A stretch of DNA of 64,000 nt from an uncultured Chlorobiaceae bacterium (GTDB taxonomy: Bacteria; Bacteroidota; Chlorobiia; Chlorobiales; Chlorobiaceae): positions 1 through 64,000 of the forward strand of contig CAIRXW010000036.1 of assembly GCA_903882665.1 (NCBI GenBank), read 5' to 3'. This document shows, piece after piece, positions 1 to 64,000 of the stretch (the stretch's first letter is position 1; every line of letters begins with the position of its first letter). The position numbers and the translations under genes were made by a program. Under the pieces are notes generated by a model, which ran no database searches, was not told the origin of the DNA, and saw nothing but the letters and a program-made list of their open reading frames with translations.

Positions 1-712
1 AATTGCCGTTTGCCTGCAAGAACAGGGCATTCAGTGCAGTAGGCCAAGGGCCGCCCGGTTAATGCGATCTATGGGAATTCGGTCTAAAGTTGCTAAAAAA
101 TTCAAGGTAACGACAGACTCAAACCATAAGGAACCGATTGCTCATAACCTTCTGGATCAGGTGTTTGTAGGTGATTTTATCAATGACGCCTGGACGAGTG
201 ACTTGACGTATGTATGGACTTGCAGCGGCTGGCTCTATTTGACGGTCATTATGGATCTGTACAATCGTGAAATTATCGGTCACTCATTCAGCAAACGAAT
301 GACGGCTGAAACAACGGTGAACCCTGCTCTGGATATGGCTGTAATGCACCGTAGACCAGCGCCAGGAGTCGTTATTCATTCGGATCGAGGCATCCAATAT
401 GCGAGTAAATCTTTCAGGAAGAAGCTTGCGAAACATGGCCTGATTCAGAGTATGAGTGGCAGGGGGAACTGTTATGATAACGCCGTTACTGAAAGCTTTT
501 TCAAAACCCTGAAAACCGAATTGGTGTATACTGAACACTATCGAACACGAGAAGAGGCCCGACACAGCATGTTTGAATATATTGAAGTATTTTACAACCG
601 AAAACGGAAACACTCAACATTAGGGTATAAATCGCCTATTGAGTTTTTACGCAATAAACAACAAATAATAGTTATGGCTTCTTAATGTGTCCATTTTTCT
701 GTTGCAAGTTCA
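1..712 (+). mobile_element. IS3-family insertion sequence, right part only
   Basis: Only the right portion of the element is in the window; it runs off the left edge. It holds the 3' part of orfB and ends at an IS3-like terminal sequence beginning TGTCCATTTTTCTG at 688 and finishing in ...AAGTTCA near 712. The exact outer end is inferred from the usual IS3 end form, because the left end and target duplication are not visible. It lies about 1 kb upstream of the sulfate-assimilation cluster. Confidence 0.75.
2..685 (+). CDS. IS3-family transposase OrfB, 5'-truncated by window edge
   Basis: DDE integrase-core transposase. The frame is open from base 2, with no stop before the ATG at 62, and the residues before that ATG ([16 protein letters not shown]) continue the family pattern, so the ATG at 62 is internal and the gene starts outside the window. 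Visible catalytic-core landmarks are the first Asp region ([10 protein letters not shown]), the second Asp in HSDRGIQY, and the Glu in the [13 protein letters not shown] segment. The C-terminal [16 protein letters not shown] is typical of IS3 OrfB. The protein would act with OrfA as a fusion transposase; OrfA is not in view. No internal stop or frameshift is seen, so this copy may be functional. Confidence 0.9.
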
Positions 713-754
713 CCTGATTGTTGCTCATGGTATCACTCCACATAAAATACCTTC

Positions 755-1738
755 ATGAGCATCCGATATTTTCAATCCCTCCCCCGCCCTTCTGCTGAGA
801 GCCTTTCAGGCAAGGTGCTTTCCCAGATGCAAAAGGAGTTCGGGGCGGAGGTTGAACCCTTTACGCTTCATCTGCCGCTCCCGGAGCTGCTGGCAGGTGT
901 CTGGATGGCATGCAGGGAGACACTGCTTGCCGGCAGCGGGCGCCGTGATGCCAGGGAGGTGGTAGCAGCATCAGTTTCCGCTCTCAACCGCTGTCCTTTC
1001 TGTGTCGATGCCCACAGTATCATGCTGCTCGGATCGTCAGGAAATGATTACCCGAAAGCCCTTGCCGACCCCTTTCTCAGCGAAACCGCAGCATGGGCTT
1101 CAGCCACACGAACCCCCGGTTCGCCGATTCTGCAGAAGCCTCCTTTTTCTCCTGAAGAGGCACCCTCGTTTATCGGGACAGCAGTACTTTTCCACTATAT
1201 CAACCGTATGGTCACCATTCTTCTTGGCCCTTCTCCACTGCCATTTTCCAGTGGATTCCCAAAAAAGGTTTCGATGCAGATGGCCGCCTTGTTTTTCGGC
1301 GGTGCGATACGCCGCCAGAAAGAACAGGGAGCATCGCTTGACCTGCTGGGGGAAGCTCCCCTGCCGGATGACCTCTCCTGGGCTCAACCATCGAAACCGA
1401 TTGCCGGAGCCTTTGCCCGCTTCGCTCAGTCAATTGAGCATTCAGGTGCCCTGGCGCTTTCCCCGGAAGTGCGAAACATGGTAGCCAACGCGGTGGAAAA
1501 ATGGAACGGAAATGACCCCGGTATGGACAACGGATGGTGTGAAGAGGCAATATCGCAACTCGGAGTGACGGATAAGAGTGCCGGACGGCTGGTGCTCCTG
1601 ACGGCACTTGCTCCCTACCGGGTCGATGAATCGACCGTCCATGCATTTTCAGCCAGCTTCCCCGGAGACGCCAAGCTTCTCTCCGCACTTGCCTGGGGCA
1701 GCTTCACTGCAGCGCGAAGAGTAGGCTCCTGGCTGTAA
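755..1738 (+). CDS. AhpD/carboxymuconolactone-decarboxylase-like protein
   Basis: A 327-residue protein carrying one AhpD-type core motif, NRCPFCVDAHSIML (about residues 84-97), with the CxxC-x3-H signature of peroxidase-related proteins. The family uses the CxxC pair for thiol-dependent peroxide reduction. At 327 residues it is longer than single-domain AhpD proteins (about 175), and the C-terminal half looks like a second, degenerate helical copy without the CxxC. There is no clear ribosome-binding site before the ATG, and the IS3 end lies only about 40 bp upstream, so its original promoter may have been displaced. The substrate is unknown, and any link to the sulfate genes is positional only. 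Confidence 0.7.
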   Translation: MSIRYFQSLPRPSAESLSGKVLSQMQKEFGAEVEPFTLHLPLPELLAGVWMACRETLLAGSGRRDAREVVAASVSALNRCPFCVDAHSIMLLGSSGNDYPKALADPFLSETAAWASATRTPGSPILQKPPFSPEEAPSFIGTAVLFHYINRMVTILLGPSPLPFSSGFPKKVSMQMAALFFGGAIRRQKEQGASLDLLGEAPLPDDLSWAQPSKPIAGAFARFAQSIEHSGALALSPEVRNMVANAVEKWNGNDPGMDNGWCEEAISQLGVTDKSAGRLVLLTALAPYRVDESTVHAFSASFPGDAKLLSALAWGSFTAARRVGSWL

Positions 1739-1793
1739 ACACCTTCCTGTAAAATTCACAGAACACCACATCTTCACTACCCACCTCTCCAGC

Positions 1794-1856
1794 ATACCAT
1801 CTTTACGGTATATTTATGGTATATGCTTGGAAACATTGAAAACATTCCGCTTTATT
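1794..1856 (+). promoter_or_regulatory. Sulfate-regulon promoter A (cysP operon)
   Basis: The 18-bp palindrome ATACCATCTTTACGGTAT lies at 1794-1811 (ATACC-N8-GGTAT). A -35-like TTGGAA follows at 1827-1832 and a -10-like TTTATT at 1851-1856, with 18 bp between the two hexamers. The same elements at the same spacings occur before the sulfite-reductase operon (10548-10610) and before the porin gene (12279-12341). A second GGTAT half-site lies at 1818-1822. Because the palindrome sits upstream of the -35, it is more likely an activator site than a repressor site. The protein that binds is unknown. Confidence 0.7.
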
Positions 1857-1883
1857 AACAATCGTGAACCAAACGGAGAGAAC

Positions 1884-1982
1884 ATGCACACGCTAACTGT
1901 AAATAATCCGGCCAGCTCCGGCACCTCTTGCTGTCGTATATGTAATCTCGCTGACATGAGAATGGGTGAGTGTAGCAGGTAA
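1884..1982 (+). CDS. Cysteine-rich leader peptide (cysP operon)
   Basis: A 32-codon ORF starting ATG at 1884, with a good ribosome-binding site (GGAGAG, 1875-1880) four bases upstream and ending TAA at 1980-1982. It contains four Cys codons: an adjacent pair at 1929-1934, one at 1941 and one at 1971, in the context SCCRICN...ECSR. It begins about 20 nt after the predicted transcription start and is followed by a terminator hairpin at 2006-2041, before cysP. This is the layout of a classical attenuation leader whose translation senses charged tRNA-Cys. A similar peptide (YRCCCRIN) precedes the co-regulated porin gene. Assignment rests on layout and codon content, not on homology. Confidence 0.6.
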   Translation: MHTLTVNNPASSGTSCCRICNLADMRMGECSR

Positions 1983-2005
1983 CACCATAGAGCATTTTTG
2001 CCATG

Positions 2006-2041
2006 GCCGGTTCCTGACACAAGAGGGAGCCGGCTTTTTTT
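2006..2041 (+). terminator. Attenuator terminator upstream of cysP
   Basis: A stem GCCGGTTCC / GGGAGCCGGC with a 10-nt loop, followed by seven T residues at 2035-2041. It lies 23 nt after the stop of the Cys-rich leader peptide and about 50 nt before the cysP ATG, so it would terminate most leader transcripts. A segment in the leader ORF, CCGGCCA (1908-1914), is exactly complementary to TGGCCGG (2004-2010), which covers the 5' arm of the stem and could form an alternative structure. Confidence 0.7.
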
Positions 2042-2093
2042 ATTACCATTTTTTGCATAACAACCCGGATAAACCAATACACAGGAGAAAACC

Positions 2094-3107
2094 ATGAATC
2101 TTGAATGGATAAAAAAAATAACGATTACGGCATCATTGATTGCGGCATCCGGACTTCCGGGAGCCGTTGCCGAAGCAACAACGGTAAAACTGCTCAATGT
2201 CTCTTATGATCCCACCCGGGAGCTCTATCAGAGCGAAAACGCAGCTTTTGCCCAATATTGGCAAAAGAAAACCGGGCAAACGGTGCAAATCGACCAGTCA
2301 CACGGTGGTTCGGGCAAGCAGGCTCGGGCAGTGATTGACGGCCTTGATGCTGATGTTGTGACACTGGCACTTGCCTACGATATCGACGCAATCTCCGACA
2401 GCAAACTCCTGCCCGCAAACTGGCAAACAAGGCTGGCCAATAACAGCACACCCTACACCTCCACCATTGTCTTTGTGGTTCGAAAAGGGAATCCGAAAAA
2501 GATCACGGGATGGGATGACATTGTTAAACCCGGCGTTTCGGTTATCACCCCGAATCCGAAAACATCAGGCGGCGCCCGGTGGAACTATCTGGCAGCGTGG
2601 GGCTATAAACAGAAGCAGACCGGCTCGAAAGAACAGGCTAAAAACTTCATCAAGGCATTATACAAGAATGTCCCTGTGCTTGACACCGGTGCCCGTGGAT
2701 CAACACTGACCTTCGCGCAGCGCGGCCTTGGAGACGTTCTTCTGGCATGGGAAAATGAAGCCCACCTGATTCTGAAAGAGTTCGGAACGGATAAATTTGA
2801 AATTGTCTCACCAGCCGTCAGCATCCTCGCAGAACCACCGGTTGCGGTCGTCGATAAAAACGTCGCGAAACACGGTACCGGCAAGCTTGCTGAAGCTTAT
2901 CTGAATTTCCTCTATACTCCGCAGGCACAGGATATCATTGCACAGAACTCCTATCGGCCCCGTAACCCTGCTGCACTTAAAAAGTATGCGGCAAACTTCC
3001 CGAAGATCAAGCTCTTTACACTGAACGAAGTGTTCGGAAACTGGCGCAGTGCCCAGAAAACCCACTTTAATGATGGTGGCGTTTTCGATCAGATCTATCT
3101 ACCCTGA
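2094..3107 (+). CDS. cysP: Sulfate ABC transporter, periplasmic binding protein
   Basis: Periplasmic sulfate/thiosulfate-binding protein of the Sbp/CysP family, 337 residues, usual length for the family. An N-terminal signal peptide ends near the AVAEA site (about residue 26). Family landmarks include [14 protein letters not shown] after the signal, [34 protein letters not shown] and the C-terminal [11 protein letters not shown]. The ATG has a strong Shine-Dalgarno sequence (CAGGAGA). It is the first gene of cysPTWA and lies behind a Cys-rich leader and attenuator, so expression is predicted to respond to cysteine supply. A terminator just after it would make the binding protein more abundant than the permeases. 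CysP and Sbp cannot be told apart here. Confidence 0.93.
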
Positions 3108-3151
3108 AGAGCAGGCTTACTCGCCACGTAACAGCAAAATAACGTTCCAGG

Positions 3152-3183
3152 AAAACGGGAAATACATAACTCCCGTTTTTTTT
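3152..3183 (+). terminator. Intra-operon terminator between cysP and cysT
   Basis: Perfect 9-bp stem AAAACGGGA / TCCCGTTTT with a 10-nt loop, followed by a T run to 3183. It lies in the 100-bp gap between cysP and cysT. Partial termination here would produce more binding protein than membrane components, as is common for ABC importers. Confidence 0.75.
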
Positions 3184-3209
3184 GGAAGTTCGCATTAACA
3201 AGAGACTCA

Positions 3210-4043
3210 ATGGAATTATTTCAGGGAAAAAGACGCAACATTCTGCCAGGGTTCGGCCTGTCGATGGGGTATACGGTATTCTACCTTTCGGCAATCGTGA
3301 TTGTGCCGCTAAGCATGATCTTCTTCAACACCATTCCCATGGGATGGGAACCCTTTCTTCATACCGTAACAGCTCCCCGTGTTCTTGCATCGTATAGACT
3401 CAGTTTTTCCACAGCACTCTTTGCTGCCATTTTTGATGCCATCGTCGGGCTCCTGACCGCATGGGTACTGGTACGCTACCGCTTTGCAGGAAGACAGTTT
3501 CTGGATGCACTGGTTGACCTCCCCTTTGCCCTGCCAACCGCCGTTGCCGGTATCTGCTTCGCGACCCTCTACTCTCCTGTTGGCTGGCTTGGAGAAACCT
3601 TTGCAAAGTGGAACATTGAAATTATCAACTCACCGACAGGAATCGTGGTAGCGCTGATTTTTATCGGATTTCCCTTTGTGGTTCGCACCATTCAGCCTGT
3701 TCTCGAAGAGGTCGAACAGGAGATTGAGGAGGCAGCGCAGTGCCTTGGCGCAACGCGTTGGCAGACCTTCCGGAAAATTCTGCTTCCCCATCTTTTTCCC
3801 GCCCTGCTCACCGGCTCAACCCTTGCTTTTGCGCGTGGTATCGGAGAGTATGGTTCCGTGATCTTCATTGCCGGCAATCTGCCGATGAAAACCGAGATTG
3901 CTCCACTGATGATCATGTCGAAACTTGACCAGTTTGACTACGCAGGAGCTTCGGCCGTAGCACTGGTGCTTCTCCTTATCTCTTTTTCCATGCTTCTGCT
4001 GCTGAACGCAGTACAGGAGTGGCAACAGAAAGAATACCGTTAA
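3210..4043 (+). CDS. cysT: Sulfate ABC transporter permease CysT (CysU)
   Basis: Inner-membrane permease of the sulfate importer, 277 residues with about six membrane segments. It carries the EAA-loop motif that contacts the ATPase, EEAAQCLGATRWQTFRKILLP at about residues 173-193, followed by the GEYGSVIFIAGN stretch typical of CysT. It pairs with CysW to form the heterodimeric channel. The ATG at 3210 follows a weak AGAGA ribosome-binding site. The stop is separated from the cysW start by only 7 bp, indicating one transcript. Confidence 0.93.
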   Translation: MELFQGKRRNILPGFGLSMGYTVFYLSAIVIVPLSMIFFNTIPMGWEPFLHTVTAPRVLASYRLSFSTALFAAIFDAIVGLLTAWVLVRYRFAGRQFLDALVDLPFALPTAVAGICFATLYSPVGWLGETFAKWNIEIINSPTGIVVALIFIGFPFVVRTIQPVLEEVEQEIEEAAQCLGATRWQTFRKILLPHLFPALLTGSTLAFARGIGEYGSVIFIAGNLPMKTEIAPLMIMSKLDQFDYAGASAVALVLLLISFSMLLLLNAVQEWQQKEYR

Positions 4044-4050
4044 CCAAATT

Positions 4051-4917
4051 ATGCTGAAACAACCAACACCAGAAAGCGCCCCGATTATAAAAAAAAGGAT
4101 ATCTGACCCACTGCCAGTGCAAATGGCGCTGATCGGCCTGACACTCCTCTTTTTTATCACGTTTATCTTTCTGCCGCTTGGCCTGGTCTTTGCACAGGCA
4201 TTCTCGAAAGGGTGGGAGTACTACCTCGAATCCATTCGCGAGCCTTATGCGCTCGAAGCTGTAAAACTGACACTGACAACCGTCGCCATTGTTGTGCCGC
4301 TGAACGCACTCTTCGGCGTTACGGCAGCATGGGCCATTACGAAATTCAACTTCCGCGGAAAAGCTGCGCTCAAAACCCTGCTGGATCTACCCTTTGCGGT
4401 CTCTCCGGTTATTGCCGGCCTCATTTTTGTCCTGCTTGTCGGGAGTCGAACCCCTTTTGGCTCATGGCTCGGAGAGCAGGGGATTAAAATTATCTTTTCA
4501 ACCCCGGGCATTGTTATTGCCACCCTCTTTGTCACCTTTCCCTTTGTTGCGCGTGAATTGATTCCTCTGATGGAGGCGCAGGGACGTGATGAGGAGGAGG
4601 CCGCCCTGACACTGGGCGCAAGGGGCTGGCAGATTTTCGGAAAAATCACTCTGCCCAATATTCGCTGGGGCCTCCTTTACGGCATGATCCTCTGCAGCGC
4701 CCGCTCCATTGGCGAATTCGGAGCGGTTTCGGTTGTTTCGGGCCATATTCGGGGGCAGACAAACACCATTCCGCTCCATGTGGAAATTCTCTACAGCGAA
4801 TACAATTTTGCCGCATCATTCTCAGTTGCCTCAATCCTTGTCTTTCTGGCCCTCCTCACAGTAGGTGTCAAAGTGACACTGGAAAAACAATTTCAGAAAA
4901 ACAGCTTTCACCATTAG
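4051..4917 (+). CDS. cysW: Sulfate ABC transporter permease CysW
   Basis: Second membrane permease of the sulfate importer, 288 residues. The EAA loop is visible as [20 protein letters not shown], followed by the CysW-type segment [19 protein letters not shown]. Hydrophobic segments match a six-helix permease. It forms the channel with CysT and docks to the ATPase CysA, whose ATG starts 8 bp after its stop. Gene order P-T-W-A is the standard one. Confidence 0.93.
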
Positions 4918-4925
4918 GATCTGAC

Positions 4926-5999
4926 ATGGGTATCGAACTACAGAACATTACCAAGAAATTTACCGGCTATACGGCACTCGACAATATCAGTCTGAACGTT
5001 GCTTCAGGAGAGCTTGTTGCGCTGCTTGGCCCGTCGGGCTGCGGAAAAACCACCCTGTTGCGCATCATTGCCGGTCTGGAACTGCCGGACTCAGGAAAAA
5101 TCATTCTGGAACAGAAGGACACCACCAACCTTCCGCCCCGAAAAAAAAATGTCGGCTTTGTTTTTCAGCACTATGCACTTTTCCGCCGTCTGACGGTTTT
5201 TGAGAACGTCGCCTTCGGCCTCAAAGTGCTTCCGATGCGTGAGCGCCCCTCCCGCAGTGCCATTCAGGAGCGGGTTGAGCACCTGCTGAAGCTGGTGCAG
5301 ATGGATTGGGCCATCAAACGTTACCCGTCGCAGCTTTCGGGTGGGCAACGCCAGAGGGTGGCACTTGCAAGGGCATTGGCCGTCAATCCCAAAGTGCTGC
5401 TGCTTGACGAGCCCTTTTCGGCCCTTGATGCCAAGGTACGCCAGGAGTTGCGCCGCTGGCTAAGAAAGCTGCATGATGAAATCCATGTCACCAGTATCTT
5501 TGTTACCCACGACCAGGAGGAGGCGCTTGAACTGGCCGACCGGATTGTGGTCATCAACAAGGGGCGGATCGAACAGCAGGGAACGCCCCAGGAAGTTTAC
5601 GATCATCCGGTCAATGCCTTTGTCTACAACTTTCTTGGCAATGTCAACGTTTTCCATGGGCGAATCAAAAACGGCAAGGTCACTCTCGGCACTCACCATG
5701 TCGATGCTCCGGATGAACTGAAACATACCGAGGAGAGGGCAAGCCAGGCCTTTGTGCGGCCACACGAAATTGGTATCAGCAGAATCCGCAGCGCTGAAAC
5801 CGACCTCGCCGGTACCATCCAGGAGGTGCGTATCATGGGCGGTCAAATTGGCCTGAACCTTGCGTGTGAGGGGTTTGAGCATCCGATTGACGCCGAAATA
5901 CAAAGGGAACTCTACCTGAACCTTCAGCTTGCCAAGGGTGAAAAGGTCTTTGTCTCCCTGAACCGTGTCCGCGTCTTTACCAGTGATTATGAAATCTGA
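4926..5999 (+). CDS. cysA: Sulfate ABC transporter ATPase CysA
   Basis: Cytoplasmic ATPase of the importer, 357 residues. In order: Walker [10 protein letters not shown] (about residues 36-44), Q-loop VFQHYALF, signature LSGGQRQR, Walker B VLLLDEP, and the H-loop THDQEEA. The C-terminal third is a TOBE-like regulatory domain, including [11 protein letters not shown]. It is the last gene of cysPTWA and converges with cysN, which ends at 6065. The transcript probably stops in the short convergent gap, although the hairpin there has its U tract on the other strand. Confidence 0.94.
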
Positions 6000-6010
6000 A
6001 TGGAGTGAAC

Positions 6011-6038
6011 AAAAAAGCCTCCCGATTGTGCGGGAGGC
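6011..6038 (-). terminator. Terminator after cysN
   Basis: Perfect 7-bp GC-rich stem GCCTCCC / GGGAGGC with an 8-nt loop. On the minus strand it is followed by a run of six T residues, so it terminates the leftward sulfite-reductase/cysHDN operon. It may also slow rightward transcription from cysA. Confidence 0.8.
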
Positions 6039-6064
6039 GAAACAAACGGTTATAATGTTAGCCG

Positions 6065-7864
6065 TCATATCTGATAGTCAACAATAATCTCCTTTGCCTT
6101 AAGGAAAGCCGCAACCAAAGTCACCGCATCTGCGACAACTCCACCATCGGCCAACTGAAGATCGGGCTGGTAGCGTGAAAAACTGCTATCACCCCTGTTC
6201 ACAACAAGAATGTCGTTGGGCTCGTTGAGCAACTTCAGTGTCTCGACATCATAATCATCAGCATCGTCAATGGTAGTGATAAAAATAAGTCCGGCATCGG
6301 TGAGTATTCGGGCAAGCTCGCCAATTCTTCTCAACCGCTCCCCTGCACTGTCGGAATGAGAGCCAAGATCGGCATCAAGTCCGCGATCAATATTGGCCAC
6401 ACCGAGGTAGTAGGCATTCATGCCATTTTGAAAGAGCCCCTGCTCAAGCGCTTTGGCCACTGACCGTTTGCCGCTTCCCTTGGCTCCCGTAAAGACGATA
6501 AACTTGGCCTTGTGGCGGTTTACTATGGCACGCTGTTCAGCTCGGACAAACCCGGCTTCCCAGTTGTTTTCCCGATCCCGGATATGCTGCTGCAAAAGTG
6601 TCTCGCCAACTGAAAGATTTTCGATTACAACACCACCACCGGCAATTTCAAAATTGTCAACAATCACAAACCTTCCGGTAGCCTCGCTCGCAGCGGTGGT
6701 ATCGAAGGCGATCGGGCGGGAGGTTTCAAGAATGCACTCACCAACATCGCGGCAGTCAATCTGCTGTTTGCTTTTGCTGCTGGTCAAATCGGAGGCATCA
6801 AGCGTACTGCATATCTCTGCAAGCTTGACTGTAGCCCTTGCCGAACCGATCTTGAGCTTGTAGGATTTGTTCCGGATCATCGGTGCCCGGCCAACCCAGA
6901 AGATATTGACCCTGAAGCGGCTGCCCAACTCCGGCCGGGATTCGCCGGGTTTGACCATGAGCTCGCCAGGTCGCACATAAATCTGCGTGGCAAGGGTAAA
7001 GCCGGTCGATTCCCCGGCTGATGCAGCATTTTTTTGCCTGGTATTGAACGACTCGACCGACTGGATAACCGATTTTTTGGCGGAAGGCAGAAAGAGTACC
7101 TCGTCACCCACCTGCACTCTTCCGGCTGCAACCGTTCCGGCAACAATGCGCCGATCGTCATTGCTGCGGGTAAACTTGTAGATATCCTGAACCGGAAAAC
7201 GGAAGGGCTTTTCATGCAACTCCTTCTCGCTGACAAACTGGTCGAGCTGCTCCAGAACAGTAGCTCCCTTGTACCACGCCATCCGCTCAGAATGGGAGGC
7301 GATGTTGTCGCCCTCGCGGGCACTGACGGGAATAAAGCTGACCGGCGTCACGTTAATAGCCTCAAGAAATGATGTGTAATCGGCCTTCAGTTTTTCAAAA
7401 ACATCCTCACGAAAACCCGCAAGATCCATTTTATTGACCAGCACCGTCACCTGCTTGACGCCAAGCATTGCAACCATCTGCCCATGCCGCTTTGAGTTCT
7501 CCTTGATACCCTCGTCGGCATCAATAACAAGAAGAGCCGACTCCGCCCTCGATGCGCCGGTAATCATATTTTTCAAAAATTCAATATGACCGGGAGCATC
7601 AATGATGATATAGTCACGCGCGGCAGTATTGAAAAAACAACGGGCCATATCAATGGTAATCCCCTGCGCCTGCTCATCCTTGAGGGCATCAAGCAAAAAG
7701 GCATACTCAAAGGGCTTGGAATTCCTCCGGCAACTCTCTCTGACCGCTTCAAGCTTTCCCTGCGGAAGGGAACCTGTATCGGCCAAAAGCCTGCCAATCA
7801 CGGTACTTTTACCATGATCCACATGACCGACAATAACAATATTCATCTGCGCACGTCCATTCAT
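6065..7864 (-). CDS. cysN: Sulfate adenylyltransferase GTPase subunit with degenerate APS-kinase domain
   Basis: A 599-residue CysN/NodQ-like fusion. The N-terminal GTPase (about residues 7-420) shows G1 [10 protein letters not shown]3 DAPGH and G4 NKMD, and drives APS synthesis by CysD. The C-terminal domain (about 440-599) resembles APS kinase, but its key motifs are eroded. The P-loop reads GAKGSGKRS, with Arg where the family has Ser/Thr after the Lys, and the usual DGD segment is replaced by VANIDRG. APS-kinase activity is therefore doubtful. Since the operon also encodes an APS (not PAPS) reductase, kinase activity would not be needed. It is the last gene of the leftward operon, 55 bp after cysD. 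A second possible ATG lies at 7846. Confidence 0.93.
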
Positions 7865-7919
7865 AGCTCTACAAAAAAAAAGATTGAGTCACCCACCTTT
7901 ACCTGTTATCAATTATCAA

Positions 7920-8813
7920 TTACATATACCCATCGCGCCGAAGCGTCTCCAGCCCGCCATCTTCACTGTCCTGGGCACGCCCTGAACGCTCGGCAATATT
8001 TGAAAACTTGCCACTTTTCAGCTCATCAATAATCTCGGGCACCGTTCGTGCATTTGAATTGACCGGATTGGTACAGGGATAACAGCCGAGGGAGCGATAA
8101 CGAATGCCTTCACCCTGGTCAAAATAGAGTGAGACCACCGGAATTTTTTCACGCTCAATATATTCCCAGATGTTTTGCTCGGTCCAGTCAAGCAGAGGAT
8201 GGATGCGCACATGGGTACCGGGTGCGAAATCGGTTTTGAACTGATTCCAGAACTCGGGGGGCTGATCGCCTACATCCCAGACGTTGTCTTTATCGCGGGG
8301 TGAAAAATAGCGCTCTTTTGAACGGCTCCCCTCTTCATCAGCCCTGACGCCGACAATCACACCGGTATAGGGCTCCCTTCCCTCATCAACCACATAGCGC
8401 CGCTGCTCGTGATCCATCCTGTAGCGAGGCCACTCACCCGAAAGCGTATGTTTCAGCGCTTCACTTTTAAGATATTTGCAGCAGGTTATACGGTCGGTAT
8501 TGCCATCAGGGAAGGTAAGTTTTTCGGCAAGCGCCTCGCCGTTTTGACCATAAATCATGTTCAGGTTCCACTCAAGGGCAAACCGGTCACGATAGGCAAT
8601 CATTTCAGGGATCTTGTAGTGCGTATCAATGTGCACAAGCGGAATGGGGACGTGGCCGAAAAAAGCCTTCCGCGCAAGCCAGAGCATGACGGTACTGTCC
8701 TTGCCGATCGACCAGAGCATACAGAGGCTTTTAAATTCACGGTAGGCTTCGCGGAGAATATAAACGCTTTGTGCCTCAAGTTTGTCAAGATGATCCATAC
8801 ACTCGTTTGTCAA
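7920..8813 (-). CDS. cysD: Sulfate adenylyltransferase subunit 2
   Basis: ATP sulfurylase small subunit, 297 residues, normal length. It shows the PP-loop [17 protein letters not shown] (about residues 36-52), [11 protein letters not shown], the conserved KYLKSEAL and the C-terminal [15 protein letters not shown] region of CysD. It forms APS from sulfate and ATP with the GTPase CysN. Its ATG overlaps the cysH stop by four bases, so it is translationally coupled to the APS reductase. Confidence 0.95.
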
Positions 8814-9532
8814 GAAGGTTTGTGTTGTTCACGGTGCAGCCCGCACTCTTTATGCTCCGGCATTTCCCACCACCAGCGTCCGGCACGAATATCTTCTCCC
8901 GGCTTGATGGCCCTCGTACAGGGAGCGCAGCCGATGCTCGGGTAGCCCTGAGCGTGAAGGGCGTTGCAGGGCACCTCGTGCTGGAGGATATAGTCCCAAA
9001 CCCCGGCTTCACTCATATCGGCCAGCGGATTGATTTTGATGAGTCCAAATGACCCATCCCACTCCACCAGCTCCACTCCTGTTCTGGTGACCGACTGCTC
9101 CCGCCGTAAGCCGCAGATCCACCCCTTGAGGGTCGAAAGCTTCCCGGCAAGCGGCTCAACCTTTCGTATGCGGCAACACTCCCGACGCAACTCAACACTC
9201 TCATAAAAGAGGTTTGGCCCGTAACGCCTCAGCAATGCTTCAAGCGGAGCCCTTTCGGGCACAAGCACCTCAATTTCAATACCGTACCGCTTTCGCGTGG
9301 CATCAATGAGGTCATAGCTCTCCTGCGGAAGACGCCCTGTGTCGAGGGTAAAAATCGGTATTCGGAGTTGCTCCTTCTCCAGCATGTCGGTAATAACCTG
9401 ATCCTCTGCACCAAAACTTGAGGCAAGCGCACACTCTCCTGCCACAAAAAAGGCGGCAGCCCAGCGCAGAATCTCCTGCGGCGTTTTTTCGGAGAGTTCA
9501 TGCTTCAATTGTTCAGCAACTTCCCTGCTCAT
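8810..9532 (-). CDS. cysH: APS reductase (4Fe-4S type CysH)
   Basis: Assimilatory adenylylsulfate reductase, 240 residues. The N-terminal PP-loop-like region contains [10 protein letters not shown] and [14 protein letters not shown]. The two cysteine pairs that bind a [4Fe-4S] cluster in APS-using enzymes are present ([13 protein letters not shown] and GCAPCTRAI), and the catalytic ECGLH lies near the C-terminus. The cluster cysteines mark it as APS- rather than PAPS-specific. It lies between the sulfite-reductase gene and cysD in one operon. A GAAAGAG ribosome-binding site precedes the ATG at 9532. Confidence 0.94.
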
Positions 9533-9572
9533 AACTCTTTCATGATGTTTGTTTCATACAACACCTCCCCGC

Positions 9573-10463
9573 TTACTGGCCGCCAAGAATCTCCTCTCTC
9601 ACCGTTGCTATCCCGATGCGGTCAATCGTATGGCCAAAACGCTCTTTTTTTCGGCCATGAGTGCGATAACAGGTCAAGGTTTTCTCGATCAAGTCATACA
9701 GCTCCTCCTCGCTCTCAACCAGCTTCTTCAGCACCGTAGCAAATCGGGGAGTCTTGCCCATGGTGCCGCCGATAAAGAGCGTATAGCCCTGCTTGCCAAC
9801 AACCCACGCCTCTCCGGGGCAATGCTGGGTGCACATATTGCAATTGATGCAGCTCTCCCTGTCAACACTGTAATGGTACTCCCGTGTACCGTTGGAGCCC
9901 CTCTCGTCACGCACAATCGCTTTGGCGGGACAGAGCGAAAGACAGAGCTGGCAGTCACAGCACGACGAGGCAACCCAATCAGGCTCTATGGCACCCCTGA
10001 CACCGATATCATTTTCGTTTGCCTTGGTACAGTTATTGGCGCAACCCGTTACCGCCATTTTGAATTTTGAAGGAGCCTCCTTGTAAAAAAAGCGACGATC
10101 AAGCTCTTTTGCGATCTTCTTGGTATCAATGACTCCCCATTTACAGGTCGCCTCTCCCGGACAGGCCACAATGACCCGTACCCGAGGGCCCGAAGCCCCC
10201 ATTTCGACTCCTGCCTGACTAAGGGCAAGTTGAGCACTCTCCAGATTATCATGATGCACATGATGAATCTCAACCCCTTGACGAGTGGAGAGATGAACCA
10301 CTCCCCTGCCATACTGTTCAGCAACTTCAGCAATGCATGCAAGTTGCGAAGCACTCAAATCGCCAGCAACCGCCTTGATACGCAAAAGATAGTAATCGTG
10401 CTGCTTCTGGCGCAACACACCAGGGCCGGTCACGGCCGTCAAACCAGGTACAAGTTCCGCCAT
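9573..10463 (-). CDS. AsrC-like siroheme sulfite reductase with two ferredoxin motifs
   Basis: A 296-residue protein of the nitrite/sulfite reductase 4Fe-4S superfamily, much smaller than CysI. The siroheme/[4Fe-4S] motif is complete: CPGEATC (C-x5-C, about residues 105) and GCANNC (C-x3-C). These are followed by two ferredoxin-type motifs, CDCQLCLSLCP and CINCNMCTQHCP. The arrangement matches the catalytic subunit AsrC of anaerobic sulfite reductase. Being first in an operon with cysH-cysD-cysN, it most likely makes sulfide from assimilated sulfite. No AsrA/AsrB partner is visible, so its electron donor is unknown. The ATG at 10463 has only a weak ribosome-binding site, and an in-frame stop lies 8 codons upstream. 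Confidence 0.85.
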   Translation of the reverse strand: MAELVPGLTAVTGPGVLRQKQHDYYLLRIKAVAGDLSASQLACIAEVAEQYGRGVVHLSTRQGVEIHHVHHDNLESAQLALSQAGVEMGASGPRVRVIVACPGEATCKWGVIDTKKIAKELDRRFFYKEAPSKFKMAVTGCANNCTKANENDIGVRGAIEPDWVASSCCDCQLCLSLCPAKAIVRDERGSNGTREYHYSVDRESCINCNMCTQHCPGEAWVVGKQGYTLFIGGTMGKTPRFATVLKKLVESEEELYDLIEKTLTCYRTHGRKKERFGHTIDRIGIATVREEILGGQ

Positions 10464-10547
10464 ACTCTCAAAAATTTGGGGATGTTACTCCATTCACCAT
10501 ACCCGTTGCCTGCAAAGAGGAGGGTATAGACTAAATTAACGATTGTT

Positions 10548-10610
10548 AATAAAGCCCAAGAGATACCACATCTCCAAACAGGTTGCTGAGAAATACCGTA
10601 AATATGGTAT
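10548..10610 (-). promoter_or_regulatory. Sulfate-regulon promoter B (sulfite-reductase operon)
   Basis: Read on the minus strand, the palindrome ATACCATATTTACGGTAT (10610-10593) matches promoter A at 17 of 18 positions. The -35-like TTGGAG (10577-10572) and -10-like TTTATT (10553-10548) have the same spacings as in A: 15 bp from palindrome to -35, and 18 bp between hexamers. The -10 lies in GCTTTATTAACAATCGT, which is identical to the sequence at 1849-1865. Unlike promoters A and C, no Cys-rich leader or hairpin follows. Confidence 0.7.
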
Positions 10611-10643
10611 AAACGGGGCGTCAGGAGCTGGAAATCCGGAAAT

Positions 10644-10708
10644 AAAAAAACATCCGGGTACAAAAGAAAAATGCACCCGAGAACACTTTTCTTTTGAAAC
10701 CCGGATGT
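10644..10708 (-). terminator. Terminator after tRNA-Cys
   Basis: On the minus strand a long stem (ACATCCGGGT..CAAAAGAAAA pairing with TTTTCTTTTG.ACCCGGATG) is followed by seven T residues. It lies 28 bases past the tRNA 3' end. Its outer stem repeats the ACATCCGGG / CCCGGATG arms of the terminator on the other side of the tRNA. Confidence 0.8.
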
Positions 10709-10735
10709 CCGGAGGAGTACAACAGAATCAAACAG

Positions 10736-10809
10736 AGGCGATGACAAGATTCGAACTTGTGATAAAGAGTTTTGCAGACCCTTGGCTTAGACCACTCACC
10801 CACATCGCC
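10736..10809 (-). tRNA. tRNA-Cys (GCA)
   Basis: A complete cloverleaf can be drawn on the minus strand. The acceptor arms GGCGATG / CATCGCC form 7 perfect pairs. The D stem is GGTG / AGCC. The anticodon stem is AGGGT / ACTCT with loop CTGCAAA, giving anticodon GCA. The variable loop is TTATC, and the T arm is ACAAG-TTCGAAT-CTTGT. The discriminator base is U, as required for tRNA-Cys. The CCA end is not encoded. The gene sits between the porin gene and the sulfite-reductase operon, flanked by two terminators. Confidence 0.95.
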
Positions 10810-10813
10810 TTGC

Positions 10814-10903
10814 AAAAAAAACATCCGGGCAGCACTGAAGAATCAAGATGCACACACTCACCCCCAAGTCCCCATACGACTTTACTTGCAGGTGCCCGGA
10901 TGG
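10814..10903 (-). terminator. Terminator between porin gene and tRNA-Cys
   Basis: On the minus strand CCATCCGGGCA pairs with TGCCCGGATG across a loop of about 60 nt, followed by seven to eight T residues that end a few bases before the tRNA. The long loop is unusual. The tRNA promoter must lie within this region, but I cannot assign it. Confidence 0.6.
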
Positions 10904-10917
10904 CGGGAGAAATAACG

Positions 10918-12021
10918 TTAGAAGGTTACCGTAGCATAGAGTTCTGTACGAAACAGGTTATCCTGTGTTGTAACACCAGCATGCGTTTCCGAACCGGATG
11001 CGCGATACCTGATGGTCGGCGTCAAACTGAAGGTTCCTGTGGCAGATTCATGCACATTGACTTTATACTGCGCCCAGACGAAGGTGTTGTTGTAATCTTT
11101 ATTATTGTGATCGTCCGAGGTCTTGTTGTAGTCGATCCAGGCAAGTACCGGGCCGGACTCTCCCTTGAGTCTGAAAATGTAGCCACTGTAGTCAAAACTG
11201 CTTCCACGATAGCTGTTTTTGTCTGCGGTATAAAATCCGCTCAGGGCGACCTTTGACTTGCCGACAGGAATGAATGCCTGTGCGCCCAAACTGTAAGGTG
11301 AACGATTGTCAGCCAGATGGGTCAAGGTAACATAAGCTTGCGGTGCAAAGGTAACATCTCCAACCGTGGTCTTGTATATCGCCGTGAAGCCATAGCCATC
11401 ATTGAAGAGCCCTCTGTCCGCAGTGGTAGTCGAAACGTTATCAAAGTTAACGAGCACAGCATTCAGTTCACCATCACCAAGCTTGACGCCATAATTGAAG
11501 CCAAAAAGACGATCAAAATGGTTGGTGGAGATCGGAGTATCAACGGCATACAATGTTGGACTGCTCCCGGCAGAAGAGGCGGCGGTTGACAACGGACCAG
11601 CACCGGGAATTGCGTAAAGAGTCAAATCCAGAATCGGGTTATCAAGGCTTCCAAGAGGAAGACGTCCAAGAGCCCAATGACTCTCTGCACTGTTGTGGCC
11701 AAAGTAAAATTGCGAAACCTGAAGGTTATACTGTTCAGTGTTATTGGGATAGATCCCCTGCCAGCCACCTGCCGGATTTTCATTCTGTACCAACGCCTTG
11801 AAGTAATAGCCATCACCAAGATCAGCCGAAGGCTTCAGACGAACGCGATACTGGAAATACTGATCTTCCGTTGATGTTTTGACCCCGACGGCGGATCGTT
11901 TATTCCCGAAATCGTCCCTCAAACGAACAGCAGCTTCACCGCCAAGCTTAAGCTCTGCCGAAGCTGATGATGCGTATGACAACACGGCAAACATTGCTGC
12001 CAGTGATAAAATCCTTTTCAT
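10918..12021 (-). CDS. Outer-membrane porin, candidate sulfate porin
   Basis: A 367-residue beta-barrel porin-like protein. A signal peptide (MKRILSLAAMFAVLSYASSASA, cleaved near residue 22) is followed by alternating aromatic/polar strands, and the chain ends in the outer-membrane signature ATVTF with a terminal Phe. I recognise no named family beyond porin. Its promoter (12279-12341) has the same operator and promoter spacing as the cysP and sulfite-reductase operons, and its leader carries a Cys-rich peptide and hairpin. I therefore infer that it admits sulfate or a related sulfur compound through the outer membrane under cysteine limitation. The ATG at 12021 is preceded by AAAGGGAGAAACACT, a strong ribosome-binding site. 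Confidence 0.8.
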   Translation of the reverse strand: MKRILSLAAMFAVLSYASSASAELKLGGEAAVRLRDDFGNKRSAVGVKTSTEDQYFQYRVRLKPSADLGDGYYFKALVQNENPAGGWQGIYPNNTEQYNLQVSQFYFGHNSAESHWALGRLPLGSLDNPILDLTLYAIPGAGPLSTAASSAGSSPTLYAVDTPISTNHFDRLFGFNYGVKLGDGELNAVLVNFDNVSTTTADRGLFNDGYGFTAIYKTTVGDVTFAPQAYVTLTHLADNRSPYSLGAQAFIPVGKSKVALSGFYTADKNSYRGSSFDYSGYIFRLKGESGPVLAWIDYNKTSDDHNNKDYNNTFVWAQYKVNVHESATGTFSLTPTIRYRASGSETHAGVTTQDNLFRTELYATVTF

Positions 12022-12080
12022 AGTGTTTCTCCCTTTTGTAAGTTCTTGTGTTATGATTCATGAAAAAATATCCTGTAAAC

Positions 12081-12114
12081 GAAAAAGCCGGCTCTCTGAA
12101 CGAAAAAGCCGGCT
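12081..12114 (-). terminator. Attenuator terminator upstream of porin gene
   Basis: On the minus strand two copies of the self-complementary AGCCGGCT (12114-12107 and 12093-12086) pair across a 13-nt loop and are followed by five T residues. It lies 31 nt past the stop of a Cys-rich leader ORF and about 60 nt before the porin ATG. A further perfect 6-bp hairpin (ACCCTG-CTGCT-CAGGGT) lies between the leader stop and this stem. Confidence 0.6.
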
Positions 12115-12145
12115 TCGAAATAGTCAACCCTGAGCAGCAGGGTCG

Positions 12146-12262
12146 CTATGTCGATAATCGGCTATTCCGTAACGCATCGTTTATGCGGCAACAACAGCGA
12201 TACAAATTGCGGCCGGTACGGTTGTCCTGTAATCTGAGCTGATAGTTCATTGCAAGTGTCAT
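12146..12262 (-). CDS. Cysteine-rich leader peptide (porin gene)
   Basis: A 38-codon ORF from ATG at 12262 to TAG at 12148-12146. It contains three consecutive Cys codons (TGT TGT TGC) in the context YRCCCRIN, closely resembling SCCRICN in the cysP leader. It begins soon after the predicted transcription start of promoter C and is followed by a terminator hairpin. No good ribosome-binding site precedes the ATG and the 5' leader would be only about 10 nt, so translation initiation is the weak point of this call. Confidence 0.5.
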   Translation of the reverse strand: MTLAMNYQLRLQDNRTGRNLYRCCCRINDALRNSRLST

Positions 12263-12278
12263 TTGATTTACAGTGGTT

Positions 12279-12341
12279 AATAAAGCACCATATCATCATA
12301 AAATCCAAGCATATACCATATAAATACCGTTAATATGGTAG
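12279..12341 (-). promoter_or_regulatory. Sulfate-regulon promoter C (porin gene)
   Basis: On the minus strand the palindrome CTACCATATTAACGGTAT (12341-12324) is followed 15 bp later by TTGGAT (12308-12303), then 18 bp, then TTTATT (12284-12279). All spacings equal those of promoters A and B. Promoters A and C also share an identical 17-nt stretch, TATGGTATATGCTTGGA, covering a second half-site and the -35. Confidence 0.68.
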
Positions 12342-12395
12342 AATTTGGGGGACGTTGTTGATATTGTGCACTTATATAAACGCAACACAAAGAAT

Positions 12396-12518
12396 ATGAC
12401 ACCCGTTAAGCTGTCAGGCAAGGAGTCTCTCTTGACCGTAATCATAGCCGGTACAGTAAAACCAGCAGATCTACACCCCCAGGATGAGATTGACGTTAAA
12501 GAGTGGCCAACCTGTTAA
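12396..12518 (+). CDS. Small ORF of unknown function
   Basis: A 40-residue ORF, divergent from the porin promoter region, with sequence features TVIIAGTVKPADL and DEIDVKEWPTC. I recognise no family. It lies on the other side of the ATACC-N8-GGTAT operator. No strong ribosome-binding site is visible, and the sequence could be chance or a fragment. Coding status is uncertain. Confidence 0.2.
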   Translation: MTPVKLSGKESLLTVIIAGTVKPADLHPQDEIDVKEWPTC

Positions 12519-12712
12519 CCTGTGCGGCAAAATTGGTCAGCACCATTGCACTCCTCTGGAGATGGAAGAGGACTCTGCTGCTTCACATCGACTACCTCTA
12601 TCAGTACTGCAAGCGCGCCAAGCGCGTTTGTAACCCAGTCATCAATGTTACCAAGGGTTTCAAGGGCTGAAGAAAATGTGCTCCCGACCTTTATGATGTA
12701 GAGCTTTTTCAT
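12515..12712 (-). pseudogene. Remnant of a class-I glutamine amidotransferase
   Basis: A 65-residue ORF whose start, MKKLYIIKVGSTF followed by LGNIDDWV and VVDVKQQSPLPSPEECNGA, matches the N-terminus of GuaA-like glutamine amidotransferases (usually about 230 residues). The expected nucleophile region never follows: the frame stops right after ECNGADQFCRTG. A shifted frame continues AMVLTNF for a short distance only. This is a 3'-deleted or frameshifted remnant. Confidence 0.5.
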
Positions 12713-12954
12713 TGTTATTTTATATCGTTACCGATGCCCCGCAGCGAGGCGCAATTTGCAACTCTTTTATTAAATGCATGACGGCACCTGCTCAAAACCG
12801 TAAACTTCCAGTGCATACAGCAAGGAAAATAGGGCGCAATGAAGCAATCCGGACTTTTTAGGAGAGGAGGTGACGGATTTTTTTTATTTTCGTAAAGCTT
12901 TGCACAGCTTGTGCCTGGCCGCAGGTAAAACAGAGAGATTTTGAACATTCAGTC

Positions 12955-13521
12955 GTGAATAAAGAACACACCCTCATTTTTTTAACCGGGTTCAGCGGAT
13001 CGGGTAAATCGACCATAGGGCCGTTGCTTGCCAACTCGCTCGGCTATGAGTTTGTTGACCTTGACCAGAGTATTGAAAAAAGTGCAGGAAAAAGCATTAC
13101 GCAGATTTTCGCGGAGAGCGGGGAGGAGTTCTTTCGAGCTCTTGAACTGCGCTCCCTGACGGAACTCGTCAAACAGAACAGACTGGTGGTTTCCCTCGGA
13201 GGAGGAGTGCTTGAAAATGACCAGTCATACGCACTCATAAAAAAATCCGGAACTTTGGTTTATCTGAAATCGCCATCAAAGATCCTTGCCCGCAGACTCT
13301 GCAACAAAACCGACCGCCCTTTGTTGAGGGGGGAAAAAGGTCGAAAGCTCTCGCGTGAAGAGATCGAGGAGAAAATCACGACAATCCTTGCCAAACGGGA
13401 ACCCCGCTATAAAAGTGCCGACATAACCGTCGAAACTGACATCAAACGGATCGGGTCAACTGTCGAGGAGCTTACCCGAAAAATAGAGCGGTATGTGCGG
13501 AATACCCCTGCAACTGCCTGA
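12955..13521 (+). CDS. aroK: Shikimate kinase
   Basis: A 188-residue enzyme phosphorylating shikimate in aromatic amino-acid synthesis. Visible are the P-loop GFSGSGKST (about residues 12-20), the shikimate-binding DLDQSIE, SGEEFFRALE, the GGG motif VSLGGGVL, and the lid Arg in NKTDRPLL. The start is GTG at 12955. aroB follows after about 20 bp, forming an aroKB pair. The length is normal. Confidence 0.95.
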   Translation: MNKEHTLIFLTGFSGSGKSTIGPLLANSLGYEFVDLDQSIEKSAGKSITQIFAESGEEFFRALELRSLTELVKQNRLVVSLGGGVLENDQSYALIKKSGTLVYLKSPSKILARRLCNKTDRPLLRGEKGRKLSREEIEEKITTILAKREPRYKSADITVETDIKRIGSTVEELTRKIERYVRNTPATA

Positions 13522-13543
13522 AATCAATAATAAAAGAGAAACT

Positions 13544-14641
13544 GTGAGTACGATAATTGTAGGAACACCGGTTATTGCCGGACTGGGGACATTGTTCAAA
13601 ACCCATGCTCTGTCAAAAAAAACCGTGGTACTCTTCGATGAACACACCCGCAAGCTCTACGGAGAGTCACTGCTCCAGAGGCTTCAGGATGAGGGTTTCG
13701 AGTACAAAGAGATGGTTGTCCCGGCACAGGAAGCCTCCAAAAGCTTCAGTGTTGCCTGGCGCCTCTACGGCAGCATGATTGAGGCCGATGTTGACCGGAG
13801 CTGGAACCTGCTTGCAGTAGGCGGCGGCGTTATCGGTGATCTCGGCGGATTTATCGCCGCAAGCTACTTCCGGGGCATACCGGTGATCCAGCTTCCTACC
13901 ACTCTGCTGGCAATGACCGACAGCTCCATTGGAGGAAAGGTTGCCATCAACCACCCGCTCGGTAAAAACCTGATCGGCTTCTTTCATCTGCCGGAACTGG
14001 TGCTGATTGATCCCTCATACCTTGCAACGCTCCCAAAGCGGGAAATCTACGCAGGAATGGCGGAGGTGGTCAAATATGGCTTTATAGCCGACGAGCCATT
14101 TTTCAGCTTTCTCGACCTCCATTTCAGCGACATCACGAGCCTGCAGGAGCCGTTCCTGACCGAAGCAATCAAAAAAAGTGCCTTTATCAAAGCCGATGTC
14201 GTCAAAAAAGATTTCAGAGAGACCGACGGACTTCGGGCAACCCTCAATTTCGGCCACACCTTTGCGCACGGACTTGAAAAGCTTGCGGAGTACCGTTACC
14301 TGCGGCACGGTGAAGCGGTCAGCATCGGCATGGTCTGCGCCCTCTTTTTATCGCACAATCTCGGCTATCTTGATCAAGAATCACTTGAACGCGGGCTTGC
14401 TCTGCTGCAAAAGTTTCGTTTTCCAAAGGGACTGGTGAAACGAAGGTTTCTTGATATCGACAGCGCACGGCTCCTTGAGGCGATGCTCTCCGATAAGAAG
14501 AAACTGGACAAAAAGCTCCGTTTTGTGCTGCTGAAAAAGCTCGGCGAGGCCTTTTTGCTTGAAGAGAGTGTTGAGGAGAGCCTCATACTGAAATCTATCG
14601 AAGACGGGCGAAATTTTTTCAGCGGGAAGCGTGCGCATTGA
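13544..14641 (+). CDS. aroB: 3-dehydroquinate synthase
   Basis: NAD-dependent second enzyme of the shikimate pathway. Landmarks include GGGVIGDLGGFIAASYFRGI, PTTLLAMTDSSIGGKVAINH (metal and substrate site) and the zinc-ligand segments NFGHTFAHGLE and HGEAVSIGM. I prefer GTG at 13544, preceded by AAGAG, giving 365 residues. An in-frame ATG at 13493 would overlap aroK by 29 bp and add residues not typical of the family. The 3' end overlaps the convergent coaX by 23 bp. Confidence 0.95.
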   Translation: MSTIIVGTPVIAGLGTLFKTHALSKKTVVLFDEHTRKLYGESLLQRLQDEGFEYKEMVVPAQEASKSFSVAWRLYGSMIEADVDRSWNLLAVGGGVIGDLGGFIAASYFRGIPVIQLPTTLLAMTDSSIGGKVAINHPLGKNLIGFFHLPELVLIDPSYLATLPKREIYAGMAEVVKYGFIADEPFFSFLDLHFSDITSLQEPFLTEAIKKSAFIKADVVKKDFRETDGLRATLNFGHTFAHGLEKLAEYRYLRHGEAVSIGMVCALFLSHNLGYLDQESLERGLALLQKFRFPKGLVKRRFLDIDSARLLEAMLSDKKKLDKKLRFVLLKKLGEAFLLEESVEESLILKSIEDGRNFFSGKRAH

Positions 14642-15437
14642 GCGAGAAGAGGTAGCTGGTACCCCTGAGCACCGCATGCTCTTCGACCACAGGTGAGGAG
14701 TCGAGCATGGCGGCAACAAGCGGCGCATTGCCGCCCGCAGCAATCACCCTGATCCTCTCTTGACCACGATCTTCACGAAGCCACCTCTTGATCTTGACAA
14801 GAAGCCCGTCAAGGCCGGAGACACAACCGAGAACAATCCCGTTCCTGATGCAGTCAACCGTCGAGAGTCCAACAAGTGTTTCGGGACGTTCAATGCCGAC
14901 CAGAGGCAACCGCGCAGTATGTTCATTCAGGGCCTTTGCCATGAGGTCAAGACCCGGCATGATGAGGCCACCAAGATAGTCCTCGCCGGAATCAAGCACG
15001 TCAACCGTAATGGCGGTACCAATATCAAGAGCAATAACAGCCTCTCCGGGATAGAGCAAGCGGCCGAGGGCGCAAAGAGCAATGCGGTCAGCACCAAAAT
15101 TTCCCGGTGAGTCGTAGTGCAGCCTGAAGGGAAGTTGCATGGATGAGGAGACATTGACAACCTCGCCCGGCAGATGAGAGCGCAAATAGTCGATGACAAC
15201 CAAGTCGAGCGAAGGCACAACACTGCAAAGCGCCGCATCACGAAGAGCGGGGTGGTCCATAAAAATCGGGTTGAGCTGCGCAGAAACCCCATCCCTGCAG
15301 CTCATGACAGAAGAGGGTACCTTGTGCACTTCGAGGCATTCGTTACCCCTGAAGAGCGCAATCGAAGCGATTGTATTCCCTGTTTCAACAACAAGAAGCG
15401 GTGCGCAGGCAGGCGGTTGCTGACCGGAAAAAAGCAT
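14619..15437 (-). CDS. coaX: Type III pantothenate kinase
   Basis: A 272-residue kinase of the ASKHA fold catalysing the first step of coenzyme A synthesis. The phosphate-binding VVETGNTIASIALF lies near the N-terminus. GADRIALCALG, the ALDIGTAITVDVL motif, GGLIMPGLDLM and AAGGNAPL follow. The usual first-motif Asp (DxGNT) is here Glu (ETGNT), a conservative change. It is convergent with aroB (23-bp overlap) and lies 23 bp downstream of a membrane-protein gene, probably in one transcript. Confidence 0.9.
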   Translation of the reverse strand: MLFSGQQPPACAPLLVVETGNTIASIALFRGNECLEVHKVPSSVMSCRDGVSAQLNPIFMDHPALRDAALCSVVPSLDLVVIDYLRSHLPGEVVNVSSSMQLPFRLHYDSPGNFGADRIALCALGRLLYPGEAVIALDIGTAITVDVLDSGEDYLGGLIMPGLDLMAKALNEHTARLPLVGIERPETLVGLSTVDCIRNGIVLGCVSGLDGLLVKIKRWLREDRGQERIRVIAAGGNAPLVAAMLDSSPVVEEHAVLRGTSYLFSLNAHASR

Positions 15438-15460
15438 AGTCGTATTTCCTGAAAAAAAAA

Positions 15461-15967
15461 TCAGCGGAGCCTGGCTTCAATACCGGTTCTTTTCGACAGA
15501 TCGGAAAGAAAACGCCTGTATTCGTGAAGATTGGTTGTTACAAAAAGCGAGTCCCGGAGCGGAGGTTTAGCGGCAACAATAAAGATTTTCGGCGGCGGAT
15601 TGTAGGTAATGCTCTCCTGGTAAATGGCCGTAACAGCAGCAATCGGCAGTTTTTTTTCGTTGCCTTTGCGGTCAAGATAGAGCAACTGGTCGCCAGCAAT
15701 TTTTATGGAATCACCATCCTGACCATGCTCCCCTGCAAAACGGGTGTTGTAGTACATCGGCCCGCCAAGCGAAACGGTGGTGAGCAGGACAAGCAGGGCG
15801 GTCTTCCAGAAACAGCCAAGATCCACACCATAGGTAAATTTTCCATACCGGTAAAAAAGAGCCCACACCAGACCAAGAAAAAGCATCCCCAGCAACCAGG
15901 TTGCAAGGAAATAGTAATCAAGCCATAAGGCGGGATAGCTCGCGGGATAGTGAAAAACCTCAGGCAT
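15461..15967 (-). CDS. Hypothetical membrane protein with PH-like tail
   Basis: A 168-residue protein of no recognised family. Two hydrophobic segments (about residues 15-38 and 52-70) are followed by a soluble tail rich in beta-strand pattern (IKIAGDQLLYLDRKGNEKKLP...), reminiscent of bacterial PH-like domains. It precedes coaX by 23 bp. No function can be assigned. Confidence 0.6.
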   Translation of the reverse strand: MPEVFHYPASYPALWLDYYFLATWLLGMLFLGLVWALFYRYGKFTYGVDLGCFWKTALLVLLTTVSLGGPMYYNTRFAGEHGQDGDSIKIAGDQLLYLDRKGNEKKLPIAAVTAIYQESITYNPPPKIFIVAAKPPLRDSLFVTTNLHEYRRFLSDLSKRTGIEARLR

Positions 15968-16059
15968 GGCGGTCAGGGGGTTACTTTTCAGAATAAGGGC
16001 AAACTGAAGCTAAAAATAAGGCATAACTCAACCTTTGCAATAAAATAATTTCACCTCAC

Positions 16060-16090
16060 AAAAAAAAGGCCCGCCGAAGCGAGCCTTTTC
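16060..16090 (-). terminator. Terminator after glutamine synthetase III
   Basis: The hairpin GGC-c-CGC-cgaa-GCG-a-GCC (16068-16085) is flanked by seven T residues on the minus strand and four on the plus strand. It lies about 30 bp after the glnN stop and ends that transcript. Confidence 0.75.
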
Positions 16091-16114
16091 TTGTTCTACA
16101 CATTGGAGAGTGGT

Positions 16115-18259
16115 TCAGTGCTGAAAGAGCATTTCCGAGTAGGTCGGAAGCTGCCAGCGGCTGCGGTCAACGATCTGTTCGAGACTGTCGGCAACAACGC
16201 GCACCTCGCTCATGAACGGAAGGAGTTCATCTGCACAGTAATCGGCCTTTTCGAACTCGGTTGCAAAGGACTCAATCTTTTCAATAGCTTCATCAAGCTC
16301 GGCAGTCATCTCAATAAGGGTCGAAAGATTTTCGGCCAGGAATTTAAGATTGCCTGCCTGGCTACTGAGCGCCTTGTCAGAAAGACCAATGGCATCAGCC
16401 GCAGAAAGCAAATTATTGAAGGAGTTGCCAAGATCGCCCTGATACTCGGAAACATCAGGAATGACAAAGGTCTTCAGCATGAGCTGCAGGGTACGAGCCT
16501 CAATATCGATACCCTTGACATAGCGTTCGAGACGGATGTGGAGACGTGAATTGGTCTCTTCTGCCGTCAGAACACCATACTTGATAAACATATCCTGAAC
16601 ATCCTTCTTGAGCAGTACCCTGAGTGCCTGCGGCGTGTTCTTCAGGTTCGGCAGGCCTCTCTCTTTGGCCGCCTGCTGAAGAGCTTCAGCGTAGTTGTCT
16701 CCCTGGTAGCGGATCGGCCTGGTAGCGGTGATCTGCTCGCGAAGGGTTTCGAGAATTGCGGCATCCCGCTCTTTTCCAGCCTTGATTTTAGCCAGAATGG
16801 CATCGGCAATCTCGTCAACCGCTTCGGCCATCAGGGTGTTGAGCACCATGTTCGGTACCGATGCTGCCTGTGAAGAGCCTACGGCGCGGAACTCAAACTT
16901 GTTGCCGGTAAAAGCGAATGGCGAGGTACGGTTACGGTCAGTATAGTCCTTGTTGACCAGCGGCACCTGTGAAAGGCCAAGGTTAAGTACCTGTTTTTCA
17001 GTTTTCAGGTCAACCTTGCCGCTCTCGATGGCATCAAGCACCTTTTCGAGCAGCTCACCGAGGAAGACGGTTACCACTGCCGGAGGAGCCTCATTGGCGC
17101 CAAGACGGTGATCGTTACCCATGCTTGCGATAGACATTCTCAGAACATCTGCCCTCTTGTAGACACCATTCAGAACGGCGACAAGGAAGACAAGGAAGTG
17201 GACATTCGTTTCAGGTGTATGACCCGGATCAAGAAGATTGATTCCGGTATCAGTACCGATTGACCAGTTGTTGTGTTTGCCTGAACCGTTGATCCCGGCA
17301 AAAGGCTTTTCGGCAAGAAGCAGGGCAAAACCTTTCTTGTCGGCAACTTTCCTCATCACCTCCATGACCAGCAGGTTGTGATCCACGGCAATATTGGCCT
17401 CTTCAAAAATCGGGGCAATTTCAAACTGGTGAGGCGCAACCTCGTTATGGCGGGTCTTGGCTGGAATACCGAGCAGATAGAGCTCATGCTCAACATCCTG
17501 CATGAATTCGAGCACACGGTCAGGGATCGAACCGAAATAGTGATCCTCAAGCTGCTGGCCTTTCGGTGGAAGAGCGCCAAGAAGGGTACGTCCACACATA
17601 ACAAGGTCAGGACGCTCGGAGTAGAATTTTTTGTCGACAAGGAAATACTCCTGTTCGCAGCCGGCAAACGTTTTTACCCGTGAGACACCGGTGACGCCGA
17701 GAATTTCAAGCAGTCTCATTGACGATTTGCTGACCGCCTCCATGGAGCGCAACAACGGGGTTTTGGAATCGAGCGCTTCACCGTGGTAGGAGATGAAGAC
17801 GGTCGGAATACAGAGTGTCAGATCTCTGCCGCCCTTCATGAGGAAGGCCGGGCTGGAGGGATCCCATGCAGTGTAGCCGCGAGCTTCGAAGGTGGTACGC
17901 ATGCCGCCCGAAGGAAAACTTGATGCGTCAGGCTCACCCTGAATCAGTTGTTCGCCGGAAAAGCGCTCAATAGGAGTGCCATCGCGATCTATAGATAAAA
18001 ATGCATCATGTTTTTCAGCCGTGGAACCGGTCATCGGCTGGAACCAGTGGGTGTAATGGGTAGCGCCGTTCTCCATGGCCCATTCTTTCATGCCATGCGC
18101 CACAACACCGGCAATTTCAGCAGTAATTTTTTTACCTGCCTTGATGGTATCCTGCAATGCGGTAAACTCCTCTTTTGGAAGTTTTGCCCGCATGGCTTTC
18201 TGGTCAAATGTCATCGAACCAAAATAGGTGGAAACCGGAATTTTACTATCGCTGTTCAA
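16115..18259 (-). CDS. glnN: Glutamine synthetase type III
   Basis: A large GlnN-type glutamine synthetase. From the TTG at 18259 it has 714 residues, the family's usual size. Motifs include PVSTYFGSMTFD, GAxHYTHWFQPMTGSTAEKHDAF, KTFAGCEQEYFLVDKKF, RHNEVAPHQFEIAPIFEEAN (metal site), NGSGKHNNWS and NRTSPFAFTGNKFEFRAVGSS. I choose TTG because AAGGAGG lies 5 nt upstream; the longer frame to 18358 adds a tail unlike the family. The Lrp-type regulator directly upstream may control it. It assimilates ammonium in the cytoplasm. Confidence 0.95.
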   Translation of the reverse strand: MNSDSKIPVSTYFGSMTFDQKAMRAKLPKEEFTALQDTIKAGKKITAEIAGVVAHGMKEWAMENGATHYTHWFQPMTGSTAEKHDAFLSIDRDGTPIERFSGEQLIQGEPDASSFPSGGMRTTFEARGYTAWDPSSPAFLMKGGRDLTLCIPTVFISYHGEALDSKTPLLRSMEAVSKSSMRLLEILGVTGVSRVKTFAGCEQEYFLVDKKFYSERPDLVMCGRTLLGALPPKGQQLEDHYFGSIPDRVLEFMQDVEHELYLLGIPAKTRHNEVAPHQFEIAPIFEEANIAVDHNLLVMEVMRKVADKKGFALLLAEKPFAGINGSGKHNNWSIGTDTGINLLDPGHTPETNVHFLVFLVAVLNGVYKRADVLRMSIASMGNDHRLGANEAPPAVVTVFLGELLEKVLDAIESGKVDLKTEKQVLNLGLSQVPLVNKDYTDRNRTSPFAFTGNKFEFRAVGSSQAASVPNMVLNTLMAEAVDEIADAILAKIKAGKERDAAILETLREQITATRPIRYQGDNYAEALQQAAKERGLPNLKNTPQALRVLLKKDVQDMFIKYGVLTAEETNSRLHIRLERYVKGIDIEARTLQLMLKTFVIPDVSEYQGDLGNSFNNLLSAADAIGLSDKALSSQAGNLKFLAENLSTLIEMTAELDEAIEKIESFATEFEKADYCADELLPFMSEVRVVADSLEQIVDRSRWQLPTYSEMLFQH

Positions 18260-18332
18260 ACGAACCTCCTTGTTGATTTGCGTGATATAACTCTCTTGCC
18301 TCTTAGAAAAAACAAAAAAACTCTCTCCTACG

Positions 18333-18857
18333 TTATTTCCTTGACCGCTTTTCATCAAACGTTATCAGCACCTGCCGATCCTGAAGGTTGTTGCGGACGA
18401 TTTCTGCGCTGATTTTTTTATTTTTCTTCAACTGCGAAAGCACAAAACTGGTATTGGTTCCAAGAACACCCGGCCAGCTCTGTATTCGTGAAAGAAACTG
18501 TTCAAGCGACGCGGTGTTGTGGGTCATAACCTTTAAAATATGCGAGCCCTCGCCGGTAACGGAAAAACACTCCATGATTTCATCCTCTTTCATCACATTA
18601 TCCATAAACGACTTATAATGTTTGGAGGAATCGATTCGGACCCTTACAAATGCGTGAATATCAAAACCAAGCTGCCGCTCATCAACTTCCATGGTAAAAC
18701 CCTTGATGATACCACTCTTCTGCAGCTTGTCAAGCCGCTCACTGACTGAGGGTATCGACAGTCCAACGATTTCAGCAAGTTCACTCAATCGAACCCTGCC
18801 GTTTTCGCCAAGAGATTCAATAAGCTTGAGGTCGATCAGATCAAGATGGCCAGACAT
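18333..18857 (-). CDS. Lrp/AsnC-family transcriptional regulator
   Basis: A 174-residue regulator. The N-terminal winged helix (LDLIDLKLIESLGENGRVRLSELAEIVGLSIPSVSERLDKL) is followed by the RAM ligand domain (AFVRVRID... CFSVTGEGSHILKVMT). The 20-odd-residue tail (IVRNNLQDRQVLITFDEKRSRK) is longer than in typical Lrp. It lies 73 bp upstream of glnN on the same strand, so I infer control of nitrogen assimilation. The effector is unknown. Confidence 0.9.
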   Translation of the reverse strand: MSGHLDLIDLKLIESLGENGRVRLSELAEIVGLSIPSVSERLDKLQKSGIIKGFTMEVDERQLGFDIHAFVRVRIDSSKHYKSFMDNVMKEDEIMECFSVTGEGSHILKVMTHNTASLEQFLSRIQSWPGVLGTNTSFVLSQLKKNKKISAEIVRNNLQDRQVLITFDEKRSRK

Positions 18858-19314
18858 AACATCGTTCTTGTTTAAATAAATTATCAGAAATTACATAATA
18901 ATAAGAAAAAAACAACCACGCTCTTTACTATTCACAACTTTTTTAGCAAATTTCTTAACAAATTTAGGGCCCTTGATCATCTTACTGTTTTTATGCTGAT
19001 TCACAAAAAAGAATTGCAGGCGACTCTCCTGCCCGATATCTCTCCCTTGTCAGAGGTGCTTTTCCGGAATTATTGCGCGGCTCCGCTTGATTCCGGGGCA
19101 TTAAAGAGCGTGGGCGTCGGAGAATTCCAATGACATTATAAATAAGGAAATATTTCAATATCTTGAGCCTGTCCTGAAACAGGGGGTTTTGAGCATGCGA
19201 AAAAATGATGCTCGGTTACATTGCAACGCTTCAATGCGAACAGTGCGGAACTTTTTCAGAGAAATTAACGCAATCAACCATAGATATTTAAAGCGACTGA
19301 GATTTTTATAAAAG
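18858..19314. other. Intergenic region with one doubtful small ORF
   Basis: This 457-bp gap separates the divergent Lrp gene and the carotene desaturase. The AT-rich left part should hold the Lrp promoter. An ORF at 18993-19133 (46 codons, plus strand, beginning MLIHKKELQ) has no recognised family and no clear ribosome-binding site. I see no RNA gene or convincing hairpin. Confidence 0.4.
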
Positions 19315-20676
19315 ATGAAAATAGCAATTTTCGGCGCAGGAGTTGCAGGCCTTTGCGCTGCAGTAGAGCTGGTAGATCGAGGGCATACGGTGGAGATTTA
19401 CGAAAAGCGCAAAATACTGGGCGGAAAGGTTTCCGTTTGGAAAGACAGTGATGGCGACTCCATAGAATCAGGACTTCACATAGTTTTTGGTGGTTACCAG
19501 CAGCTTCAGAAATACCTCGAACGGGTTGGCGCTTCAAAGAATTACCAATGGAAAGAACATGCGTTGATTTATGCTGAACAGAACGGCAAACAATCGACGT
19601 TCAAAAAAGCAAACCTCCCCAGCCCATGGGCAGAGGTAGTTGGTGGTCTGCAGACCAATTTTCTTACACTATGGGATAAAATTTCGCTGATCAAGGGGCT
19701 CTACCCTGCCCTGATGGGTAATGAGGATTATTTTCGGAGCCAGGACGATAAAACTTATTCTGAATGGCACCGCTTACGGGGAGCTTCGGAGCATTCATTG
19801 CAAAAACTGTGGCGGGCCATTGCCCTTGCCATGAACTTCATTGAGCCCAACGTCATCAGCGCTCGGCCGATGATCACCATTTTCAAATATTTTGGCACCA
19901 ATTACACCGCGACGAAGTTTGCCTTTTTCCGCAAAAACCCTGGCGATTCGATGATCGAGCCGATGCGTCAGTATATCCAAAGCAAGGGTGGGCGCATTTT
20001 TGTCGATGCAAAGCTGAAAGGGTTTGAACTGAACGATGACGAAACCATTCAGGATGCGGTGCTCCAGGATGGCCAAAAAATTGTGGCTGATGCCTATATC
20101 TCCGCCCTGCCTGTCCATAATCTTAAAACCATCATACCCCAAAAGTGGCTCGCCCATAAGTATTTCCGTAACCTGCAAGAATTTGTCGGCAGTCCGGTTG
20201 CAAACTGTCAACTCTGGTTTGACCAAAAAATTACCGACACCGATAATCTCATGTTTTCACAGGGCACTGTTTTTGCTACATTTGCCGATGTCTCAATAAC
20301 CTGCCCCGACGACTTCCAGAATGGTACCGGCACGGCAAACGGCGGCAGCGTCATGAGTCTGGTGCTTGCTCCGGCGCACCAATTGATGGATATGCCCAAT
20401 GAGGTGATTATCGAGCTTGTCATGAAAGACATACATAACCGGTTTCCAAAGTCACGCGAGGCAAAACTGCTTAAATCAACCATTGTCAAAATTCCCCAGT
20501 CGGTCTACAAGGCGGTACCGGATGTCGATAAATTCCGCCCTGACCAGATCAGCCCTGTCAAAAACTTTTTCCTTGCCGGTGATTACACCGACCAGCACTA
20601 TCTGGCTTCCATGGAAGGAGCTGCTCTGAGCGGCAAACTGGTTGCAGAAAAGCTCCTCAGCAGGTTTGGCAACTGA
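19315..20676 (+). CDS. crtP: Carotene desaturase, CrtP-type
   Basis: FAD-dependent plant/cyanobacterial-type desaturase, 453 residues. The dinucleotide fold IFGAGVAGLCAAVEL opens the protein, followed by GGKVSVWKD, DSIESGLHIVFGGY and, at the C-terminus, FFLAGDYTDQHYLASMEGAALSGKL. Details such as SVYKxVPDxxxxRP and LAGDYTxQxYLASMEGA favour phytoene desaturase (CrtP) over zeta-carotene desaturase (CrtQ), but CrtQ cannot be excluded. Green sulfur bacteria use this CrtP/CrtQ/CrtH route for chlorobactene or isorenieratene. The next gene follows at 57 bp. Confidence 0.8.
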   Translation: MKIAIFGAGVAGLCAAVELVDRGHTVEIYEKRKILGGKVSVWKDSDGDSIESGLHIVFGGYQQLQKYLERVGASKNYQWKEHALIYAEQNGKQSTFKKANLPSPWAEVVGGLQTNFLTLWDKISLIKGLYPALMGNEDYFRSQDDKTYSEWHRLRGASEHSLQKLWRAIALAMNFIEPNVISARPMITIFKYFGTNYTATKFAFFRKNPGDSMIEPMRQYIQSKGGRIFVDAKLKGFELNDDETIQDAVLQDGQKIVADAYISALPVHNLKTIIPQKWLAHKYFRNLQEFVGSPVANCQLWFDQKITDTDNLMFSQGTVFATFADVSITCPDDFQNGTGTANGGSVMSLVLAPAHQLMDMPNEVIIELVMKDIHNRFPKSREAKLLKSTIVKIPQSVYKAVPDVDKFRPDQISPVKNFFLAGDYTDQHYLASMEGAALSGKLVAEKLLSRFGN

Positions 20677-20733
20677 ACGAATTACAAGAAACTACGTTGA
20701 AAATGTTAACGCTCCATTTGCCGAAATAGTGTT

Positions 20734-21789
20734 ATGCAAAATAAAACATCGTTGGAACGCCAGGTTGCAGTGCCTGCTGTCGCAAAGGCCCAGGTAAAAC
20801 TGCTTGAAGGAAGGAACTGTGGCATTCTGCCCTTCAGCAAAAAAGTTGCGGAGGGTGGAACCGGGCCTCTTCTTGCAAATGGGGTTACTATACTGCAAAT
20901 CAACATCGGCTATACCTGCAATCTTCTCTGTCGTCACTGTCATGTCAATGCCGGGCCGGAGCGCAAAGAGATGATGACACGCCAGACGATGCTTGAGTGC
21001 ATGAAGACCCTCACCAATAGCACCATAAAAACTGTCGATATTACCGGTGGAGCGCCGGAAATGCACCCGGAACTCCTCTGGTTCATTGAAAGCATCAGAG
21101 CCAAAGCGCCTGACATAAAAATCCTTGTACGCACAAATCTCACCCTGTTGACCGGGAACGAAAAATACTGCGATTTGGCGGAATTTTTTAAAAAGCAGCG
21201 AGTCACTCTTATTGCCTCACTTCCCTGCTACATAAAGACGGATGTTGACAACATGCGGGGAGCGGGTGTTTTCGACCGATCCATCAAGGCGCTGCAACTG
21301 CTCAACAGCATCGGCTACGGTAAAGAGAAAAGTGATCTTGAACTCAACCTTGTCTTCAACCCTGAAGGCCCTTCTTTGCCAGGAGGGCAGCAGCAACTGG
21401 AGCAGGAGTACCGAAAACGACTTTTTGAAGAGTACGGCATTCTCTTCAGCCATCTCTATACCATCACTAATATGCCGATCAGCCGTTTTCTCACTGACCT
21501 GCTTGAAAACGACCACTACTGCGAGTATATGACGCTCCTTGCCGAAAACTTCAATCCCCTCGCAGTGCAGAACATGATGTGCAGAACAACCCTTTCCGTC
21601 AGTTGGGACGGTACTCTCTACGACTGTGATTTCAACCAGATGCTCCATTTACCGTTAACCAAACCTGCACCGCAGCATATCAGCGCCTTCAGCGGGGAGG
21701 CCCTTCGCAATCGCCGCATAACCGTAGGCCAGCACTGCTATGGTTGTACCGCAGGAGCCGGTTCAAGCTGTCAGGGTTCTCTGCTGTGA
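20734..21789 (+). CDS. arsS: Arsenosugar biosynthesis radical SAM protein ArsS
   Basis: A 351-residue radical SAM enzyme. The cluster motif CNLLCRHCHV (CxxxCxxC) lies near residue 60, followed by DITGGAPEMHPELLWFI. A C-terminal Cys-rich extension (CRTTLSVSWDGTLYDCDFNQM ... HCYGCTAGAGSSCQG) is typical of the ArsS/DUF3641 group. The family is linked to conversion of methylated arsenicals to arsenosugars. Two glycosyltransferases of the same pathway follow with overlapping frames, supporting the call. I do not see an arsenite methyltransferase in the window. Confidence 0.82.
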   Translation: MQNKTSLERQVAVPAVAKAQVKLLEGRNCGILPFSKKVAEGGTGPLLANGVTILQINIGYTCNLLCRHCHVNAGPERKEMMTRQTMLECMKTLTNSTIKTVDITGGAPEMHPELLWFIESIRAKAPDIKILVRTNLTLLTGNEKYCDLAEFFKKQRVTLIASLPCYIKTDVDNMRGAGVFDRSIKALQLLNSIGYGKEKSDLELNLVFNPEGPSLPGGQQQLEQEYRKRLFEEYGILFSHLYTITNMPISRFLTDLLENDHYCEYMTLLAENFNPLAVQNMMCRTTLSVSWDGTLYDCDFNQMLHLPLTKPAPQHISAFSGEALRNRRITVGQHCYGCTAGAGSSCQGSLL

Positions 21790-22394
21790 ACAAGAATCGG
21801 CTCCTCATTATTTTTACCAAAAACCCGGAGGCAGGGCAAGTAAAAACACGCCTTGCTCGCTCTGTTGGAGAGGAGAAAGCCCTTGAGATCTACGAAACCC
21901 TCAGATATCATACTGCCACGGTAACGGAGGGGGTTGATGCAAAGCGGATGGTTTATTACTCCCGCTTCATCCCTCCTTCAGACCTCTTCCTTACCGATAA
22001 ATTCACTCCAAAGCTCCAACAGGGAGATGATCTTGGAGAGCGCATGTTTCATGCCTTAGAGGCCGGAATTGAAAGCGGATTTCGCCACATCGTGCTCATC
22101 GGAACAGACTGTTACGAGCTGAGCCGGGAAATCCTCAATCAGGCATTCAGCGCCCTTGAGCGATTTGATGCGGTAGTCGGGCCAGCCACCGACGGGGGAT
22201 TTTACCTTATCGGCCTGAACAGGATTTTCCCTGAACTCTTTCTTGACCGGCAATGGAGCACCCCTGATGTTTTAAGGGAAACCACCACAATACTCCAGCG
22301 TCTGGCTATACCTTGCGAACTGCTTTCAGAACTTTCGGATATTGACACCTTTGACGACCTGAAAAAAAGCAAATTATGGCCACACCAACCATAA
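21786..22394 (+). CDS. TIGR04282-type glycosyltransferase (arsenosugar-associated)
   Basis: A GT-A fold nucleotidyl/glycosyltransferase-like protein with KNPEAGQVKTRLARSVG near the start, HIVLIGTDCYEL and VVGPATDGGFYLIGL. I start at GTG 21786, which overlaps the ArsS stop as GTGA, giving 202 residues; the earlier in-frame start lies inside arsS. It is translationally coupled to arsS and to the next glycosyltransferase. Confidence 0.82.
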   Translation: MNKNRLLIIFTKNPEAGQVKTRLARSVGEEKALEIYETLRYHTATVTEGVDAKRMVYYSRFIPPSDLFLTDKFTPKLQQGDDLGERMFHALEAGIESGFRHIVLIGTDCYELSREILNQAFSALERFDAVVGPATDGGFYLIGLNRIFPELFLDRQWSTPDVLRETTTILQRLAIPCELLSELSDIDTFDDLKKSKLWPHQP

Positions 22395-23068
22395 GCATTA
22401 TCATGCCGACCTGTAACGAGGAGAGCGTCATTACCCGCTCGCTTCTCTCTCTCCTAGCCATAACGGAAAAGTCGGAGGGAATCGAGATCATTGTCAGTGA
22501 TGCGAGTACAGACAGCACACCCGATATCCTCTCCAGCTTTCCGGTAACAGTCTGCCATAGTGCAAAAGGACGCGCCACACAAATGAACGGCGGAGCCCGT
22601 CTTGCTGGAGGTGATATCCTCTATTTTCTCCATGCCGACAGCCTGCCACCTGAAACCTTTGTCGAAGATATCCGTTCGGCTGCAGCCGAAGGGAAAAAAG
22701 CAGGCTGTTTCAGGATGAATTTTGATGACAACCACCCGCTCATGAGCCTGTTTGGATGGTTTACCCGGTTTCCATTGCGGATCTGCCGGGGAGGAGATCA
22801 GTCACTTTTTATCACCAAAACGCTCTTTCTCGACATCGGAGGGTTCGACGAAGCCCTGCTCATCATGGAAGATTACGATATCATCACCCGAATTGAGCGG
22901 TGCGAACAGTTTCATATTCTCGAAACAGAGGTTACCACATCGGCCAGGAAGTATCTCCGTAACGGCATCATACCCCTCCAGATGAGCTTTGCAACGATAC
23001 ATCTCATGTATGCCCTCGGATTTAACCAGGAAGCTCTTGCCGGATACTACAGGGAACATATTGTCTGA
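22376..23068 (+). CDS. TIGR04283-type family 2 glycosyltransferase
   Basis: A 230-residue family 2 glycosyltransferase beginning TISIIMPTCNEESVI, with IVSDASTDSTPDI, RATQMNGGARLAGGDILYFLHADS and GGDQSLFI. These are hallmarks of the TIGR04283 group, which travels with ArsS and TIGR04282. The start overlaps the preceding gene by 19 bp. It is the third gene of the putative arsenosugar operon; the sugar donor is unknown. Confidence 0.85.
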   Translation: MATPTISIIMPTCNEESVITRSLLSLLAITEKSEGIEIIVSDASTDSTPDILSSFPVTVCHSAKGRATQMNGGARLAGGDILYFLHADSLPPETFVEDIRSAAAEGKKAGCFRMNFDDNHPLMSLFGWFTRFPLRICRGGDQSLFITKTLFLDIGGFDEALLIMEDYDIITRIERCEQFHILETEVTTSARKYLRNGIIPLQMSFATIHLMYALGFNQEALAGYYREHIV

Positions 23069-23227
23069 ATCCCCTTCCCCTTTTTTACGCTCCGCTCGCA
23101 TACTCGACAACAATAAACGATTTCAATCGCTGTAATTTTCATTAAATTACATTAAAATCTTTATTTCGGGTGACCGTGCAAATAGCTGTTTTGCAGTGGG
23201 CCTGTAAGAGTCGAAAGTTGATGCACC

Positions 23228-25636
23228 ATGCCGCAAAAACAGGAGAGCAGAAAGTCAGACGCAGCTCAAGCCACGCAGGCGAATAAGAGTAATGCCGAAA
23301 ATGATCATGATTTCGTCAAAGAGATCATTGATGCTATTCCTGGTCTATTCTATTTGCTGGATACTAATGGACAGTTTGTGATGTGGAACGACTATTTGCG
23401 CGATTCCGTCATGTTTAAATCCGAACAGGAGATGACGGCTACCAGCGCATTGGAAAGTATTCATCCCGATGACCGGTTGGTGGTTAGAGAAAAAATTGGG
23501 AAAATCATCAGCAGCGGTGTCGAGGATTTGGTTGAAGTGAGAGCTTTTCGGCGAGGTGGTCCGGAATTCCTGTGGTATCTGTTGAGGGGCAAAAGGGTAA
23601 TCATTGACCATAAGCCCTTCGTCATTGGCCTCGGAACCGATATCACCGAGCGCAAAGAGTTGGAGAAAGAGCTTCAAAGGTTGAACCGCACACTCCTTGC
23701 GTTAGGCAGATGTAATGAGAGCATTGTTCATAAAGGTAGTGAAGAGGAGTTGTTGCATGCTGTTTGCGATATCATCGTTGAAATCGGCGGTTATAGTATG
23801 GCATGGGTAGGTTATGCGGAACAGGACAAGGCAAAAAGTGTCCGCCCTGTTGCCCAGGCTGGTTTTGATGAGGGGTACCTGGAAAAGGTGATGGTCTCCT
23901 GGGATGATGTTGATCGTGGACGCGGCCCTACGGGAACAGCAATCCGGACTGGCAAACCATCATTAGTCCACGATGTTTTGACCAATCCGCAATTTGAGCC
24001 ATGGCGTAAGGATGCCATACAGAGAGGTTATAATTCCATTCTGGGCTTACCCCTGAAAGCCGGCAACAAGGTGGTTGGCGCAATAACCGTTTATTCCGCC
24101 TATCCAGACGCCTTTGATGCCATGGAGAGTGAGTTGCTCACAACACTATCTGATAATTTGGCTTATGGAATTACGGTCTTGCGAGACCGTGAGGCACACC
24201 GATTGGCTGAGGAAAATCTGCATCAAAGCGAAATACGTTACCGGCATCTCTTTCAGAACCATCATACCGTGATGCTGATCATTGATTTCGAGGATGGCAG
24301 GATTATTGATGCAAATCCTTCAGCAGCAACGTTTTACGGTTGGCCAATCGAAACACTCTGCCGGATGCACATACAGGATATCAATACACTCTCCCCTGAA
24401 CAGGTCAAGGCCGCCATGGAACTGAGTCGATCAGGAAAGAAAAGCCACTTTTTATTCCGGCACCGGAGGGCAAACGGTTCTGTTCGTGATGTGGAGGTGT
24501 TCAGCAACCATATTGAGATTGCCGGCAAGGATTGTCTCTATTCGATTATTCATGACGTGACCGAGCGGAAACACTATGAAATGATCACCGCACTCCACCT
24601 TTCTTTGATCCTGATGGCAGCAACCCATTCGATAGCGGAACTGCTGCAGACGACCGCTGATGAAGCCGAGCAATTGACGGAAAGCTCGATCGGCTTCCTT
24701 CACGTTGTTGCGGAAGATCAGACAACAATCTCCCTGCAGGTATGCTCAACCAATACCATGAAAAATATGAATATGCTGGCAATACCTTATCAGCACGGTG
24801 ACATTGATCAAGCCGGGATATGGGCCGATGCCGCACAGGAAAAGAGAACTGTAATCCATAATGATTATAATTCCATAAAAAATCGCAAAGGAATGCTGGA
24901 TGAACATTCCGAAGTGAGGCGTGAGATGGCTGTTCCGGTCTTGCGTGATGAAAAGGTTGTGGCGATTCTCGAAGTTGGCAATAAGCTCAGCGAGTATGAT
25001 GCGAATGATGTCAAATGGGTGAGTATCATGGCAGATCTCACCTGGGATATTGTCGCCAAAAAGATTGCCGAGGATGAACAGAAAATACTTCAGAATCAGA
25101 ACTATGTTATTGAAAAACTGGCCATGCATGATTCTTTGACGGGTCTTCCAAATCGGCGTCTTCTCTCTGACCGAATAAGCCAGGTTCTTGCCCATAACCA
25201 ACGGCACAAAACAATGGCCGCGTTGATGATCTTTGATCTGGACAGGTTCAAAATCGTTAACGATACGCTTGGTCATGGAATCGGTGATGTGTTGCTTCAA
25301 CAGGTGGCAACCCGCACGCTCAAAACCCTGCAGAGAAGAGGGGACTCTATCGCCCGCATTGGTGGCGATGAGTTTGTTGTTTTACTGCCGCAAATTGCAG
25401 CAATATCGAATGCGGTTGCCATTGCAGAAAAAATCCAGCATACCATGAATGAGATGTTCGATATTGAAGGCCATGCCATCAATATTTCATGCAGTATCGG
25501 TATTGCTGTTTTTCCCGATCATGGCCGGGACGAACTGACATTGATGAGGCATGCCGATTATGCCATGTACAAATCAAAAAGCGATGGCAAAAATCGCATT
25601 ACGGTATTTGGTGGTGAGCTGACAATGGTGGAATGA
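23228..25636 (+). CDS. Multi-sensor diguanylate cyclase (PAS-GAF-PAS-GAF-GGDEF)
   Basis: An 802-residue soluble signalling protein without membrane segments. In order: PAS (about 28-145), GAF (about 165-315, SMAWVGYAEQDK...), PAS/PAC (about 330-450, ending CLYSIIHDVTERK), a second GAF (about 460-620) and a GGDEF domain (about 640-795). The active site GGDEF is intact within ARIGGDEFVVLLPQ, with DSLTGLPNRR before it, so c-di-GMP synthesis is expected. No EAL domain is present. The ATG at 23228 has no strong ribosome-binding site. It stands alone; neighbours give no hint of the signal. Confidence 0.92.
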   Translation: MPQKQESRKSDAAQATQANKSNAENDHDFVKEIIDAIPGLFYLLDTNGQFVMWNDYLRDSVMFKSEQEMTATSALESIHPDDRLVVREKIGKIISSGVEDLVEVRAFRRGGPEFLWYLLRGKRVIIDHKPFVIGLGTDITERKELEKELQRLNRTLLALGRCNESIVHKGSEEELLHAVCDIIVEIGGYSMAWVGYAEQDKAKSVRPVAQAGFDEGYLEKVMVSWDDVDRGRGPTGTAIRTGKPSLVHDVLTNPQFEPWRKDAIQRGYNSILGLPLKAGNKVVGAITVYSAYPDAFDAMESELLTTLSDNLAYGITVLRDREAHRLAEENLHQSEIRYRHLFQNHHTVMLIIDFEDGRIIDANPSAATFYGWPIETLCRMHIQDINTLSPEQVKAAMELSRSGKKSHFLFRHRRANGSVRDVEVFSNHIEIAGKDCLYSIIHDVTERKHYEMITALHLSLILMAATHSIAELLQTTADEAEQLTESSIGFLHVVAEDQTTISLQVCSTNTMKNMNMLAIPYQHGDIDQAGIWADAAQEKRTVIHNDYNSIKNRKGMLDEHSEVRREMAVPVLRDEKVVAILEVGNKLSEYDANDVKWVSIMADLTWDIVAKKIAEDEQKILQNQNYVIEKLAMHDSLTGLPNRRLLSDRISQVLAHNQRHKTMAALMIFDLDRFKIVNDTLGHGIGDVLLQQVATRTLKTLQRRGDSIARIGGDEFVVLLPQIAAISNAVAIAEKIQHTMNEMFDIEGHAINISCSIGIAVFPDHGRDELTLMRHADYAMYKSKSDGKNRITVFGGELTMVE

Positions 25637-25898
25637 GCCAAACATTTCATACATCAAAAAAACTACTTTCCCGCTTTCTTTACTTATATTAGATTTTAGG
25701 AATCATTCTGTTGGGAAATAAGGTTCTCTTTTTTATTTGCAAAGTCACTGTAACGTTGCGGTCATTTTTTCCTCATAAAGACCGCCACAAATCTTTGTAA
25801 AAAAACGTGTTGACGGTTTTTCCGCAAAAGAGTTTCTCATAAGTTCCTATATTCCGGAAATTATTTATTATTACTTACCCTTAATCCACCCAATAATT

Positions 25899-26564
25899 AT
25901 GGCAACAGAAGAGATTAACAAACAGGCAGGTGCGCTTATACCGGGCGCCAAACAAGATCAGGAAGCAACTGTCGGCAATGGCGATATCGCCCACCTCATT
26001 GGAAGTGTGGGTTCCTTGATTGATTCAACCATTGAATCGGTACAGGGAATGATCAGCTCGGTCAGCAACGCAACCGGACAACTGATTGATGGAGTTTCTT
26101 CGACCATCAACTCCGAATCAGTACAGGGAATGATCAGCTCGGTCAGCAATGCAACCGGACAACTGATTGACGGGGTTTCATCGACCATCAACTCCGAATC
26201 GGTACAGGGAATGATCAGCTCGGTCAGCAATGCCACCGGACAACTGATTGATGGAGTTACTTCGACCATTAATTCAGACCAGATTCAGAACTCCTTTCAG
26301 GGACTTGGCAAGTTATGGAACGGCCTGATCGAAACCCTCAATAACACCGTCAGTTCAAACCAGGTACAGAACCTCTTTGACAATGTCAGCTCCGGACTTG
26401 GTCAGTTGATGAACAATGTTTTTGCTGCGCCTGGCATGCCGACAGGCAGAGAAAACCGGCCAAAAAAAGATGTAACGGAGATCCGCTACACCCCCAAAGA
26501 GATCGTCGCAGAAATCAAAATTCCTTCTCCGGTCAATGCGCCCGGTCAGGCAGGAAAACCCTGA
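25899..26564 (+). CDS. Hypothetical protein built of 27-residue tandem repeats
   Basis: A 221-residue protein of no recognised family, without signal peptide. Residues 46-126 are three nearly identical 27-residue units (ESVQGMISSVSNATGQLIDG...). Two diverged units follow (about 127-153 and 154-180), and a weak one may precede. The pattern, with hydrophobic residues every three to four positions and no Pro, suggests amphipathic helices, perhaps phasin-like or membrane-surface binding. The C-terminal 40 residues are charged and Pro-rich. A 260-bp AT-rich gap upstream probably holds its promoter. Confidence 0.7.
   Translation: MATEEINKQAGALIPGAKQDQEATVGNGDIAHLIGSVGSLIDSTIESVQGMISSVSNATGQLIDGVSSTINSESVQGMISSVSNATGQLIDGVSSTINSESVQGMISSVSNATGQLIDGVTSTINSDQIQNSFQGLGKLWNGLIETLNNTVSSNQVQNLFDNVSSGLGQLMNNVFAAPGMPTGRENRPKKDVTEIRYTPKEIVAEIKIPSPVNAPGQAGKP
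26034..26276 (+). repeat. Three 81-bp tandem repeats inside the 27-residue-repeat gene
   Basis: Units at 26034-26114, 26115-26195 and 26196-26276 differ at only a few, mostly third-codon or conservative, positions. Near identity at DNA level implies recent expansion by slippage or unequal recombination. It is a coding repeat without spacers, not a CRISPR array. Confidence 0.9.
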
Positions 26565-26643
26565 AACGCATACCCGTGATGGCAAGCATCAGCGAAATAT
26601 CCCTGTGAATGGGGTAGGTTTTTTGTTGATGCTTACCGTTGTC

Positions 26644-27090
26644 TCACCTGCAGCCTGTACCAGTATGACCAAATCCCCCTTCACCCCGTACCGTTGAGCC
26701 CAGCTCTTCGACCTCTTCAAAACGAACCTGTTCAACCCTGGCAACCACCATCTGCGCAATTCGGTCACCATGACGGACAATGAAAGGCTCCTTGCCATAG
26801 TTGATGAGAATCACCTTCACCTCTCCCCGGTAATCGGCATCAATCGTTGCGGGCGTGTTCGGCAATGAAATCATGGAGCGCAACGCAAGACCGCTTCGCG
26901 GGCGAAGCTGGGCTTCATACCCTACGGGCAACTCAAGGGCAAAGCCGGAGGGAATCAGCGCTGTTGTAAAAGGCTCAATGGTGACCGGATCTTCAATGCA
27001 GGCGGAAATATCCATTCCGGCAGCATGAGCGGTTGCATAAACGGGAAGTGAGGCTTGTTTGTTGAGACGAACAATCTTTACATTGAGCAT
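26644..27090 (-). CDS. dut: dUTP diphosphatase
   Basis: Trimeric dUTPase hydrolysing dUTP to dUMP. All five motifs are visible: [16 protein letters not shown], the [10 protein letters not shown]-type motif as [19 protein letters not shown] and the C-terminal [11 protein letters not shown]. From the ATG at 27090 it has 148 residues, the normal size; the frame extends upstream but without family similarity. It is divergent from bshB1, whose start lies about 70 bp away. Confidence 0.95.
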
Positions 27091-27158
27091 TGGCAAGGAA
27101 TGGATTGTTGAGAGGAATTTTACACGATGGCCAATATAACAGATTAACCACAAGGCAA

Positions 27159-27911
27159 TTGAAACAATCACCCGATAACGTCTATGCACTGGCCTTTGGT
27201 GCCCATCCCGATGACGTGGAACTTGCATGTGGAGCCACGCTGCTGAAAATCATTGCAGAAGGGCGATCCGTCGCGGTCTGCGACCTGACAAGGGGCGAGA
27301 TGGGTACGGTGGGAACACCTGAAACACGGAGAGCTGAGGCGGCAAGAGCCACCGACCTTATGGGGTACCACTGCCGGAGATCACTTGATCTTGGAGACTC
27401 GAAACTCTTTTCTAACGAAGAGAACCTCGCTGAAATCATCAAGGTCATAAGAGAATTCCGACCGGAGGTTGTTTTTGCCAACTCCCCCGATGAACGCCAC
27501 CCGGATCACATCAAGGCATCAAAACTCGTTACAGAAGCGTGCTACTATGCCGGACTGGAACAACTCGCCACCACCATGAACGGCACGGCGCAAAAGCCCC
27601 ACCGCCCCGCCCACCTGCTCTACTATATCCAGTTCAAACACCTTGAACCCGACATCATCGTCGATATCTCGGAAACCTTTGAAGCGTCAAGAAAAGGCGT
27701 GCTCGCATTCGCGTCACAATTCTATCAGGAAGGAGCAACGGAAGAGGCAAAAACCATGATCAAGCGCCCTGAGTTTCTCACCGGTCTTGAGGCACGCGCC
27801 CGCTATTTCGGCGAGCAGATCGGCACTCTCTACGGCGAAGGGTTCAAGCTCTCCGCCACACTCGCCATCCGCTCATTCAGCGCGGTATTCCCGGGAATGG
27901 TAAGTGCGTGA
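27159..27911 (+). CDS. bshB1: Bacillithiol biosynthesis deacetylase BshB1
   Basis: PIG-L/LmbE-family zinc deacetylase acting on N-acetylglucosaminyl-malate. The metal motif [15 protein letters not shown], the PDERHPDH segment and the C-terminal GxxARYFG match BshB1. I take TTG at 27159, giving 250 residues (typical about 235-250); an earlier TTG at 27090 overlaps the dut start. Green sulfur bacteria make N-methyl-bacillithiol, so the gene fits. Other bsh genes are not in the window. Confidence 0.88.
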
Positions 27912-28050
27912 TGGTGGAAGAGGATTGGAGTGATAATAAATAGAGTCTGAAATACACAAGTAACCTGGCAATTTCTCATCAAAGCTTTAGAATGATGAAA
28001 CCGGATCAGCCGAATTATATTTGTTAATACAACACAATAAAGGTCTAAAG

Positions 28051-28422
28051 ATGATACCAGAGAAATTAACGGAAGTATTAAAGCATGACGGAGTGGTTGC
28101 TATAGCCACATTGGGTCAGGATGGAGCTCATATGGTTAATACCTGGAACAGTTATATCCGAATTACTGATGCTGAACGCATATTGATTCCAGTCGGCTAC
28201 ATGCATCGTACAGAAGCAAACATTGCTTTTAACAATCAGGTATTGATTACCTTGGGAAGCCGCAAGGTCGCAGGAAAGATGGGTCCTGGTGCCGGTTTTC
28301 TGATTAAAGGTACAGCGAGCATAGAAACCTCTGGTTCTGATTTTGAGGTAACCAAAGCAAAATTTGCATGGGCACGTGCAGTAATAGCGGTAACCGCCAA
28401 TTCCATTGAACAGACATTATAA
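28051..28422 (+). CDS. Pyridoxamine 5'-phosphate oxidase-like FMN-binding protein
   Basis: A 123-residue single-domain protein starting MIPEKLTEVLKHDGVVAIATLGQDG, the split-barrel opening of the PPOX family, with FLIKGTASIETSG later. The ATG at 28051 follows AAAGGTCTAAAG. The family binds FMN or related cofactors; the substrate is unknown. It stands alone at the edge of a gene-poor stretch. Confidence 0.7.
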   Translation: MIPEKLTEVLKHDGVVAIATLGQDGAHMVNTWNSYIRITDAERILIPVGYMHRTEANIAFNNQVLITLGSRKVAGKMGPGAGFLIKGTASIETSGSDFEVTKAKFAWARAVIAVTANSIEQTL

Positions 28423-28549
28423 ATAACTGGCGCATGCGTGCTGATGGCTGCCTGCAATGCGACTTCCGCTATAGGCGGCAGTCTGCAACAAGCCTGCGAA
28501 GCGTCGCTGGACGACTGCCATGTCCTGCTGCGATACGGGTCGGGACTAA

Positions 28550-28836
28550 CTAATGGACGAAGACCAGGCGGAAGCCAACGCCGCCGTCCTGGTTGCCGGG
28601 GGCGCGGTCGCCGCGATTAGCCGACCGACAGGGCCCGGCGCCGCTGCACCAACTCCCACCACGAAGCACACGGTACGAACCCATTGCTGGCCCGGCAGGG
28701 TTTTCAACTACGCCTTTCGCTTTACAGTCGTCATAATACGTTCCGCCAAACCGGTCACTGCACCACTCACCAACATTGCCGTGCATGTTGTACAAACCCC
28801 ACTTACCGCCAAAGAGCTTCTGCCAGGGCGGTACTC
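28550..28836 (-). pseudogene. C-terminal remnant of a formylglycine-generating-enzyme-like protein
   Basis: About 93 residues match the C-terminal end of the SUMF1/FGE-sulfatase fold: WGLYNMHGNVGEWCSDRFGGTYYDD, GSYRVLRGGSWCS, CRSANRGDRAP and GVGFRLVFVH before the stop. The upstream two-thirds of the domain is missing, and the frame beyond about 28836 is unrelated. This is a 5'-deleted gene fragment. Confidence 0.6.
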
Positions 28837-29230
28837 CGCAGCGGCTGCGGCGACTCAAGAGCGTGCACTGATGTGCTGCTGCGCTGGACACTATGCGGGC
28901 AGCAGCGAGCGAGAAGGGGTGTAGCAGCTCATGAGCGCTTTGCTTGCGGTGGAGCAAGAGCGCTTGAAGCGAAGCAAATTTAATACTCTTCGTTTGTAGA
29001 AATATTAACGGAGAACCGTATTATTTCTTGTAATAATGCGTAATTTGAACGGATTTAATATTAGGAATAAAAAGCTTATAGAGCTATCAATGATAAATCA
29101 TCCGTAATCATAAATTATTGTCGTATGCCTGTTGAGTGTCGAGCCTTGTTTTACTACGGAATAAATTTCTTATTAGCGCTTAGTACCCCCGTTGTTTTGT
29201 TTGTCTTGAAAAAACTAACTCATTACAACA
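28837..29230. other. Non-coding stretch
   Basis: I see no supported gene here. The left part is GC-rich, with partial repeats of GAGCGCTT near 28930-28975; the right part is AT-rich and may hold the promoter of the gene starting at 29231. Confidence 0.4.
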
Positions 29231-30562
29231 ATGTATAGTATAATTTTATCGGTTATGCTGTTTGCACCACCTGTGGCAGGACAAGCCAGTCCAAATCCAA
29301 TTGTACAATTAATTCCGTTATTGATTATTATTACGGTGTTTGCAGGTTGGATGGCTCGACGTGGTGGCAGAGGTGGTATTCGTATTACTGGCCCGAATAA
29401 GGAAAAACTGCATGTTAGCCAAAGAATGTCGCAAGTGGTAGCGGAGTTAGATGTGCATGGCAATGTGGAGGTTAAAACGGAAAGTGTCCTGGACAATGCG
29501 ATCAAAGAAAAAAGCGTGATTGCTCAGGCTGCCGGGATTTCTCTCTCAGGTGTTCAGGAGCTATTGTCGCTGGGCAAGAAACTCGAGGCGATAAAGTTGT
29601 ATCGTGAGCAAGCTGGAATTGGGTTTAAGGAAGCGAAGGACGCTGTTGATGCGATTGAGCGTGGTGATGTTTTTGATGCTGCCAAAAGAGGCAAAATTAA
29701 TGCCATTGACGCATACATAAAGAGTGGTGGTAACATCGATGCTAAAGATAAGAATGGCACGACCCCATTGGACGAAGCACTCGTTGCCGTTCTGCCAAAC
29801 GGCCGGGAAATGTACGAGAAAGACAAAGACCAAGCACTTCGCTGGTTCGAGGGCAAGGGATTCCCCAACCCTGGTCTCAAAGAACAGTTAAACGTGCGCT
29901 GGTTTCTGGATATGTCCAAGCGAGCAGACGACAGTTCGCTTTGGGATGAGGCGTGGGGTGGCTATCACCACGCTCTCGCTGGTGCTGTCGCCCTGAACAT
30001 GGCAGAACAAGTCCCGGACATTTGTTGGCACTTGGGGCGAGCACAAACAGGAAGAGCACAGTACGATTTGGCAGCCCTCTATCTGGAGACTGCCTATAAT
30101 CTCTCGCAAAGGTCGAAGAACAGAGACTTGACTTGTCGTGCTCTTCTGGAAGTGGCCGTGGTCGGGAAGTTGGCAGAGAAGCCGGATGCAGTCAATCAGG
30201 CATACCAAAGGGCCGAGACATTTCTTTTTCCATCTGGAGGTGACACCACTTTCGCTGCGAAGATGGCGAAGACACTTTTCCAGGAAGGAGGGAAGAATCA
30301 GGAATGGCGACTCGACGATAAACCAGTCCGATATTGCTTGGTTCACGCCAGCGGATTCTATCAGGTGAGTCTCGACATCAATCGGAGACTCAACGAAAAG
30401 CGAGGTATTTCCATTATTCTGATTAACCTCGGTGACGTGTGGAGAAAACTCGGGCAACGAGATCGTGCATTGGCATGTTGGCAAGAGAGCATTCCGATAC
30501 TCAAGGAACTTCAGGATCAGCGCAATATCGACATAGTCAAAGGATGGATAAACGAGACATAG
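29231..30562 (+). CDS. Hypothetical membrane-anchored protein with L7/L12-like, ankyrin-like and TPR-like parts
   Basis: A 443-residue protein without a named family. An N-terminal hydrophobic segment (about 1-40) is followed by a basic Gly-rich stretch. Next comes a segment resembling the ribosomal L7/L12 C-terminal fold (LGKKLEAIKLYREQAGIGFKEAKDAVDAIE), then a single ankyrin-like repeat (AIDAYIKSGGNIDAKDKNGTTPLDEAL). The C-terminal half looks TPR-like (ARTGRAQYDLAALYLETAYNL... LGDVWRKLGQRDRALACWQES). Its stop is followed within 6 bp by an attC-like palindrome, as in integron cassettes. Likely horizontally acquired. Confidence 0.65.
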   Translation: MYSIILSVMLFAPPVAGQASPNPIVQLIPLLIIITVFAGWMARRGGRGGIRITGPNKEKLHVSQRMSQVVAELDVHGNVEVKTESVLDNAIKEKSVIAQAAGISLSGVQELLSLGKKLEAIKLYREQAGIGFKEAKDAVDAIERGDVFDAAKRGKINAIDAYIKSGGNIDAKDKNGTTPLDEALVAVLPNGREMYEKDKDQALRWFEGKGFPNPGLKEQLNVRWFLDMSKRADDSSLWDEAWGGYHHALAGAVALNMAEQVPDICWHLGRAQTGRAQYDLAALYLETAYNLSQRSKNRDLTCRALLEVAVVGKLAEKPDAVNQAYQRAETFLFPSGGDTTFAAKMAKTLFQEGGKNQEWRLDDKPVRYCLVHASGFYQVSLDINRRLNEKRGISIILINLGDVWRKLGQRDRALACWQESIPILKELQDQRNIDIVKGWINET

Positions 30563-30568
30563 ACGATT

Positions 30569-30627
30569 GCCGAACAATCGCGTGCAGGCGACGCGGTGCC
30601 CGCGTGCCTGATGCGGAGCGTTAATCC
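30569..30627 (+). repeat. attC-like imperfect palindrome
   Basis: It begins GCCGAACAATCGCG and ends GGAGCGTTAATC. Outer AAC/GTT, then CGC/GCG, CAGGC/GCCTG and CGCGG/CCGCG pair in order, with small unpaired spacers. This matches the folded form of an integron recombination site, and it lies directly after a stop codon. The core GTTAATC departs from the consensus GTTRRRY at one position, so the assignment is tentative. Confidence 0.4.
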
Positions 30628-30811
30628 ATAAATATGGTTGGTACGGAGATTCCTGCTTACCGCTTTGCCAACCCACAGCAAAATCCGTTACCCCGCTCCC
30701 ACACAATGCGGCAAAAAGCATAACTGTGCGTGCTGATGGCTGAACTGCTGCCCGCTCACCTCCCCGCGCTCCCGCTTTGCTGACTGAAGCTGCTCAAGCC
30801 TGCGTCTCTTT

Positions 30812-30943
30812 GGTGACGGGATGATCGGCGCCAAGGGTGAATCGCTGCGACTGAAAAGGCTGCTTGAGCGCCGCTTTGGTGTGTTGCCCGAGTGGGCATC
30901 AAAGCGGTTAATGAGCGCCAAAGAGGAGGAGCTGGAAGCATGA
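30812..30943 (+). pseudogene. C-terminal DUF4351 remnant of an Rpn-type nuclease/transposase
   Basis: About 43 codons read FGDGMIGAKGESLRLKRLLE..., then RFGVLPEWASKRLMSAKEEELEA and stop, the form of the DUF4351 tail of PD-(D/E)XK putative transposases. The upstream catalytic part is absent. Bases 30628-30811 contain no gene I can support; a short match GCGTGCTGATGGCTG also occurs near 28436. Confidence 0.45.
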
Positions 30944-31064
30944 AGTGATGCTGTTCTCACTGCTCCTATTCTGGACGCGGTTTTCCGGACAACCAGCCTG
31001 TCATAAAAAAATTTCAGGCAGTTGGCAGCGATAAAGGGCTCCCGGAATCGCGGGCAGCAGACAA

Positions 31065-32114
31065 TCAATGTATGATGGGGGCATCATCTCCGCCGAACAG
31101 CTTTCCGTATTCGGCGCGAGTTGCCTCATCGGCCACCGTCACCACAATTTTTTCAGGAATGGTTGCATAAAATGGCTGGAAATTTCTGACGCAGAGGGGT
31201 GATGAAAAGTAGATTTCATCAATATAATCGAGATCCAGTGGCTCGCTGTTTTCCACCCGTTCAAGATCACTCGCTGACCCTCCTTCGCAGAAAAAATGCA
31301 CCTTGATGAACTCTCCCGTATTGTACATCCCGGAGTCACTGCCGGCAATCAGCACTTTTTTCTTTTTGGAAAACCAGTTCTCTTTAACACAAAGGCCGAT
31401 GGTTTCACCAATCATCAGAAGGGCTGGTGAATAGACGGCTTTTTCTCCTTTTCTCAACTCCCCCAGCGTTCCGGTAATGATGTTCTGGTTATAGCGCGTT
31501 GCATTCTGCACAATAGCAACCGGAGTATTTTCATCCCGCCCTTTTTGAGCAACCGCATCAAGTACCTCATGTACGGTGGAGGCCACCATATAGTAGACGA
31601 GGGTATCGGCATCGGGCACCTGGATTTTACTGACCGGGTGGCCGGTACAAAAAACGACTGAAGAGGAAACTTTTCTCATGGTCAGCGGTATCTCCGCATA
31701 GGCACTGGCACCATGAGCAGCGGTAATGCCAGGGATAATTTCATAGCCGATACCGTTTTGGCGCAGCACCTCTATCTCTTCACCTCCACGTCCAAAAATA
31801 AAGGGGTCTCCTCCCTTCAGCCGCGCCACTTTTTTCCCTGCCCGGGCATGGCGAAGAATCTCTTCGTTGATGGCCTCCTGTTCAAAATGGTGACAATCCT
31901 TTCTTTTTCCCGTAAAAATTTTGAGTGCCGTGTATCTCGCCATCAGTTCACTGGATACCAGATCATCATACAAAATAACATCGGCTTCACCGAGAACCCG
32001 ATCCGCTTTAACGGTCAATAATTCCGGATCACCGGGACCGGCACCGATGATGTAGACATATCCTCCCGGCTGATGTCCGGCAGTTGTTGTATTGCTCTCT
32101 TCTGGCGATTTCAT
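31065..32114 (-). CDS. dsrW: Uroporphyrinogen-III C-methyltransferase of the dsr cluster (DsrW)
   Basis: A 349-residue SAM-dependent methyltransferase making precorrin-2 for siroheme. The N-terminal 255 residues contain [41 protein letters not shown] and [17 protein letters not shown]. The C-terminal ~95 residues ([20 protein letters not shown]...) look like half of a HemD-type domain. With dsrV it supplies siroheme to DsrAB. It is the last gene of the cluster, 27 bp after dsrV. Confidence 0.92.
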
Positions 32115-32141
32115 TGCTCTGCCCTTCCATTTATGAATTGC

Positions 32142-32591
32142 TTACATCCCGGCATTGTCGAGCATGGACTCTATTCTGTTGCGCCACTCTACCGATTTTT
32201 TAACATTTTCGCCATTCGAAGAGATGGCAACGGTCATCTCTTCTCTTTTAATAATCGCTGGAGAGATAAAATCTGACAGCTCCCTGTTATCGACAACATT
32301 GACCAGAATTCCAGACTCTGCTGCATCTTTTTTTATCCTCTGGTTTAACTCAAGGTTGTTGGTACAGGCATAGACCAGAAAAAAACCGGCAAGGTCTGAT
32401 GTTTCATACTCTTTATAGATCTCTCTGAATCCGGCACCTTTTAAATCCTCATGGATTTCAGGAGCAACAAGTGTGATATTACGGGAATACTTCTCCACTG
32501 TCTTGATTTTATGCATGGCGATTTTACCGCCTCCCACAAACAAGATTTTCTTGTCATCAATCCTGATGTTAATCGGCAAAAAAACTTTCAT
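32142..32591 (-). CDS. dsrV: Precorrin-2 dehydrogenase-like protein (DsrV)
   Basis: A 149-residue protein equal to the N-terminal, NAD-binding part of CysG/Met8. It opens [29 protein letters not shown] and has [30 protein letters not shown]. It oxidises precorrin-2 toward sirohydrochlorin. A terminator upstream at 32651-32676 separates it partly from dsrP, so dsrVW may have its own promoter in the 174-bp gap. Confidence 0.9.
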
Positions 32592-32650
32592 TCTTCATTA
32601 TTTGAATTGATGCAACCCCCCGATAAAATTACTGGCTTGTCATACTCCGT

Positions 32651-32676
32651 AAAAAGCCCGTATGCACTCCCGGGCT
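32651..32676 (-). terminator. Terminator between dsrP and dsrV
   Basis: On the minus strand the 6-bp stem AGCCCG / CGGGCT with a 10-nt loop is followed by five T residues. It lies about 90 bp after the dsrP stop and would reduce read-through into the siroheme genes dsrVW. Confidence 0.65.
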
Positions 32677-32765
32677 GGCAGCGGGTTCTTCGACCTTTTT
32701 TCAGGGAATACTTTTTTTAGAGGGGAAAAAAAGAAAAAGGCAAAACATTGTCGCATTGCTCACCA

Positions 32766-33830
32766 CTAATCCGCTGTTTTAACGGCAACAACGGCCTTGA
32801 GAAGTATGGTGAGAAAGAGTATGCCAAGAGCCAAAACTCCGAGCGTCATGGAAACTTCCGTCAACGTCGGAACATAAGCAACAATCCCCCCCATTGAGGA
32901 ATAAAGCAGGGCAATTCCCTTTTCAGCCAGAATAGAAACAACCACTCCGGCTGAGGCCGCAATAAGCCAACTGATAGAACTTTTCCATGTTGGTACAAAA
33001 AAAACAGAGATCGACGCGATACCCAAAAGGATCGACAACCACAGCAACGGGAGTACCTGGCTCGTGGCAAAACACTTCAAACCAATCAACGCGAAGGTAC
33101 AAGATCCTGCATAAGTAACGAGCAGTTCAAGTTTGTCGGTTACCTCCCTGCCTGCATCAAAGTCTGACGTTTTTTTCAGGATAAGGATGATCAGCAGCAA
33201 CAGTGCTGTCCCACCGGCAAACGCCGAAGCAAGGAGGTGGATCGCAAGCAAAGAGGCAATCCAGTGATTTCCGGGAAAGTTGACAAAGAGAAATCCTGTA
33301 ACAACCGCAAGCGCAATTGCCCACGGAATTGAGATAAAGATGAGCGGCTTGACCCATGCGGCAGTCGGGACGCCTTTGCGTTCAGCGCCAAGAGTGGCCC
33401 AGCCTGTGACAAGATTGATGAGGAAATAACCGGTCAGCAGGAAAAAAGCCCAGGAATAGGGTGATTGCGGCGTTGCATAGCGCCAAAGGTCAAGCATAAG
33501 TTGCGGCTTGCCCATGTCAATGAAAAGAGAGAGAAGAGCGGTGGCTGATGCTGAAGCCCCCAGAAACTGGGCAATGAGAACAATAGTTCCAAATGGCTTG
33601 TAATCGTGGAGATACGGCAGCACAACCAGGGTGGTTGAGGCTGCTACGGCCGCCATAAAGGCAAATTGCATGGTTGTTATACCCGATCGGACACCATCAC
33701 CCATCCCGGTGACGGAAAGACCGAGGCGCAGTTGCTGAGCATAGGCGGAAATACCAAACGCAATGACCAACAGAAGGAGTGTAATCCATATCCAGTAGGG
33801 TCGATTTCCTTTCAGGGCGTTCTCAATCAT
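32766..33830 (-). CDS. dsrP: DsrP, NrfD-like integral membrane subunit
   Basis: A 354-residue protein with about ten hydrophobic segments, of the NrfD/PsrC family. It is the quinone-interacting membrane subunit of DsrMKJOP. It follows dsrO by 9 bp. The complex spans the membrane and links the quinone pool and periplasmic DsrJO to cytoplasmic DsrK. Residues binding quinone cannot be identified by eye. Confidence 0.93.
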   Translation of the reverse strand: MIENALKGNRPYWIWITLLLLVIAFGISAYAQQLRLGLSVTGMGDGVRSGITTMQFAFMAAVAASTTLVVLPYLHDYKPFGTIVLIAQFLGASASATALLSLFIDMGKPQLMLDLWRYATPQSPYSWAFFLLTGYFLINLVTGWATLGAERKGVPTAAWVKPLIFISIPWAIALAVVTGFLFVNFPGNHWIASLLAIHLLASAFAGGTALLLLIILILKKTSDFDAGREVTDKLELLVTYAGSCTFALIGLKCFATSQVLPLLWLSILLGIASISVFFVPTWKSSISWLIAASAGVVVSILAEKGIALLYSSMGGIVAYVPTLTEVSMTLGVLALGILFLTILLKAVVAVKTAD

Positions 33831-33839
33831 GGGAAGTCA

Positions 33840-34613
33840 TTAGATGATGTAAAAAACTGACGGGAGCGTTCCCAACTCTGGTTTTCTTTGCATGGTCTGA
33901 TTCTTTTCAAGAAGCAGGCGAATCTCGGATTTTGGATCATTCAAGTCACCGAACATTAGCGTCTTTTCCGGACATGCCTCAACACATGCTGGCAGCTTGC
34001 CCTTCAAAAGACGCTCCGGGCAGAAATTGCACTTTTCGACAACCCCCTTTTCCCTTGTGGGGTAGGATGCGTTGAGTGCCTTGATGGCTGGCCTCGGCTC
34101 ACTCCAGTTAAAGCTGATTGCTCCATAAGGGCAGGATGCCATGCAGGAGCGGCAGCCGGTGCAACGGTGATAATCAAGCGCTACAATGCCGTCAAAGCGC
34201 TTGAATGTTGCCTGGGTAGGGCAAGCACTGGCACAGGGCGGCTCGGCACAGTGGTTGCAGAGAGAAGGAAACGATTTGCCGGTTCTCTCTTTACCGGTAA
34301 AATCCTCTCCTGAAGTCGGAAAAACTTCGCGGTAAGGTTTTTTCTGAAGCCATTCGATCTGATACCCTGAATTGCCAAAGTCGGGCACATTGTGAACAAG
34401 GCGACATGCGTCAACACACTTTTGACATCCTTCAATGCACTTTCGCATATCAATCAGCATACCCCAGCGGATGGTGCCTGCAATACTCTTGTCAGCCCAA
34501 AGGGAGGTATCCGTTTTTTCCATCAGAAAGTTCAGAAAAAAACCTGAAGTAACTCCAATACCCGCAAGAAATCCAAAACTGGTTTTCTTGATAAATTCTC
34601 TTCTCTCTTCGTT
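33840..34613 (-). CDS. dsrO: DsrO, periplasmic iron-sulfur protein
   Basis: Ferredoxin-like subunit with four cysteine clusters: [38 protein letters not shown] and CNFCPERLL...CVEACP. I choose ATG 34613 (257 residues), so that the protein begins [19 protein letters not shown], a twin-arginine signal (RREFIK); the longer frame adds residues overlapping dsrJ. It is exported by Tat and joins DsrJ and DsrP. Confidence 0.93.
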
Positions 34614-34615
34614 CA

Positions 34616-35002
34616 TTACGGTTTGTCTAAAGGCGATAGATGACAATTCCAGCAATTCGGCTTTGCATTGGCATACTGATGGCAGCTTATGCAGAAATAG
34701 GTATTGTTGCTGTGACAGCCAAGGCAGGTATCCAGACTCTTCTGAAATTTCTTTCCGGCTGCATTAACATAAGGGCGGTTATCCCTTGCTCCGGTATTCC
34801 TCCATTCGTTCAGGAGTTGCATATGATGGGAACGCATGTATTCTGTTGGAGCAATACAAGCCGTACTGTCGATCGCTGTCACCTTGACTGTTGGGGAAGG
34901 AATTTTCTCCGCTTTTACCGTCGGCCAGAAAACCCTGAGTGCCACAAGGGCAACAAGAATCAGAAGGCCGAAAACAACTTCCCGCGTTGTAATCTTCATC
35001 AC
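34616..35002 (-). CDS. dsrJ: DsrJ, triheme cytochrome c
   Basis: A 128-residue membrane-anchored periplasmic cytochrome. An uncleaved N-terminal segment ([18 protein letters not shown]) is followed by three heme motifs, CLGCH, CISCH and CWNCH, in the C-terminal half. The start overlaps the dsrK stop by 4 bp. It is a component of DsrMKJOP; a periplasmic sulfur substrate is suspected for the family. Confidence 0.94.
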
Positions 35003-36642
35003 TCCTCTCCCTCCCCTAAACCGGTCATGGGACTCTCCCTCAAGTCTTCGGTTCGCTTTTTCTCCCCCTTCATGACAAGGGCATTGCCCACCAGTTCATG
35101 AAGACCGTAAACTGAAACGCCAGGGTTCCAGTACTTCATCAGTGTCGGCAGGCTGGCCCGGTCGATGGCACAGATCGTAACGAGGGTGTTTACCTTATGC
35201 GTTTCCTGTACCTGCCGGACGGCGCTTGCACGGGGAAAACCTCCCCGCATACGAATATCCATGAACTCCTCGGCATTCAGACCACTTCCGGAACCACAAC
35301 AGAAAGTCTGCTCTCTGATGGTGTTCTCAGCCATTTCATGAAAGGAGTTGCAGACACTGCGGAGAACGTAGCGCGGCTCCTCAAACATGCCCATTCCTCT
35401 TGCAACATTGCAGGAGTCATGAAAGGTGGTTAATAGATGATCGTTCCGTTTCGGATCAAGCTTCAGTTTTTTATGGTGGATCAAATCTGCGGTGAACTCT
35501 GCAATATGAACCATCTTTGTTGCTGCTGCGTTGCTGAATCTGGTACCGGTAATTGGCGAAACCGGCTCCTCAAGAAAGTCTGCCGGGCCATTCATGGTAT
35601 CCATGTACTGGTGCACCACCCGCCACATGTGACCGCATTCGCCACCAAGAATCCATTTGACACCAAGCCGTTTCGCTTCGTGATACATCTTGGCATTGAG
35701 CTTTTTCATCATCTCGTTGGAGGTGAACATCCCGAAGTTCCCCCCTTCCGATGCGTAGGTGCTGATAGTATAGTCCAGACCGATATGATGAAACAGGAGC
35801 AGGTAACCCATCATCGTGTAGACCCCGGGATCGCCGAAGACGTCGCCGGATGGGGTGATAAAGAGAATTTCTGCTCCCTTGCGGTTAAAGGTCGGATTCA
35901 CTTTTATGCCGGTAAGATCCTCGATATCTTCGACAAGAGACTCTATGTTCTGCACAAAGGTGTGTGGTTCAATGCCAAGGTGGTTGCCGGTACGGTTGCA
36001 ATTGGAAACCGGTGCAAGAATCCAGTTGTTGTTGACGCCGATCAGGTTCAGGAGTTCACGGGCCATCATGGTGATTTCGGCCGTATCAATACCCATCGGG
36101 CAAAAAACAGAGCAACGACGGCACTCGGTACACTGGTTGAAATAAAGATGCCACTCTTTGATCACCTCCGCCGTCAGCTTTCTTGAGCCGGAAAAGCCTT
36201 TGAGGATTTTTTCAGCCAGAGGAAAATCGTTGCGATAGACCGAACGGATAAGCTCAGCCCTCAAAACCGGCATATTTTTCGGGTCTCCCGTACCAAGAAA
36301 AAAATGACATTTGTCGGCACAGGCACCGCAGCGCACACAGGTATCAAGAAAAAGCTTGAAGGAACGGAAGCGCTTCAGACGGCTTTTCAGCCCATCGCGG
36401 ATCGTCTTTTCCCATCCGTCAGGCAGTTGCCAATCGGCATCTGTTGCGGCCCATTTACGGGGATTCGGAAAACCAAGATCTTCGAGTACCTCCGTTTTGC
36501 CGGGAAAGCACCAGTTACCGTCACGGAACTCGACCGGCAGATCCCACCACTCCTTGCCGGAATAGTCCTCTTTCAAAAGAGCCGGTTTTTTCTTTTCGAA
36601 CTCCTGTTTGAGCTCGGATAGTTTTGGGACGTATTTCGACAT
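34999..36642 (-). CDS. dsrK: DsrK, HdrD-like iron-sulfur subunit
   Basis: A 547-residue cytoplasmic subunit related to heterodisulfide reductase HdrD. Two ferredoxin motifs (CVRCGACADKC, CTECRRCSVFCP) are followed by a CCG-type catalytic domain (DSCNVARGMG and TFCCGSGSGLNAEE) expected to bind a special [4Fe-4S] cluster. It is thought to exchange electrons with the DsrC thiol/disulfide pair. It starts 2 bp after dsrM and overlaps dsrJ by 4 bp. Confidence 0.95.
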   Translation of the reverse strand: MSKYVPKLSELKQEFEKKKPALLKEDYSGKEWWDLPVEFRDGNWCFPGKTEVLEDLGFPNPRKWAATDADWQLPDGWEKTIRDGLKSRLKRFRSFKLFLDTCVRCGACADKCHFFLGTGDPKNMPVLRAELIRSVYRNDFPLAEKILKGFSGSRKLTAEVIKEWHLYFNQCTECRRCSVFCPMGIDTAEITMMARELLNLIGVNNNWILAPVSNCNRTGNHLGIEPHTFVQNIESLVEDIEDLTGIKVNPTFNRKGAEILFITPSGDVFGDPGVYTMMGYLLLFHHIGLDYTISTYASEGGNFGMFTSNEMMKKLNAKMYHEAKRLGVKWILGGECGHMWRVVHQYMDTMNGPADFLEEPVSPITGTRFSNAAATKMVHIAEFTADLIHHKKLKLDPKRNDHLLTTFHDSCNVARGMGMFEEPRYVLRSVCNSFHEMAENTIREQTFCCGSGSGLNAEEFMDIRMRGGFPRASAVRQVQETHKVNTLVTICAIDRASLPTLMKYWNPGVSVYGLHELVGNALVMKGEKKRTEDLRESPMTGLGEGEE

Positions 36643-36644
36643 AG

Positions 36645-37640
36645 TTATTCCTTTTCAACCGGAAGACCCGCTTTTTTCATTTTATCCCGGAATGCATCCT
36701 CGTACTCGGTATAGCTCTTGAATTTGATATCAGGATTCCATGGATTGCTATGCCTCTTTTCACGGCTGTTGTTGCAGAGGTTGCGTGTAGGGCTCAAAAA
36801 GATTCCTCCCGCATGCATGAGCTTGCTGAAAGGGAAATAGATGGCAAGCACACAAACCAGAAAAAGATGAACATAAAAAAGTACGCCAATTTCACCGGAA
36901 AGAATAAAACTGTGATCCATGAGCGTCAAAATCTGATCGTGAACTGGCAGCACATTGATTTTGGTGACGTAGCGCATGCTCATGCCTGCAAGAACAATGG
37001 CCAGGATCAAAAAAAGCGGAAAAAAATCTGTCGGCAGTGAAATCAGACGCAACTTCAGATCGCGCAACCTTCGAACAACAAGAAAGGAGATGGCCGCGAG
37101 AACAAGCGCATCGGTCATATAGAATGCGGGAAGGGTAATGTCGAAGAAGCGATCGGCATTATCAAGAAAATCAGCAAAGGGTGGTACCGTAGAAAAAAAG
37201 AACTTGGAGTGCCTGAGAACAATAACCAGCAGCGACCAGTGAAAAACCATACCGCCAAGCCAGAGCCACTTGGTTGATCCATAGACAAGTTTTGGTCCGG
37301 CGTAGAGTTCTGCTTTCGTATTGCGAAAAAGGGAGCGAAAAAAAAGCACTTCACCCAATACCCTGCCAACAACATGCGAGAGGCGTGACGGGGATTCAAG
37401 CTTGTCCTGCCTGATCCAGTCAAGAGATTTTTCCTGCCCGCAGGTTGTGGGAATACGAAAAGGAACAGGCCGTATGAGCCAGTTTACCATCCTTATGGCA
37501 AAACCAGCAATCAGTATCACCAGAGAGGCACAGGGAATAATGATTGCGAAAAGATAACCAAGCCCCCCATACTGTACACCGACATAGGGAATAAGGCAAA
37601 GAATGCCTGTCATGAGAAGTGGCAACCACACTTTTTTCAT
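36645..37640 (-). CDS. dsrM: DsrM, NarI-like b-type cytochrome
   Basis: A 331-residue integral membrane protein with about six hydrophobic segments and conserved His residues (GGMVFHWSLLVIVLRHSKFF, LMDHSFILSGEIGVLFYVHLF) expected to bind b hemes. It is the quinone-oxidoreductase partner of DsrK. The ATG overlaps the upstream dsrT stop by 4 bp. Confidence 0.94.
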   Translation of the reverse strand: MKKVWLPLLMTGILCLIPYVGVQYGGLGYLFAIIIPCASLVILIAGFAIRMVNWLIRPVPFRIPTTCGQEKSLDWIRQDKLESPSRLSHVVGRVLGEVLFFRSLFRNTKAELYAGPKLVYGSTKWLWLGGMVFHWSLLVIVLRHSKFFFSTVPPFADFLDNADRFFDITLPAFYMTDALVLAAISFLVVRRLRDLKLRLISLPTDFFPLFLILAIVLAGMSMRYVTKINVLPVHDQILTLMDHSFILSGEIGVLFYVHLFLVCVLAIYFPFSKLMHAGGIFLSPTRNLCNNSREKRHSNPWNPDIKFKSYTEYEDAFRDKMKKAGLPVEKE

Positions 37641-38107
37641 GCCTCAGCCCTCCGTAACTGCATGAAGAGCATACGTTTGCTCTCATCAAGTTTCAGTTGA
37701 CAAATCTTTTCGCGCTGCATCATGTAACTGTCAAACGCCTGAAGGGTCAGCTCTTCAAGACGGCTCTGCAATGCATCCATGTCGAGCTGTTTCAACGACT
37801 GTTTTTGACTGCCTTTCAAAGAGAGCTCCGGAATGATTTTTTTTAATTCAAAAAATAGCGACATCGCCTGCGACGGCGGCATATCCTGTACGGCAAGAAT
37901 CCTCGAAAGTTGCACCAAACCATCCGTAAGAAGTTCGCTGTTTTTTTCACAATTGTCAAGCACCATTCCGAGAGCTTGATGGAGTGCCTCTGCAACTGGA
38001 GATGCGGCGGCCATTTTTCCGGAGAATAACAGCAGTGACCGACTCATCCAGGCGTCAAGAATATTTTTTTTGTTCTCCTGAACTGCTCTACCCCATTCAA
38101 TTGTCAT
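37637..38107 (-). CDS. dsrT: DsrT, RsbRD N-terminal-domain protein
   Basis: A 156-residue all-helical protein resembling the RsbRD N-terminal domain (WGRAVQENKKNILDAWMSRS ... FFELKKIIPEL). Such proteins precede dsrMKJOP in green sulfur bacteria and also in sulfate reducers. There is no cofactor motif. The role is unknown; coupling with dsrM (4-bp overlap) suggests assembly or regulation of the Dsr membrane complex. Confidence 0.8.
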   Translation of the reverse strand: MTIEWGRAVQENKKNILDAWMSRSLLLFSGKMAAASPVAEALHQALGMVLDNCEKNSELLTDGLVQLSRILAVQDMPPSQAMSLFFELKKIIPELSLKGSQKQSLKQLDMDALQSRLEELTLQAFDSYMMQREKICQLKLDESKRMLFMQLRRAEA

Positions 38108-38187
38108 AAGGCAAGGGAATAACGGTTTTCAAAGTTTGCTCTGCCCGCCGCTCAGAACCTGGTTCATAACCATCAAGTGCCATGCAC

Positions 38188-38556
38188 TCAGAGCCCGGCA
38201 CGCTTTCCGTTAAAGGCTTCATAGAGAGGCATCCAGGTTTTTGCATATTCGGCGAACGGCTTTTCAATAAACTGGCAAAAGTAGAGCGCGTTATCTGCAG
38301 CAGAGAGGTTGCCGTTTTTGAGTGCATCGAGAGCCTTCTGACCGGAATCAGCCGCATCATTTCCGGTGAGCTTCGCCTGCTTCCAATAGTTCGCAGCCTC
38401 CTGCCGAAAAACAAAAGTTTTCGGCAGTGAATCGGCCTGCTTGAGCGATGAGACCTCTACATTACGTGGCCCGAACGTAACCGGCCATCCTGTTTCAGCC
38501 CACTTTCTTGAGGACGCAATTGCCTCCCCAACCTGATTTATGACATCTTCTGACAT
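38188..38556 (-). CDS. Hypothetical protein between dsrL and dsrT
   Basis: 122 residues from ATG 38556, which follows an AAGAGGAG ribosome-binding site by 11 nt; the frame extends to 38616. The sequence is helical (MSEDVINQVGEAIASSRKW ... ALYFCQFIEKPFAEYAKTW), with no motif I recognise and no DsrE-type fold pattern. It occupies the place where dsrEFH normally lies. It might correspond to the poorly described DsrU, but I cannot confirm this. Confidence 0.65.
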   Translation of the reverse strand: MSEDVINQVGEAIASSRKWAETGWPVTFGPRNVEVSSLKQADSLPKTFVFRQEAANYWKQAKLTGNDAADSGQKALDALKNGNLSAADNALYFCQFIEKPFAEYAKTWMPLYEAFNGKRAGL

Positions 38557-38602
38557 GGTTCCGTTATCTCCTCTTGTTTTCATGATTTCTTTTCGCCCAA
38601 GC

Positions 38603-40339
38603 CTAAAGACCTTCACCCATCCCCATCTGGATATACCCGGAAGGACAGACCAATAAACAAAGATGGCATCCGATGCACTTCGAGTAATTGGTATAGACCA
38701 CTTCTCCTTGCGGATTGTCCCTGAACCGGGTAACCGCTTCCTGCGGGCAAAAAGAGAGGCATTGTTTGCAGTCGAAGCAGAGCCCGCAGCTCATGCAACG
38801 CCCTGACTCCGCCTTTGCTTCACTGACCGAGAGTGCTGCAAGCAGCTCATTGTGGTTACCAACCACATTGTCCAGCTCAATGGTCTCCCTTTTTGCCTGT
38901 TCGGAATGGGTAAAATAGAGAACATCCTGCTTTTGGACTTTGGTGATCTCCCGATAACCCTGCTCAGGAAGAGGAGATCCTTTAAGAAAGGCATCGATGG
39001 AGTTTGCGGCCTTTCGTCCATGACCAACTGCCGTGGTTATAAGATCAACTTTTATGGCATCACCGCCTCCGAAGAACTTTTCTTTACCTTGCAGGCGAAA
39101 ATATCGGTCGACCTTGAGCCATGGGCTGCCAGCAGTCACACTTTCAAAACCCTGCAAATCGGCACTCTGCCCAATAGCGGCAACAATCATGTCGGCCTCA
39201 ATGTCAAAAGTCTCTCCGGTATTTTTGTACCTGAAAAAGGGAATTGGCGAATTCCAGCCATCCTCTCCCTTCACTTTTTTTGCCATTTTGGCACAGCGCA
39301 GAGCCTGAACTCCATTATCTCCGCTGATGACTTCAAGCGCCCCGCTCATGTAATGCATGGCAGCTCCTTCCCTTGCAGCATCATCAAATTCAATCTGGAA
39401 GCAGGCCATCTCCTCCCTTGGAACTCCGGCAACAACAGAGGCCTGGGAACCAAGACGCAGCGCAAGACGCGCAACATCCATAGCAACGTTACCATCGCCA
39501 ATAACCAGTACCTTTTTCCCGATAGAAATGGCGTCCCCCTGCACTTCGTAGTTTCTCAGAAAATCAATGGCATTGGTCACTCCAGCCATACCTGCAGAAC
39601 CGGGAACCGGAAGGGCACGGCCCAATTGGGCACCAGGGGCAATAAAAATCGCGTCGTACTCTTCCTCCAGTTCTGAAAGTGAGATATCGGCTCCAACACG
39701 GACGCCCATTTTTGTTTCAACCCCAAGGTTGATAATGCGCTGGATTTCCGTCTCAAGAATGTTGCGGTCGACACGGTAGCCCATGATACCATAGAGCACC
39801 ATTCCACCCAACTTCTCATTGGCATCGTAAATCGTTACGCCGTGACCTTTGCGGCGAAGCTGATAGGCTGCAGAAAGCCCTGCCGGGCCACCTCCGATAA
39901 CGGCAACCCTTTTGCCGCTCTCAGCCCCTGCGCCGGGCAGTTGCAGGCCAGCTTCAATGCCATAATTACCAATTACCTGCTCAACGGCATTAATGGCCAC
40001 ACTTTCGTCATGGAACTGGCGATTGCAGCCATTCTCACAAGGGTGCGGGCATATCCTGCCCATAACAGCAGGAAACGGGTTCGCATCGACAATTATCTCC
40101 CATGCAGCTTTCAGTGCATTGTCTGACTTGTCAACACCGTTCAGCAAACGATGATAACCACGGATATTTTCTCCGGCCGGGCACTCCGCCATGCATGGTG
40201 CAAGCTGGCTCACATAGACCGGACACTTGTGACTATGGTCTCCAAATGCAACAATTTTGTCGGTTCCCTTCATTTCACTGAATGGCGGGAAGAGATAAGA
40301 TGTCGCAAAATCAAGTATAGGATTGGATTCTACCTTCAT
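38603..40339 (-). CDS. dsrL: DsrL, NAD(P)H-linked iron-sulfur flavoprotein
   Basis: A 578-residue protein related to the glutamate synthase small subunit. It has an N-terminal double-cluster Cys region (CPVYVSQLAPCMAECPAG... CPHPCENGCNR), FAD site VIGGGPAGLSAAYQL, NAD(P) site VLVIGDGNVAMDVARLAL, and two C-terminal ferredoxin motifs (CFDCKQCLSFCP, CIGCHLCLLVCP). It is the electron partner of DsrAB in sulfur oxidation and lies 18 bp after dsrB. Confidence 0.94.
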   Translation of the reverse strand: MKVESNPILDFATSYLFPPFSEMKGTDKIVAFGDHSHKCPVYVSQLAPCMAECPAGENIRGYHRLLNGVDKSDNALKAAWEIIVDANPFPAVMGRICPHPCENGCNRQFHDESVAINAVEQVIGNYGIEAGLQLPGAGAESGKRVAVIGGGPAGLSAAYQLRRKGHGVTIYDANEKLGGMVLYGIMGYRVDRNILETEIQRIINLGVETKMGVRVGADISLSELEEEYDAIFIAPGAQLGRALPVPGSAGMAGVTNAIDFLRNYEVQGDAISIGKKVLVIGDGNVAMDVARLALRLGSQASVVAGVPREEMACFQIEFDDAAREGAAMHYMSGALEVISGDNGVQALRCAKMAKKVKGEDGWNSPIPFFRYKNTGETFDIEADMIVAAIGQSADLQGFESVTAGSPWLKVDRYFRLQGKEKFFGGGDAIKVDLITTAVGHGRKAANSIDAFLKGSPLPEQGYREITKVQKQDVLYFTHSEQAKRETIELDNVVGNHNELLAALSVSEAKAESGRCMSCGLCFDCKQCLSFCPQEAVTRFRDNPQGEVVYTNYSKCIGCHLCLLVCPSGYIQMGMGEGL

Positions 40340-40357
40340 GAATGATCTCCTGTAAGT

Positions 40358-41437
40358 CTAAAAACGGACATGAGCAGACTGATTGAACGTGGTTCTTGCA
40401 TGACGGTAACTGTCGATCATGTCATCATCAAAAACAAGTCCTGTTTCTTCAAAAAAGCGTTTCCATCCAATCCGGTTAATCCACTCCCCTACTCGTTCCC
40501 AGGGACGTCCACCCGCTTTGTATGCGGTAAGGATTTTGCCGACTACCTCGGTGACCTCGGGCCATCTTGGCGGATTGTTTGGCAGATTGTGGGCAACGAT
40601 ACTCATTGTTGATGGTTTGGAGCGGGCATTGCTGTTTTTTCCACCGACCCAGATCGCAAATTTCGAGTGCTCGGGATGGTTGATCTCCATCGCCGGGCAG
40701 GCTCCGAAACAGGCGCCGCAGCAGATACATTTTGCCTCATCAACCATGAGCGATTTCTTGCCATTGATCACGGTCGGCCTTATGGCAGCAACAGGGCAAC
40801 GGGCAACCGCTTTCGGTAATTCACAGATTGTTGCGAGATGATCGTGGTTGATTCTTGGAGGGCGAGTGTGTTTGACAACCACAGCGATATCGGCCTGGCC
40901 GCCACAGTTGATTGCACAACAGGAGGTCGAAAGCCTTACCTTGTTGGGCATCTGCATCCCCTTGAATTCATGGTAAAGCGTATCCATCATGGACTTCACA
41001 ACCCCTGACGCATCAGTCGCCGGAATATCACAATGAAGCCAGCCCTGGGTATGTGATACGGAGGAGACACACATCCCGGTTCCACCAACAGGAAAGCCCA
41101 TCTCTTCGAGTTCACGGATCATCGGCTCGACATTCGCCTCGTTGGGCGTCAGAAACTCAATGTTGTTGCGTACCGTAAAGCGAAGATAACCGTCACTGTA
41201 CTTGTCGGCAACATCGCAAAGCCGCCTGAGCATATCAACCGTATCCTGACGGGGCGTTCCTGCCCGAACCGTATAGATGGTATCACCACTGTGTGCCACA
41301 TGCTTCAGAACCCCGGGCTTGGGAAGCTCGTGATATTTCCACTGCCCATAGTTTTTTCTTACAACCGGATGCAAGGCCTCCTCATAGCTGTGAGGCCCCG
41401 ACTCCACGGTTTTCCACTTTTTTTCAGGACTGCTCAT
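40358..41437 (-). CDS. dsrB: Reverse-type dissimilatory sulfite reductase beta subunit
   Basis: A 359-residue siroheme protein. Cys motifs STSCCAINCGG and RCPVAAI, and the ferredoxin insert CICCGACFGACP, match DsrB. It forms the alpha2beta2 enzyme with DsrA, oxidising persulfide sulfur on DsrC to sulfite in the cytoplasm. It lies 58 bp after dsrA. Confidence 0.96.
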   Translation of the reverse strand: MSSPEKKWKTVESGPHSYEEALHPVVRKNYGQWKYHELPKPGVLKHVAHSGDTIYTVRAGTPRQDTVDMLRRLCDVADKYSDGYLRFTVRNNIEFLTPNEANVEPMIRELEEMGFPVGGTGMCVSSVSHTQGWLHCDIPATDASGVVKSMMDTLYHEFKGMQMPNKVRLSTSCCAINCGGQADIAVVVKHTRPPRINHDHLATICELPKAVARCPVAAIRPTVINGKKSLMVDEAKCICCGACFGACPAMEINHPEHSKFAIWVGGKNSNARSKPSTMSIVAHNLPNNPPRWPEVTEVVGKILTAYKAGGRPWERVGEWINRIGWKRFFEETGLVFDDDMIDSYRHARTTFNQSAHVRF

Positions 41438-41495
41438 AGTGTTAATTCCTTATAAATTGTTCCTTCCGGCTTGAGTAGCATTCAATCAACCAGGC

Positions 41496-42749
41496 TCAGT
41501 ACCTTGCCTTGAAATAGGGATTGTCACGAGGCCTTGTCACCATATTGATATTTGCTTCAAGACCGACGCCTTCAAGGAAAAGCTTCAAACCGACGCGCTC
41601 AATCGTCTCGCCGATACGTTCATGATCGAGACCGTTGTCATCCCACCAGTCGATAATTCCCTCGACCAGTTCGATAAACTCATCCATATCTTCGTCACTC
41701 TCCATCTTCATGAAGGGTACAATCAGCGATCCCATATTGACACCAACTTTCAGGGTGTTCTTTCCACCCATCAAGAGGGAAATTCCCCGCTCCTTGCCAG
41801 GAGAGAGTGCCTTGGGCATGACGTTCAGGCAGTGCATGCAACGCACGCAGTCCCTGCTGTCAATGACCATTTCGCCATCCTTGAGCGATATGGCCTTGGT
41901 CGGGCAAAAATTGATCACCTGGTTGACCAGTGCATCCGTTCCGTTCTTTTCAACCCAGGCCGTTACCTCTTCGCGCTCCATCTGGATAGCATCCTTCCAG
42001 GTTCCGATAACAGCCAGGTCTGAGCGCATGATTGCATTGGTACAATCATTCGGACATCCTGAAAACTTCAACTTGATTTTATAGTTCCACTCGGGACGAT
42101 GCAGTGGTCCAACAAAATGTTTGAGCAGCTTGAGATGAACCTTGAGATCATCGTAGCAGGCATTCTCGCAGCGACCCGGCCCGATACAGGAAACCGCCGT
42201 ACGCATACCGGCACCAGCACCTCCAAGATCCCATCCAGCCTGGTTCAGCTCATCAAAACATGCCTGAACCTTATCCTGTTCAATACCCTGCAACATGATG
42301 TCGCCCGTTTGCCCATGCAGGGTAATTATTCCGCTGCCATACTTCTCCCAGGTATCACAAAGCCCCCGCAGCATCTCCGTATTGTAGTGAAGCCCCGGTG
42401 CAGGCTGAATTCGCATGGTGTGAAATTCAGCAGCTTCCGGAATCTTGTCTTTTATCATTGAGTAGCGCGTAATAACGCCTGCTCCATAACCGTCCACCGT
42501 CACAAGACCGCCTTTCCAGTACCCCATTTTGGTATTGTAGGAGTACTCAAGCTGATCCATAACGCCTCGCAGCATGGGCTTTTCTGTTCTTTCAGCAAGC
42601 TCCTTGAACCCGGAAATGAAACTTGGCCATGGGCCCTTTTCCAGTTCATCAAGCATGGGTGTGGGATTGAGAAACTTCCCGTTTCCATCCTGACCACCAT
42701 CTTTTTCACGCATTACTTCATCCGAAGCAGCCTTTTGAGCCTCTTCCAT
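41496..42749 (-). CDS. dsrA: Reverse-type dissimilatory sulfite reductase alpha subunit
   Basis: A siroheme-[4Fe-4S] subunit: C-x5-C in SCIGPGRCENAC, C-x3-C in GCPNDCTNA, then a ferredoxin motif DCVRCMHCLNVMP. I take the second ATG of the ATGATG pair (42749, 417 residues), because AAAGGAGG ends 5 nt before it; the frame continues to 42788. It lies directly downstream of dsrC in the dsrCABL transcript. Confidence 0.96.
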   Translation of the reverse strand: MEEAQKAASDEVMREKDGGQDGNGKFLNPTPMLDELEKGPWPSFISGFKELAERTEKPMLRGVMDQLEYSYNTKMGYWKGGLVTVDGYGAGVITRYSMIKDKIPEAAEFHTMRIQPAPGLHYNTEMLRGLCDTWEKYGSGIITLHGQTGDIMLQGIEQDKVQACFDELNQAGWDLGGAGAGMRTAVSCIGPGRCENACYDDLKVHLKLLKHFVGPLHRPEWNYKIKLKFSGCPNDCTNAIMRSDLAVIGTWKDAIQMEREEVTAWVEKNGTDALVNQVINFCPTKAISLKDGEMVIDSRDCVRCMHCLNVMPKALSPGKERGISLLMGGKNTLKVGVNMGSLIVPFMKMESDEDMDEFIELVEGIIDWWDDNGLDHERIGETIERVGLKLFLEGVGLEANINMVTRPRDNPYFKARY

Positions 42750-42803
42750 CATGACCTCCTTTGATTCACAGTAAATTGGGATCAGCAAACCTCTTTCCGT
42801 TCA

Positions 42804-43139
42804 TTAAACGCAACCCGTAGGTTTCGGCAATCCCGCAATTTTACAGGCCTGCAAACCCGGCCCTTTTGGAAAAAGCCCGTACAGAAATTCGGAGGCCTCT
42901 TTCTTGTCCATCTCCTTCTCATTGGCAATAGCCTTGGTAAGTACCTTCACGGCTGGCGCAATCTGATACTCCTCATAATAGCCTCTGAGAAAATTGATAA
43001 GATCCCAATGCGCCTCAGTCATTTCGATCTCCTCACCCTCTGCCAGCACCTTGGCGATATCCTCTGTCCAATCTTCAAGATTAACGAGATATCCATTCTC
43101 ATCTGTTTCATAACGGACACCATTGACTTCAATCGGCAT
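42804..43139 (-). CDS. dsrC: DsrC sulfur-carrier protein
   Basis: A 111-residue small protein whose C-terminal arm reads CKIAGLPKPTGCV. The two redox cysteines are separated by ten residues, with the penultimate Cys required for the trisulfide cycle, so it is a true DsrC rather than TusE. It is the first gene of the dsr transcript, with ribosome-binding site AAAGGAGC and an AT-rich promoter-like sequence TATTATAATATT at 43176-43165. Confidence 0.96.
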   Translation of the reverse strand: MPIEVNGVRYETDENGYLVNLEDWTEDIAKVLAEGEEIEMTEAHWDLINFLRGYYEEYQIAPAVKVLTKAIANEKEMDKKEASEFLYGLFPKGPGLQACKIAGLPKPTGCV

Positions 43140-43164
43140 AATTTGCTCCTTTACTGGTTAATAC

Positions 43165-43176
43165 AATATTATAATA
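43165..43176 (-). promoter_or_regulatory. Promoter-like AT-rich box upstream of dsrC
   Basis: TATTATAATATT on the minus strand contains a TATAAT -10-like hexamer 26 bp before the dsrC ATG. The same 12-mer lies upstream of soeBC (51604-51593). No convincing -35 is seen. Confidence 0.35.
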
Positions 43177-43314
43177 TGAGTTACATTTTTATTCAAGCAT
43201 CAGGAAACGGGTGAGATGGAAACGATAGCGAAAGAGCGACAAAATTGTACGCACTTACAAACACGAATTTACGCACCAACCTTCGAATTCCGTTTTTTTT
43301 TCTTTAAGAAAACG

Positions 43315-44721
43315 CTATAACCGAGACTGATGATCACCAGCCTTGTATGCACAAGCCAGAGAGACGAACGTATCAGCCCAAACAGGATTGGCAACAACAT
43401 GCAGGTGCGCAAACGATGCAAAAAGATTGCGGTACAGTGCTCCATCACCTTTTCCTGTTATTCCCTCTCCCCGCATGACATCAAACTGAAAGGAGTGATC
43501 GTCCGCTGGCAAAAGTACCCGTGAATAATGAAATTCATGGGCTTTGACACACTCCCCGTTCTTGAACCAGGGCGAATCTTCCCTGCTTTTCAAATCAACA
43601 TATCCGTGCCCGGCAGGAGTTTGGCCAAAGCTGATTTCAAAGGGAAGAACACCTGCCAGTTGATAGTTTTTCCCGCCAAAGGTGGCCTTTCGGCAAAGGT
43701 AGATCAACCCCCCGCATTCAGCATAAACCGGCATATCTCCCTCAATCCTATCGCGCACATCCTTCAGCAGCCCCTTGTTTGAACTCAATACTTCAAAGAA
43801 CGATTCTGGAAAACCACCGCCGAGATAGAGTGCATCAACATCAGGCAATGAACTTTCCTGAAAGGTGTTAATAAAAACAAGCTCTGCGCCGTTATTCCTC
43901 AATGCTTCCAGATTTTCGGGATAATAAAAACAGAACGCCGCATCCATGAATACCCCGATTTTTGCTCTTGTCGCAACTTGCTTCTCGCAACACCCTTGCC
44001 TGCGCGCCTCCATCGGAGGAGCCTCATGAAAGAGGGCAAGAAGAGCTGCCATGTCACAATAACGCTCAACCCTTTCTGCAGCAGCCTGAATAAATTTTTC
44101 AGCCTCGGCTGTTTCGGCCACGGTTGTCAAACCAAGGTACCTTTCAGCAAGAAGCAGCGCCGGATCATGGGGAATCACTCCAAGTACCGCCACCCCGCAA
44201 TAGTGTTCAATCGCATGCTTCTGCTTTTCACCCTGTCGCAAACTTTTTACCTGATTGAGTATGACGCCCCTGATGTCCGCCTTTGGCGGCATCGACTGCA
44301 TACCCATAACCAGTGCCGCTAACCCCCTGTTCATTTTCCTGCTGTCAACCACCAGCACTACCGGAGCTTCAAGCATCAGGGCAAGTGCTGCACTACTGTC
44401 AGAACCATCAAGTGAGATTCCATCATGCAGCCCATGATTGCCTTCTATAAGAACAAGGGTTGTATTGCTGCCAACGCTCTTTGCCTGAAACAATTCAATG
44501 CACGCCTCTTGTCCCATCAGCCAAGGGTCGAGATTGGAGCACCCGGCGCGACTGGCCAACCTGTGCCACTGGGGATCGATATAATCAGGCCCTTTCTTGA
44601 AACTGCTTACGGCAATTCCCTGATTTGCAAAATATCGTAACATGCCAAGAGTGATGGTCGTCTTGCCTGCGCTCTTGTGGGGCGCAGATATCATCATACG
44701 AGGCACGTTTACCATATCCAT
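43315..44721 (-). CDS. dsrN: DsrN, cobyrinate a,c-diamide synthase-like siroheme amidase
   Basis: A 468-residue CobB/CbiA-type enzyme. The N-terminal P-loop ISAPHKSAGKTTITLGML binds ATP, and the C-terminal glutaminase domain contains LYLGGGFPE and the nucleophile Cys in PVYAECGGLIYLC. In dsr clusters it is thought to amidate siroheme for DsrAB. It lies 14 bp after tusA and is separated from dsrC by 175 bp, so it ends the soe-to-dsrN transcript. Confidence 0.93.
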   Translation of the reverse strand: MDMVNVPRMMISAPHKSAGKTTITLGMLRYFANQGIAVSSFKKGPDYIDPQWHRLASRAGCSNLDPWLMGQEACIELFQAKSVGSNTTLVLIEGNHGLHDGISLDGSDSSAALALMLEAPVVLVVDSRKMNRGLAALVMGMQSMPPKADIRGVILNQVKSLRQGEKQKHAIEHYCGVAVLGVIPHDPALLLAERYLGLTTVAETAEAEKFIQAAAERVERYCDMAALLALFHEAPPMEARRQGCCEKQVATRAKIGVFMDAAFCFYYPENLEALRNNGAELVFINTFQESSLPDVDALYLGGGFPESFFEVLSSNKGLLKDVRDRIEGDMPVYAECGGLIYLCRKATFGGKNYQLAGVLPFEISFGQTPAGHGYVDLKSREDSPWFKNGECVKAHEFHYSRVLLPADDHSFQFDVMRGEGITGKGDGALYRNLFASFAHLHVVANPVWADTFVSLACAYKAGDHQSRL

Positions 44722-44735
44722 TTTCTACTCCTCCG

Positions 44736-44990
44736 TCAACGAATTACCGTTTCCTGACCAGGAAGGTATGCACACTCAATGCCTCTATGAGAAACAAGTT
44801 CATGCCCGGTACGCTTTGCCCATGACGCCATGTCATTGACTGAGCCTGGATCGGTAGCGGTCATTTTCAGTATCTCGCCACTGTTCAGTGAATCAATGGC
44901 TTTTTTGGTTTTCAGAATCGGTAAAGGACAATTCAAGCCTTCACAATTCAGCTCAAGGTTGCTTGCAATTTCACTCATAAAAAAACTCAT
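44736..44990 (-). CDS. tusA: TusA-family sulfur carrier
   Basis: An 84-residue protein with the CPxP motif in LNCEGLNCPLPILKTKKAI, the active-site Cys of TusA. A second Met at 44978 may be the true start. It accepts persulfide sulfur from rhodanese and passes it toward DsrC. It lies between the rhodanese gene and dsrN. Confidence 0.93.
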   Translation of the reverse strand: MSFFMSEIASNLELNCEGLNCPLPILKTKKAIDSLNSGEILKMTATDPGSVNDMASWAKRTGHELVSHRGIECAYLPGQETVIR

Positions 44991-45021
44991 GATGATAGTA
45001 TTACTTCAAATCTTTCGGTTT

Positions 45022-45498
45022 TTACCAAGGCCTCGGCGCCTTTTGATCCGCTCGCAGCTTTACCGTAAAGTAATCGTCCGCTTCTGCCTCATCCACAAGA
45101 GTCCCGGCACTGCTCCAAAGGGGTTCTTCATAATCGTTCCATCCCCTCAAACCCGTCCGCAGGGAAGATGCATGTTCATAACCCAGCAACTGCATGGATT
45201 GGACAGCAAGAGCACTTCGGTTACCTGAGCGGCAAACCACAACAATTTCGCGCATCCTCGCTTGCACCAACACGGGCACGGTATCCTCATAATCCCATTC
45301 AGAGGCAGATTCAAGAATACCCCTTGGAACGTTAATGGAATCCCTGATATGCATGGCTTCAAACTCATAAGGCTCACGCACATCAACAATGAGCAAATCC
45401 GGATTCTCCTTCATGCGCACAACAAGATCCCAGGGCATGATCTCCTTAACCTGAGACAAACAATTCCTGACAAGCTCTCGGTAACTCACCATGGTCAT
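45022..45498 (-). CDS. Single-domain rhodanese
   Basis: A 158-residue rhodanese with VDVREPYEFEAMHI and active-site loop VVCRSGNRSAL (Cys about residue 108). The rhd-tusA-dsrE2 trio is a known sulfur-mobilising module in sulfur oxidisers; here dsrE2 is broken. An N-terminal helical extension of about 30 residues is present. It is probably cytoplasmic, as no signal peptide is seen. Confidence 0.9.
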   Translation of the reverse strand: MTMVSYRELVRNCLSQVKEIMPWDLVVRMKENPDLLIVDVREPYEFEAMHIRDSINVPRGILESASEWDYEDTVPVLVQARMREIVVVCRSGNRSALAVQSMQLLGYEHASSLRTGLRGWNDYEEPLWSSAGTLVDEAEADDYFTVKLRADQKAPRPW

Positions 45499-45509
45499 GA
45501 ATTTTTCTG

Positions 45510-45653
45510 TCAGATAAAGAATGAGTTACCAGCGTCGGCAATAACCGCTTCCATATCCATGGCCGCAGCCGTTGAGGCCAGAATGAACGAAGGATATCCC
45601 CCGTCGAGTGTTCCCTGGGATGCAATGATTGCAAGTTTTTTTGTATCAGCCAT
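45510..45653 (-). pseudogene. Truncated DsrE2-like gene
   Basis: 47 codons read MADTKKLAIIASQGTLDGGY, then PSFILASTAAAMDMEAVIADAG and a stop. This is the N-terminus of the DsrE2/DsrE-like family (about 160 residues), which normally continues after DMEA into a hydrophobic FYGL-type segment. Everything after is missing, and rhodanese starts 11 bp later. It is a 3'-deleted remnant, or possibly a very short variant. Confidence 0.6.
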
Positions 45654-45746
45654 AACTCTTTGATTTTCCCGATTACGCTTTCACGAAACAAGAACAGAAA
45701 AAAATGTTTCAGCAGGGTGCAACACAAGTTGCCGGATATAAGATGA

Positions 45747-46160
45747 TCAATGACCTCCTGAAACGATTCCCGCTGCGGCAAAAACAAGAACCAGTACCTG
45801 CAACAACGTCATAACGGCATAAATCATATCTTTTTCCTTCAAAAAAAGCGGAATGATAACAGCAAGACAGAGCATCGTTACCGATGAAAGATAAACAACT
45901 GAGGCGTAGCTGAGAACATCACCTCGACCCAATTGATAAATCCAGTCCCATCCGGAAGGAACCGGAACAATTTTGTGCAATTCTGCTGCCCGAAGATGCC
46001 AGTGCATGGCTACCTCTGAAGGAGAAACGGTAGAGGGAAGCAATTGAAAGACATAAACAAGGTAACCCGCTACAACAAAGATAATTCCTAAAGTAGATGT
46101 CCAGGAAAGTACAGTGGCATAAGTCAACTGAATCCTGTTTGCGTGAAGCTGTTGTTTCAT
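45747..46160 (-). CDS. DUF1634-like small membrane protein
   Basis: A 137-residue protein with three hydrophobic segments (about 13-40, 82-104 and 110-133). Proteins of this type commonly accompany TauE/SafE exporters, as here, where the exporter gene ends 13 bp upstream. Function unknown; an accessory subunit for anion export is plausible. Confidence 0.7.
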   Translation of the reverse strand: MKQQLHANRIQLTYATVLSWTSTLGIIFVVAGYLVYVFQLLPSTVSPSEVAMHWHLRAAELHKIVPVPSGWDWIYQLGRGDVLSYASVVYLSSVTMLCLAVIIPLFLKEKDMIYAVMTLLQVLVLVFAAAGIVSGGH

Positions 46161-46173
46161 AGTGTCGTTAGCG

Positions 46174-47133
46174 TCAAATTCCGAATCCTTTTAAAAGAGC
46201 CCTCAATCCGGCCGCAGCAAGAAGGGTGATAACGAGCTTTCTCACAACACGGGTGTGAACCTTTGTAAGCAATCTGGCGCCAATTTTTGTACCGAGCATC
46301 ATACCGGCAACTGATGGCACTGCGATAAGGGGGAGAACCGCACCCTTGTGCAGATAGACCCATGCCGCAGCAGTGTCATTGACAGAAAGCACAAAAATGC
46401 TTGTGGCCACTGAAACTCTCAGCGGAGCACCAAGAACAAGGTTGAAAACCGGCACATTGGCCCATCCGGCGCCAAGCCCGAACATTCCAGCCATGAATCC
46501 AATCACAACGAACAGCAGGATACCAACGGGTGTGCGGTGGATTTGCCAACTGACATCTTTTTTAAGCTGTTCATCGTAATAGATACCATAGATATGCAAT
46601 ATTTTGGAAAGCGTATCCGGCTCTGTTACTTCAGGATATGCCGAATTTTTTGAAAGCAGCATGATCACGGAAATACCAAGAATTGTTGCACCAAGAGATA
46701 ACTGCACAACATTTTCCGGCATGGCCAACCCAACCATGGCACCGGCTATTGAACTAATAGAGGCAATCAGCGCCATTGAAAGAGCCAGTTTGAGATTTGC
46801 CAACCCTTTTTTCAGCAAGGGAGAGCCCGCTGAAAGCGCTCCGGAAAGTGCCACAAGCAGTCCCGCTCCCCTCACAAAGTCAATATGAAAGGGGAAAAAG
46901 CTGCTGACAATCGGCACAAAGAGCACTCCCCCTCCGACCCCGGCAATAACGGCGATAATGCCAAGAAAAAAAGAGAAAACGAAGAGCGCAATTTCCCAAA
47001 CCCACCACTCCGTCTGTACGGGAGGCTGAGATTGTACGGCCAAGGCCACTGCCGGAGAAAAAAGCAGCAGACCTGTGAGCACGCTCAAAAGAAAAATGGA
47101 GCCAATCGATCTACAACGCCTTTGATTAATCAC
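46174..47133 (-). CDS. TauE/SafE-family sulfite/sulfonate exporter
   Basis: A 319-residue integral membrane protein with about eight hydrophobic segments and two duplicated halves (GIIAVIAGVGGGVLFVPI and GFMAGMFGLGAGWANVPVFNLV), typical of TauE/SafE. An N-terminal signal-like segment precedes. It lies 6 bp after soeA, so sulfite or a related anion is the likely substrate. Confidence 0.88.
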   Translation of the reverse strand: MINQRRCRSIGSIFLLSVLTGLLLFSPAVALAVQSQPPVQTEWWVWEIALFVFSFFLGIIAVIAGVGGGVLFVPIVSSFFPFHIDFVRGAGLLVALSGALSAGSPLLKKGLANLKLALSMALIASISSIAGAMVGLAMPENVVQLSLGATILGISVIMLLSKNSAYPEVTEPDTLSKILHIYGIYYDEQLKKDVSWQIHRTPVGILLFVVIGFMAGMFGLGAGWANVPVFNLVLGAPLRVSVATSIFVLSVNDTAAAWVYLHKGAVLPLIAVPSVAGMMLGTKIGARLLTKVHTRVVRKLVITLLAAAGLRALLKGFGI

Positions 47134-47139
47134 TCTCTC

Positions 47140-50007
47140 TCATGGTTTAGAAATATAGAAGGTCTTTTCATCGGGCCTGAAGGGACGCCCCATCCAGAGA
47201 GGACGGCGAAGTCCTTCCGGCCCCGGTGCGGGCCTTGTCATGGCAAGCCACTCCTTGTAAATCTGGTGTGAACGCTCCGTATCGACAAAAACGTCACCGT
47301 AACAATCACCCTCATACGCCTTCTCGATACGCACCTTCTGGTGCCAGCAGTGCATGCCGCTGACAGGGTCAGGGTGTACCGGGAAGGTGATGTTCTGATG
47401 CACTCCACCGTCAGACCAGAAAATTCTTGATGAATCCGCGTCGCTGCTCTCATAGGGCTCAATACCCTCATCAATACGCATTTTCCATTTACCGCCCCCT
47501 TCACGCTTGATCTCTACGCGGTTGGTTGACCAGCGGTTGGCTGCCGGATCCTGCTCGCGGCGCCAGCGACCAATGTGGTGTGAGCAGGCAACAACACCGG
47601 GACGAATGCCCTCGGTAACCCATGCCCGGTTTATGAAAAATCCAATATCGGTATTCACACGAATGAGGTCACCATCTTCAAAACCGAGACTATTGGCATC
47701 TGAAGCATTAATCCAGACCGGATTACGGTGCGCAATCTCGGCAAGCCATTTGGCATTGCCGGAACGGGAGTGAATCAGGACTGGAAGACGGAACGTAGGG
47801 ACAAGGACAAACTCCCCCTTGCTCCGGTTCATGATTTCCTGGTGCACGTGACTTTTGATGTAGCCGGGTAGTCGATACTCTGGCCACTTCCAGTCAACCA
47901 TCGTCTGCGAATAGAGTTCCTGCTTGCGAGATGGAGTAGGAAAGCCGGTACAGTTTGCACCCTTAACCTGAACTCCGACTGATTTCCCGTTTTTGGTGAT
48001 AAGGCCAGTCTGCGGCTGCACGGTTGTGCCTTGCAGATCGGCCTCCGACAGCGTTCTTTCATTAACCTTGTAAACGTTGGTTTCAATCTCGAAGGCACCA
48101 TACTTCTGCATGTATTCCAGGGCGGTCAGACCCTCTTTGGCCGCCTTTTCCGGCAACCCGGGCACACGCTCAAAGATGTAGCGGTAATACTCCTCAATGG
48201 TGATCTTCTCACCCGGACGATAGGGCGACATGCAATACTGCTTTATACCGAGGCTTCCATCCGGATCAATGCGCCAGGTAAGCTCAATCCAGAACTCATC
48301 CTCTTCCCACACCTCACCGACATTTGCCTGCCAGGTATATTCAACCGGATTGCCCATCTTTGCGTGAGCAACACGAAGAACCGGCTGACGGAACGCAATC
48401 CACTTGCCGGCATGGGTTTCATAACTGATAAGATCATGCCGCTCGGCGGAATGGCCCATCGGCAACACGTAGTCGGCAAAATAGGCGGTTTCGCTCCAGG
48501 TTGGCGTAAGCGCCGCGTGCAGACCGATTTTTGACTCGTCCTCCAGCGCCTCGATCCATGTGAAACCGTCCGGGTAGGTCCAGACCGGATTGAAAACCCT
48601 TGTAAAATAGACATCAAGTTTGCCACGACCCTCCTTGAGAAAATGGGGCAGCAAAAAGCTCAGCTCAAAATGAGCCAGAGGATACTCGTCAGGTAATTGG
48701 AGTGAATTCCAGTATGTCTGTGGTTTTGGCTTGGCATGAACATCGGGATGGAACTTGTTCCATGCGCTTGGTGACGTTCCGCCCGGCGTACCAACACTGC
48801 CTGTCAAAACATTGAGGAAATGAAGTGTACGCGACACTTCCCAGCCACCAAGGTTCCCACTGCTGGCACTGCGCCATACATGTGTCGCAAAATTGGTACC
48901 CGCCTCGCCTATTTTTCGGGCAACCTCAACAATCATTGCCGCCTTGACTCCACTCTCTTTTTCTGCGTACTCTGGAGTGTAGGAACTATACTCCTTTTTG
49001 AGCGCCTCAATGAAATTCTCAAAGGTGACAGGAGTGTTCGGGTAATCGTGCTGCAGGTACTCTTTCCAGTTCACCCAGTTTTCAAGGTAGTCGCGGTTGT
49101 AGAGCCCTTCATCAAGAATCACCTTTGCCATGGAAAGCAGCAGAGCAGGCTCGCTGCCCGGGTAACTTGGCATCCAGTAATCCGACATGCTCGCCGTGTT
49201 TGAAAGACGGGGATCGAGCACCGCAAGTTTGGCGCCTTTCATTCTGGCCTCAACAATTCGCTGGGCATGAGGGTTGAAATAGTGCCCCGACTCAAGGTGA
49301 GCACTCACCAGAAGCATAAATTTAGCATTGGTATAATCAGGAGAGGGGCGGTCTAATCCTTCCCAGATCGCGTAGCCGAAACGTGCTCCTGATGAACAAA
49401 CATTGGTGTGACTGTTATGACCATCTACATTCCACGCCCTGAGCACCCACTCCATGAAACCTTCATGGCCGGGGCGACCGACATGATAAGAAATTTCGTT
49501 ATTGCGGCCCTCCTGTATGGCCTTGCGCATTCTTCCTGCAATGTCGTCCAGCACACTGTCCCAGCTTACCCTGTCCCACTTGCCGCAACCTCTTTTGCCC
49601 GATCGTTTCATCGGGTAGAGCACCCGGTCGGTATCCTCAATCTGGTTGAGGGTTGCGGGGCCTTTTGCACAGTTTCTACCACGACTGGCCGGATGGTAGG
49701 GATTGCCGACCAGCTTGCGCATCGTCATGCTCTCTTTATCAACGTAGGCAAGAAGTCCGCAACCAGCCTCACAGTTGAAACAGGCTGTCGGAATCAGCAT
49801 ATACTCTTTCGACTTGCGCTCAGGCCAGCTTTTTGAATCATATTCCACCCAATTGTCCCACTGATCGGGGGGCGGGCAGTTCACCTGGGTACCATCAACA
49901 GTTGCACTTTTCGTTGCCGGACCACTCCCTTCAGTGTGAAGATCAGCAATGAGGTGCAGTTTTTCTGCTATCGTTTCTATAACCGTTGGTTTATGGGTAT
50001 AACTCAT
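47140..50007 (-). CDS. soeA: Molybdopterin subunit SoeA (PSRLC3-type), sulfite oxidation
   Basis: A 955-residue bis-MGD oxidoreductase of the PsrA/DMSO reductase family. An N-terminal [4Fe-4S] motif CFNCEAGCGLLAYV...NCAKG (about residues 57-92) is followed by molybdopterin domains, including NVCSSGARFGYAIWEG, GNAKWLAEIAHRNPVWI and SHHIGRWRREQDP. No twin-arginine or Sec signal is present, so it is cytoplasmic, fitting SoeA rather than periplasmic polysulfide reductase. It probably oxidises sulfite from DsrAB to sulfate. The fused SoeBC gene is 18 bp upstream. Confidence 0.85.
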   Translation of the reverse strand: MSYTHKPTVIETIAEKLHLIADLHTEGSGPATKSATVDGTQVNCPPPDQWDNWVEYDSKSWPERKSKEYMLIPTACFNCEAGCGLLAYVDKESMTMRKLVGNPYHPASRGRNCAKGPATLNQIEDTDRVLYPMKRSGKRGCGKWDRVSWDSVLDDIAGRMRKAIQEGRNNEISYHVGRPGHEGFMEWVLRAWNVDGHNSHTNVCSSGARFGYAIWEGLDRPSPDYTNAKFMLLVSAHLESGHYFNPHAQRIVEARMKGAKLAVLDPRLSNTASMSDYWMPSYPGSEPALLLSMAKVILDEGLYNRDYLENWVNWKEYLQHDYPNTPVTFENFIEALKKEYSSYTPEYAEKESGVKAAMIVEVARKIGEAGTNFATHVWRSASSGNLGGWEVSRTLHFLNVLTGSVGTPGGTSPSAWNKFHPDVHAKPKPQTYWNSLQLPDEYPLAHFELSFLLPHFLKEGRGKLDVYFTRVFNPVWTYPDGFTWIEALEDESKIGLHAALTPTWSETAYFADYVLPMGHSAERHDLISYETHAGKWIAFRQPVLRVAHAKMGNPVEYTWQANVGEVWEEDEFWIELTWRIDPDGSLGIKQYCMSPYRPGEKITIEEYYRYIFERVPGLPEKAAKEGLTALEYMQKYGAFEIETNVYKVNERTLSEADLQGTTVQPQTGLITKNGKSVGVQVKGANCTGFPTPSRKQELYSQTMVDWKWPEYRLPGYIKSHVHQEIMNRSKGEFVLVPTFRLPVLIHSRSGNAKWLAEIAHRNPVWINASDANSLGFEDGDLIRVNTDIGFFINRAWVTEGIRPGVVACSHHIGRWRREQDPAANRWSTNRVEIKREGGGKWKMRIDEGIEPYESSDADSSRIFWSDGGVHQNITFPVHPDPVSGMHCWHQKVRIEKAYEGDCYGDVFVDTERSHQIYKEWLAMTRPAPGPEGLRRPLWMGRPFRPDEKTFYISKP

Positions 50008-50025
50008 ATTTACTCCAGCACTTGA

Positions 50026-51579
50026 TTAACTTAACGGAACGGTTTGCGGTGCATGAATCCAGACTTTTTCTGTGTAGAAGACACCACAAAGTCCAAAAAT
50101 GGCGGCTACAGCAAGCATCAGTGGCGAAGAAAGGGCAAGGCACAACAGCAGTGGAAGCATATTACCCGCAATAAAACTGCCAAACCAGAACTGCTTTTTC
50201 AGTGATCCATGCAGGATGGCCTCAGCCGCGCGTTCCGCAGACTTCGAAGGGTGCTTGCCATAGAGCTCAGAAAGCATCACAAGGATGTGGAGTATAAAAC
50301 CGCCCGCAAGAGCAGGCCTGAGCGTTTCGAAAAGATCAGAAGCACTGGAGGTCAACACACCAAGAATGAGCATTGCCGAGCCGCCGGCAAGCAACGAGTT
50401 CAGGAACATGTGTAATAAAAGCATGGGACTTTGCCAGAAATCCCTCCCCTTGGCCGAGCCAAAAAGGAATGCCGTATAGATCGCCGTCAGCAGGGCAAAG
50501 AGTGCGCCGCACCAGAGCGACACCTGTTCGAGAAGAGGCAGGTGGAGATATTTGGCAACTCCCCAGAGTGCAAGAAATGCGCCGAATCCGGCAATCGTCA
50601 AACCACCCTTTACCAGCCATGAACCAAATTGCGGACGGAGCATAACCGAAGAGAAGCGCTCGGGACGATCAAGATCCTTGACGAGAAATCCTCCCGTAAA
50701 GGCAAGAAAAAGCAGCGAAGTTGCCCATACAGCCCACTGCAGCGAATTGGAGAGGGGATGCATCAGCAGGGTCTGCACAACAAACATCAGCAAAAACAAT
50801 CCTGACGCAACGGCCTTCGAGGCTACATAGGCAGGTACCTCCCAGCCCCAGACAACTCCTTTGGCAGGAATATCATAAACCTTTCTTGCATTTGGCTTTC
50901 CATCAATTCCGGATGATGGAAGCAATTTTTTTGCCGGTTTGGCAAAGTGTTTGCCAGCAAAATGGCCAACCCCGCGGGACTGCTCGCTCCAGAGATAGCC
51001 GTTGACTTCTGAAACCTCAAGTGGATCCAGCGAGGCGCCATCCCCGTTGATATAATAAAGCTTGGGTGACGTACCCTTTTCCGGCTTGCGCACCATGGTC
51101 TGCTCTTTTGCCACAAGACGAGCTATCTCACTGCGGGGGTCATCAAGGTCACCGGCAACAATTGCCTGCTGGGGACAAATCGCAACACAGGCTGGCTTGA
51201 GGCCAACCTCTTTTCTGTGAGCACAATAATTGCATTTTGCGGAGGTATGCGTCTCGGGATCCATATAGAGAGCACCGTAAGGACAGGCTTGGGAACAGGC
51301 TTTACAGCCGATACATCGACGCTGGTCAAAGTCAACAATACCATCGTCCCGCCGGTGCAAAGCCTCAACTGGACAGATATCAACACATGGCGGCTCAGCG
51401 CAATGGTTGCAGCGGAGAACGGTAAAATATCTTCTACTATCGGGGAAGGTCCCCTTTTCAACATATTTAACCCAGGTACGATTTACACCGAGAGGCACCT
51501 GGTTTTCGGATTTACATGCTACCGTGCAGGCATGGCATCCGATACATTTCCGGGCATCAATAACAAAACCGTAATTCAT
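50026..51579 (-). CDS. Fused iron-sulfur/membrane subunit SoeBC
   Basis: A 517-residue fusion. The N-terminal ~190 residues have four ferredoxin clusters ([49 protein letters not shown]...CVAICP). After a linker (about 190-250), the C-terminal half has about eight membrane segments like the DmsC/SoeC anchor. B and C are normally separate genes. It anchors SoeA to the membrane and passes electrons to quinone. It is first in the operon, with TATTATAATATT just upstream. Confidence 0.85.
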   Translation of the reverse strand: MNYGFVIDARKCIGCHACTVACKSENQVPLGVNRTWVKYVEKGTFPDSRRYFTVLRCNHCAEPPCVDICPVEALHRRDDGIVDFDQRRCIGCKACSQACPYGALYMDPETHTSAKCNYCAHRKEVGLKPACVAICPQQAIVAGDLDDPRSEIARLVAKEQTMVRKPEKGTSPKLYYINGDGASLDPLEVSEVNGYLWSEQSRGVGHFAGKHFAKPAKKLLPSSGIDGKPNARKVYDIPAKGVVWGWEVPAYVASKAVASGLFLLMFVVQTLLMHPLSNSLQWAVWATSLLFLAFTGGFLVKDLDRPERFSSVMLRPQFGSWLVKGGLTIAGFGAFLALWGVAKYLHLPLLEQVSLWCGALFALLTAIYTAFLFGSAKGRDFWQSPMLLLHMFLNSLLAGGSAMLILGVLTSSASDLFETLRPALAGGFILHILVMLSELYGKHPSKSAERAAEAILHGSLKKQFWFGSFIAGNMLPLLLCLALSSPLMLAVAAIFGLCGVFYTEKVWIHAPQTVPLS

Positions 51580-51592
51580 TAATTTTGCTCTA

Positions 51593-51604
51593 AATATTAT
51601 AATA
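51593..51604 (-). promoter_or_regulatory. Promoter-like AT-rich box upstream of soeBC
   Basis: TATTATAATATT, identical to the box before dsrC. It lies only 14 bp before the soeBC ATG, which would give a very short 5' leader, so a role as -10 element is uncertain. The rest of 51605-51835 shows nothing I can support. Confidence 0.3.
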
Positions 51605-51835
51605 CTGCAACCGAGCTATACTCTCGGGAACCCACTCACGCGGCGCTCAAACTGAACATGACCGATGGCTGACTGCTCTTTTCCTGTCGCCTGCAAAAAC
51701 GCAAACAAATCTACTACATAGTTATGCGGTTTTAATTTTAACAAAAGATATGAACTCTTCAAAAGGAAATCAACCAAACAACATCGAAAAATGAAGAAAA
51801 TATTACCGTACAAGCAGAAGCGGAACCTTGAATAT

Positions 51836-51888
51836 CCAGGGTTCATTCAACACCGGGGTTTGAAGCTGCAGTGTTGAAGAAACCCTGG
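51836..51888. repeat. 18-bp inverted repeat after sqr
   Basis: Arms CCAGGGTTCATTCAACAC (51836-51853) and GTGTTGAAGAAACCCTGG (51871-51888) pair over 16 of 18 positions with a 17-nt loop. It starts 10 bp after the sqr stop on the minus strand. No T tract follows on either strand, so it may be an RNA-stabilising hairpin or weak terminator. Confidence 0.7.
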
Positions 51889-51898
51889 GGTTTCAAGC

Positions 51899-53125
51899 TC
51901 ACCCGACCTCTTTTCCGGCCATAACAAGGGTTGGAGGAGCTCCAAGATGACGTCCACCAAGCAGAACATTCCAGTAGAGCCATTCAAAGCCAAGTTTTCC
52001 ATACCAGTTCATCCTGGTCTCGTGGAGAAGGGTAAATGGCCCCAGTTTTGGCATCGGGAACTTGCCTGGCAAAGGCTCTATCTTGTAGTTAAAGTCGATC
52101 AGCGAAGAGGTGCCTTTGGAATAGACAATAAAACAGGTCGAGTGGCCGTCATAAATCTCCTCCGGCTTGACGCCATGTATTTCAGACATGATATTGAAAA
52201 CCACAACATCAGCTTCATAATGGGCAACTGATCCCGCCTTTGAGGTCGGAACGTTGGTGGCATCGCCAATAACGTAGACCCTGTCGTGCTTGAGGGCCTT
52301 GAGAGTGTTCTGGTGAGTTGGTACATAGCCGATGCTGTCATCAATACCCGACTTGCTGATCACCTCATCGCCAATAGTAGTGGGAACAATAACCAGCGTG
52401 TCATACTTTATCCTGTCACCTTTTACGGACTCGATATACCGCTCTTTTCCATTCACTGAACTGAGTTCGAAACTCGTACTGATCTTGATATTTTTGCTCT
52501 TTGCCGACTCAGTAAAGACCGCCGAAGCCTTGGGTTTCGTAAAGGCTCCAGCCAGAGGGGTAACCAGTTCGATCTCGGTCTTCTCCCTGATACCTTTATT
52601 GCGACAAAACCAGTCAGCCATAAAGACAAATTCGATGGGGGCTACCGGACATTTGAAGGGGAGCTCGGCAATATTCATCACCAGTTTGCCCCCTTTAAAC
52701 TCTTTCAATCTCTGGCGCAGTTGTTCAGCGGCCTCAATGGTATAAAAGGAGAAGGCATTTTTGCCCCAGGCATCCATCAAGCCGTCATTCTCTTCAGGAG
52801 CAATCTTGCAGCCTGTGGCAATGATCAGAAAATCGTAGGTAAAGGTATGGTTTCTGCTCTTTACCTCCCTTTTCTCAGGATTGATATTGGTAATCTCATC
52901 AATCACAAAATCCACACCGGGAAGGATATACTTTTTCCTTGAACGGGTAAGGGTTTTTGACTTTTGAAGCCCGAAGGGAACAAAGAGCATGCCCGGTTGA
53001 TAGATATGCCTGTCATCACGATCGATCACCGTAATCTCCCATTCAGCAGGCAAATGCCTCCTCAGATTATTTGCAACAATTGTTCCGCCGGTACCCGCAC
53101 CCAATACAACGATCTTTTTCGACAT
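51899..53125 (-). CDS. sqr: Sulfide:quinone oxidoreductase
   Basis: A 408-residue FAD protein. N-terminal KKIVVLGAGTGGTIVANNLRR binds FAD, and YDFLIIATGCKIAPEE and VYVIGDATNVPTSKAGSVAHYEA are SQR features. Three conserved-position cysteines are visible (IATGCK, FKCPVAP, STCFIVY), as needed for polysulfide formation. It acts at the membrane, feeding electrons from sulfide to quinone. The SQR subtype cannot be fixed by eye. The upstream neighbour is a divergent small ORF. Confidence 0.9.
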   Translation of the reverse strand: MSKKIVVLGAGTGGTIVANNLRRHLPAEWEITVIDRDDRHIYQPGMLFVPFGLQKSKTLTRSRKKYILPGVDFVIDEITNINPEKREVKSRNHTFTYDFLIIATGCKIAPEENDGLMDAWGKNAFSFYTIEAAEQLRQRLKEFKGGKLVMNIAELPFKCPVAPIEFVFMADWFCRNKGIREKTEIELVTPLAGAFTKPKASAVFTESAKSKNIKISTSFELSSVNGKERYIESVKGDRIKYDTLVIVPTTIGDEVISKSGIDDSIGYVPTHQNTLKALKHDRVYVIGDATNVPTSKAGSVAHYEADVVVFNIMSEIHGVKPEEIYDGHSTCFIVYSKGTSSLIDFNYKIEPLPGKFPMPKLGPFTLLHETRMNWYGKLGFEWLYWNVLLGGRHLGAPPTLVMAGKEVG

Positions 53126-53153
53126 TATCTTGCCTCCATTTCAGGACTCAGTT

Positions 53154-53417
53154 ATGAAAGATTGGTGTGAAGAGAAAAAAAGAAACCGCGTTGCAACACT
53201 GAAATGCTGTTGCAGATGCCATGTTTTGAACAGCGCGTCAGAGAAGCGCGACTCCAACTCTTGCTTTAAAAAAGGTGTAGATGACCTTTGGGAAACATTT
53301 GATGAACACGATCGTTCAGCCTTATACTCCACCGATCATGCGCAGGAACCGCATAACTATATACCCATCAGGATTCAAAAAAATATAAACAACATCATAC
53401 GGAAAAGCAAAAAATGA
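53154..53417 (+). CDS. Small Cys-rich ORF of unknown function
   Basis: An 87-residue ORF, divergent from sqr and upstream of a porin. It contains the cluster LKCCCRCHVL near residue 20 and two more Cys, then a charged tail. It has no recognised family, no good ribosome-binding site and no ATACC-N8-GGTAT operator nearby, so I do not place it in the sulfate regulon. Bases 53418-53596 contain no gene I can support. Confidence 0.3.
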   Translation: MKDWCEEKKRNRVATLKCCCRCHVLNSASEKRDSNSCFKKGVDDLWETFDEHDRSALYSTDHAQEPHNYIPIRIQKNINNIIRKSKK

Positions 53418-53596
53418 ACCTGAATCGTTCAATCTCCGATGCGAAATTTTAACCTGAACCGAGTTCACAATCTTGTAGCACTCCCTTAACAATTCCTCAA
53501 CAGAACGAATGCTACTTTGTGGGGCGCAAGAAGATATGCGAAGAGAGTTCCCTGAATTTTCATGAACACCTCACACAAACCAACCACATTTTTCTT

Positions 53597-54772
53597 ATGA
53601 GAAAAGTTGCAATGATAGTCGGTCTGGCCGCTGCCCTCGGGTTCAACAACGCGCAGGCTGCTGACTGGAACTGGAAAGGAGATATCCGCGAACGCTGGGA
53701 AGACCAACGGACGTTAAAGGATAATACAGACACTTTCAGCACAAGCCGTTCACGTACCCGCGTCCGTCTTGGCGTTTATTCATGGATCAATGAAGAGCTT
53801 TCCGCCGGCGTTCAGTTAGCGACCGGTAACGATGCTGTAAACGAAACAATTTCCCGCAACCAGAGCGCAGGAGCTCTTTTTCAGCCGAAGAACATCTATC
53901 TCAACGAAGCCTTCATCGATTACCACCCAACAGCGCTTGATGGTCAGGTAAACATGATACTCGGCAAGAGAGAGGGCTCAGCAGAAATCATCAGGGTTAA
54001 CAATCTGGTGTATGACGGTGATCTTACCTTTGAAGGCGCAACTATACAGTATGGCAAGGACGCTGACGGCAAGGAAAAAAACGGGCCAGTAGCCATTGCC
54101 GGTTACTATCTTCTTGACTCATGGTCTGATGCTACCCGCACCGATCCAACCCTGTTCATTGCCCAGGCTGCTTACAAGGGCGATGTGAATGATATCAGGT
54201 ACATGCTTGGCGCCGGGTACAATTTGTACAGCAGCGTCAATAACATCAGCACCACATTAAACGCTGACAAGTCTGCAACCGGTAGTGGATTTGCTGCAAA
54301 TAGCAACACGCTGAATAAAGGCTACAAGATTGTCGAGCTGTTCGGTAACATCGGAGGTCAGATCACCGATACGCTTCCCTGGAATATTTACGGCCAGTAC
54401 GCCTTCAACACGGCGAAGAATGCTGATTATCGTGCAATCAATGACAATAAAAGAAGTGCGTGGCTGGCTGGCTTGACGATAGGTGATGCAAAACAGGTTG
54501 GGCAATGGTCGCTCGACGCAAAATATGACCGCATCGAAAGCGATTCCGTCTTCCCGCTCTTCACCGATTCTGACAGAAAAGTTGGCGCGTTTACAGGTCC
54601 GTCTCGCCCAACAGCAATTGTTAACATCAAGGGTTTTGAAGTAGCAATGACCTATCATCTTGTCCAGAACATGACCATCGGAGCAAGGTACTTCTGTTAC
54701 AACGAGATTGACAAGGAAGCTTTGAACCCGACACTTCACCAGTTGCAGGTCGATGCTCTTGTCAAGTTCTAA
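53597..54772 (+). CDS. Outer-membrane putative porin
   Basis: 391 residues from ATG 53597, which begins the signal peptide MRKVAMIVGLAAALGFNNAQAA; the frame extends upstream without signal character. The mature part, WNWKGDIRERWEDQRTL... and SRTRVRLGVYSWI, with C-terminal LQVDALVKF, is a beta-barrel of the putative porin family ending in Phe. It lies between sqr and a PstS-like gene. The solute is unknown. Confidence 0.85.
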   Translation: MRKVAMIVGLAAALGFNNAQAADWNWKGDIRERWEDQRTLKDNTDTFSTSRSRTRVRLGVYSWINEELSAGVQLATGNDAVNETISRNQSAGALFQPKNIYLNEAFIDYHPTALDGQVNMILGKREGSAEIIRVNNLVYDGDLTFEGATIQYGKDADGKEKNGPVAIAGYYLLDSWSDATRTDPTLFIAQAAYKGDVNDIRYMLGAGYNLYSSVNNISTTLNADKSATGSGFAANSNTLNKGYKIVELFGNIGGQITDTLPWNIYGQYAFNTAKNADYRAINDNKRSAWLAGLTIGDAKQVGQWSLDAKYDRIESDSVFPLFTDSDRKVGAFTGPSRPTAIVNIKGFEVAMTYHLVQNMTIGARYFCYNEIDKEALNPTLHQLQVDALVKF

Positions 54773-54815
54773 AAATGTGTGCTGTTCTTTCTGTTGTGTG
54801 TTGTATGGCTGGTCT

Positions 54816-54850
54816 GCAAGGCTCCTCCTGCCGCTGAAGGAGAGCCTTGC
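54816..54850 (+). terminator. Hairpin after the porin gene
   Basis: Arms GCAAGGCTCCTCC / GGAGAGCCTTGC form a 12-bp stem with one bulge and a 10-nt loop. The T tract is weak (TT only), so termination efficiency is uncertain. Confidence 0.55.
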
Positions 54851-54915
54851 TTAACCGGCTTATTATTACAAGATTTTCACCGCTTATTATAATAAACTCA
54901 ATGATGACAATCACT

Positions 54916-55734
54916 ATGAAACTTTTCAAAAAAATACTTTTAAGTGCAACCGTTTTCGGCGTCATGGCTTCAGGTACAGCCCAGGCTGCCGGTAAAATCG
55001 TTATTGACGGTTCAACCACAGTAGGACCTATTGCCAAAGCATTTGCTGACCATTTCACCAAAACCACCGGCGTTCAGGTAACGGTGAGCGAGTCGGGATC
55101 CGGTAATGGCGCAAAAAGCCTGATCAACAAAACCTGTGACATCGCCACCATGTCACGACCAATGAAAGACAATGAGCTGGCTGCCGCAAAAAGCAAAGGA
55201 GTCAACCCTGTCGAGCACGTCGTTGCGCTTGATGGACTCTGTATTGTTGTACACCCGAGCAACCGCGTCAATGCGCTCTCCAAAGCACAAATCCGCGGAA
55301 TCTATATGGGCAAATACACGAACTGGAGCCAGGTTGGAGGACCGAATTCCGCAATCGTGATGATCCAGCGCGAATCGAACAGCGGTACTGCCGACTCCTT
55401 TAAAGAGCTGGTTATGGGCAAGGATAATCCGATTTCAAAGAGAGCAGAGACCCAGTCAAGCAACGGTGCCATCAAGAGCCGCGTTGCCTCCACCCCTGCT
55501 GCGGTCAGTTATATCGGACTCGGCTTTGTTGACGCTTCAGTCAAGGCTGTTCTTGTTGACGGTGTTGAGTCTGACGTCAAAACAGTCAAGAACGGCACCT
55601 ACCCAATCCACCGTCCGCTCTTCATGTACACCAATGGCCAGCCTACCGGAGCTGTCAAGCAGTTCATTGATCTGCCTAAAACCGCTGAAGGCAAGCACAT
55701 AATCAGTGAGACCGGTTTTGTGAACTATTATTGA
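54916..55734 (+). CDS. PstS-like phosphate-binding protein
   Basis: 272 residues from ATG 54916; an alternative ATG at 54901 is in frame. The signal peptide MKLFKKILLSATVFGVMASGTAQA is followed by VIDGSTTVGPIAKAF, SESGSGNGAKSL, SRPMKDNE and ESNSGTADSFKELV, the phosphate-contacting segments of PstS-type proteins. No pstCAB genes are adjacent, so it may serve a distant transporter or sense another oxyanion. Confidence 0.85.
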   Translation: MKLFKKILLSATVFGVMASGTAQAAGKIVIDGSTTVGPIAKAFADHFTKTTGVQVTVSESGSGNGAKSLINKTCDIATMSRPMKDNELAAAKSKGVNPVEHVVALDGLCIVVHPSNRVNALSKAQIRGIYMGKYTNWSQVGGPNSAIVMIQRESNSGTADSFKELVMGKDNPISKRAETQSSNGAIKSRVASTPAAVSYIGLGFVDASVKAVLVDGVESDVKTVKNGTYPIHRPLFMYTNGQPTGAVKQFIDLPKTAEGKHIISETGFVNYY

Positions 55735-55735
55735 T

Positions 55736-55815
55736 TGATTGCTTCCAGCACCAGCTTCCCGCTCTTGCCGGAAGAGCCAACACCAAAAAGCCGTCTCACT
55801 CCAGGACGGCTTTTT
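55736..55815 (+). repeat. 80-bp double-hairpin repeat, copy 1, with terminator
   Basis: A first imperfect hairpin (CTTCC.GCA / TGCCGGAAG) is followed by a perfect terminator AAAAAGCCGTC-N9-GACGGCTTTTT (55785-55815). It terminates the PstS-like gene. Copy 2, at 57165-57244, is identical except at four positions. Confidence 0.9.
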
Positions 55816-55841
55816 GGTATCAAACAAAAACATTGTAACCC

Positions 55842-57137
55842 ATGAACAGCAAAACACTACGTTTTCTTTTACCCGTTCTGCTCAATGCCACTCTGGCACC
55901 AGCACTCTCTTCGACTGCCTCTGCGTTTAATGCTGCACATCTTGAACTGCTTAAAGCCGGAGTAGCATCGTGGAACAGTATGAGAAGCACGCATAAAGAG
56001 TTTCTCCCCGACTTTTCGGGAGCTGCACTGAAAGGCAAAAAGCTGAGAGGAGCTGATTTTCACAATGCCAACATGTCAGGCGCCAATCTCAGCCAGTCAG
56101 ACCTCAGCAATGCGAACCTGCAGAGCGCTTTGCTTGATTCGGCAAAAATGAGTTACTGCATGCTTATCAGGGCAAATCTTGAACAGGCTGAATTACGGGG
56201 AGCCGATCTGGAAAGTGCCGTGCTCGATGGAGCAAATCTCCATCATGCAATTCTTGGGAAAGCCATTCTGAAAAAAGCGGATTGTACAAATACTGATTTT
56301 TCGGAATCAGATCTTCGTGACTGTAATTTTCGCGAGGCAACACTGGTAAATGCCAATCTGAGCGGAGCGGATTTAAGGGCAACCTACCTTTGGCGAACGA
56401 ATCTCAGCCGAACAAATATGACAGGGGTAAAGGTGTCGGAAAACACCATTCTTGATAGCGGTAAATACGCATCCCGGTTGTGGGCGGATAATCATCAATC
56501 TTTTTTTGTTGAAGACCCTGCAGCCATTTACGCCAATCAGGTAAGCTCAGCTTCTACAGAGAAACAGGCACCGCAGATCGTTCATCGCCAGCAGTCGGAT
56601 GCTCCTGCCCGGCCGCAGCAAGTCACGGGCAGCACTGTGCCGGAAAGGGATACAGACAACTCAAAAAAGATGTTCGATTCACGTAATATCTGGCGGCAGT
56701 CAGAGGGCCCGGCCCACGTCGCCTACGACAGAGAGCAATACGAGCAGGTAAAAAGCAATGTGTTCGAAATGAACACGATGAGAAAAAGCAACCGCGATAT
56801 CCGCATAAATCTCACTGGCGCTTCATTCGATCACAAAAACCTCTCCTATGCCGATTTAAGCCATGCACTCCTGCAATATGCCAGCTTCAAAGGAAGCGAT
56901 CTCGGGGACAGTGATCTTCGATCAGCAGATTTAAGAGGATGCGACTTCCGGGAAGCAAACTTGCAACATGCCGATCTGGGATGCGCTGATCTCAGGGGAG
57001 CCAATCTCTGGCGTACCAATCTCAGCCGAGCCCGTCTTGCCGAAGCTATCGTTTCCGGTTCGACCATCCTTGAGTCAGGTAAAAAAGCTACGCCGGAACT
57101 GGCCGCACGTCACGGTCTCATTTTTGTTGAGCAATAG
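55842..57137 (+). CDS. Secreted pentapeptide-repeat protein with two repeat domains
   Basis: 431 residues. A signal peptide (to about residue 28, ending STASA) is followed by pentapeptide repeats (A/N-L/F pattern, e.g. ANLSQSDLSNANLQSALL) at about 55-195, a polar linker, and a second repeat block at about 325-410. Both blocks end in the same module, (N)LWRTNLSR...ILxSGK, showing internal duplication. Such repeats form right-handed beta-helices. Function unknown. The gene is bracketed by two near-identical 80-bp terminator repeats. Confidence 0.85.
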   Translation: MNSKTLRFLLPVLLNATLAPALSSTASAFNAAHLELLKAGVASWNSMRSTHKEFLPDFSGAALKGKKLRGADFHNANMSGANLSQSDLSNANLQSALLDSAKMSYCMLIRANLEQAELRGADLESAVLDGANLHHAILGKAILKKADCTNTDFSESDLRDCNFREATLVNANLSGADLRATYLWRTNLSRTNMTGVKVSENTILDSGKYASRLWADNHQSFFVEDPAAIYANQVSSASTEKQAPQIVHRQQSDAPARPQQVTGSTVPERDTDNSKKMFDSRNIWRQSEGPAHVAYDREQYEQVKSNVFEMNTMRKSNRDIRINLTGASFDHKNLSYADLSHALLQYASFKGSDLGDSDLRSADLRGCDFREANLQHADLGCADLRGANLWRTNLSRARLAEAIVSGSTILESGKKATPELAARHGLIFVEQ

Positions 57138-57164
57138 CGTTATCGTACAGGAAGAGATAGTAAC

Positions 57165-57244
57165 TGATTGCTTCCGGCACCAGCTTCACGCTCTTGCCGG
57201 AAGAGCCAACGCAAAAAAGCCGTCTCACTCCAGGACGGCTTTTT
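57165..57244 (+). repeat. 80-bp double-hairpin repeat, copy 2, with terminator
   Basis: Differs from copy 1 at four of 80 positions. The first hairpin is perfect here (CTTCCGGCA / TGCCGGAAG). The terminator stem GCCGTC / GACGGC with A/T flanks (57213-57245) can act on both strands, ending the pentapeptide gene and the convergent hcp gene. Confidence 0.9.
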
Positions 57245-57267
57245 TGTTTATGCAAAAACAACTGAGC

Positions 57268-58896
57268 TTATACTCCGGCCATCATCGCTTCGATGTCGGC
57301 ATCAACGGTTCCAATAGGCTTGATTCCGAATTTTTCGACCAGAACAGCCGCAACATTGGATGTCAGGAACTCGGGCAGTGTTGGTCCAAGGCGGATACCT
57401 TTCACGCCAAGAGCAAGCAGTGCGAGGAGCACGGTAACAGCTTTTTGCTCATACCAGGCAATATCGAAGGAGATCGGCAGGTCGTTGATATCATCGAGTT
57501 CAAAGACCTCTTTGAGTTTCAGGGCAATCACCGCAAGCGAGTAGGAGTCGTTGCACTGGCCGGCATCAAGCACACGGGGAATCCCGCCAATATCACCAAG
57601 CTCAAGCTTGTTGTAACGGTATTTTGCGCATCCTGCGGTCAATATGATGGTACCCTCAGGCAAGGCGGCGGCAACGTCGGTATAGTACTGGCGTGAGGCA
57701 TGACGGCCATCACAGCCAGCCATCACTACAAAGCGCTTGATGGCCCCACTTTTGACGGCAGCAACCACCTTGTCGGCAAGTGCCAAAACCTGGTTGTGGG
57801 CAAATCCTCCAACGATTTTACCATTTTCAAGCTCTTTTGGTGGCTGACAGCTTTTTGCAAGCTCAACCAGCACCGAAAAGTCCTTCTCTTTGCCCTCAGC
57901 CCTTGCTGCGATATGCTTCAGTCCGGGGTAACCTGCCATGCCGGTTGTGAACATCCGGTTACGGTATGCTTCGCGAACAGGGACAATGCAGTTCGTCGTC
58001 ATAAGTATCGGGCCGTTGAAGGTGTCGAACTCCTTGTCCTGCGACCACCAGGCTCCACCATAATTACCCACAAAATGGGAGTACTTCCTGAATGCGGGAT
58101 AGTAGTGAGCCGGCAGCATCTCGCAGTGAGTATAAACATCAACGCCTGTTCCCTCTGTCTGCTTCAGCAGCTCTTCCAAATCGCGCAAATCATGGCCGGA
58201 AATGAGGATTCCTGGGTTTTTGCCCACACCGGTGCTCACCGTGGTGATCTCGGGATGGCCATAGGTTGTTGTATTTGCCTTGTCGAGCAGGGCCATTGCC
58301 TTGACGGCGACACCACCGGTTTCGAGCACCAGTCCGGTCAGTTCGTCCGCCGAGAGCTCTTTTGTGAGCGCCACAAGAGCCTTGACATAAAAAGCATAAA
58401 TAGCGTCATCATGATAGCCAAGCACGGCTGCATGATCGGTGTAGGCTGCAAGCCCCTTCAAACCGTACAGCACAAGGCTTTTCAGGGAGCGCAGGTCCTC
58501 ATTCTCGCTGAGGTTATTGATGCTCACCGTTGCCGCCTTGGCAAGAAAATCCTCTTTTGAGCTGCCATTCCAGTGAGCCGCATCATGATCAGAGCCATGA
58601 TCAATCGAGGCATTCAGCTCATCACGCACTGCAAGGGTCTTGCGGATCCGGGCGACGATGGCATCCTCATCAAAATTGGTATTGGTCACCGTCACAAAAA
58701 GCGACTCACTGATCAATTGACCAACGTTCACCGACACGATTCCCTCCAGCTTTTCGACCGCCAATGCAAGCCCCTCTGTTGCATAAACCAGCACATCCTG
58801 AAGCTGCGCCGTCGACTCATCTTTTCCACATACTCCACGCACCGTACAACCGGTACCATGAACGCTCTCCTGACATTGATTACAAGACATTCCCAT
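57268..58896 (-). CDS. hcp: Hybrid-cluster protein Hcp
   Basis: 542 residues from ATG 58896, chosen because GGAGG lies 8 nt upstream; the frame reaches 58911. The N-terminal cluster motif MSCNQCQE...[10 protein letters not shown], and hybrid-cluster ligands in [41 protein letters not shown] and [10 protein letters not shown], are present. Known as hydroxylamine reductase; the physiological role is NO reduction under nitrosative stress. It is downstream of an Rrf2 regulator. Confidence 0.94.
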
Positions 58897-58986
58897 CGTT
58901 CCATCCTCCATTATTGGTTATCAATTACCACAACACGCTTAAATCACAACAGCCTAAAATAGAAAACAGGCTTTCACTCCCATAAG

Positions 58987-59439
58987 TTATGAGCCTCCTT
59001 TTTCACCACTGCCATGCGTCATGCCATTTACCGCATCAAGATCCCGTATCAGTTTGCCGATGGTGATCTTGTCAAATTCACGGTTGACAACCTGCTCAAT
59101 ACGCATGATCTCATGACGAAGCACGCACCGTGCACGATTTGCGCAAATCTGCTTTCGGAACATGCACTCCGACACCTGCACCTTTCCCTGAAAAACCTCA
59201 ATCAACTGCGCTATCGGGATCTCGTCAGGCTCTTTTTTCATCATGAAGCCTCCCTGAGCCCCCTCCTTCGAAACAATCAGATCATGGCGGATCATCTCCT
59301 GCAACAATCCACGCAAAAACTGGTAAGGAATATCCTGTTCAGTCGATATGGACTTTGCCGACACATACACACCCCTCTTCGATCCAAGCATCAACAGCGC
59401 TCTTATCGCATAATCTGTCTTTTTTGTCAGTACCTTCAT
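58987..59439 (-). CDS. Rrf2-family iron-sulfur regulator, NsrR-like
   Basis: 150 residues from ATG 59439, giving the usual MKVLTKKTDYAIRALLML start; the frame extends upstream without similarity. A winged helix is followed by three cysteines (SECMFRKQICANRARCVL, C-x6-C-x5-C), probably binding an Fe-S cluster. Being 90 bp upstream of hcp, it is best read as an NO-responsive regulator, but IscR-type spacing is close. An inverted repeat TGATA-N9-TATCA, upstream near 59453-59471, could be its operator. Confidence 0.85.
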   Translation of the reverse strand: MKVLTKKTDYAIRALLMLGSKRGVYVSAKSISTEQDIPYQFLRGLLQEMIRHDLIVSKEGAQGGFMMKKEPDEIPIAQLIEVFQGKVQVSECMFRKQICANRARCVLRHEIMRIEQVVNREFDKITIGKLIRDLDAVNGMTHGSGEKGGS

Positions 59440-59700
59440 GGTGATTCGTTTAATTGATATCAATATAGTATCAGTTCTATAAAAAACAAACATTATTTTG
59501 TCAGAAAAAGATAATCTGGCAAACAAAGAAGACTATTATTTTTCGGAAACTTGAACAATAACCAGTATAAAATATTGAAAATTATTGAGTTGATGACTTG
59601 GTTCAAGGTCTGAAAAAAGCAAGCAATATTTCTGGGGGCAGGGGGCGGTTTCGTTCAAAGGGGAGTTGACAGGGTGGGTTGATCGTTTCAGAAAATGACA

Positions 59701-59760
59701 CGCTCAGCGTCAATGCCTCTCTTCGAGGCTGAAACCTGGAAGAGAGGCTGACGCTGAGCG
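59701..59760. repeat. 22-bp stem-loop after the C1 peptidase gene
   Basis: CGCTCAGCGTCA-(AT)-GCCTCTCTTC (59701-59724) pairs with GAAGAGAGGCTGACGCTGAGCG (59739-59760) in 22 pairs with one 2-nt bulge and a 14-nt loop. It lies 10 bp past the peptidase stop on the minus strand. No T tract follows. The rest of 59440-59700 shows only the Rrf2 promoter region. Confidence 0.8.
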
Positions 59761-59769
59761 GAAAGATGA

Positions 59770-60687
59770 TCATGCCTTGAATGCGCCAGTATCTATCCAA
59801 TCGTTTTTCAGCAGCGCCCACCAGTCTACAGCCAATCCTTTCAGCACATAGTCGTAGGGCAACCAGCCATAACCGCCACTGCCCCATCCTGTGCTCCATG
59901 AGTTTCGTATGAGCAGTCCCCCCTTGGTTTCCACTCCACCGGGATTGGTGTTCTTGATCTTCATAGTATCATCATAACCGACAGCCACAATAGCGTGACC
60001 GCCAGCAATTTTCTCTCCGGCGGTCGGATAGGGAATTTTTCCGGTTGTTGCCGCCTGCGATATTGAAGTGTAGACCGTAAAACCAAACATCGCAGGAATA
60101 CCTGCCGAGAGGTTCGCCTTGATTTGTGTCAGCAGCGCATCCTTTGCCGTCCCTGCCGGATCAAGACGGAAATAACTTATCGCCTGGAAGCTCTGGGCAA
60201 AGGCGTAACAGAAGGCCGAAGGTTCCTTGTCAAAATCAGCAATAACATAGGGCAGGTACTCTTCCGGCGGCACACCAAAAAGGACGAGCGCTCCCATGGT
60301 TGAACGAAGAAATGCGCCGGTATCTCCAGTCCAGTGCAACAGGTTTCTCGTCGTCTTGTAAAGAAAGAGGCGGGATGCATCAATATGCTTGCCAAACGCC
60401 CTCCTTTCAAAGTACTCGACAATGCCGACACCAGCATGTGCCGTGCACGATCCAATCGATTCCTGGTTTTCGATCGGAGAGAACCACGGTCTTAAATCGA
60501 CAGAGGGAGGAACAGTCAGCTTTGCAGGTTTAGCAACTCCCGACTTTGCAAGCATCGCCTTCACGGAATCACCCTGCCCCAACTGTTTCTGCTTTGAAGA
60601 AACGACATTATGATCTGCTGTGTAATCCTTGAAATCAGGATAATCCGGCAACCATCCCATTCCCGATATCTCCAGAATTTGACCCAT
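59770..60687 (-). CDS. Papain-like (C1) cysteine peptidase
   Basis: A 305-residue protein. The catalytic triad is visible: oxyanion Gln and Cys in NQESIGSCTAHAG (about residue 80), His in GGHAIVAVGYDD, and Asn in LIRNSWSTGWGSGGYGWLPY. There is no signal peptide; the first 60 residues (MGWLPDYPDFKDYT...) resemble the propeptide-like start of bacterial C1A proteins. Function in this organism is unknown. Confidence 0.88.
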   Translation of the reverse strand: MGQILEISGMGWLPDYPDFKDYTADHNVVSSKQKQLGQGDSVKAMLAKSGVAKPAKLTVPPSVDLRPWFSPIENQESIGSCTAHAGVGIVEYFERRAFGKHIDASRLFLYKTTRNLLHWTGDTGAFLRSTMGALVLFGVPPEEYLPYVIADFDKEPSAFCYAFAQSFQAISYFRLDPAGTAKDALLTQIKANLSAGIPAMFGFTVYTSISQAATTGKIPYPTAGEKIAGGHAIVAVGYDDTMKIKNTNPGGVETKGGLLIRNSWSTGWGSGGYGWLPYDYVLKGLAVDWWALLKNDWIDTGAFKA

Positions 60688-61101
60688 AGATCCTCCAGTT
60701 ATTGTTCGATTAAAAGATTGATTTTTTTACCTTAACGCAAACTATCCTCAACCGGTAACGCTCGCTGATCAAACATTCTGAGTCACATTTTTTTCATGAT
60801 ACTGATATCCAGTCCACAAGAGGCACATCTGTGCTTCCCCTGACCATACCAATGGATTAAAAAGCGCCCAAGCGGAAGATTTGCAAGTATTAGAAAATCA
60901 ATATAACAGTATTGCACAAAAAGCGAACAGCTCACACGCATTTTACATAAGAGAACTCTAACTGACACTGAAACCGGTTCATTTCACCAAAACACAACGG
61001 TCCCCACACATACACCCAAACCACCCAACACTCACCATTGTCAATTGTCCATTGTTTTGCCTACCTTATATTCATTCCTTTCAATCATCAATCATTGTGG
61101 T
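60688..61101. other. Intergenic region
   Basis: This gap separates the divergent peptidase and lipoprotein genes. It is AT-rich and presumably contains both promoters. A minus-strand ORF at 60783-60968 (61 codons, with CASC near its end) has no family or ribosome-binding site, and I do not call it a gene. Confidence 0.4.
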
Positions 61102-62796
61102 ATGCGTCAAACCATATTCCGAAAAATACTCTATGCCGCCTCACTCCTTCTGCTTCTTGCCGGACTCTCCGCCTGCCAGCAGAAGAGCGACAAGAGCCGC
61201 CAGGAACAGATTGTTGTTGGTGTTTCGGCTGACTTCGACTACCTCAATCCCCTGCTTATCCAACTCTCCATGTCGCGCGAGGTGTGCACACTGCTCTACC
61301 CTTCGCTGGTCAAACCCTCCTACGATGAAAAAAAGGGTGCGATAAGCTTTCTGCCCAATACAGCCAAAAGCTGGGAGTTCTCCGCTGACGGCAAAGAGGT
61401 GACCTTCAATTTACGCGGCGACGCAGTATGGGAAGATGGCAAGCAAGTGACATCGCACGATTTCAAATACTCCTACGCTCTCTACAAAAACCCCAAAATA
61501 GCCAGTTCACGGCAGCACTACCTTGGCGACCTGCTTCTGCTTCCGGATGGAACGGCGGATATCGAGCACGCAGTGGAAACTCCCAGCGATTCAACACTGG
61601 TGCTCCATTTCAGCAAACCGATGGCCCGCGATATTGTGCTCGACCATTTCAACGACCTGATGCCGGTAGCCCGGCATCTCTTCAAGAACTATGCTGCAGA
61701 TGAAATCCGCACAAAGGCTGCGGAAATACCGGTATTGAGCGCGGGCCCCTTCAAGATAAAACAGTGGGCACACCAGCAAAAACTGGAGCTTGTCACCAAC
61801 CCCTCCTCGCGCCTTCCACAGCCAGCCACTATCAAAAAGATGCTATTTGTGGTCGTTCCTGAATACACCACCCGTCTTGCCATGCTGAAATCAGGACAGA
61901 TAGACGCCATGATCTCGGCTGGAGGAATCAATCCAAAGGATATTAACGAGCTTGCAAAGAGTTCACCCTCAATTGTCATCAAACCGGTCAAAAACCGCTT
62001 TTTCGACAGCATCGTCTGGCTCAATATTGATGGTGAAGCCTGGCGCAAAAGCCGTAACGTAGTGCCGAACGCCCTCTTTGGCGACAAGGTGGTGCGCCAG
62101 GCGCTCACGCTTGCCATTGACCGCCAATCCATCATTGACGGCTTCATGGGGCCAGAACACGCCACCATTGTCAATACCTCGCTCTCACCGGCTTACCGCG
62201 AAATCGCCGACACCTCGCTCGACCCCTGGCAGTATGACCCCCGGAGGGCTAACGCTCTCTTGCGCTCAGCAGGTTGGACGCCCGGCCCCGACGGCATTCT
62301 GCAGAAAAACGGCAAGAAATTCTCCTTTGAGCTTGCGGCTCCCGTCGGCAACCCCCGGCGCAACTATGCCGCAACCATTATCCAGCAGAACCTCCGCGAA
62401 ATCGGAATTGAGTGCCGCCTGAAATTTGACGAAAGCCTCATTTTCAACAAAAACCAGAATGAATTCCGCTACGATGCCGCCCTTTCAGGCATGGCCGCCG
62501 AAACACTCCCCTTCCAGCTCATTATCTGGGGTTCCGACTTTGCGCGTCGACCCTTCAACTCCTCAGCCTTTCAACACAAGGAACTCGACACCATCATTGC
62601 AGAGTTGAGTCGCCCACTCCCCACGGAGCGCAGCATTGCCCTCTGGAAAAGCTACCAGAAAATCCTGCACGATGAACAGCCGAGAAGCTTCCTCTACTAC
62701 TACGACGAGCTTGAAGGATTCAACAGTCGGATCAAAAACACCAATATCAACCTGATCTCCACACTCTACAACGCCTCAGAGTGGAGCATCCAATAA
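61102..62796 (+). CDS. Peptide/nickel-type ABC transporter substrate-binding lipoprotein
   Basis: A family 5 extracellular solute-binding protein, 564 residues from ATG 61102 (MRQTIFRKILYAASLLLLLAG, then lipobox LSAC at about residues 25-28). Typical features are VVGVSADFDYLNPLL, TFNLRGDAVWEDGKQVTSHDFKYS and QALTLAIDRQSIIDGF. It is anchored to a membrane after lipidation. No permease or ATPase genes are adjacent, so the transport system lies elsewhere. Confidence 0.88.
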   Translation: MRQTIFRKILYAASLLLLLAGLSACQQKSDKSRQEQIVVGVSADFDYLNPLLIQLSMSREVCTLLYPSLVKPSYDEKKGAISFLPNTAKSWEFSADGKEVTFNLRGDAVWEDGKQVTSHDFKYSYALYKNPKIASSRQHYLGDLLLLPDGTADIEHAVETPSDSTLVLHFSKPMARDIVLDHFNDLMPVARHLFKNYAADEIRTKAAEIPVLSAGPFKIKQWAHQQKLELVTNPSSRLPQPATIKKMLFVVVPEYTTRLAMLKSGQIDAMISAGGINPKDINELAKSSPSIVIKPVKNRFFDSIVWLNIDGEAWRKSRNVVPNALFGDKVVRQALTLAIDRQSIIDGFMGPEHATIVNTSLSPAYREIADTSLDPWQYDPRRANALLRSAGWTPGPDGILQKNGKKFSFELAAPVGNPRRNYAATIIQQNLREIGIECRLKFDESLIFNKNQNEFRYDAALSGMAAETLPFQLIIWGSDFARRPFNSSAFQHKELDTIIAELSRPLPTERSIALWKSYQKILHDEQPRSFLYYYDELEGFNSRIKNTNINLISTLYNASEWSIQ

Positions 62797-62904
62797 AAGA
62801 GCGTTCGGCACTGTTTGTCACCAGTGCCGAATTTTACTATATTCAACTACTTTTTTGCAAAGCAGTTAAAGAATTTCCGCCACCATCAGTGAACTTATTG
62901 TTTT

Positions 62905-63375
62905 ATGCCTCGTTACACACCCGAACAACTTGAACGGAGAAATGCCTCAGTCTGGACAAAAGTGCAGGGAATCCTCGCACCTATTCAGTTTGTCATGTTT
63001 CTTGCCGGCTTGACGGTCACCTGGCTCTACCAGTCGCACAACGGGATCGACAACTTCGCCTGGATCACCTTTTTTGTCACCCTGAAAACCCTCATGCTTG
63101 TTCTTATTTTTGTGACCGGCGGCTTTTTTGAACTGGAGGTTTTCGGCCAGTTTGCCTTTGCTCATGAATTCTTCTGGGAGGATTTCGGCAGCGCCATTGC
63201 CATGGTGGTGCATCTCTCGTACTTTATCCTTTTCTTCATGGGGCTCAATGAAGCCACACTTATTTCGACCGCACTGCTCGCCTATCTGAGCTATCTTGTC
63301 AACGCAGCACAATTTGTCATCCGCCTGCTCCTTGAAAAGCACAACGAAAAAAAGCTCAAGCGGCAGTCGGCCTGA
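62905..63375 (+). CDS. Hypothetical four-helix membrane protein
   Basis: A 156-residue protein with four hydrophobic segments (about 20-42, 50-72, 95-115 and 118-140) and a Lys-rich C-terminus. No family is recognised. It sits 16 bp upstream of bchC on the same strand, so a link to pigment metabolism is possible but unproven. Confidence 0.65.
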   Translation: MPRYTPEQLERRNASVWTKVQGILAPIQFVMFLAGLTVTWLYQSHNGIDNFAWITFFVTLKTLMLVLIFVTGGFFELEVFGQFAFAHEFFWEDFGSAIAMVVHLSYFILFFMGLNEATLISTALLAYLSYLVNAAQFVIRLLLEKHNEKKLKRQSA

Positions 63376-63390
63376 CCACCCAAACCTCTT

Positions 63391-64000
63391 ATGAAAGCAA
63401 AAGCCATTGTCTTCAGCGGCGTCCGCCAGATTGAACTCTCTGAGGTGACACTGAAACCCCTCTCCTCAACCGATGTGCTGGTCGAAACCTGGTGGTCATC
63501 AATCAGCACCGGCACGGAAAAAATGGCCTGGAACGGCCTCATCCCCTCCTGGCCATTCATTTTTCCCTTTATTCCCGGTTACGAAACCGTCGGAAAGATC
63601 ATAGAGGCGGGCGACCATGTCAACCAGAACCTCATTGGCAAGTTTGCCTACGTTGCTGGCTCCTTCGGTTATGAAGGAGTCAATGCCGCCTTCGGAGGCG
63701 CTTCGGAGTACATCGTCTGCCCGGTCGAGGCCATCACCGTGCTCGACAACATGGAGAATCCCCAATCCGGCATTGCCCTGCCCCTTGGCGCAACCGCCCT
63801 CCACATTGTCGATCTGGCAAAAGTTAAAAACAAAAAGGTACTGATACTTGGCCAAGGTGCCGTAGGGATTCTCGCCGCTGAACTGGCTCAACTCATGGGT
63901 GCCAAACTGGTAGCCGTGACCGAACCCAACAAGAATCGGCTGCGCCTCTCAACGGCTGACCTCAAGGTCAACCCCGACACGGAAGATGTTGCCGCCGCCC
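63391..64000 (+). CDS. bchC: BchC, hydroxyethyl-bacteriochlorophyllide dehydrogenase, 3'-truncated by window edge
   Basis: The first 203 residues of a zinc-alcohol-dehydrogenase-like protein. SSISTGTEKMAWNGLIPSWP and FIPGYETVGKIIEAG are the distinctive BchC segments, and VLILGQGAVGILAAELAQLMGA is the NAD-binding fold. It oxidises the 3-hydroxyethyl group in bacteriochlorophyll a synthesis, which green sulfur bacteria need for reaction centres and the FMO protein. The gene continues beyond 64000. Confidence 0.9.
   Translation, partial: MKAKAIVFSGVRQIELSEVTLKPLSSTDVLVETWWSSISTGTEKMAWNGLIPSWPFIFPFIPGYETVGKIIEAGDHVNQNLIGKFAYVAGSFGYEGVNAAFGGASEYIVCPVEAITVLDNMENPQSGIALPLGATALHIVDLAKVKNKKVLILGQGAVGILAAELAQLMGAKLVAVTEPNKNRLRLSTADLKVNPDTEDVAAA

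Follow-up and report, generated by a model that had tools for sequence, protein, structure and literature searches.

A putative cysteine-sensing transcription attenuator before the sulfate-transporter operon of Chlorobiaceae, with similar leaders before other sulfur genes

Known cysteine leaders and the Chlorobiaceae locus

In the trp, his, leu and thr attenuators of enterobacteria, a leader peptide is rich in the regulated amino acid and the position of the ribosome upon it is the switch. To our knowledge, cysteine-sensing attenuators that carry a terminator are on record from only a handful of places. A 2014 study by Lyubetsky et al. is said to treat the regulation of genes for PF00480 and PF14340 (DUF4395) proteins, with a suggested role in sulfur metabolism. 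Two other described systems come close. One is uORFC-8-2, which lies upstream of cysS in Rhodobacterales and is predicted to permit read-through when Cys-tRNA is low (PMC8632094); the other comprises the cys/cbs leaders of Actinobacteria, for which Rho-dependent control has been suggested (PMC1262725).

The element described here lies in a 64 kb stretch of an uncultured Chlorobiaceae genome (the whole stretch analysed, hereafter the window), directly before a sulfate-transporter operon. Its parts are as follows.

1827..1856 (+): candidate promoter, TTGGAA (1827–1832), 18 nt, TTTATT (1851–1856); found by eye
1875..1880 (+): GGAGAG, plausible ribosome-binding site of the leader ORF; from sequence
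1884..1982 (+): leader ORF of 32 codons, MHTLTVNNPASSGTSCCRICNLADMRMGECSR; read from the sequence, kept at 49 loci
1929..1934 (+): tandem Cys codons TGC TGT (codons 16–17), the putative sensing codons
1971..2021 (+): antiterminator hairpin; from the stalled-ribosome fold and from covariation across 30 leaders in the equivalent hairpin
2005..2041 (+): intrinsic terminator, stem 2005–2035 with T-tract 2035–2041; from folding and compensatory changes
2094..5999 (+): sulfate ABC transporter operon, the putative regulated operon; first gene by NF008022, the others named by ORFs and gene order
2094–3107 (+): sulfate-binding protein gene; NF008022, 495 bits
3210–4043 and 4051–4917 (+): two permease genes; ORFs and gene order
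4926–5999 (+): ATPase gene; ORFs and gene order

As in uORFC-8-2, a short upstream ORF with two tandem Cys codons (there usually at positions 14–15) is followed by an intrinsic terminator. However, uORFC-8-2 serves one gene, for cysteinyl-tRNA synthetase, in Alphaproteobacteria, and has two stems, the first of which holds the Cys codons (PMC8632094), whereas the leaders here, from Chlorobiaceae, precede sulfur-acquisition operons and have a long antiterminator 3' of the Cys codons. Many Chlorobiaceae leaders allow weak hairpins to be drawn across their Cys codons, and the consensus fold retains the terminator alone. With a host among the Chlorobiaceae and a sulfate-binding protein gene downstream, the element is not a member of uORFC-8-2. 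The Actinobacteria leaders likewise place runs of Cys codons in leader ORFs before sulfur-assimilation genes, but there the run lies near the stop codon and no terminator is conserved, in contrast to the terminator and antiterminator found here (PMC1262725). With the enterobacterial attenuators the element has in common a leader rich in the regulated amino acid, an antiterminator and terminator that exclude one another, and a switch that would be set by ribosome position, and judged by its sequence it is very probably an attenuator of that classical kind; it differs in that the signal would be cysteine and in its targets, most of which are genes for uptake or scavenging and not an operon for biosynthesis.

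The original prediction had described a 32-codon ORF with a ribosome-binding site and four Cys codons, two of them adjacent, followed after a short gap by a GC-rich hairpin and seven T residues, and all of this was read in place. The MHTLTVNNPASSGTSCCRICNLADMRMGECSR ORF runs from the ATG at 1884 to the TAA at 1980–1982, its Cys codons are numbers 16 and 17 (1929–1934), 20 (1941–1943) and 30 (1971–1973), and 22 nt separate the stop codon from the start of the terminator. Searches of Rfam and NCBIfam matched no family to the leader. The sequence TTGGAA...GCTTTATTAAC is kept 5' of many relatives' leaders, and some relatives seem to have weaker ribosome-binding sites. The transporter operon adjoins a sulfate-assimilation operon, so that the downstream genes serve cysteine supply, as expected of the attenuator class. 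A transposase-like (integrase-core) gene fragment, named by eye, occupies positions 1–685 (+) of the window, shortly 5' of the sulfate locus.

The combination is rare by chance. On both strands of the window, three ATG ORFs of 15–60 codons contain adjacent Cys codons and have a terminator within 75 nt downstream, against a mean of 0.15 such pairs per 64 kb in Markov-resampled sequence. The three are the leader before the sulfate-binding protein gene (cysP), a second real leader (12250, −; see below) and an ORF at 46589 (−), which we rejected as a chance match since it lies out of frame within a membrane-protein gene.

Of 394 genomes searched within the phylum, 59 contained a close relative of the sulfate-binding protein, and we took the available upstream regions. 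A leader ORF (mostly of 32 codons) and a terminator precede 49 orthologous sulfate-transporter loci in two genera. Adjacent Cys codons, the codon cluster typical of attenuators, are present in 45 of these leaders, and a hairpin with a T-run in all 49, so that the check originally suggested, on conservation of ORF, Cys codons and hairpin, came out positive and the proposal of a cysteine attenuator is strongly supported. Cysteine makes up 15% of all leader residues, and the Cys run mostly ends 15–16 codons before the stop codon (exactly 16 in 28 of the 42 leaders counted), while both the peptide outside the Cys positions and the flanking sequence drift. Neither the paralogous sulfate-binding genes in the same genomes nor the copies found in the phylum's more distant families had the leader; that leaderless copies occur in the same genomes indicates that the element does not merely travel with the gene. 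Of 32 unrelated sulfate-binding loci from other phyla, two had any short ORF with neighbouring Cys codons in the 350 nt upstream. As to the second sulfate-binding gene copies without an attenuator (L070, L074–L077, L088–L090), most retain the upstream palindromic site described below.

Two mutually exclusive folds

The terminator stem (2005–2035) consists of 11 pairs plus one isolated pair, the folded stretch having an energy of −20.1 kcal/mol, and four of its eight consensus pairs show compensatory change among 30 sequences. In the antiterminator, positions 1971–1973, 1976–1979 and 1981–1983 pair with 2010–2021, enclosing an apical hairpin at 1985–2006. The two structures have 2005–2021 in common and, because the antiterminator uses the 5' arm of the terminator, they are mutually exclusive. 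In most relatives the equivalent antiterminator begins at a conserved CCGG just 5' of the last Cys codon, with a slightly shifted register in the closest relatives of the window compared with the rest.

Two alternative folds had also been proposed originally, with CCGGCCA (1908–1914) pairing to TGGCCGG (2004–2010). An exclusive pair of folds is indeed supported and both of these motifs are present, but the alternative to the terminator is the hairpin at 1971–2021: we rejected the proposed pairing as antiterminator, as its upstream half occurs in only one of the 49 leaders, and a ribosome halted at the Cys codons would already have passed it. How such a stall could favour read-through had not been obvious; a hairpin downstream of the Cys codons would explain it.

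Support for the antiterminator comes from covariation and from folding energies. Across 30 aligned leaders, 70.8% of cells were paired, against 66.4 ± 0.8% after shuffling, and covariation was 0.239, against 0.183 ± 0.013 (0/500 shuffles) and a maximum of 0.146 when slid. RNAalifold on the full alignment returned the terminator only. We folded the RNA ahead of a ribosome standing at the tandem Cys pair, at a stage when the terminator's 3' arm has yet to be transcribed, and scanned the ribosome codon by codon, assuming that it covers 12 nt ahead of the decoded codon, a value that matches the one quoted in PMC4833913. Sequestering the terminator arm gained, on average, 9.0 kcal/mol for a ribosome on the tandem Cys pair versus 2.0 for one on the stop codon; for the leader in the window it was 11.3 and 0.3 kcal/mol, respectively. 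Thus, by covariation and these modelled energies, the exclusive antiterminator that is characteristic of attenuators appears free at the stall and blocked at the stop.

The folding evidence is uneven. In the window, the stalled-state fold was only marginally more stable than dinucleotide shuffles (−23.2 versus −18.6 kcal/mol, z −1.5, p 0.05), and for 46 leaders the mean z was −1.44, with z < −2 in only 16, these tests not being independent since the leaders are mutually related. Pairing of the terminator arm is common in shuffled sequences too (mean 0.71 versus 0.56 shuffled), and arm-pairing probability alone was no better than in shuffles for most leaders. Folding with the ribosome footprint masked, which the original prediction had suggested, gave a divided result. 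At equilibrium, folds of the complete leader showed no distinction between the states, because pairings with distant segments tie up the arm everywhere; a co-transcriptional calculation, confined to the RNA in front of the ribosome and made without the terminator 3' arm, did tell them apart. Three further points count against the mechanism: the antiterminator register shifts among relatives, folding predicts the antiterminator for an untranslated leader as well, and Cys codon 30 sits within the antiterminator, so that a stall there would favour termination.

Taken as a switch, the element would work as follows. When cysteine is sufficient, the leading ribosome would reach the stop codon (1980) and cover the 5' half of the antiterminator, allowing the terminator (2005–2041) to form and transcription to stop before the sulfate-transport operon. 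Under cysteine shortage, the ribosome would stall at the tandem Cys codons (1929–1934) with its front edge near 1943; the antiterminator (1971–2021) would then fold first and capture the 5' arm of the terminator, and RNA polymerase would enter the transporter genes. We infer the ribosome stalling, the termination and the direction of the response from sequence. On sequence and modelled folding, and also because the same design precedes other sulfur-related genes, the element is very probably a ribosome-mediated transcription attenuator sensing charged tRNA-Cys.

Competing readings of the leader

Cysteine-rich peptides often bind metals, and most leaders have a CC...C spacing, so the short ORF might encode a Cys-rich mini-protein with a function of its own, such as metal or redox binding, with the hairpin as its own terminator and the sulfate operon separately promoted. 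Yet the peptide drifts freely apart from its cysteines and certain residues dictated by the RNA hairpin (its SGSCR end arises from the TCCGG there), the stretch between 2041 and 2094 shows no evident promoter of the operon's own, and the antiterminator covaries. Moreover, other leaders of the family encode quite different peptides, with three to seven Cys in a row, in the same layout with respect to the terminator, and we consider a mini-protein very unlikely. We give just as little credence to termination governed by a metabolite-binding RNA or an RNA-binding protein, with the Cys codons incidental to a conserved RNA motif, TGCTGTC. No other DNA stretch of the leader ORF is as well conserved as this motif, and a weak hairpin can be drawn over it in many leaders; however, where the sequence changes, in the leaders of genus g2 and others, in-frame Cys codons remain or even multiply (CCCDKSC, MMCCCCCC, CCCCCCC), the leader lacks an Rfam match, and the genes downstream are those expected for a cysteine signal.

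Least probable of all, and to our minds close to negligible, is that the hairpin is the ordinary terminator of the upstream gene (755–1738), the ORF being there by chance. That gene does lie on the same strand and ends at 1738, but a promoter-like region and a palindrome intervene (1794–1856), only 0.15 pairs of ORF and terminator are expected by chance per 64 kb, and the arrangement is kept at 49 loci. Attenuation in response to charged tRNA-Cys thus remains the reading that we prefer.

Cysteine leaders, palindromes and tRNA-Cys across the family

A covariance model of the cysP leaders identified a second Cys attenuator in the window, at 12250–12084 (−), before a porin gene. It and the neighbouring features are listed here, together with the palindromic sites.

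1794..1822 (+): palindromic site ATACC-N8-GGTAT plus a further GGTAT, a probable transcription-factor site
6065..10463 (−): sulfate-assimilation operon (sulfite-reductase-like gene, cysH, cysD and cysNC-like gene; sir-cysHDN)
10610–10593 (−): palindrome 5' of the sir-cysHDN operon
10735..10809 (−): second tRNA-Cys(GCA) gene, flanked by the porin gene and the sir-cysHDN operon
10918..12021 (−): porin gene behind the second attenuator; PF13609
12084..12116 (−): porin-leader terminator hairpin including a short T-run; −20.0 kcal/mol
12101..12169 (−): porin-leader antiterminator hairpin; from folding
12146..12250 (−): porin leader ORF, MNYQLRLQDNRTGRNLYRCCCRINDALRNSRLST, with Cys-Cys-Cys codons at 12196–12188; model match, then read
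12313..12341 (−): palindromic site 5' of the porin leader, with three mismatches to the extended pattern

With a ribosome at the third Cys codon of the porin leader, the segment that remains uncovered folds with −32.8 kcal/mol, and the porin leaders of relatives contain three to five consecutive Cys codons at all 11 loci examined. The sir-cysHDN operon, which faces the sulfate-transporter operon and is followed by the tRNA-Cys and porin genes, has no attenuator that we could see.

The same model, built from the cysP leaders alone, was run over 86 family genomes; it favours TGYTGY at the 5' end, which biases its matches towards such codons, and does not demand an in-frame ORF with start and stop. 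Leaders were found at 18 of 19 DUF4395-metY operons (metY belongs to the O-acetylhomoserine sulfhydrylase family), nearly all with long Cys runs, the longest of seven consecutive codons (L213). The genome under study has one such leader, MKSMTSITLMMCCCCCCHKLHYSGKRISEKRL, with six consecutive Cys, before its own DUF4395-metY genes (contig C47:8295–8418, L172), and another, MKLTILLHTLCCCCLPYSILI, with CCCC, before a CoA-dehydratase activase gene (contig C24:20051–20169, L173). Further Cys leaders in the family precede a NifH-like gene, radical-SAM genes, ABC transporters and outer-membrane proteins. Seven weak matches (L180, L181, L187, L201, L210, L217 and L218) lack a Cys leader and were regarded as matches to the terminator only. 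The NifH-like gene (behind a Cys leader at L211, L214 and L220) scores 386.7 bits with TIGR01287, below the cut-off of 394 for the nitrogenase iron protein, and its product may be a nitrogenase-like sulfur-scavenging reductase. Together, the attenuators before the sulfate transporter, the porin and other sulfur genes look like one cysteine-sensing control network.

Part of this network may have been described already. The study by Lyubetsky et al., to judge from its title, concerns PF14340 genes and may cover part of the DUF4395-metY branch, where the DUF4395 genes found here follow leaders with two to seven consecutive Cys; that title names neither sulfate transport, porins nor tRNA-Cys. A literature search for a Cys attenuator in Chlorobi found none, and, save for the regulation of DUF4395 genes reported earlier, the Cys-attenuation regulon appears to be undescribed.

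A second layer of control is suggested by the palindrome. Its extended pattern occurs twice in the window, where none is expected, and its core has exactly three mismatch-free occurrences in the whole genome, two of which lie before the cysP leader and before sir-cysHDN; a copy with one mismatch precedes cysK (C47:11297 of this genome). From its sequence, the palindrome shared by the cysP leader, the sir operon, the porin leader and cysK probably marks a transcription-factor regulon. The factor would probably act on initiation, with attenuation as an added layer on the uptake genes.

The genome carries two different tRNA-Cys(GCA) genes, a divergent copy in the window and another located elsewhere. 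The window-type tRNA-Cys is nearly invariant in many family genomes (100% identical in > 20), is sometimes a tandem duplicate and usually shares a contig with cysH. At nine loci (L177, L178, L179, L193, L205, L208, L212, L213 and L215), tRNA-Cys lies inside the attenuated operon, between DUF4395 and metY. More tentatively, and with rather less than even confidence, we propose a family-wide regulon (sulfate transporter, porins, DUF4395-metY, NifH-like, radical-SAM and ABC transporter genes) with the extra tRNA-Cys within or beside attenuated operons. If so, cysteine starvation would alter both the sulfur supply and the tRNA-Cys pool read by the attenuators, a feedback. We know of no other attenuator with such feedback through its tRNA pool.

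The putative switch would thus represent a testable Cys attenuator conserved across a bacterial family, in a design that recurs before many sulfur-acquisition genes. Its natural leaders, with two to seven consecutive Cys codons, provide a ready set for studies of Cys-tRNA limitation, and neighbouring genes of unclear function likely have a role in sulfur starvation. Green sulfur bacteria live on sulfide, yet often carry sulfate assimilation, and the element would offer a direct handle on when they choose sulfate uptake.
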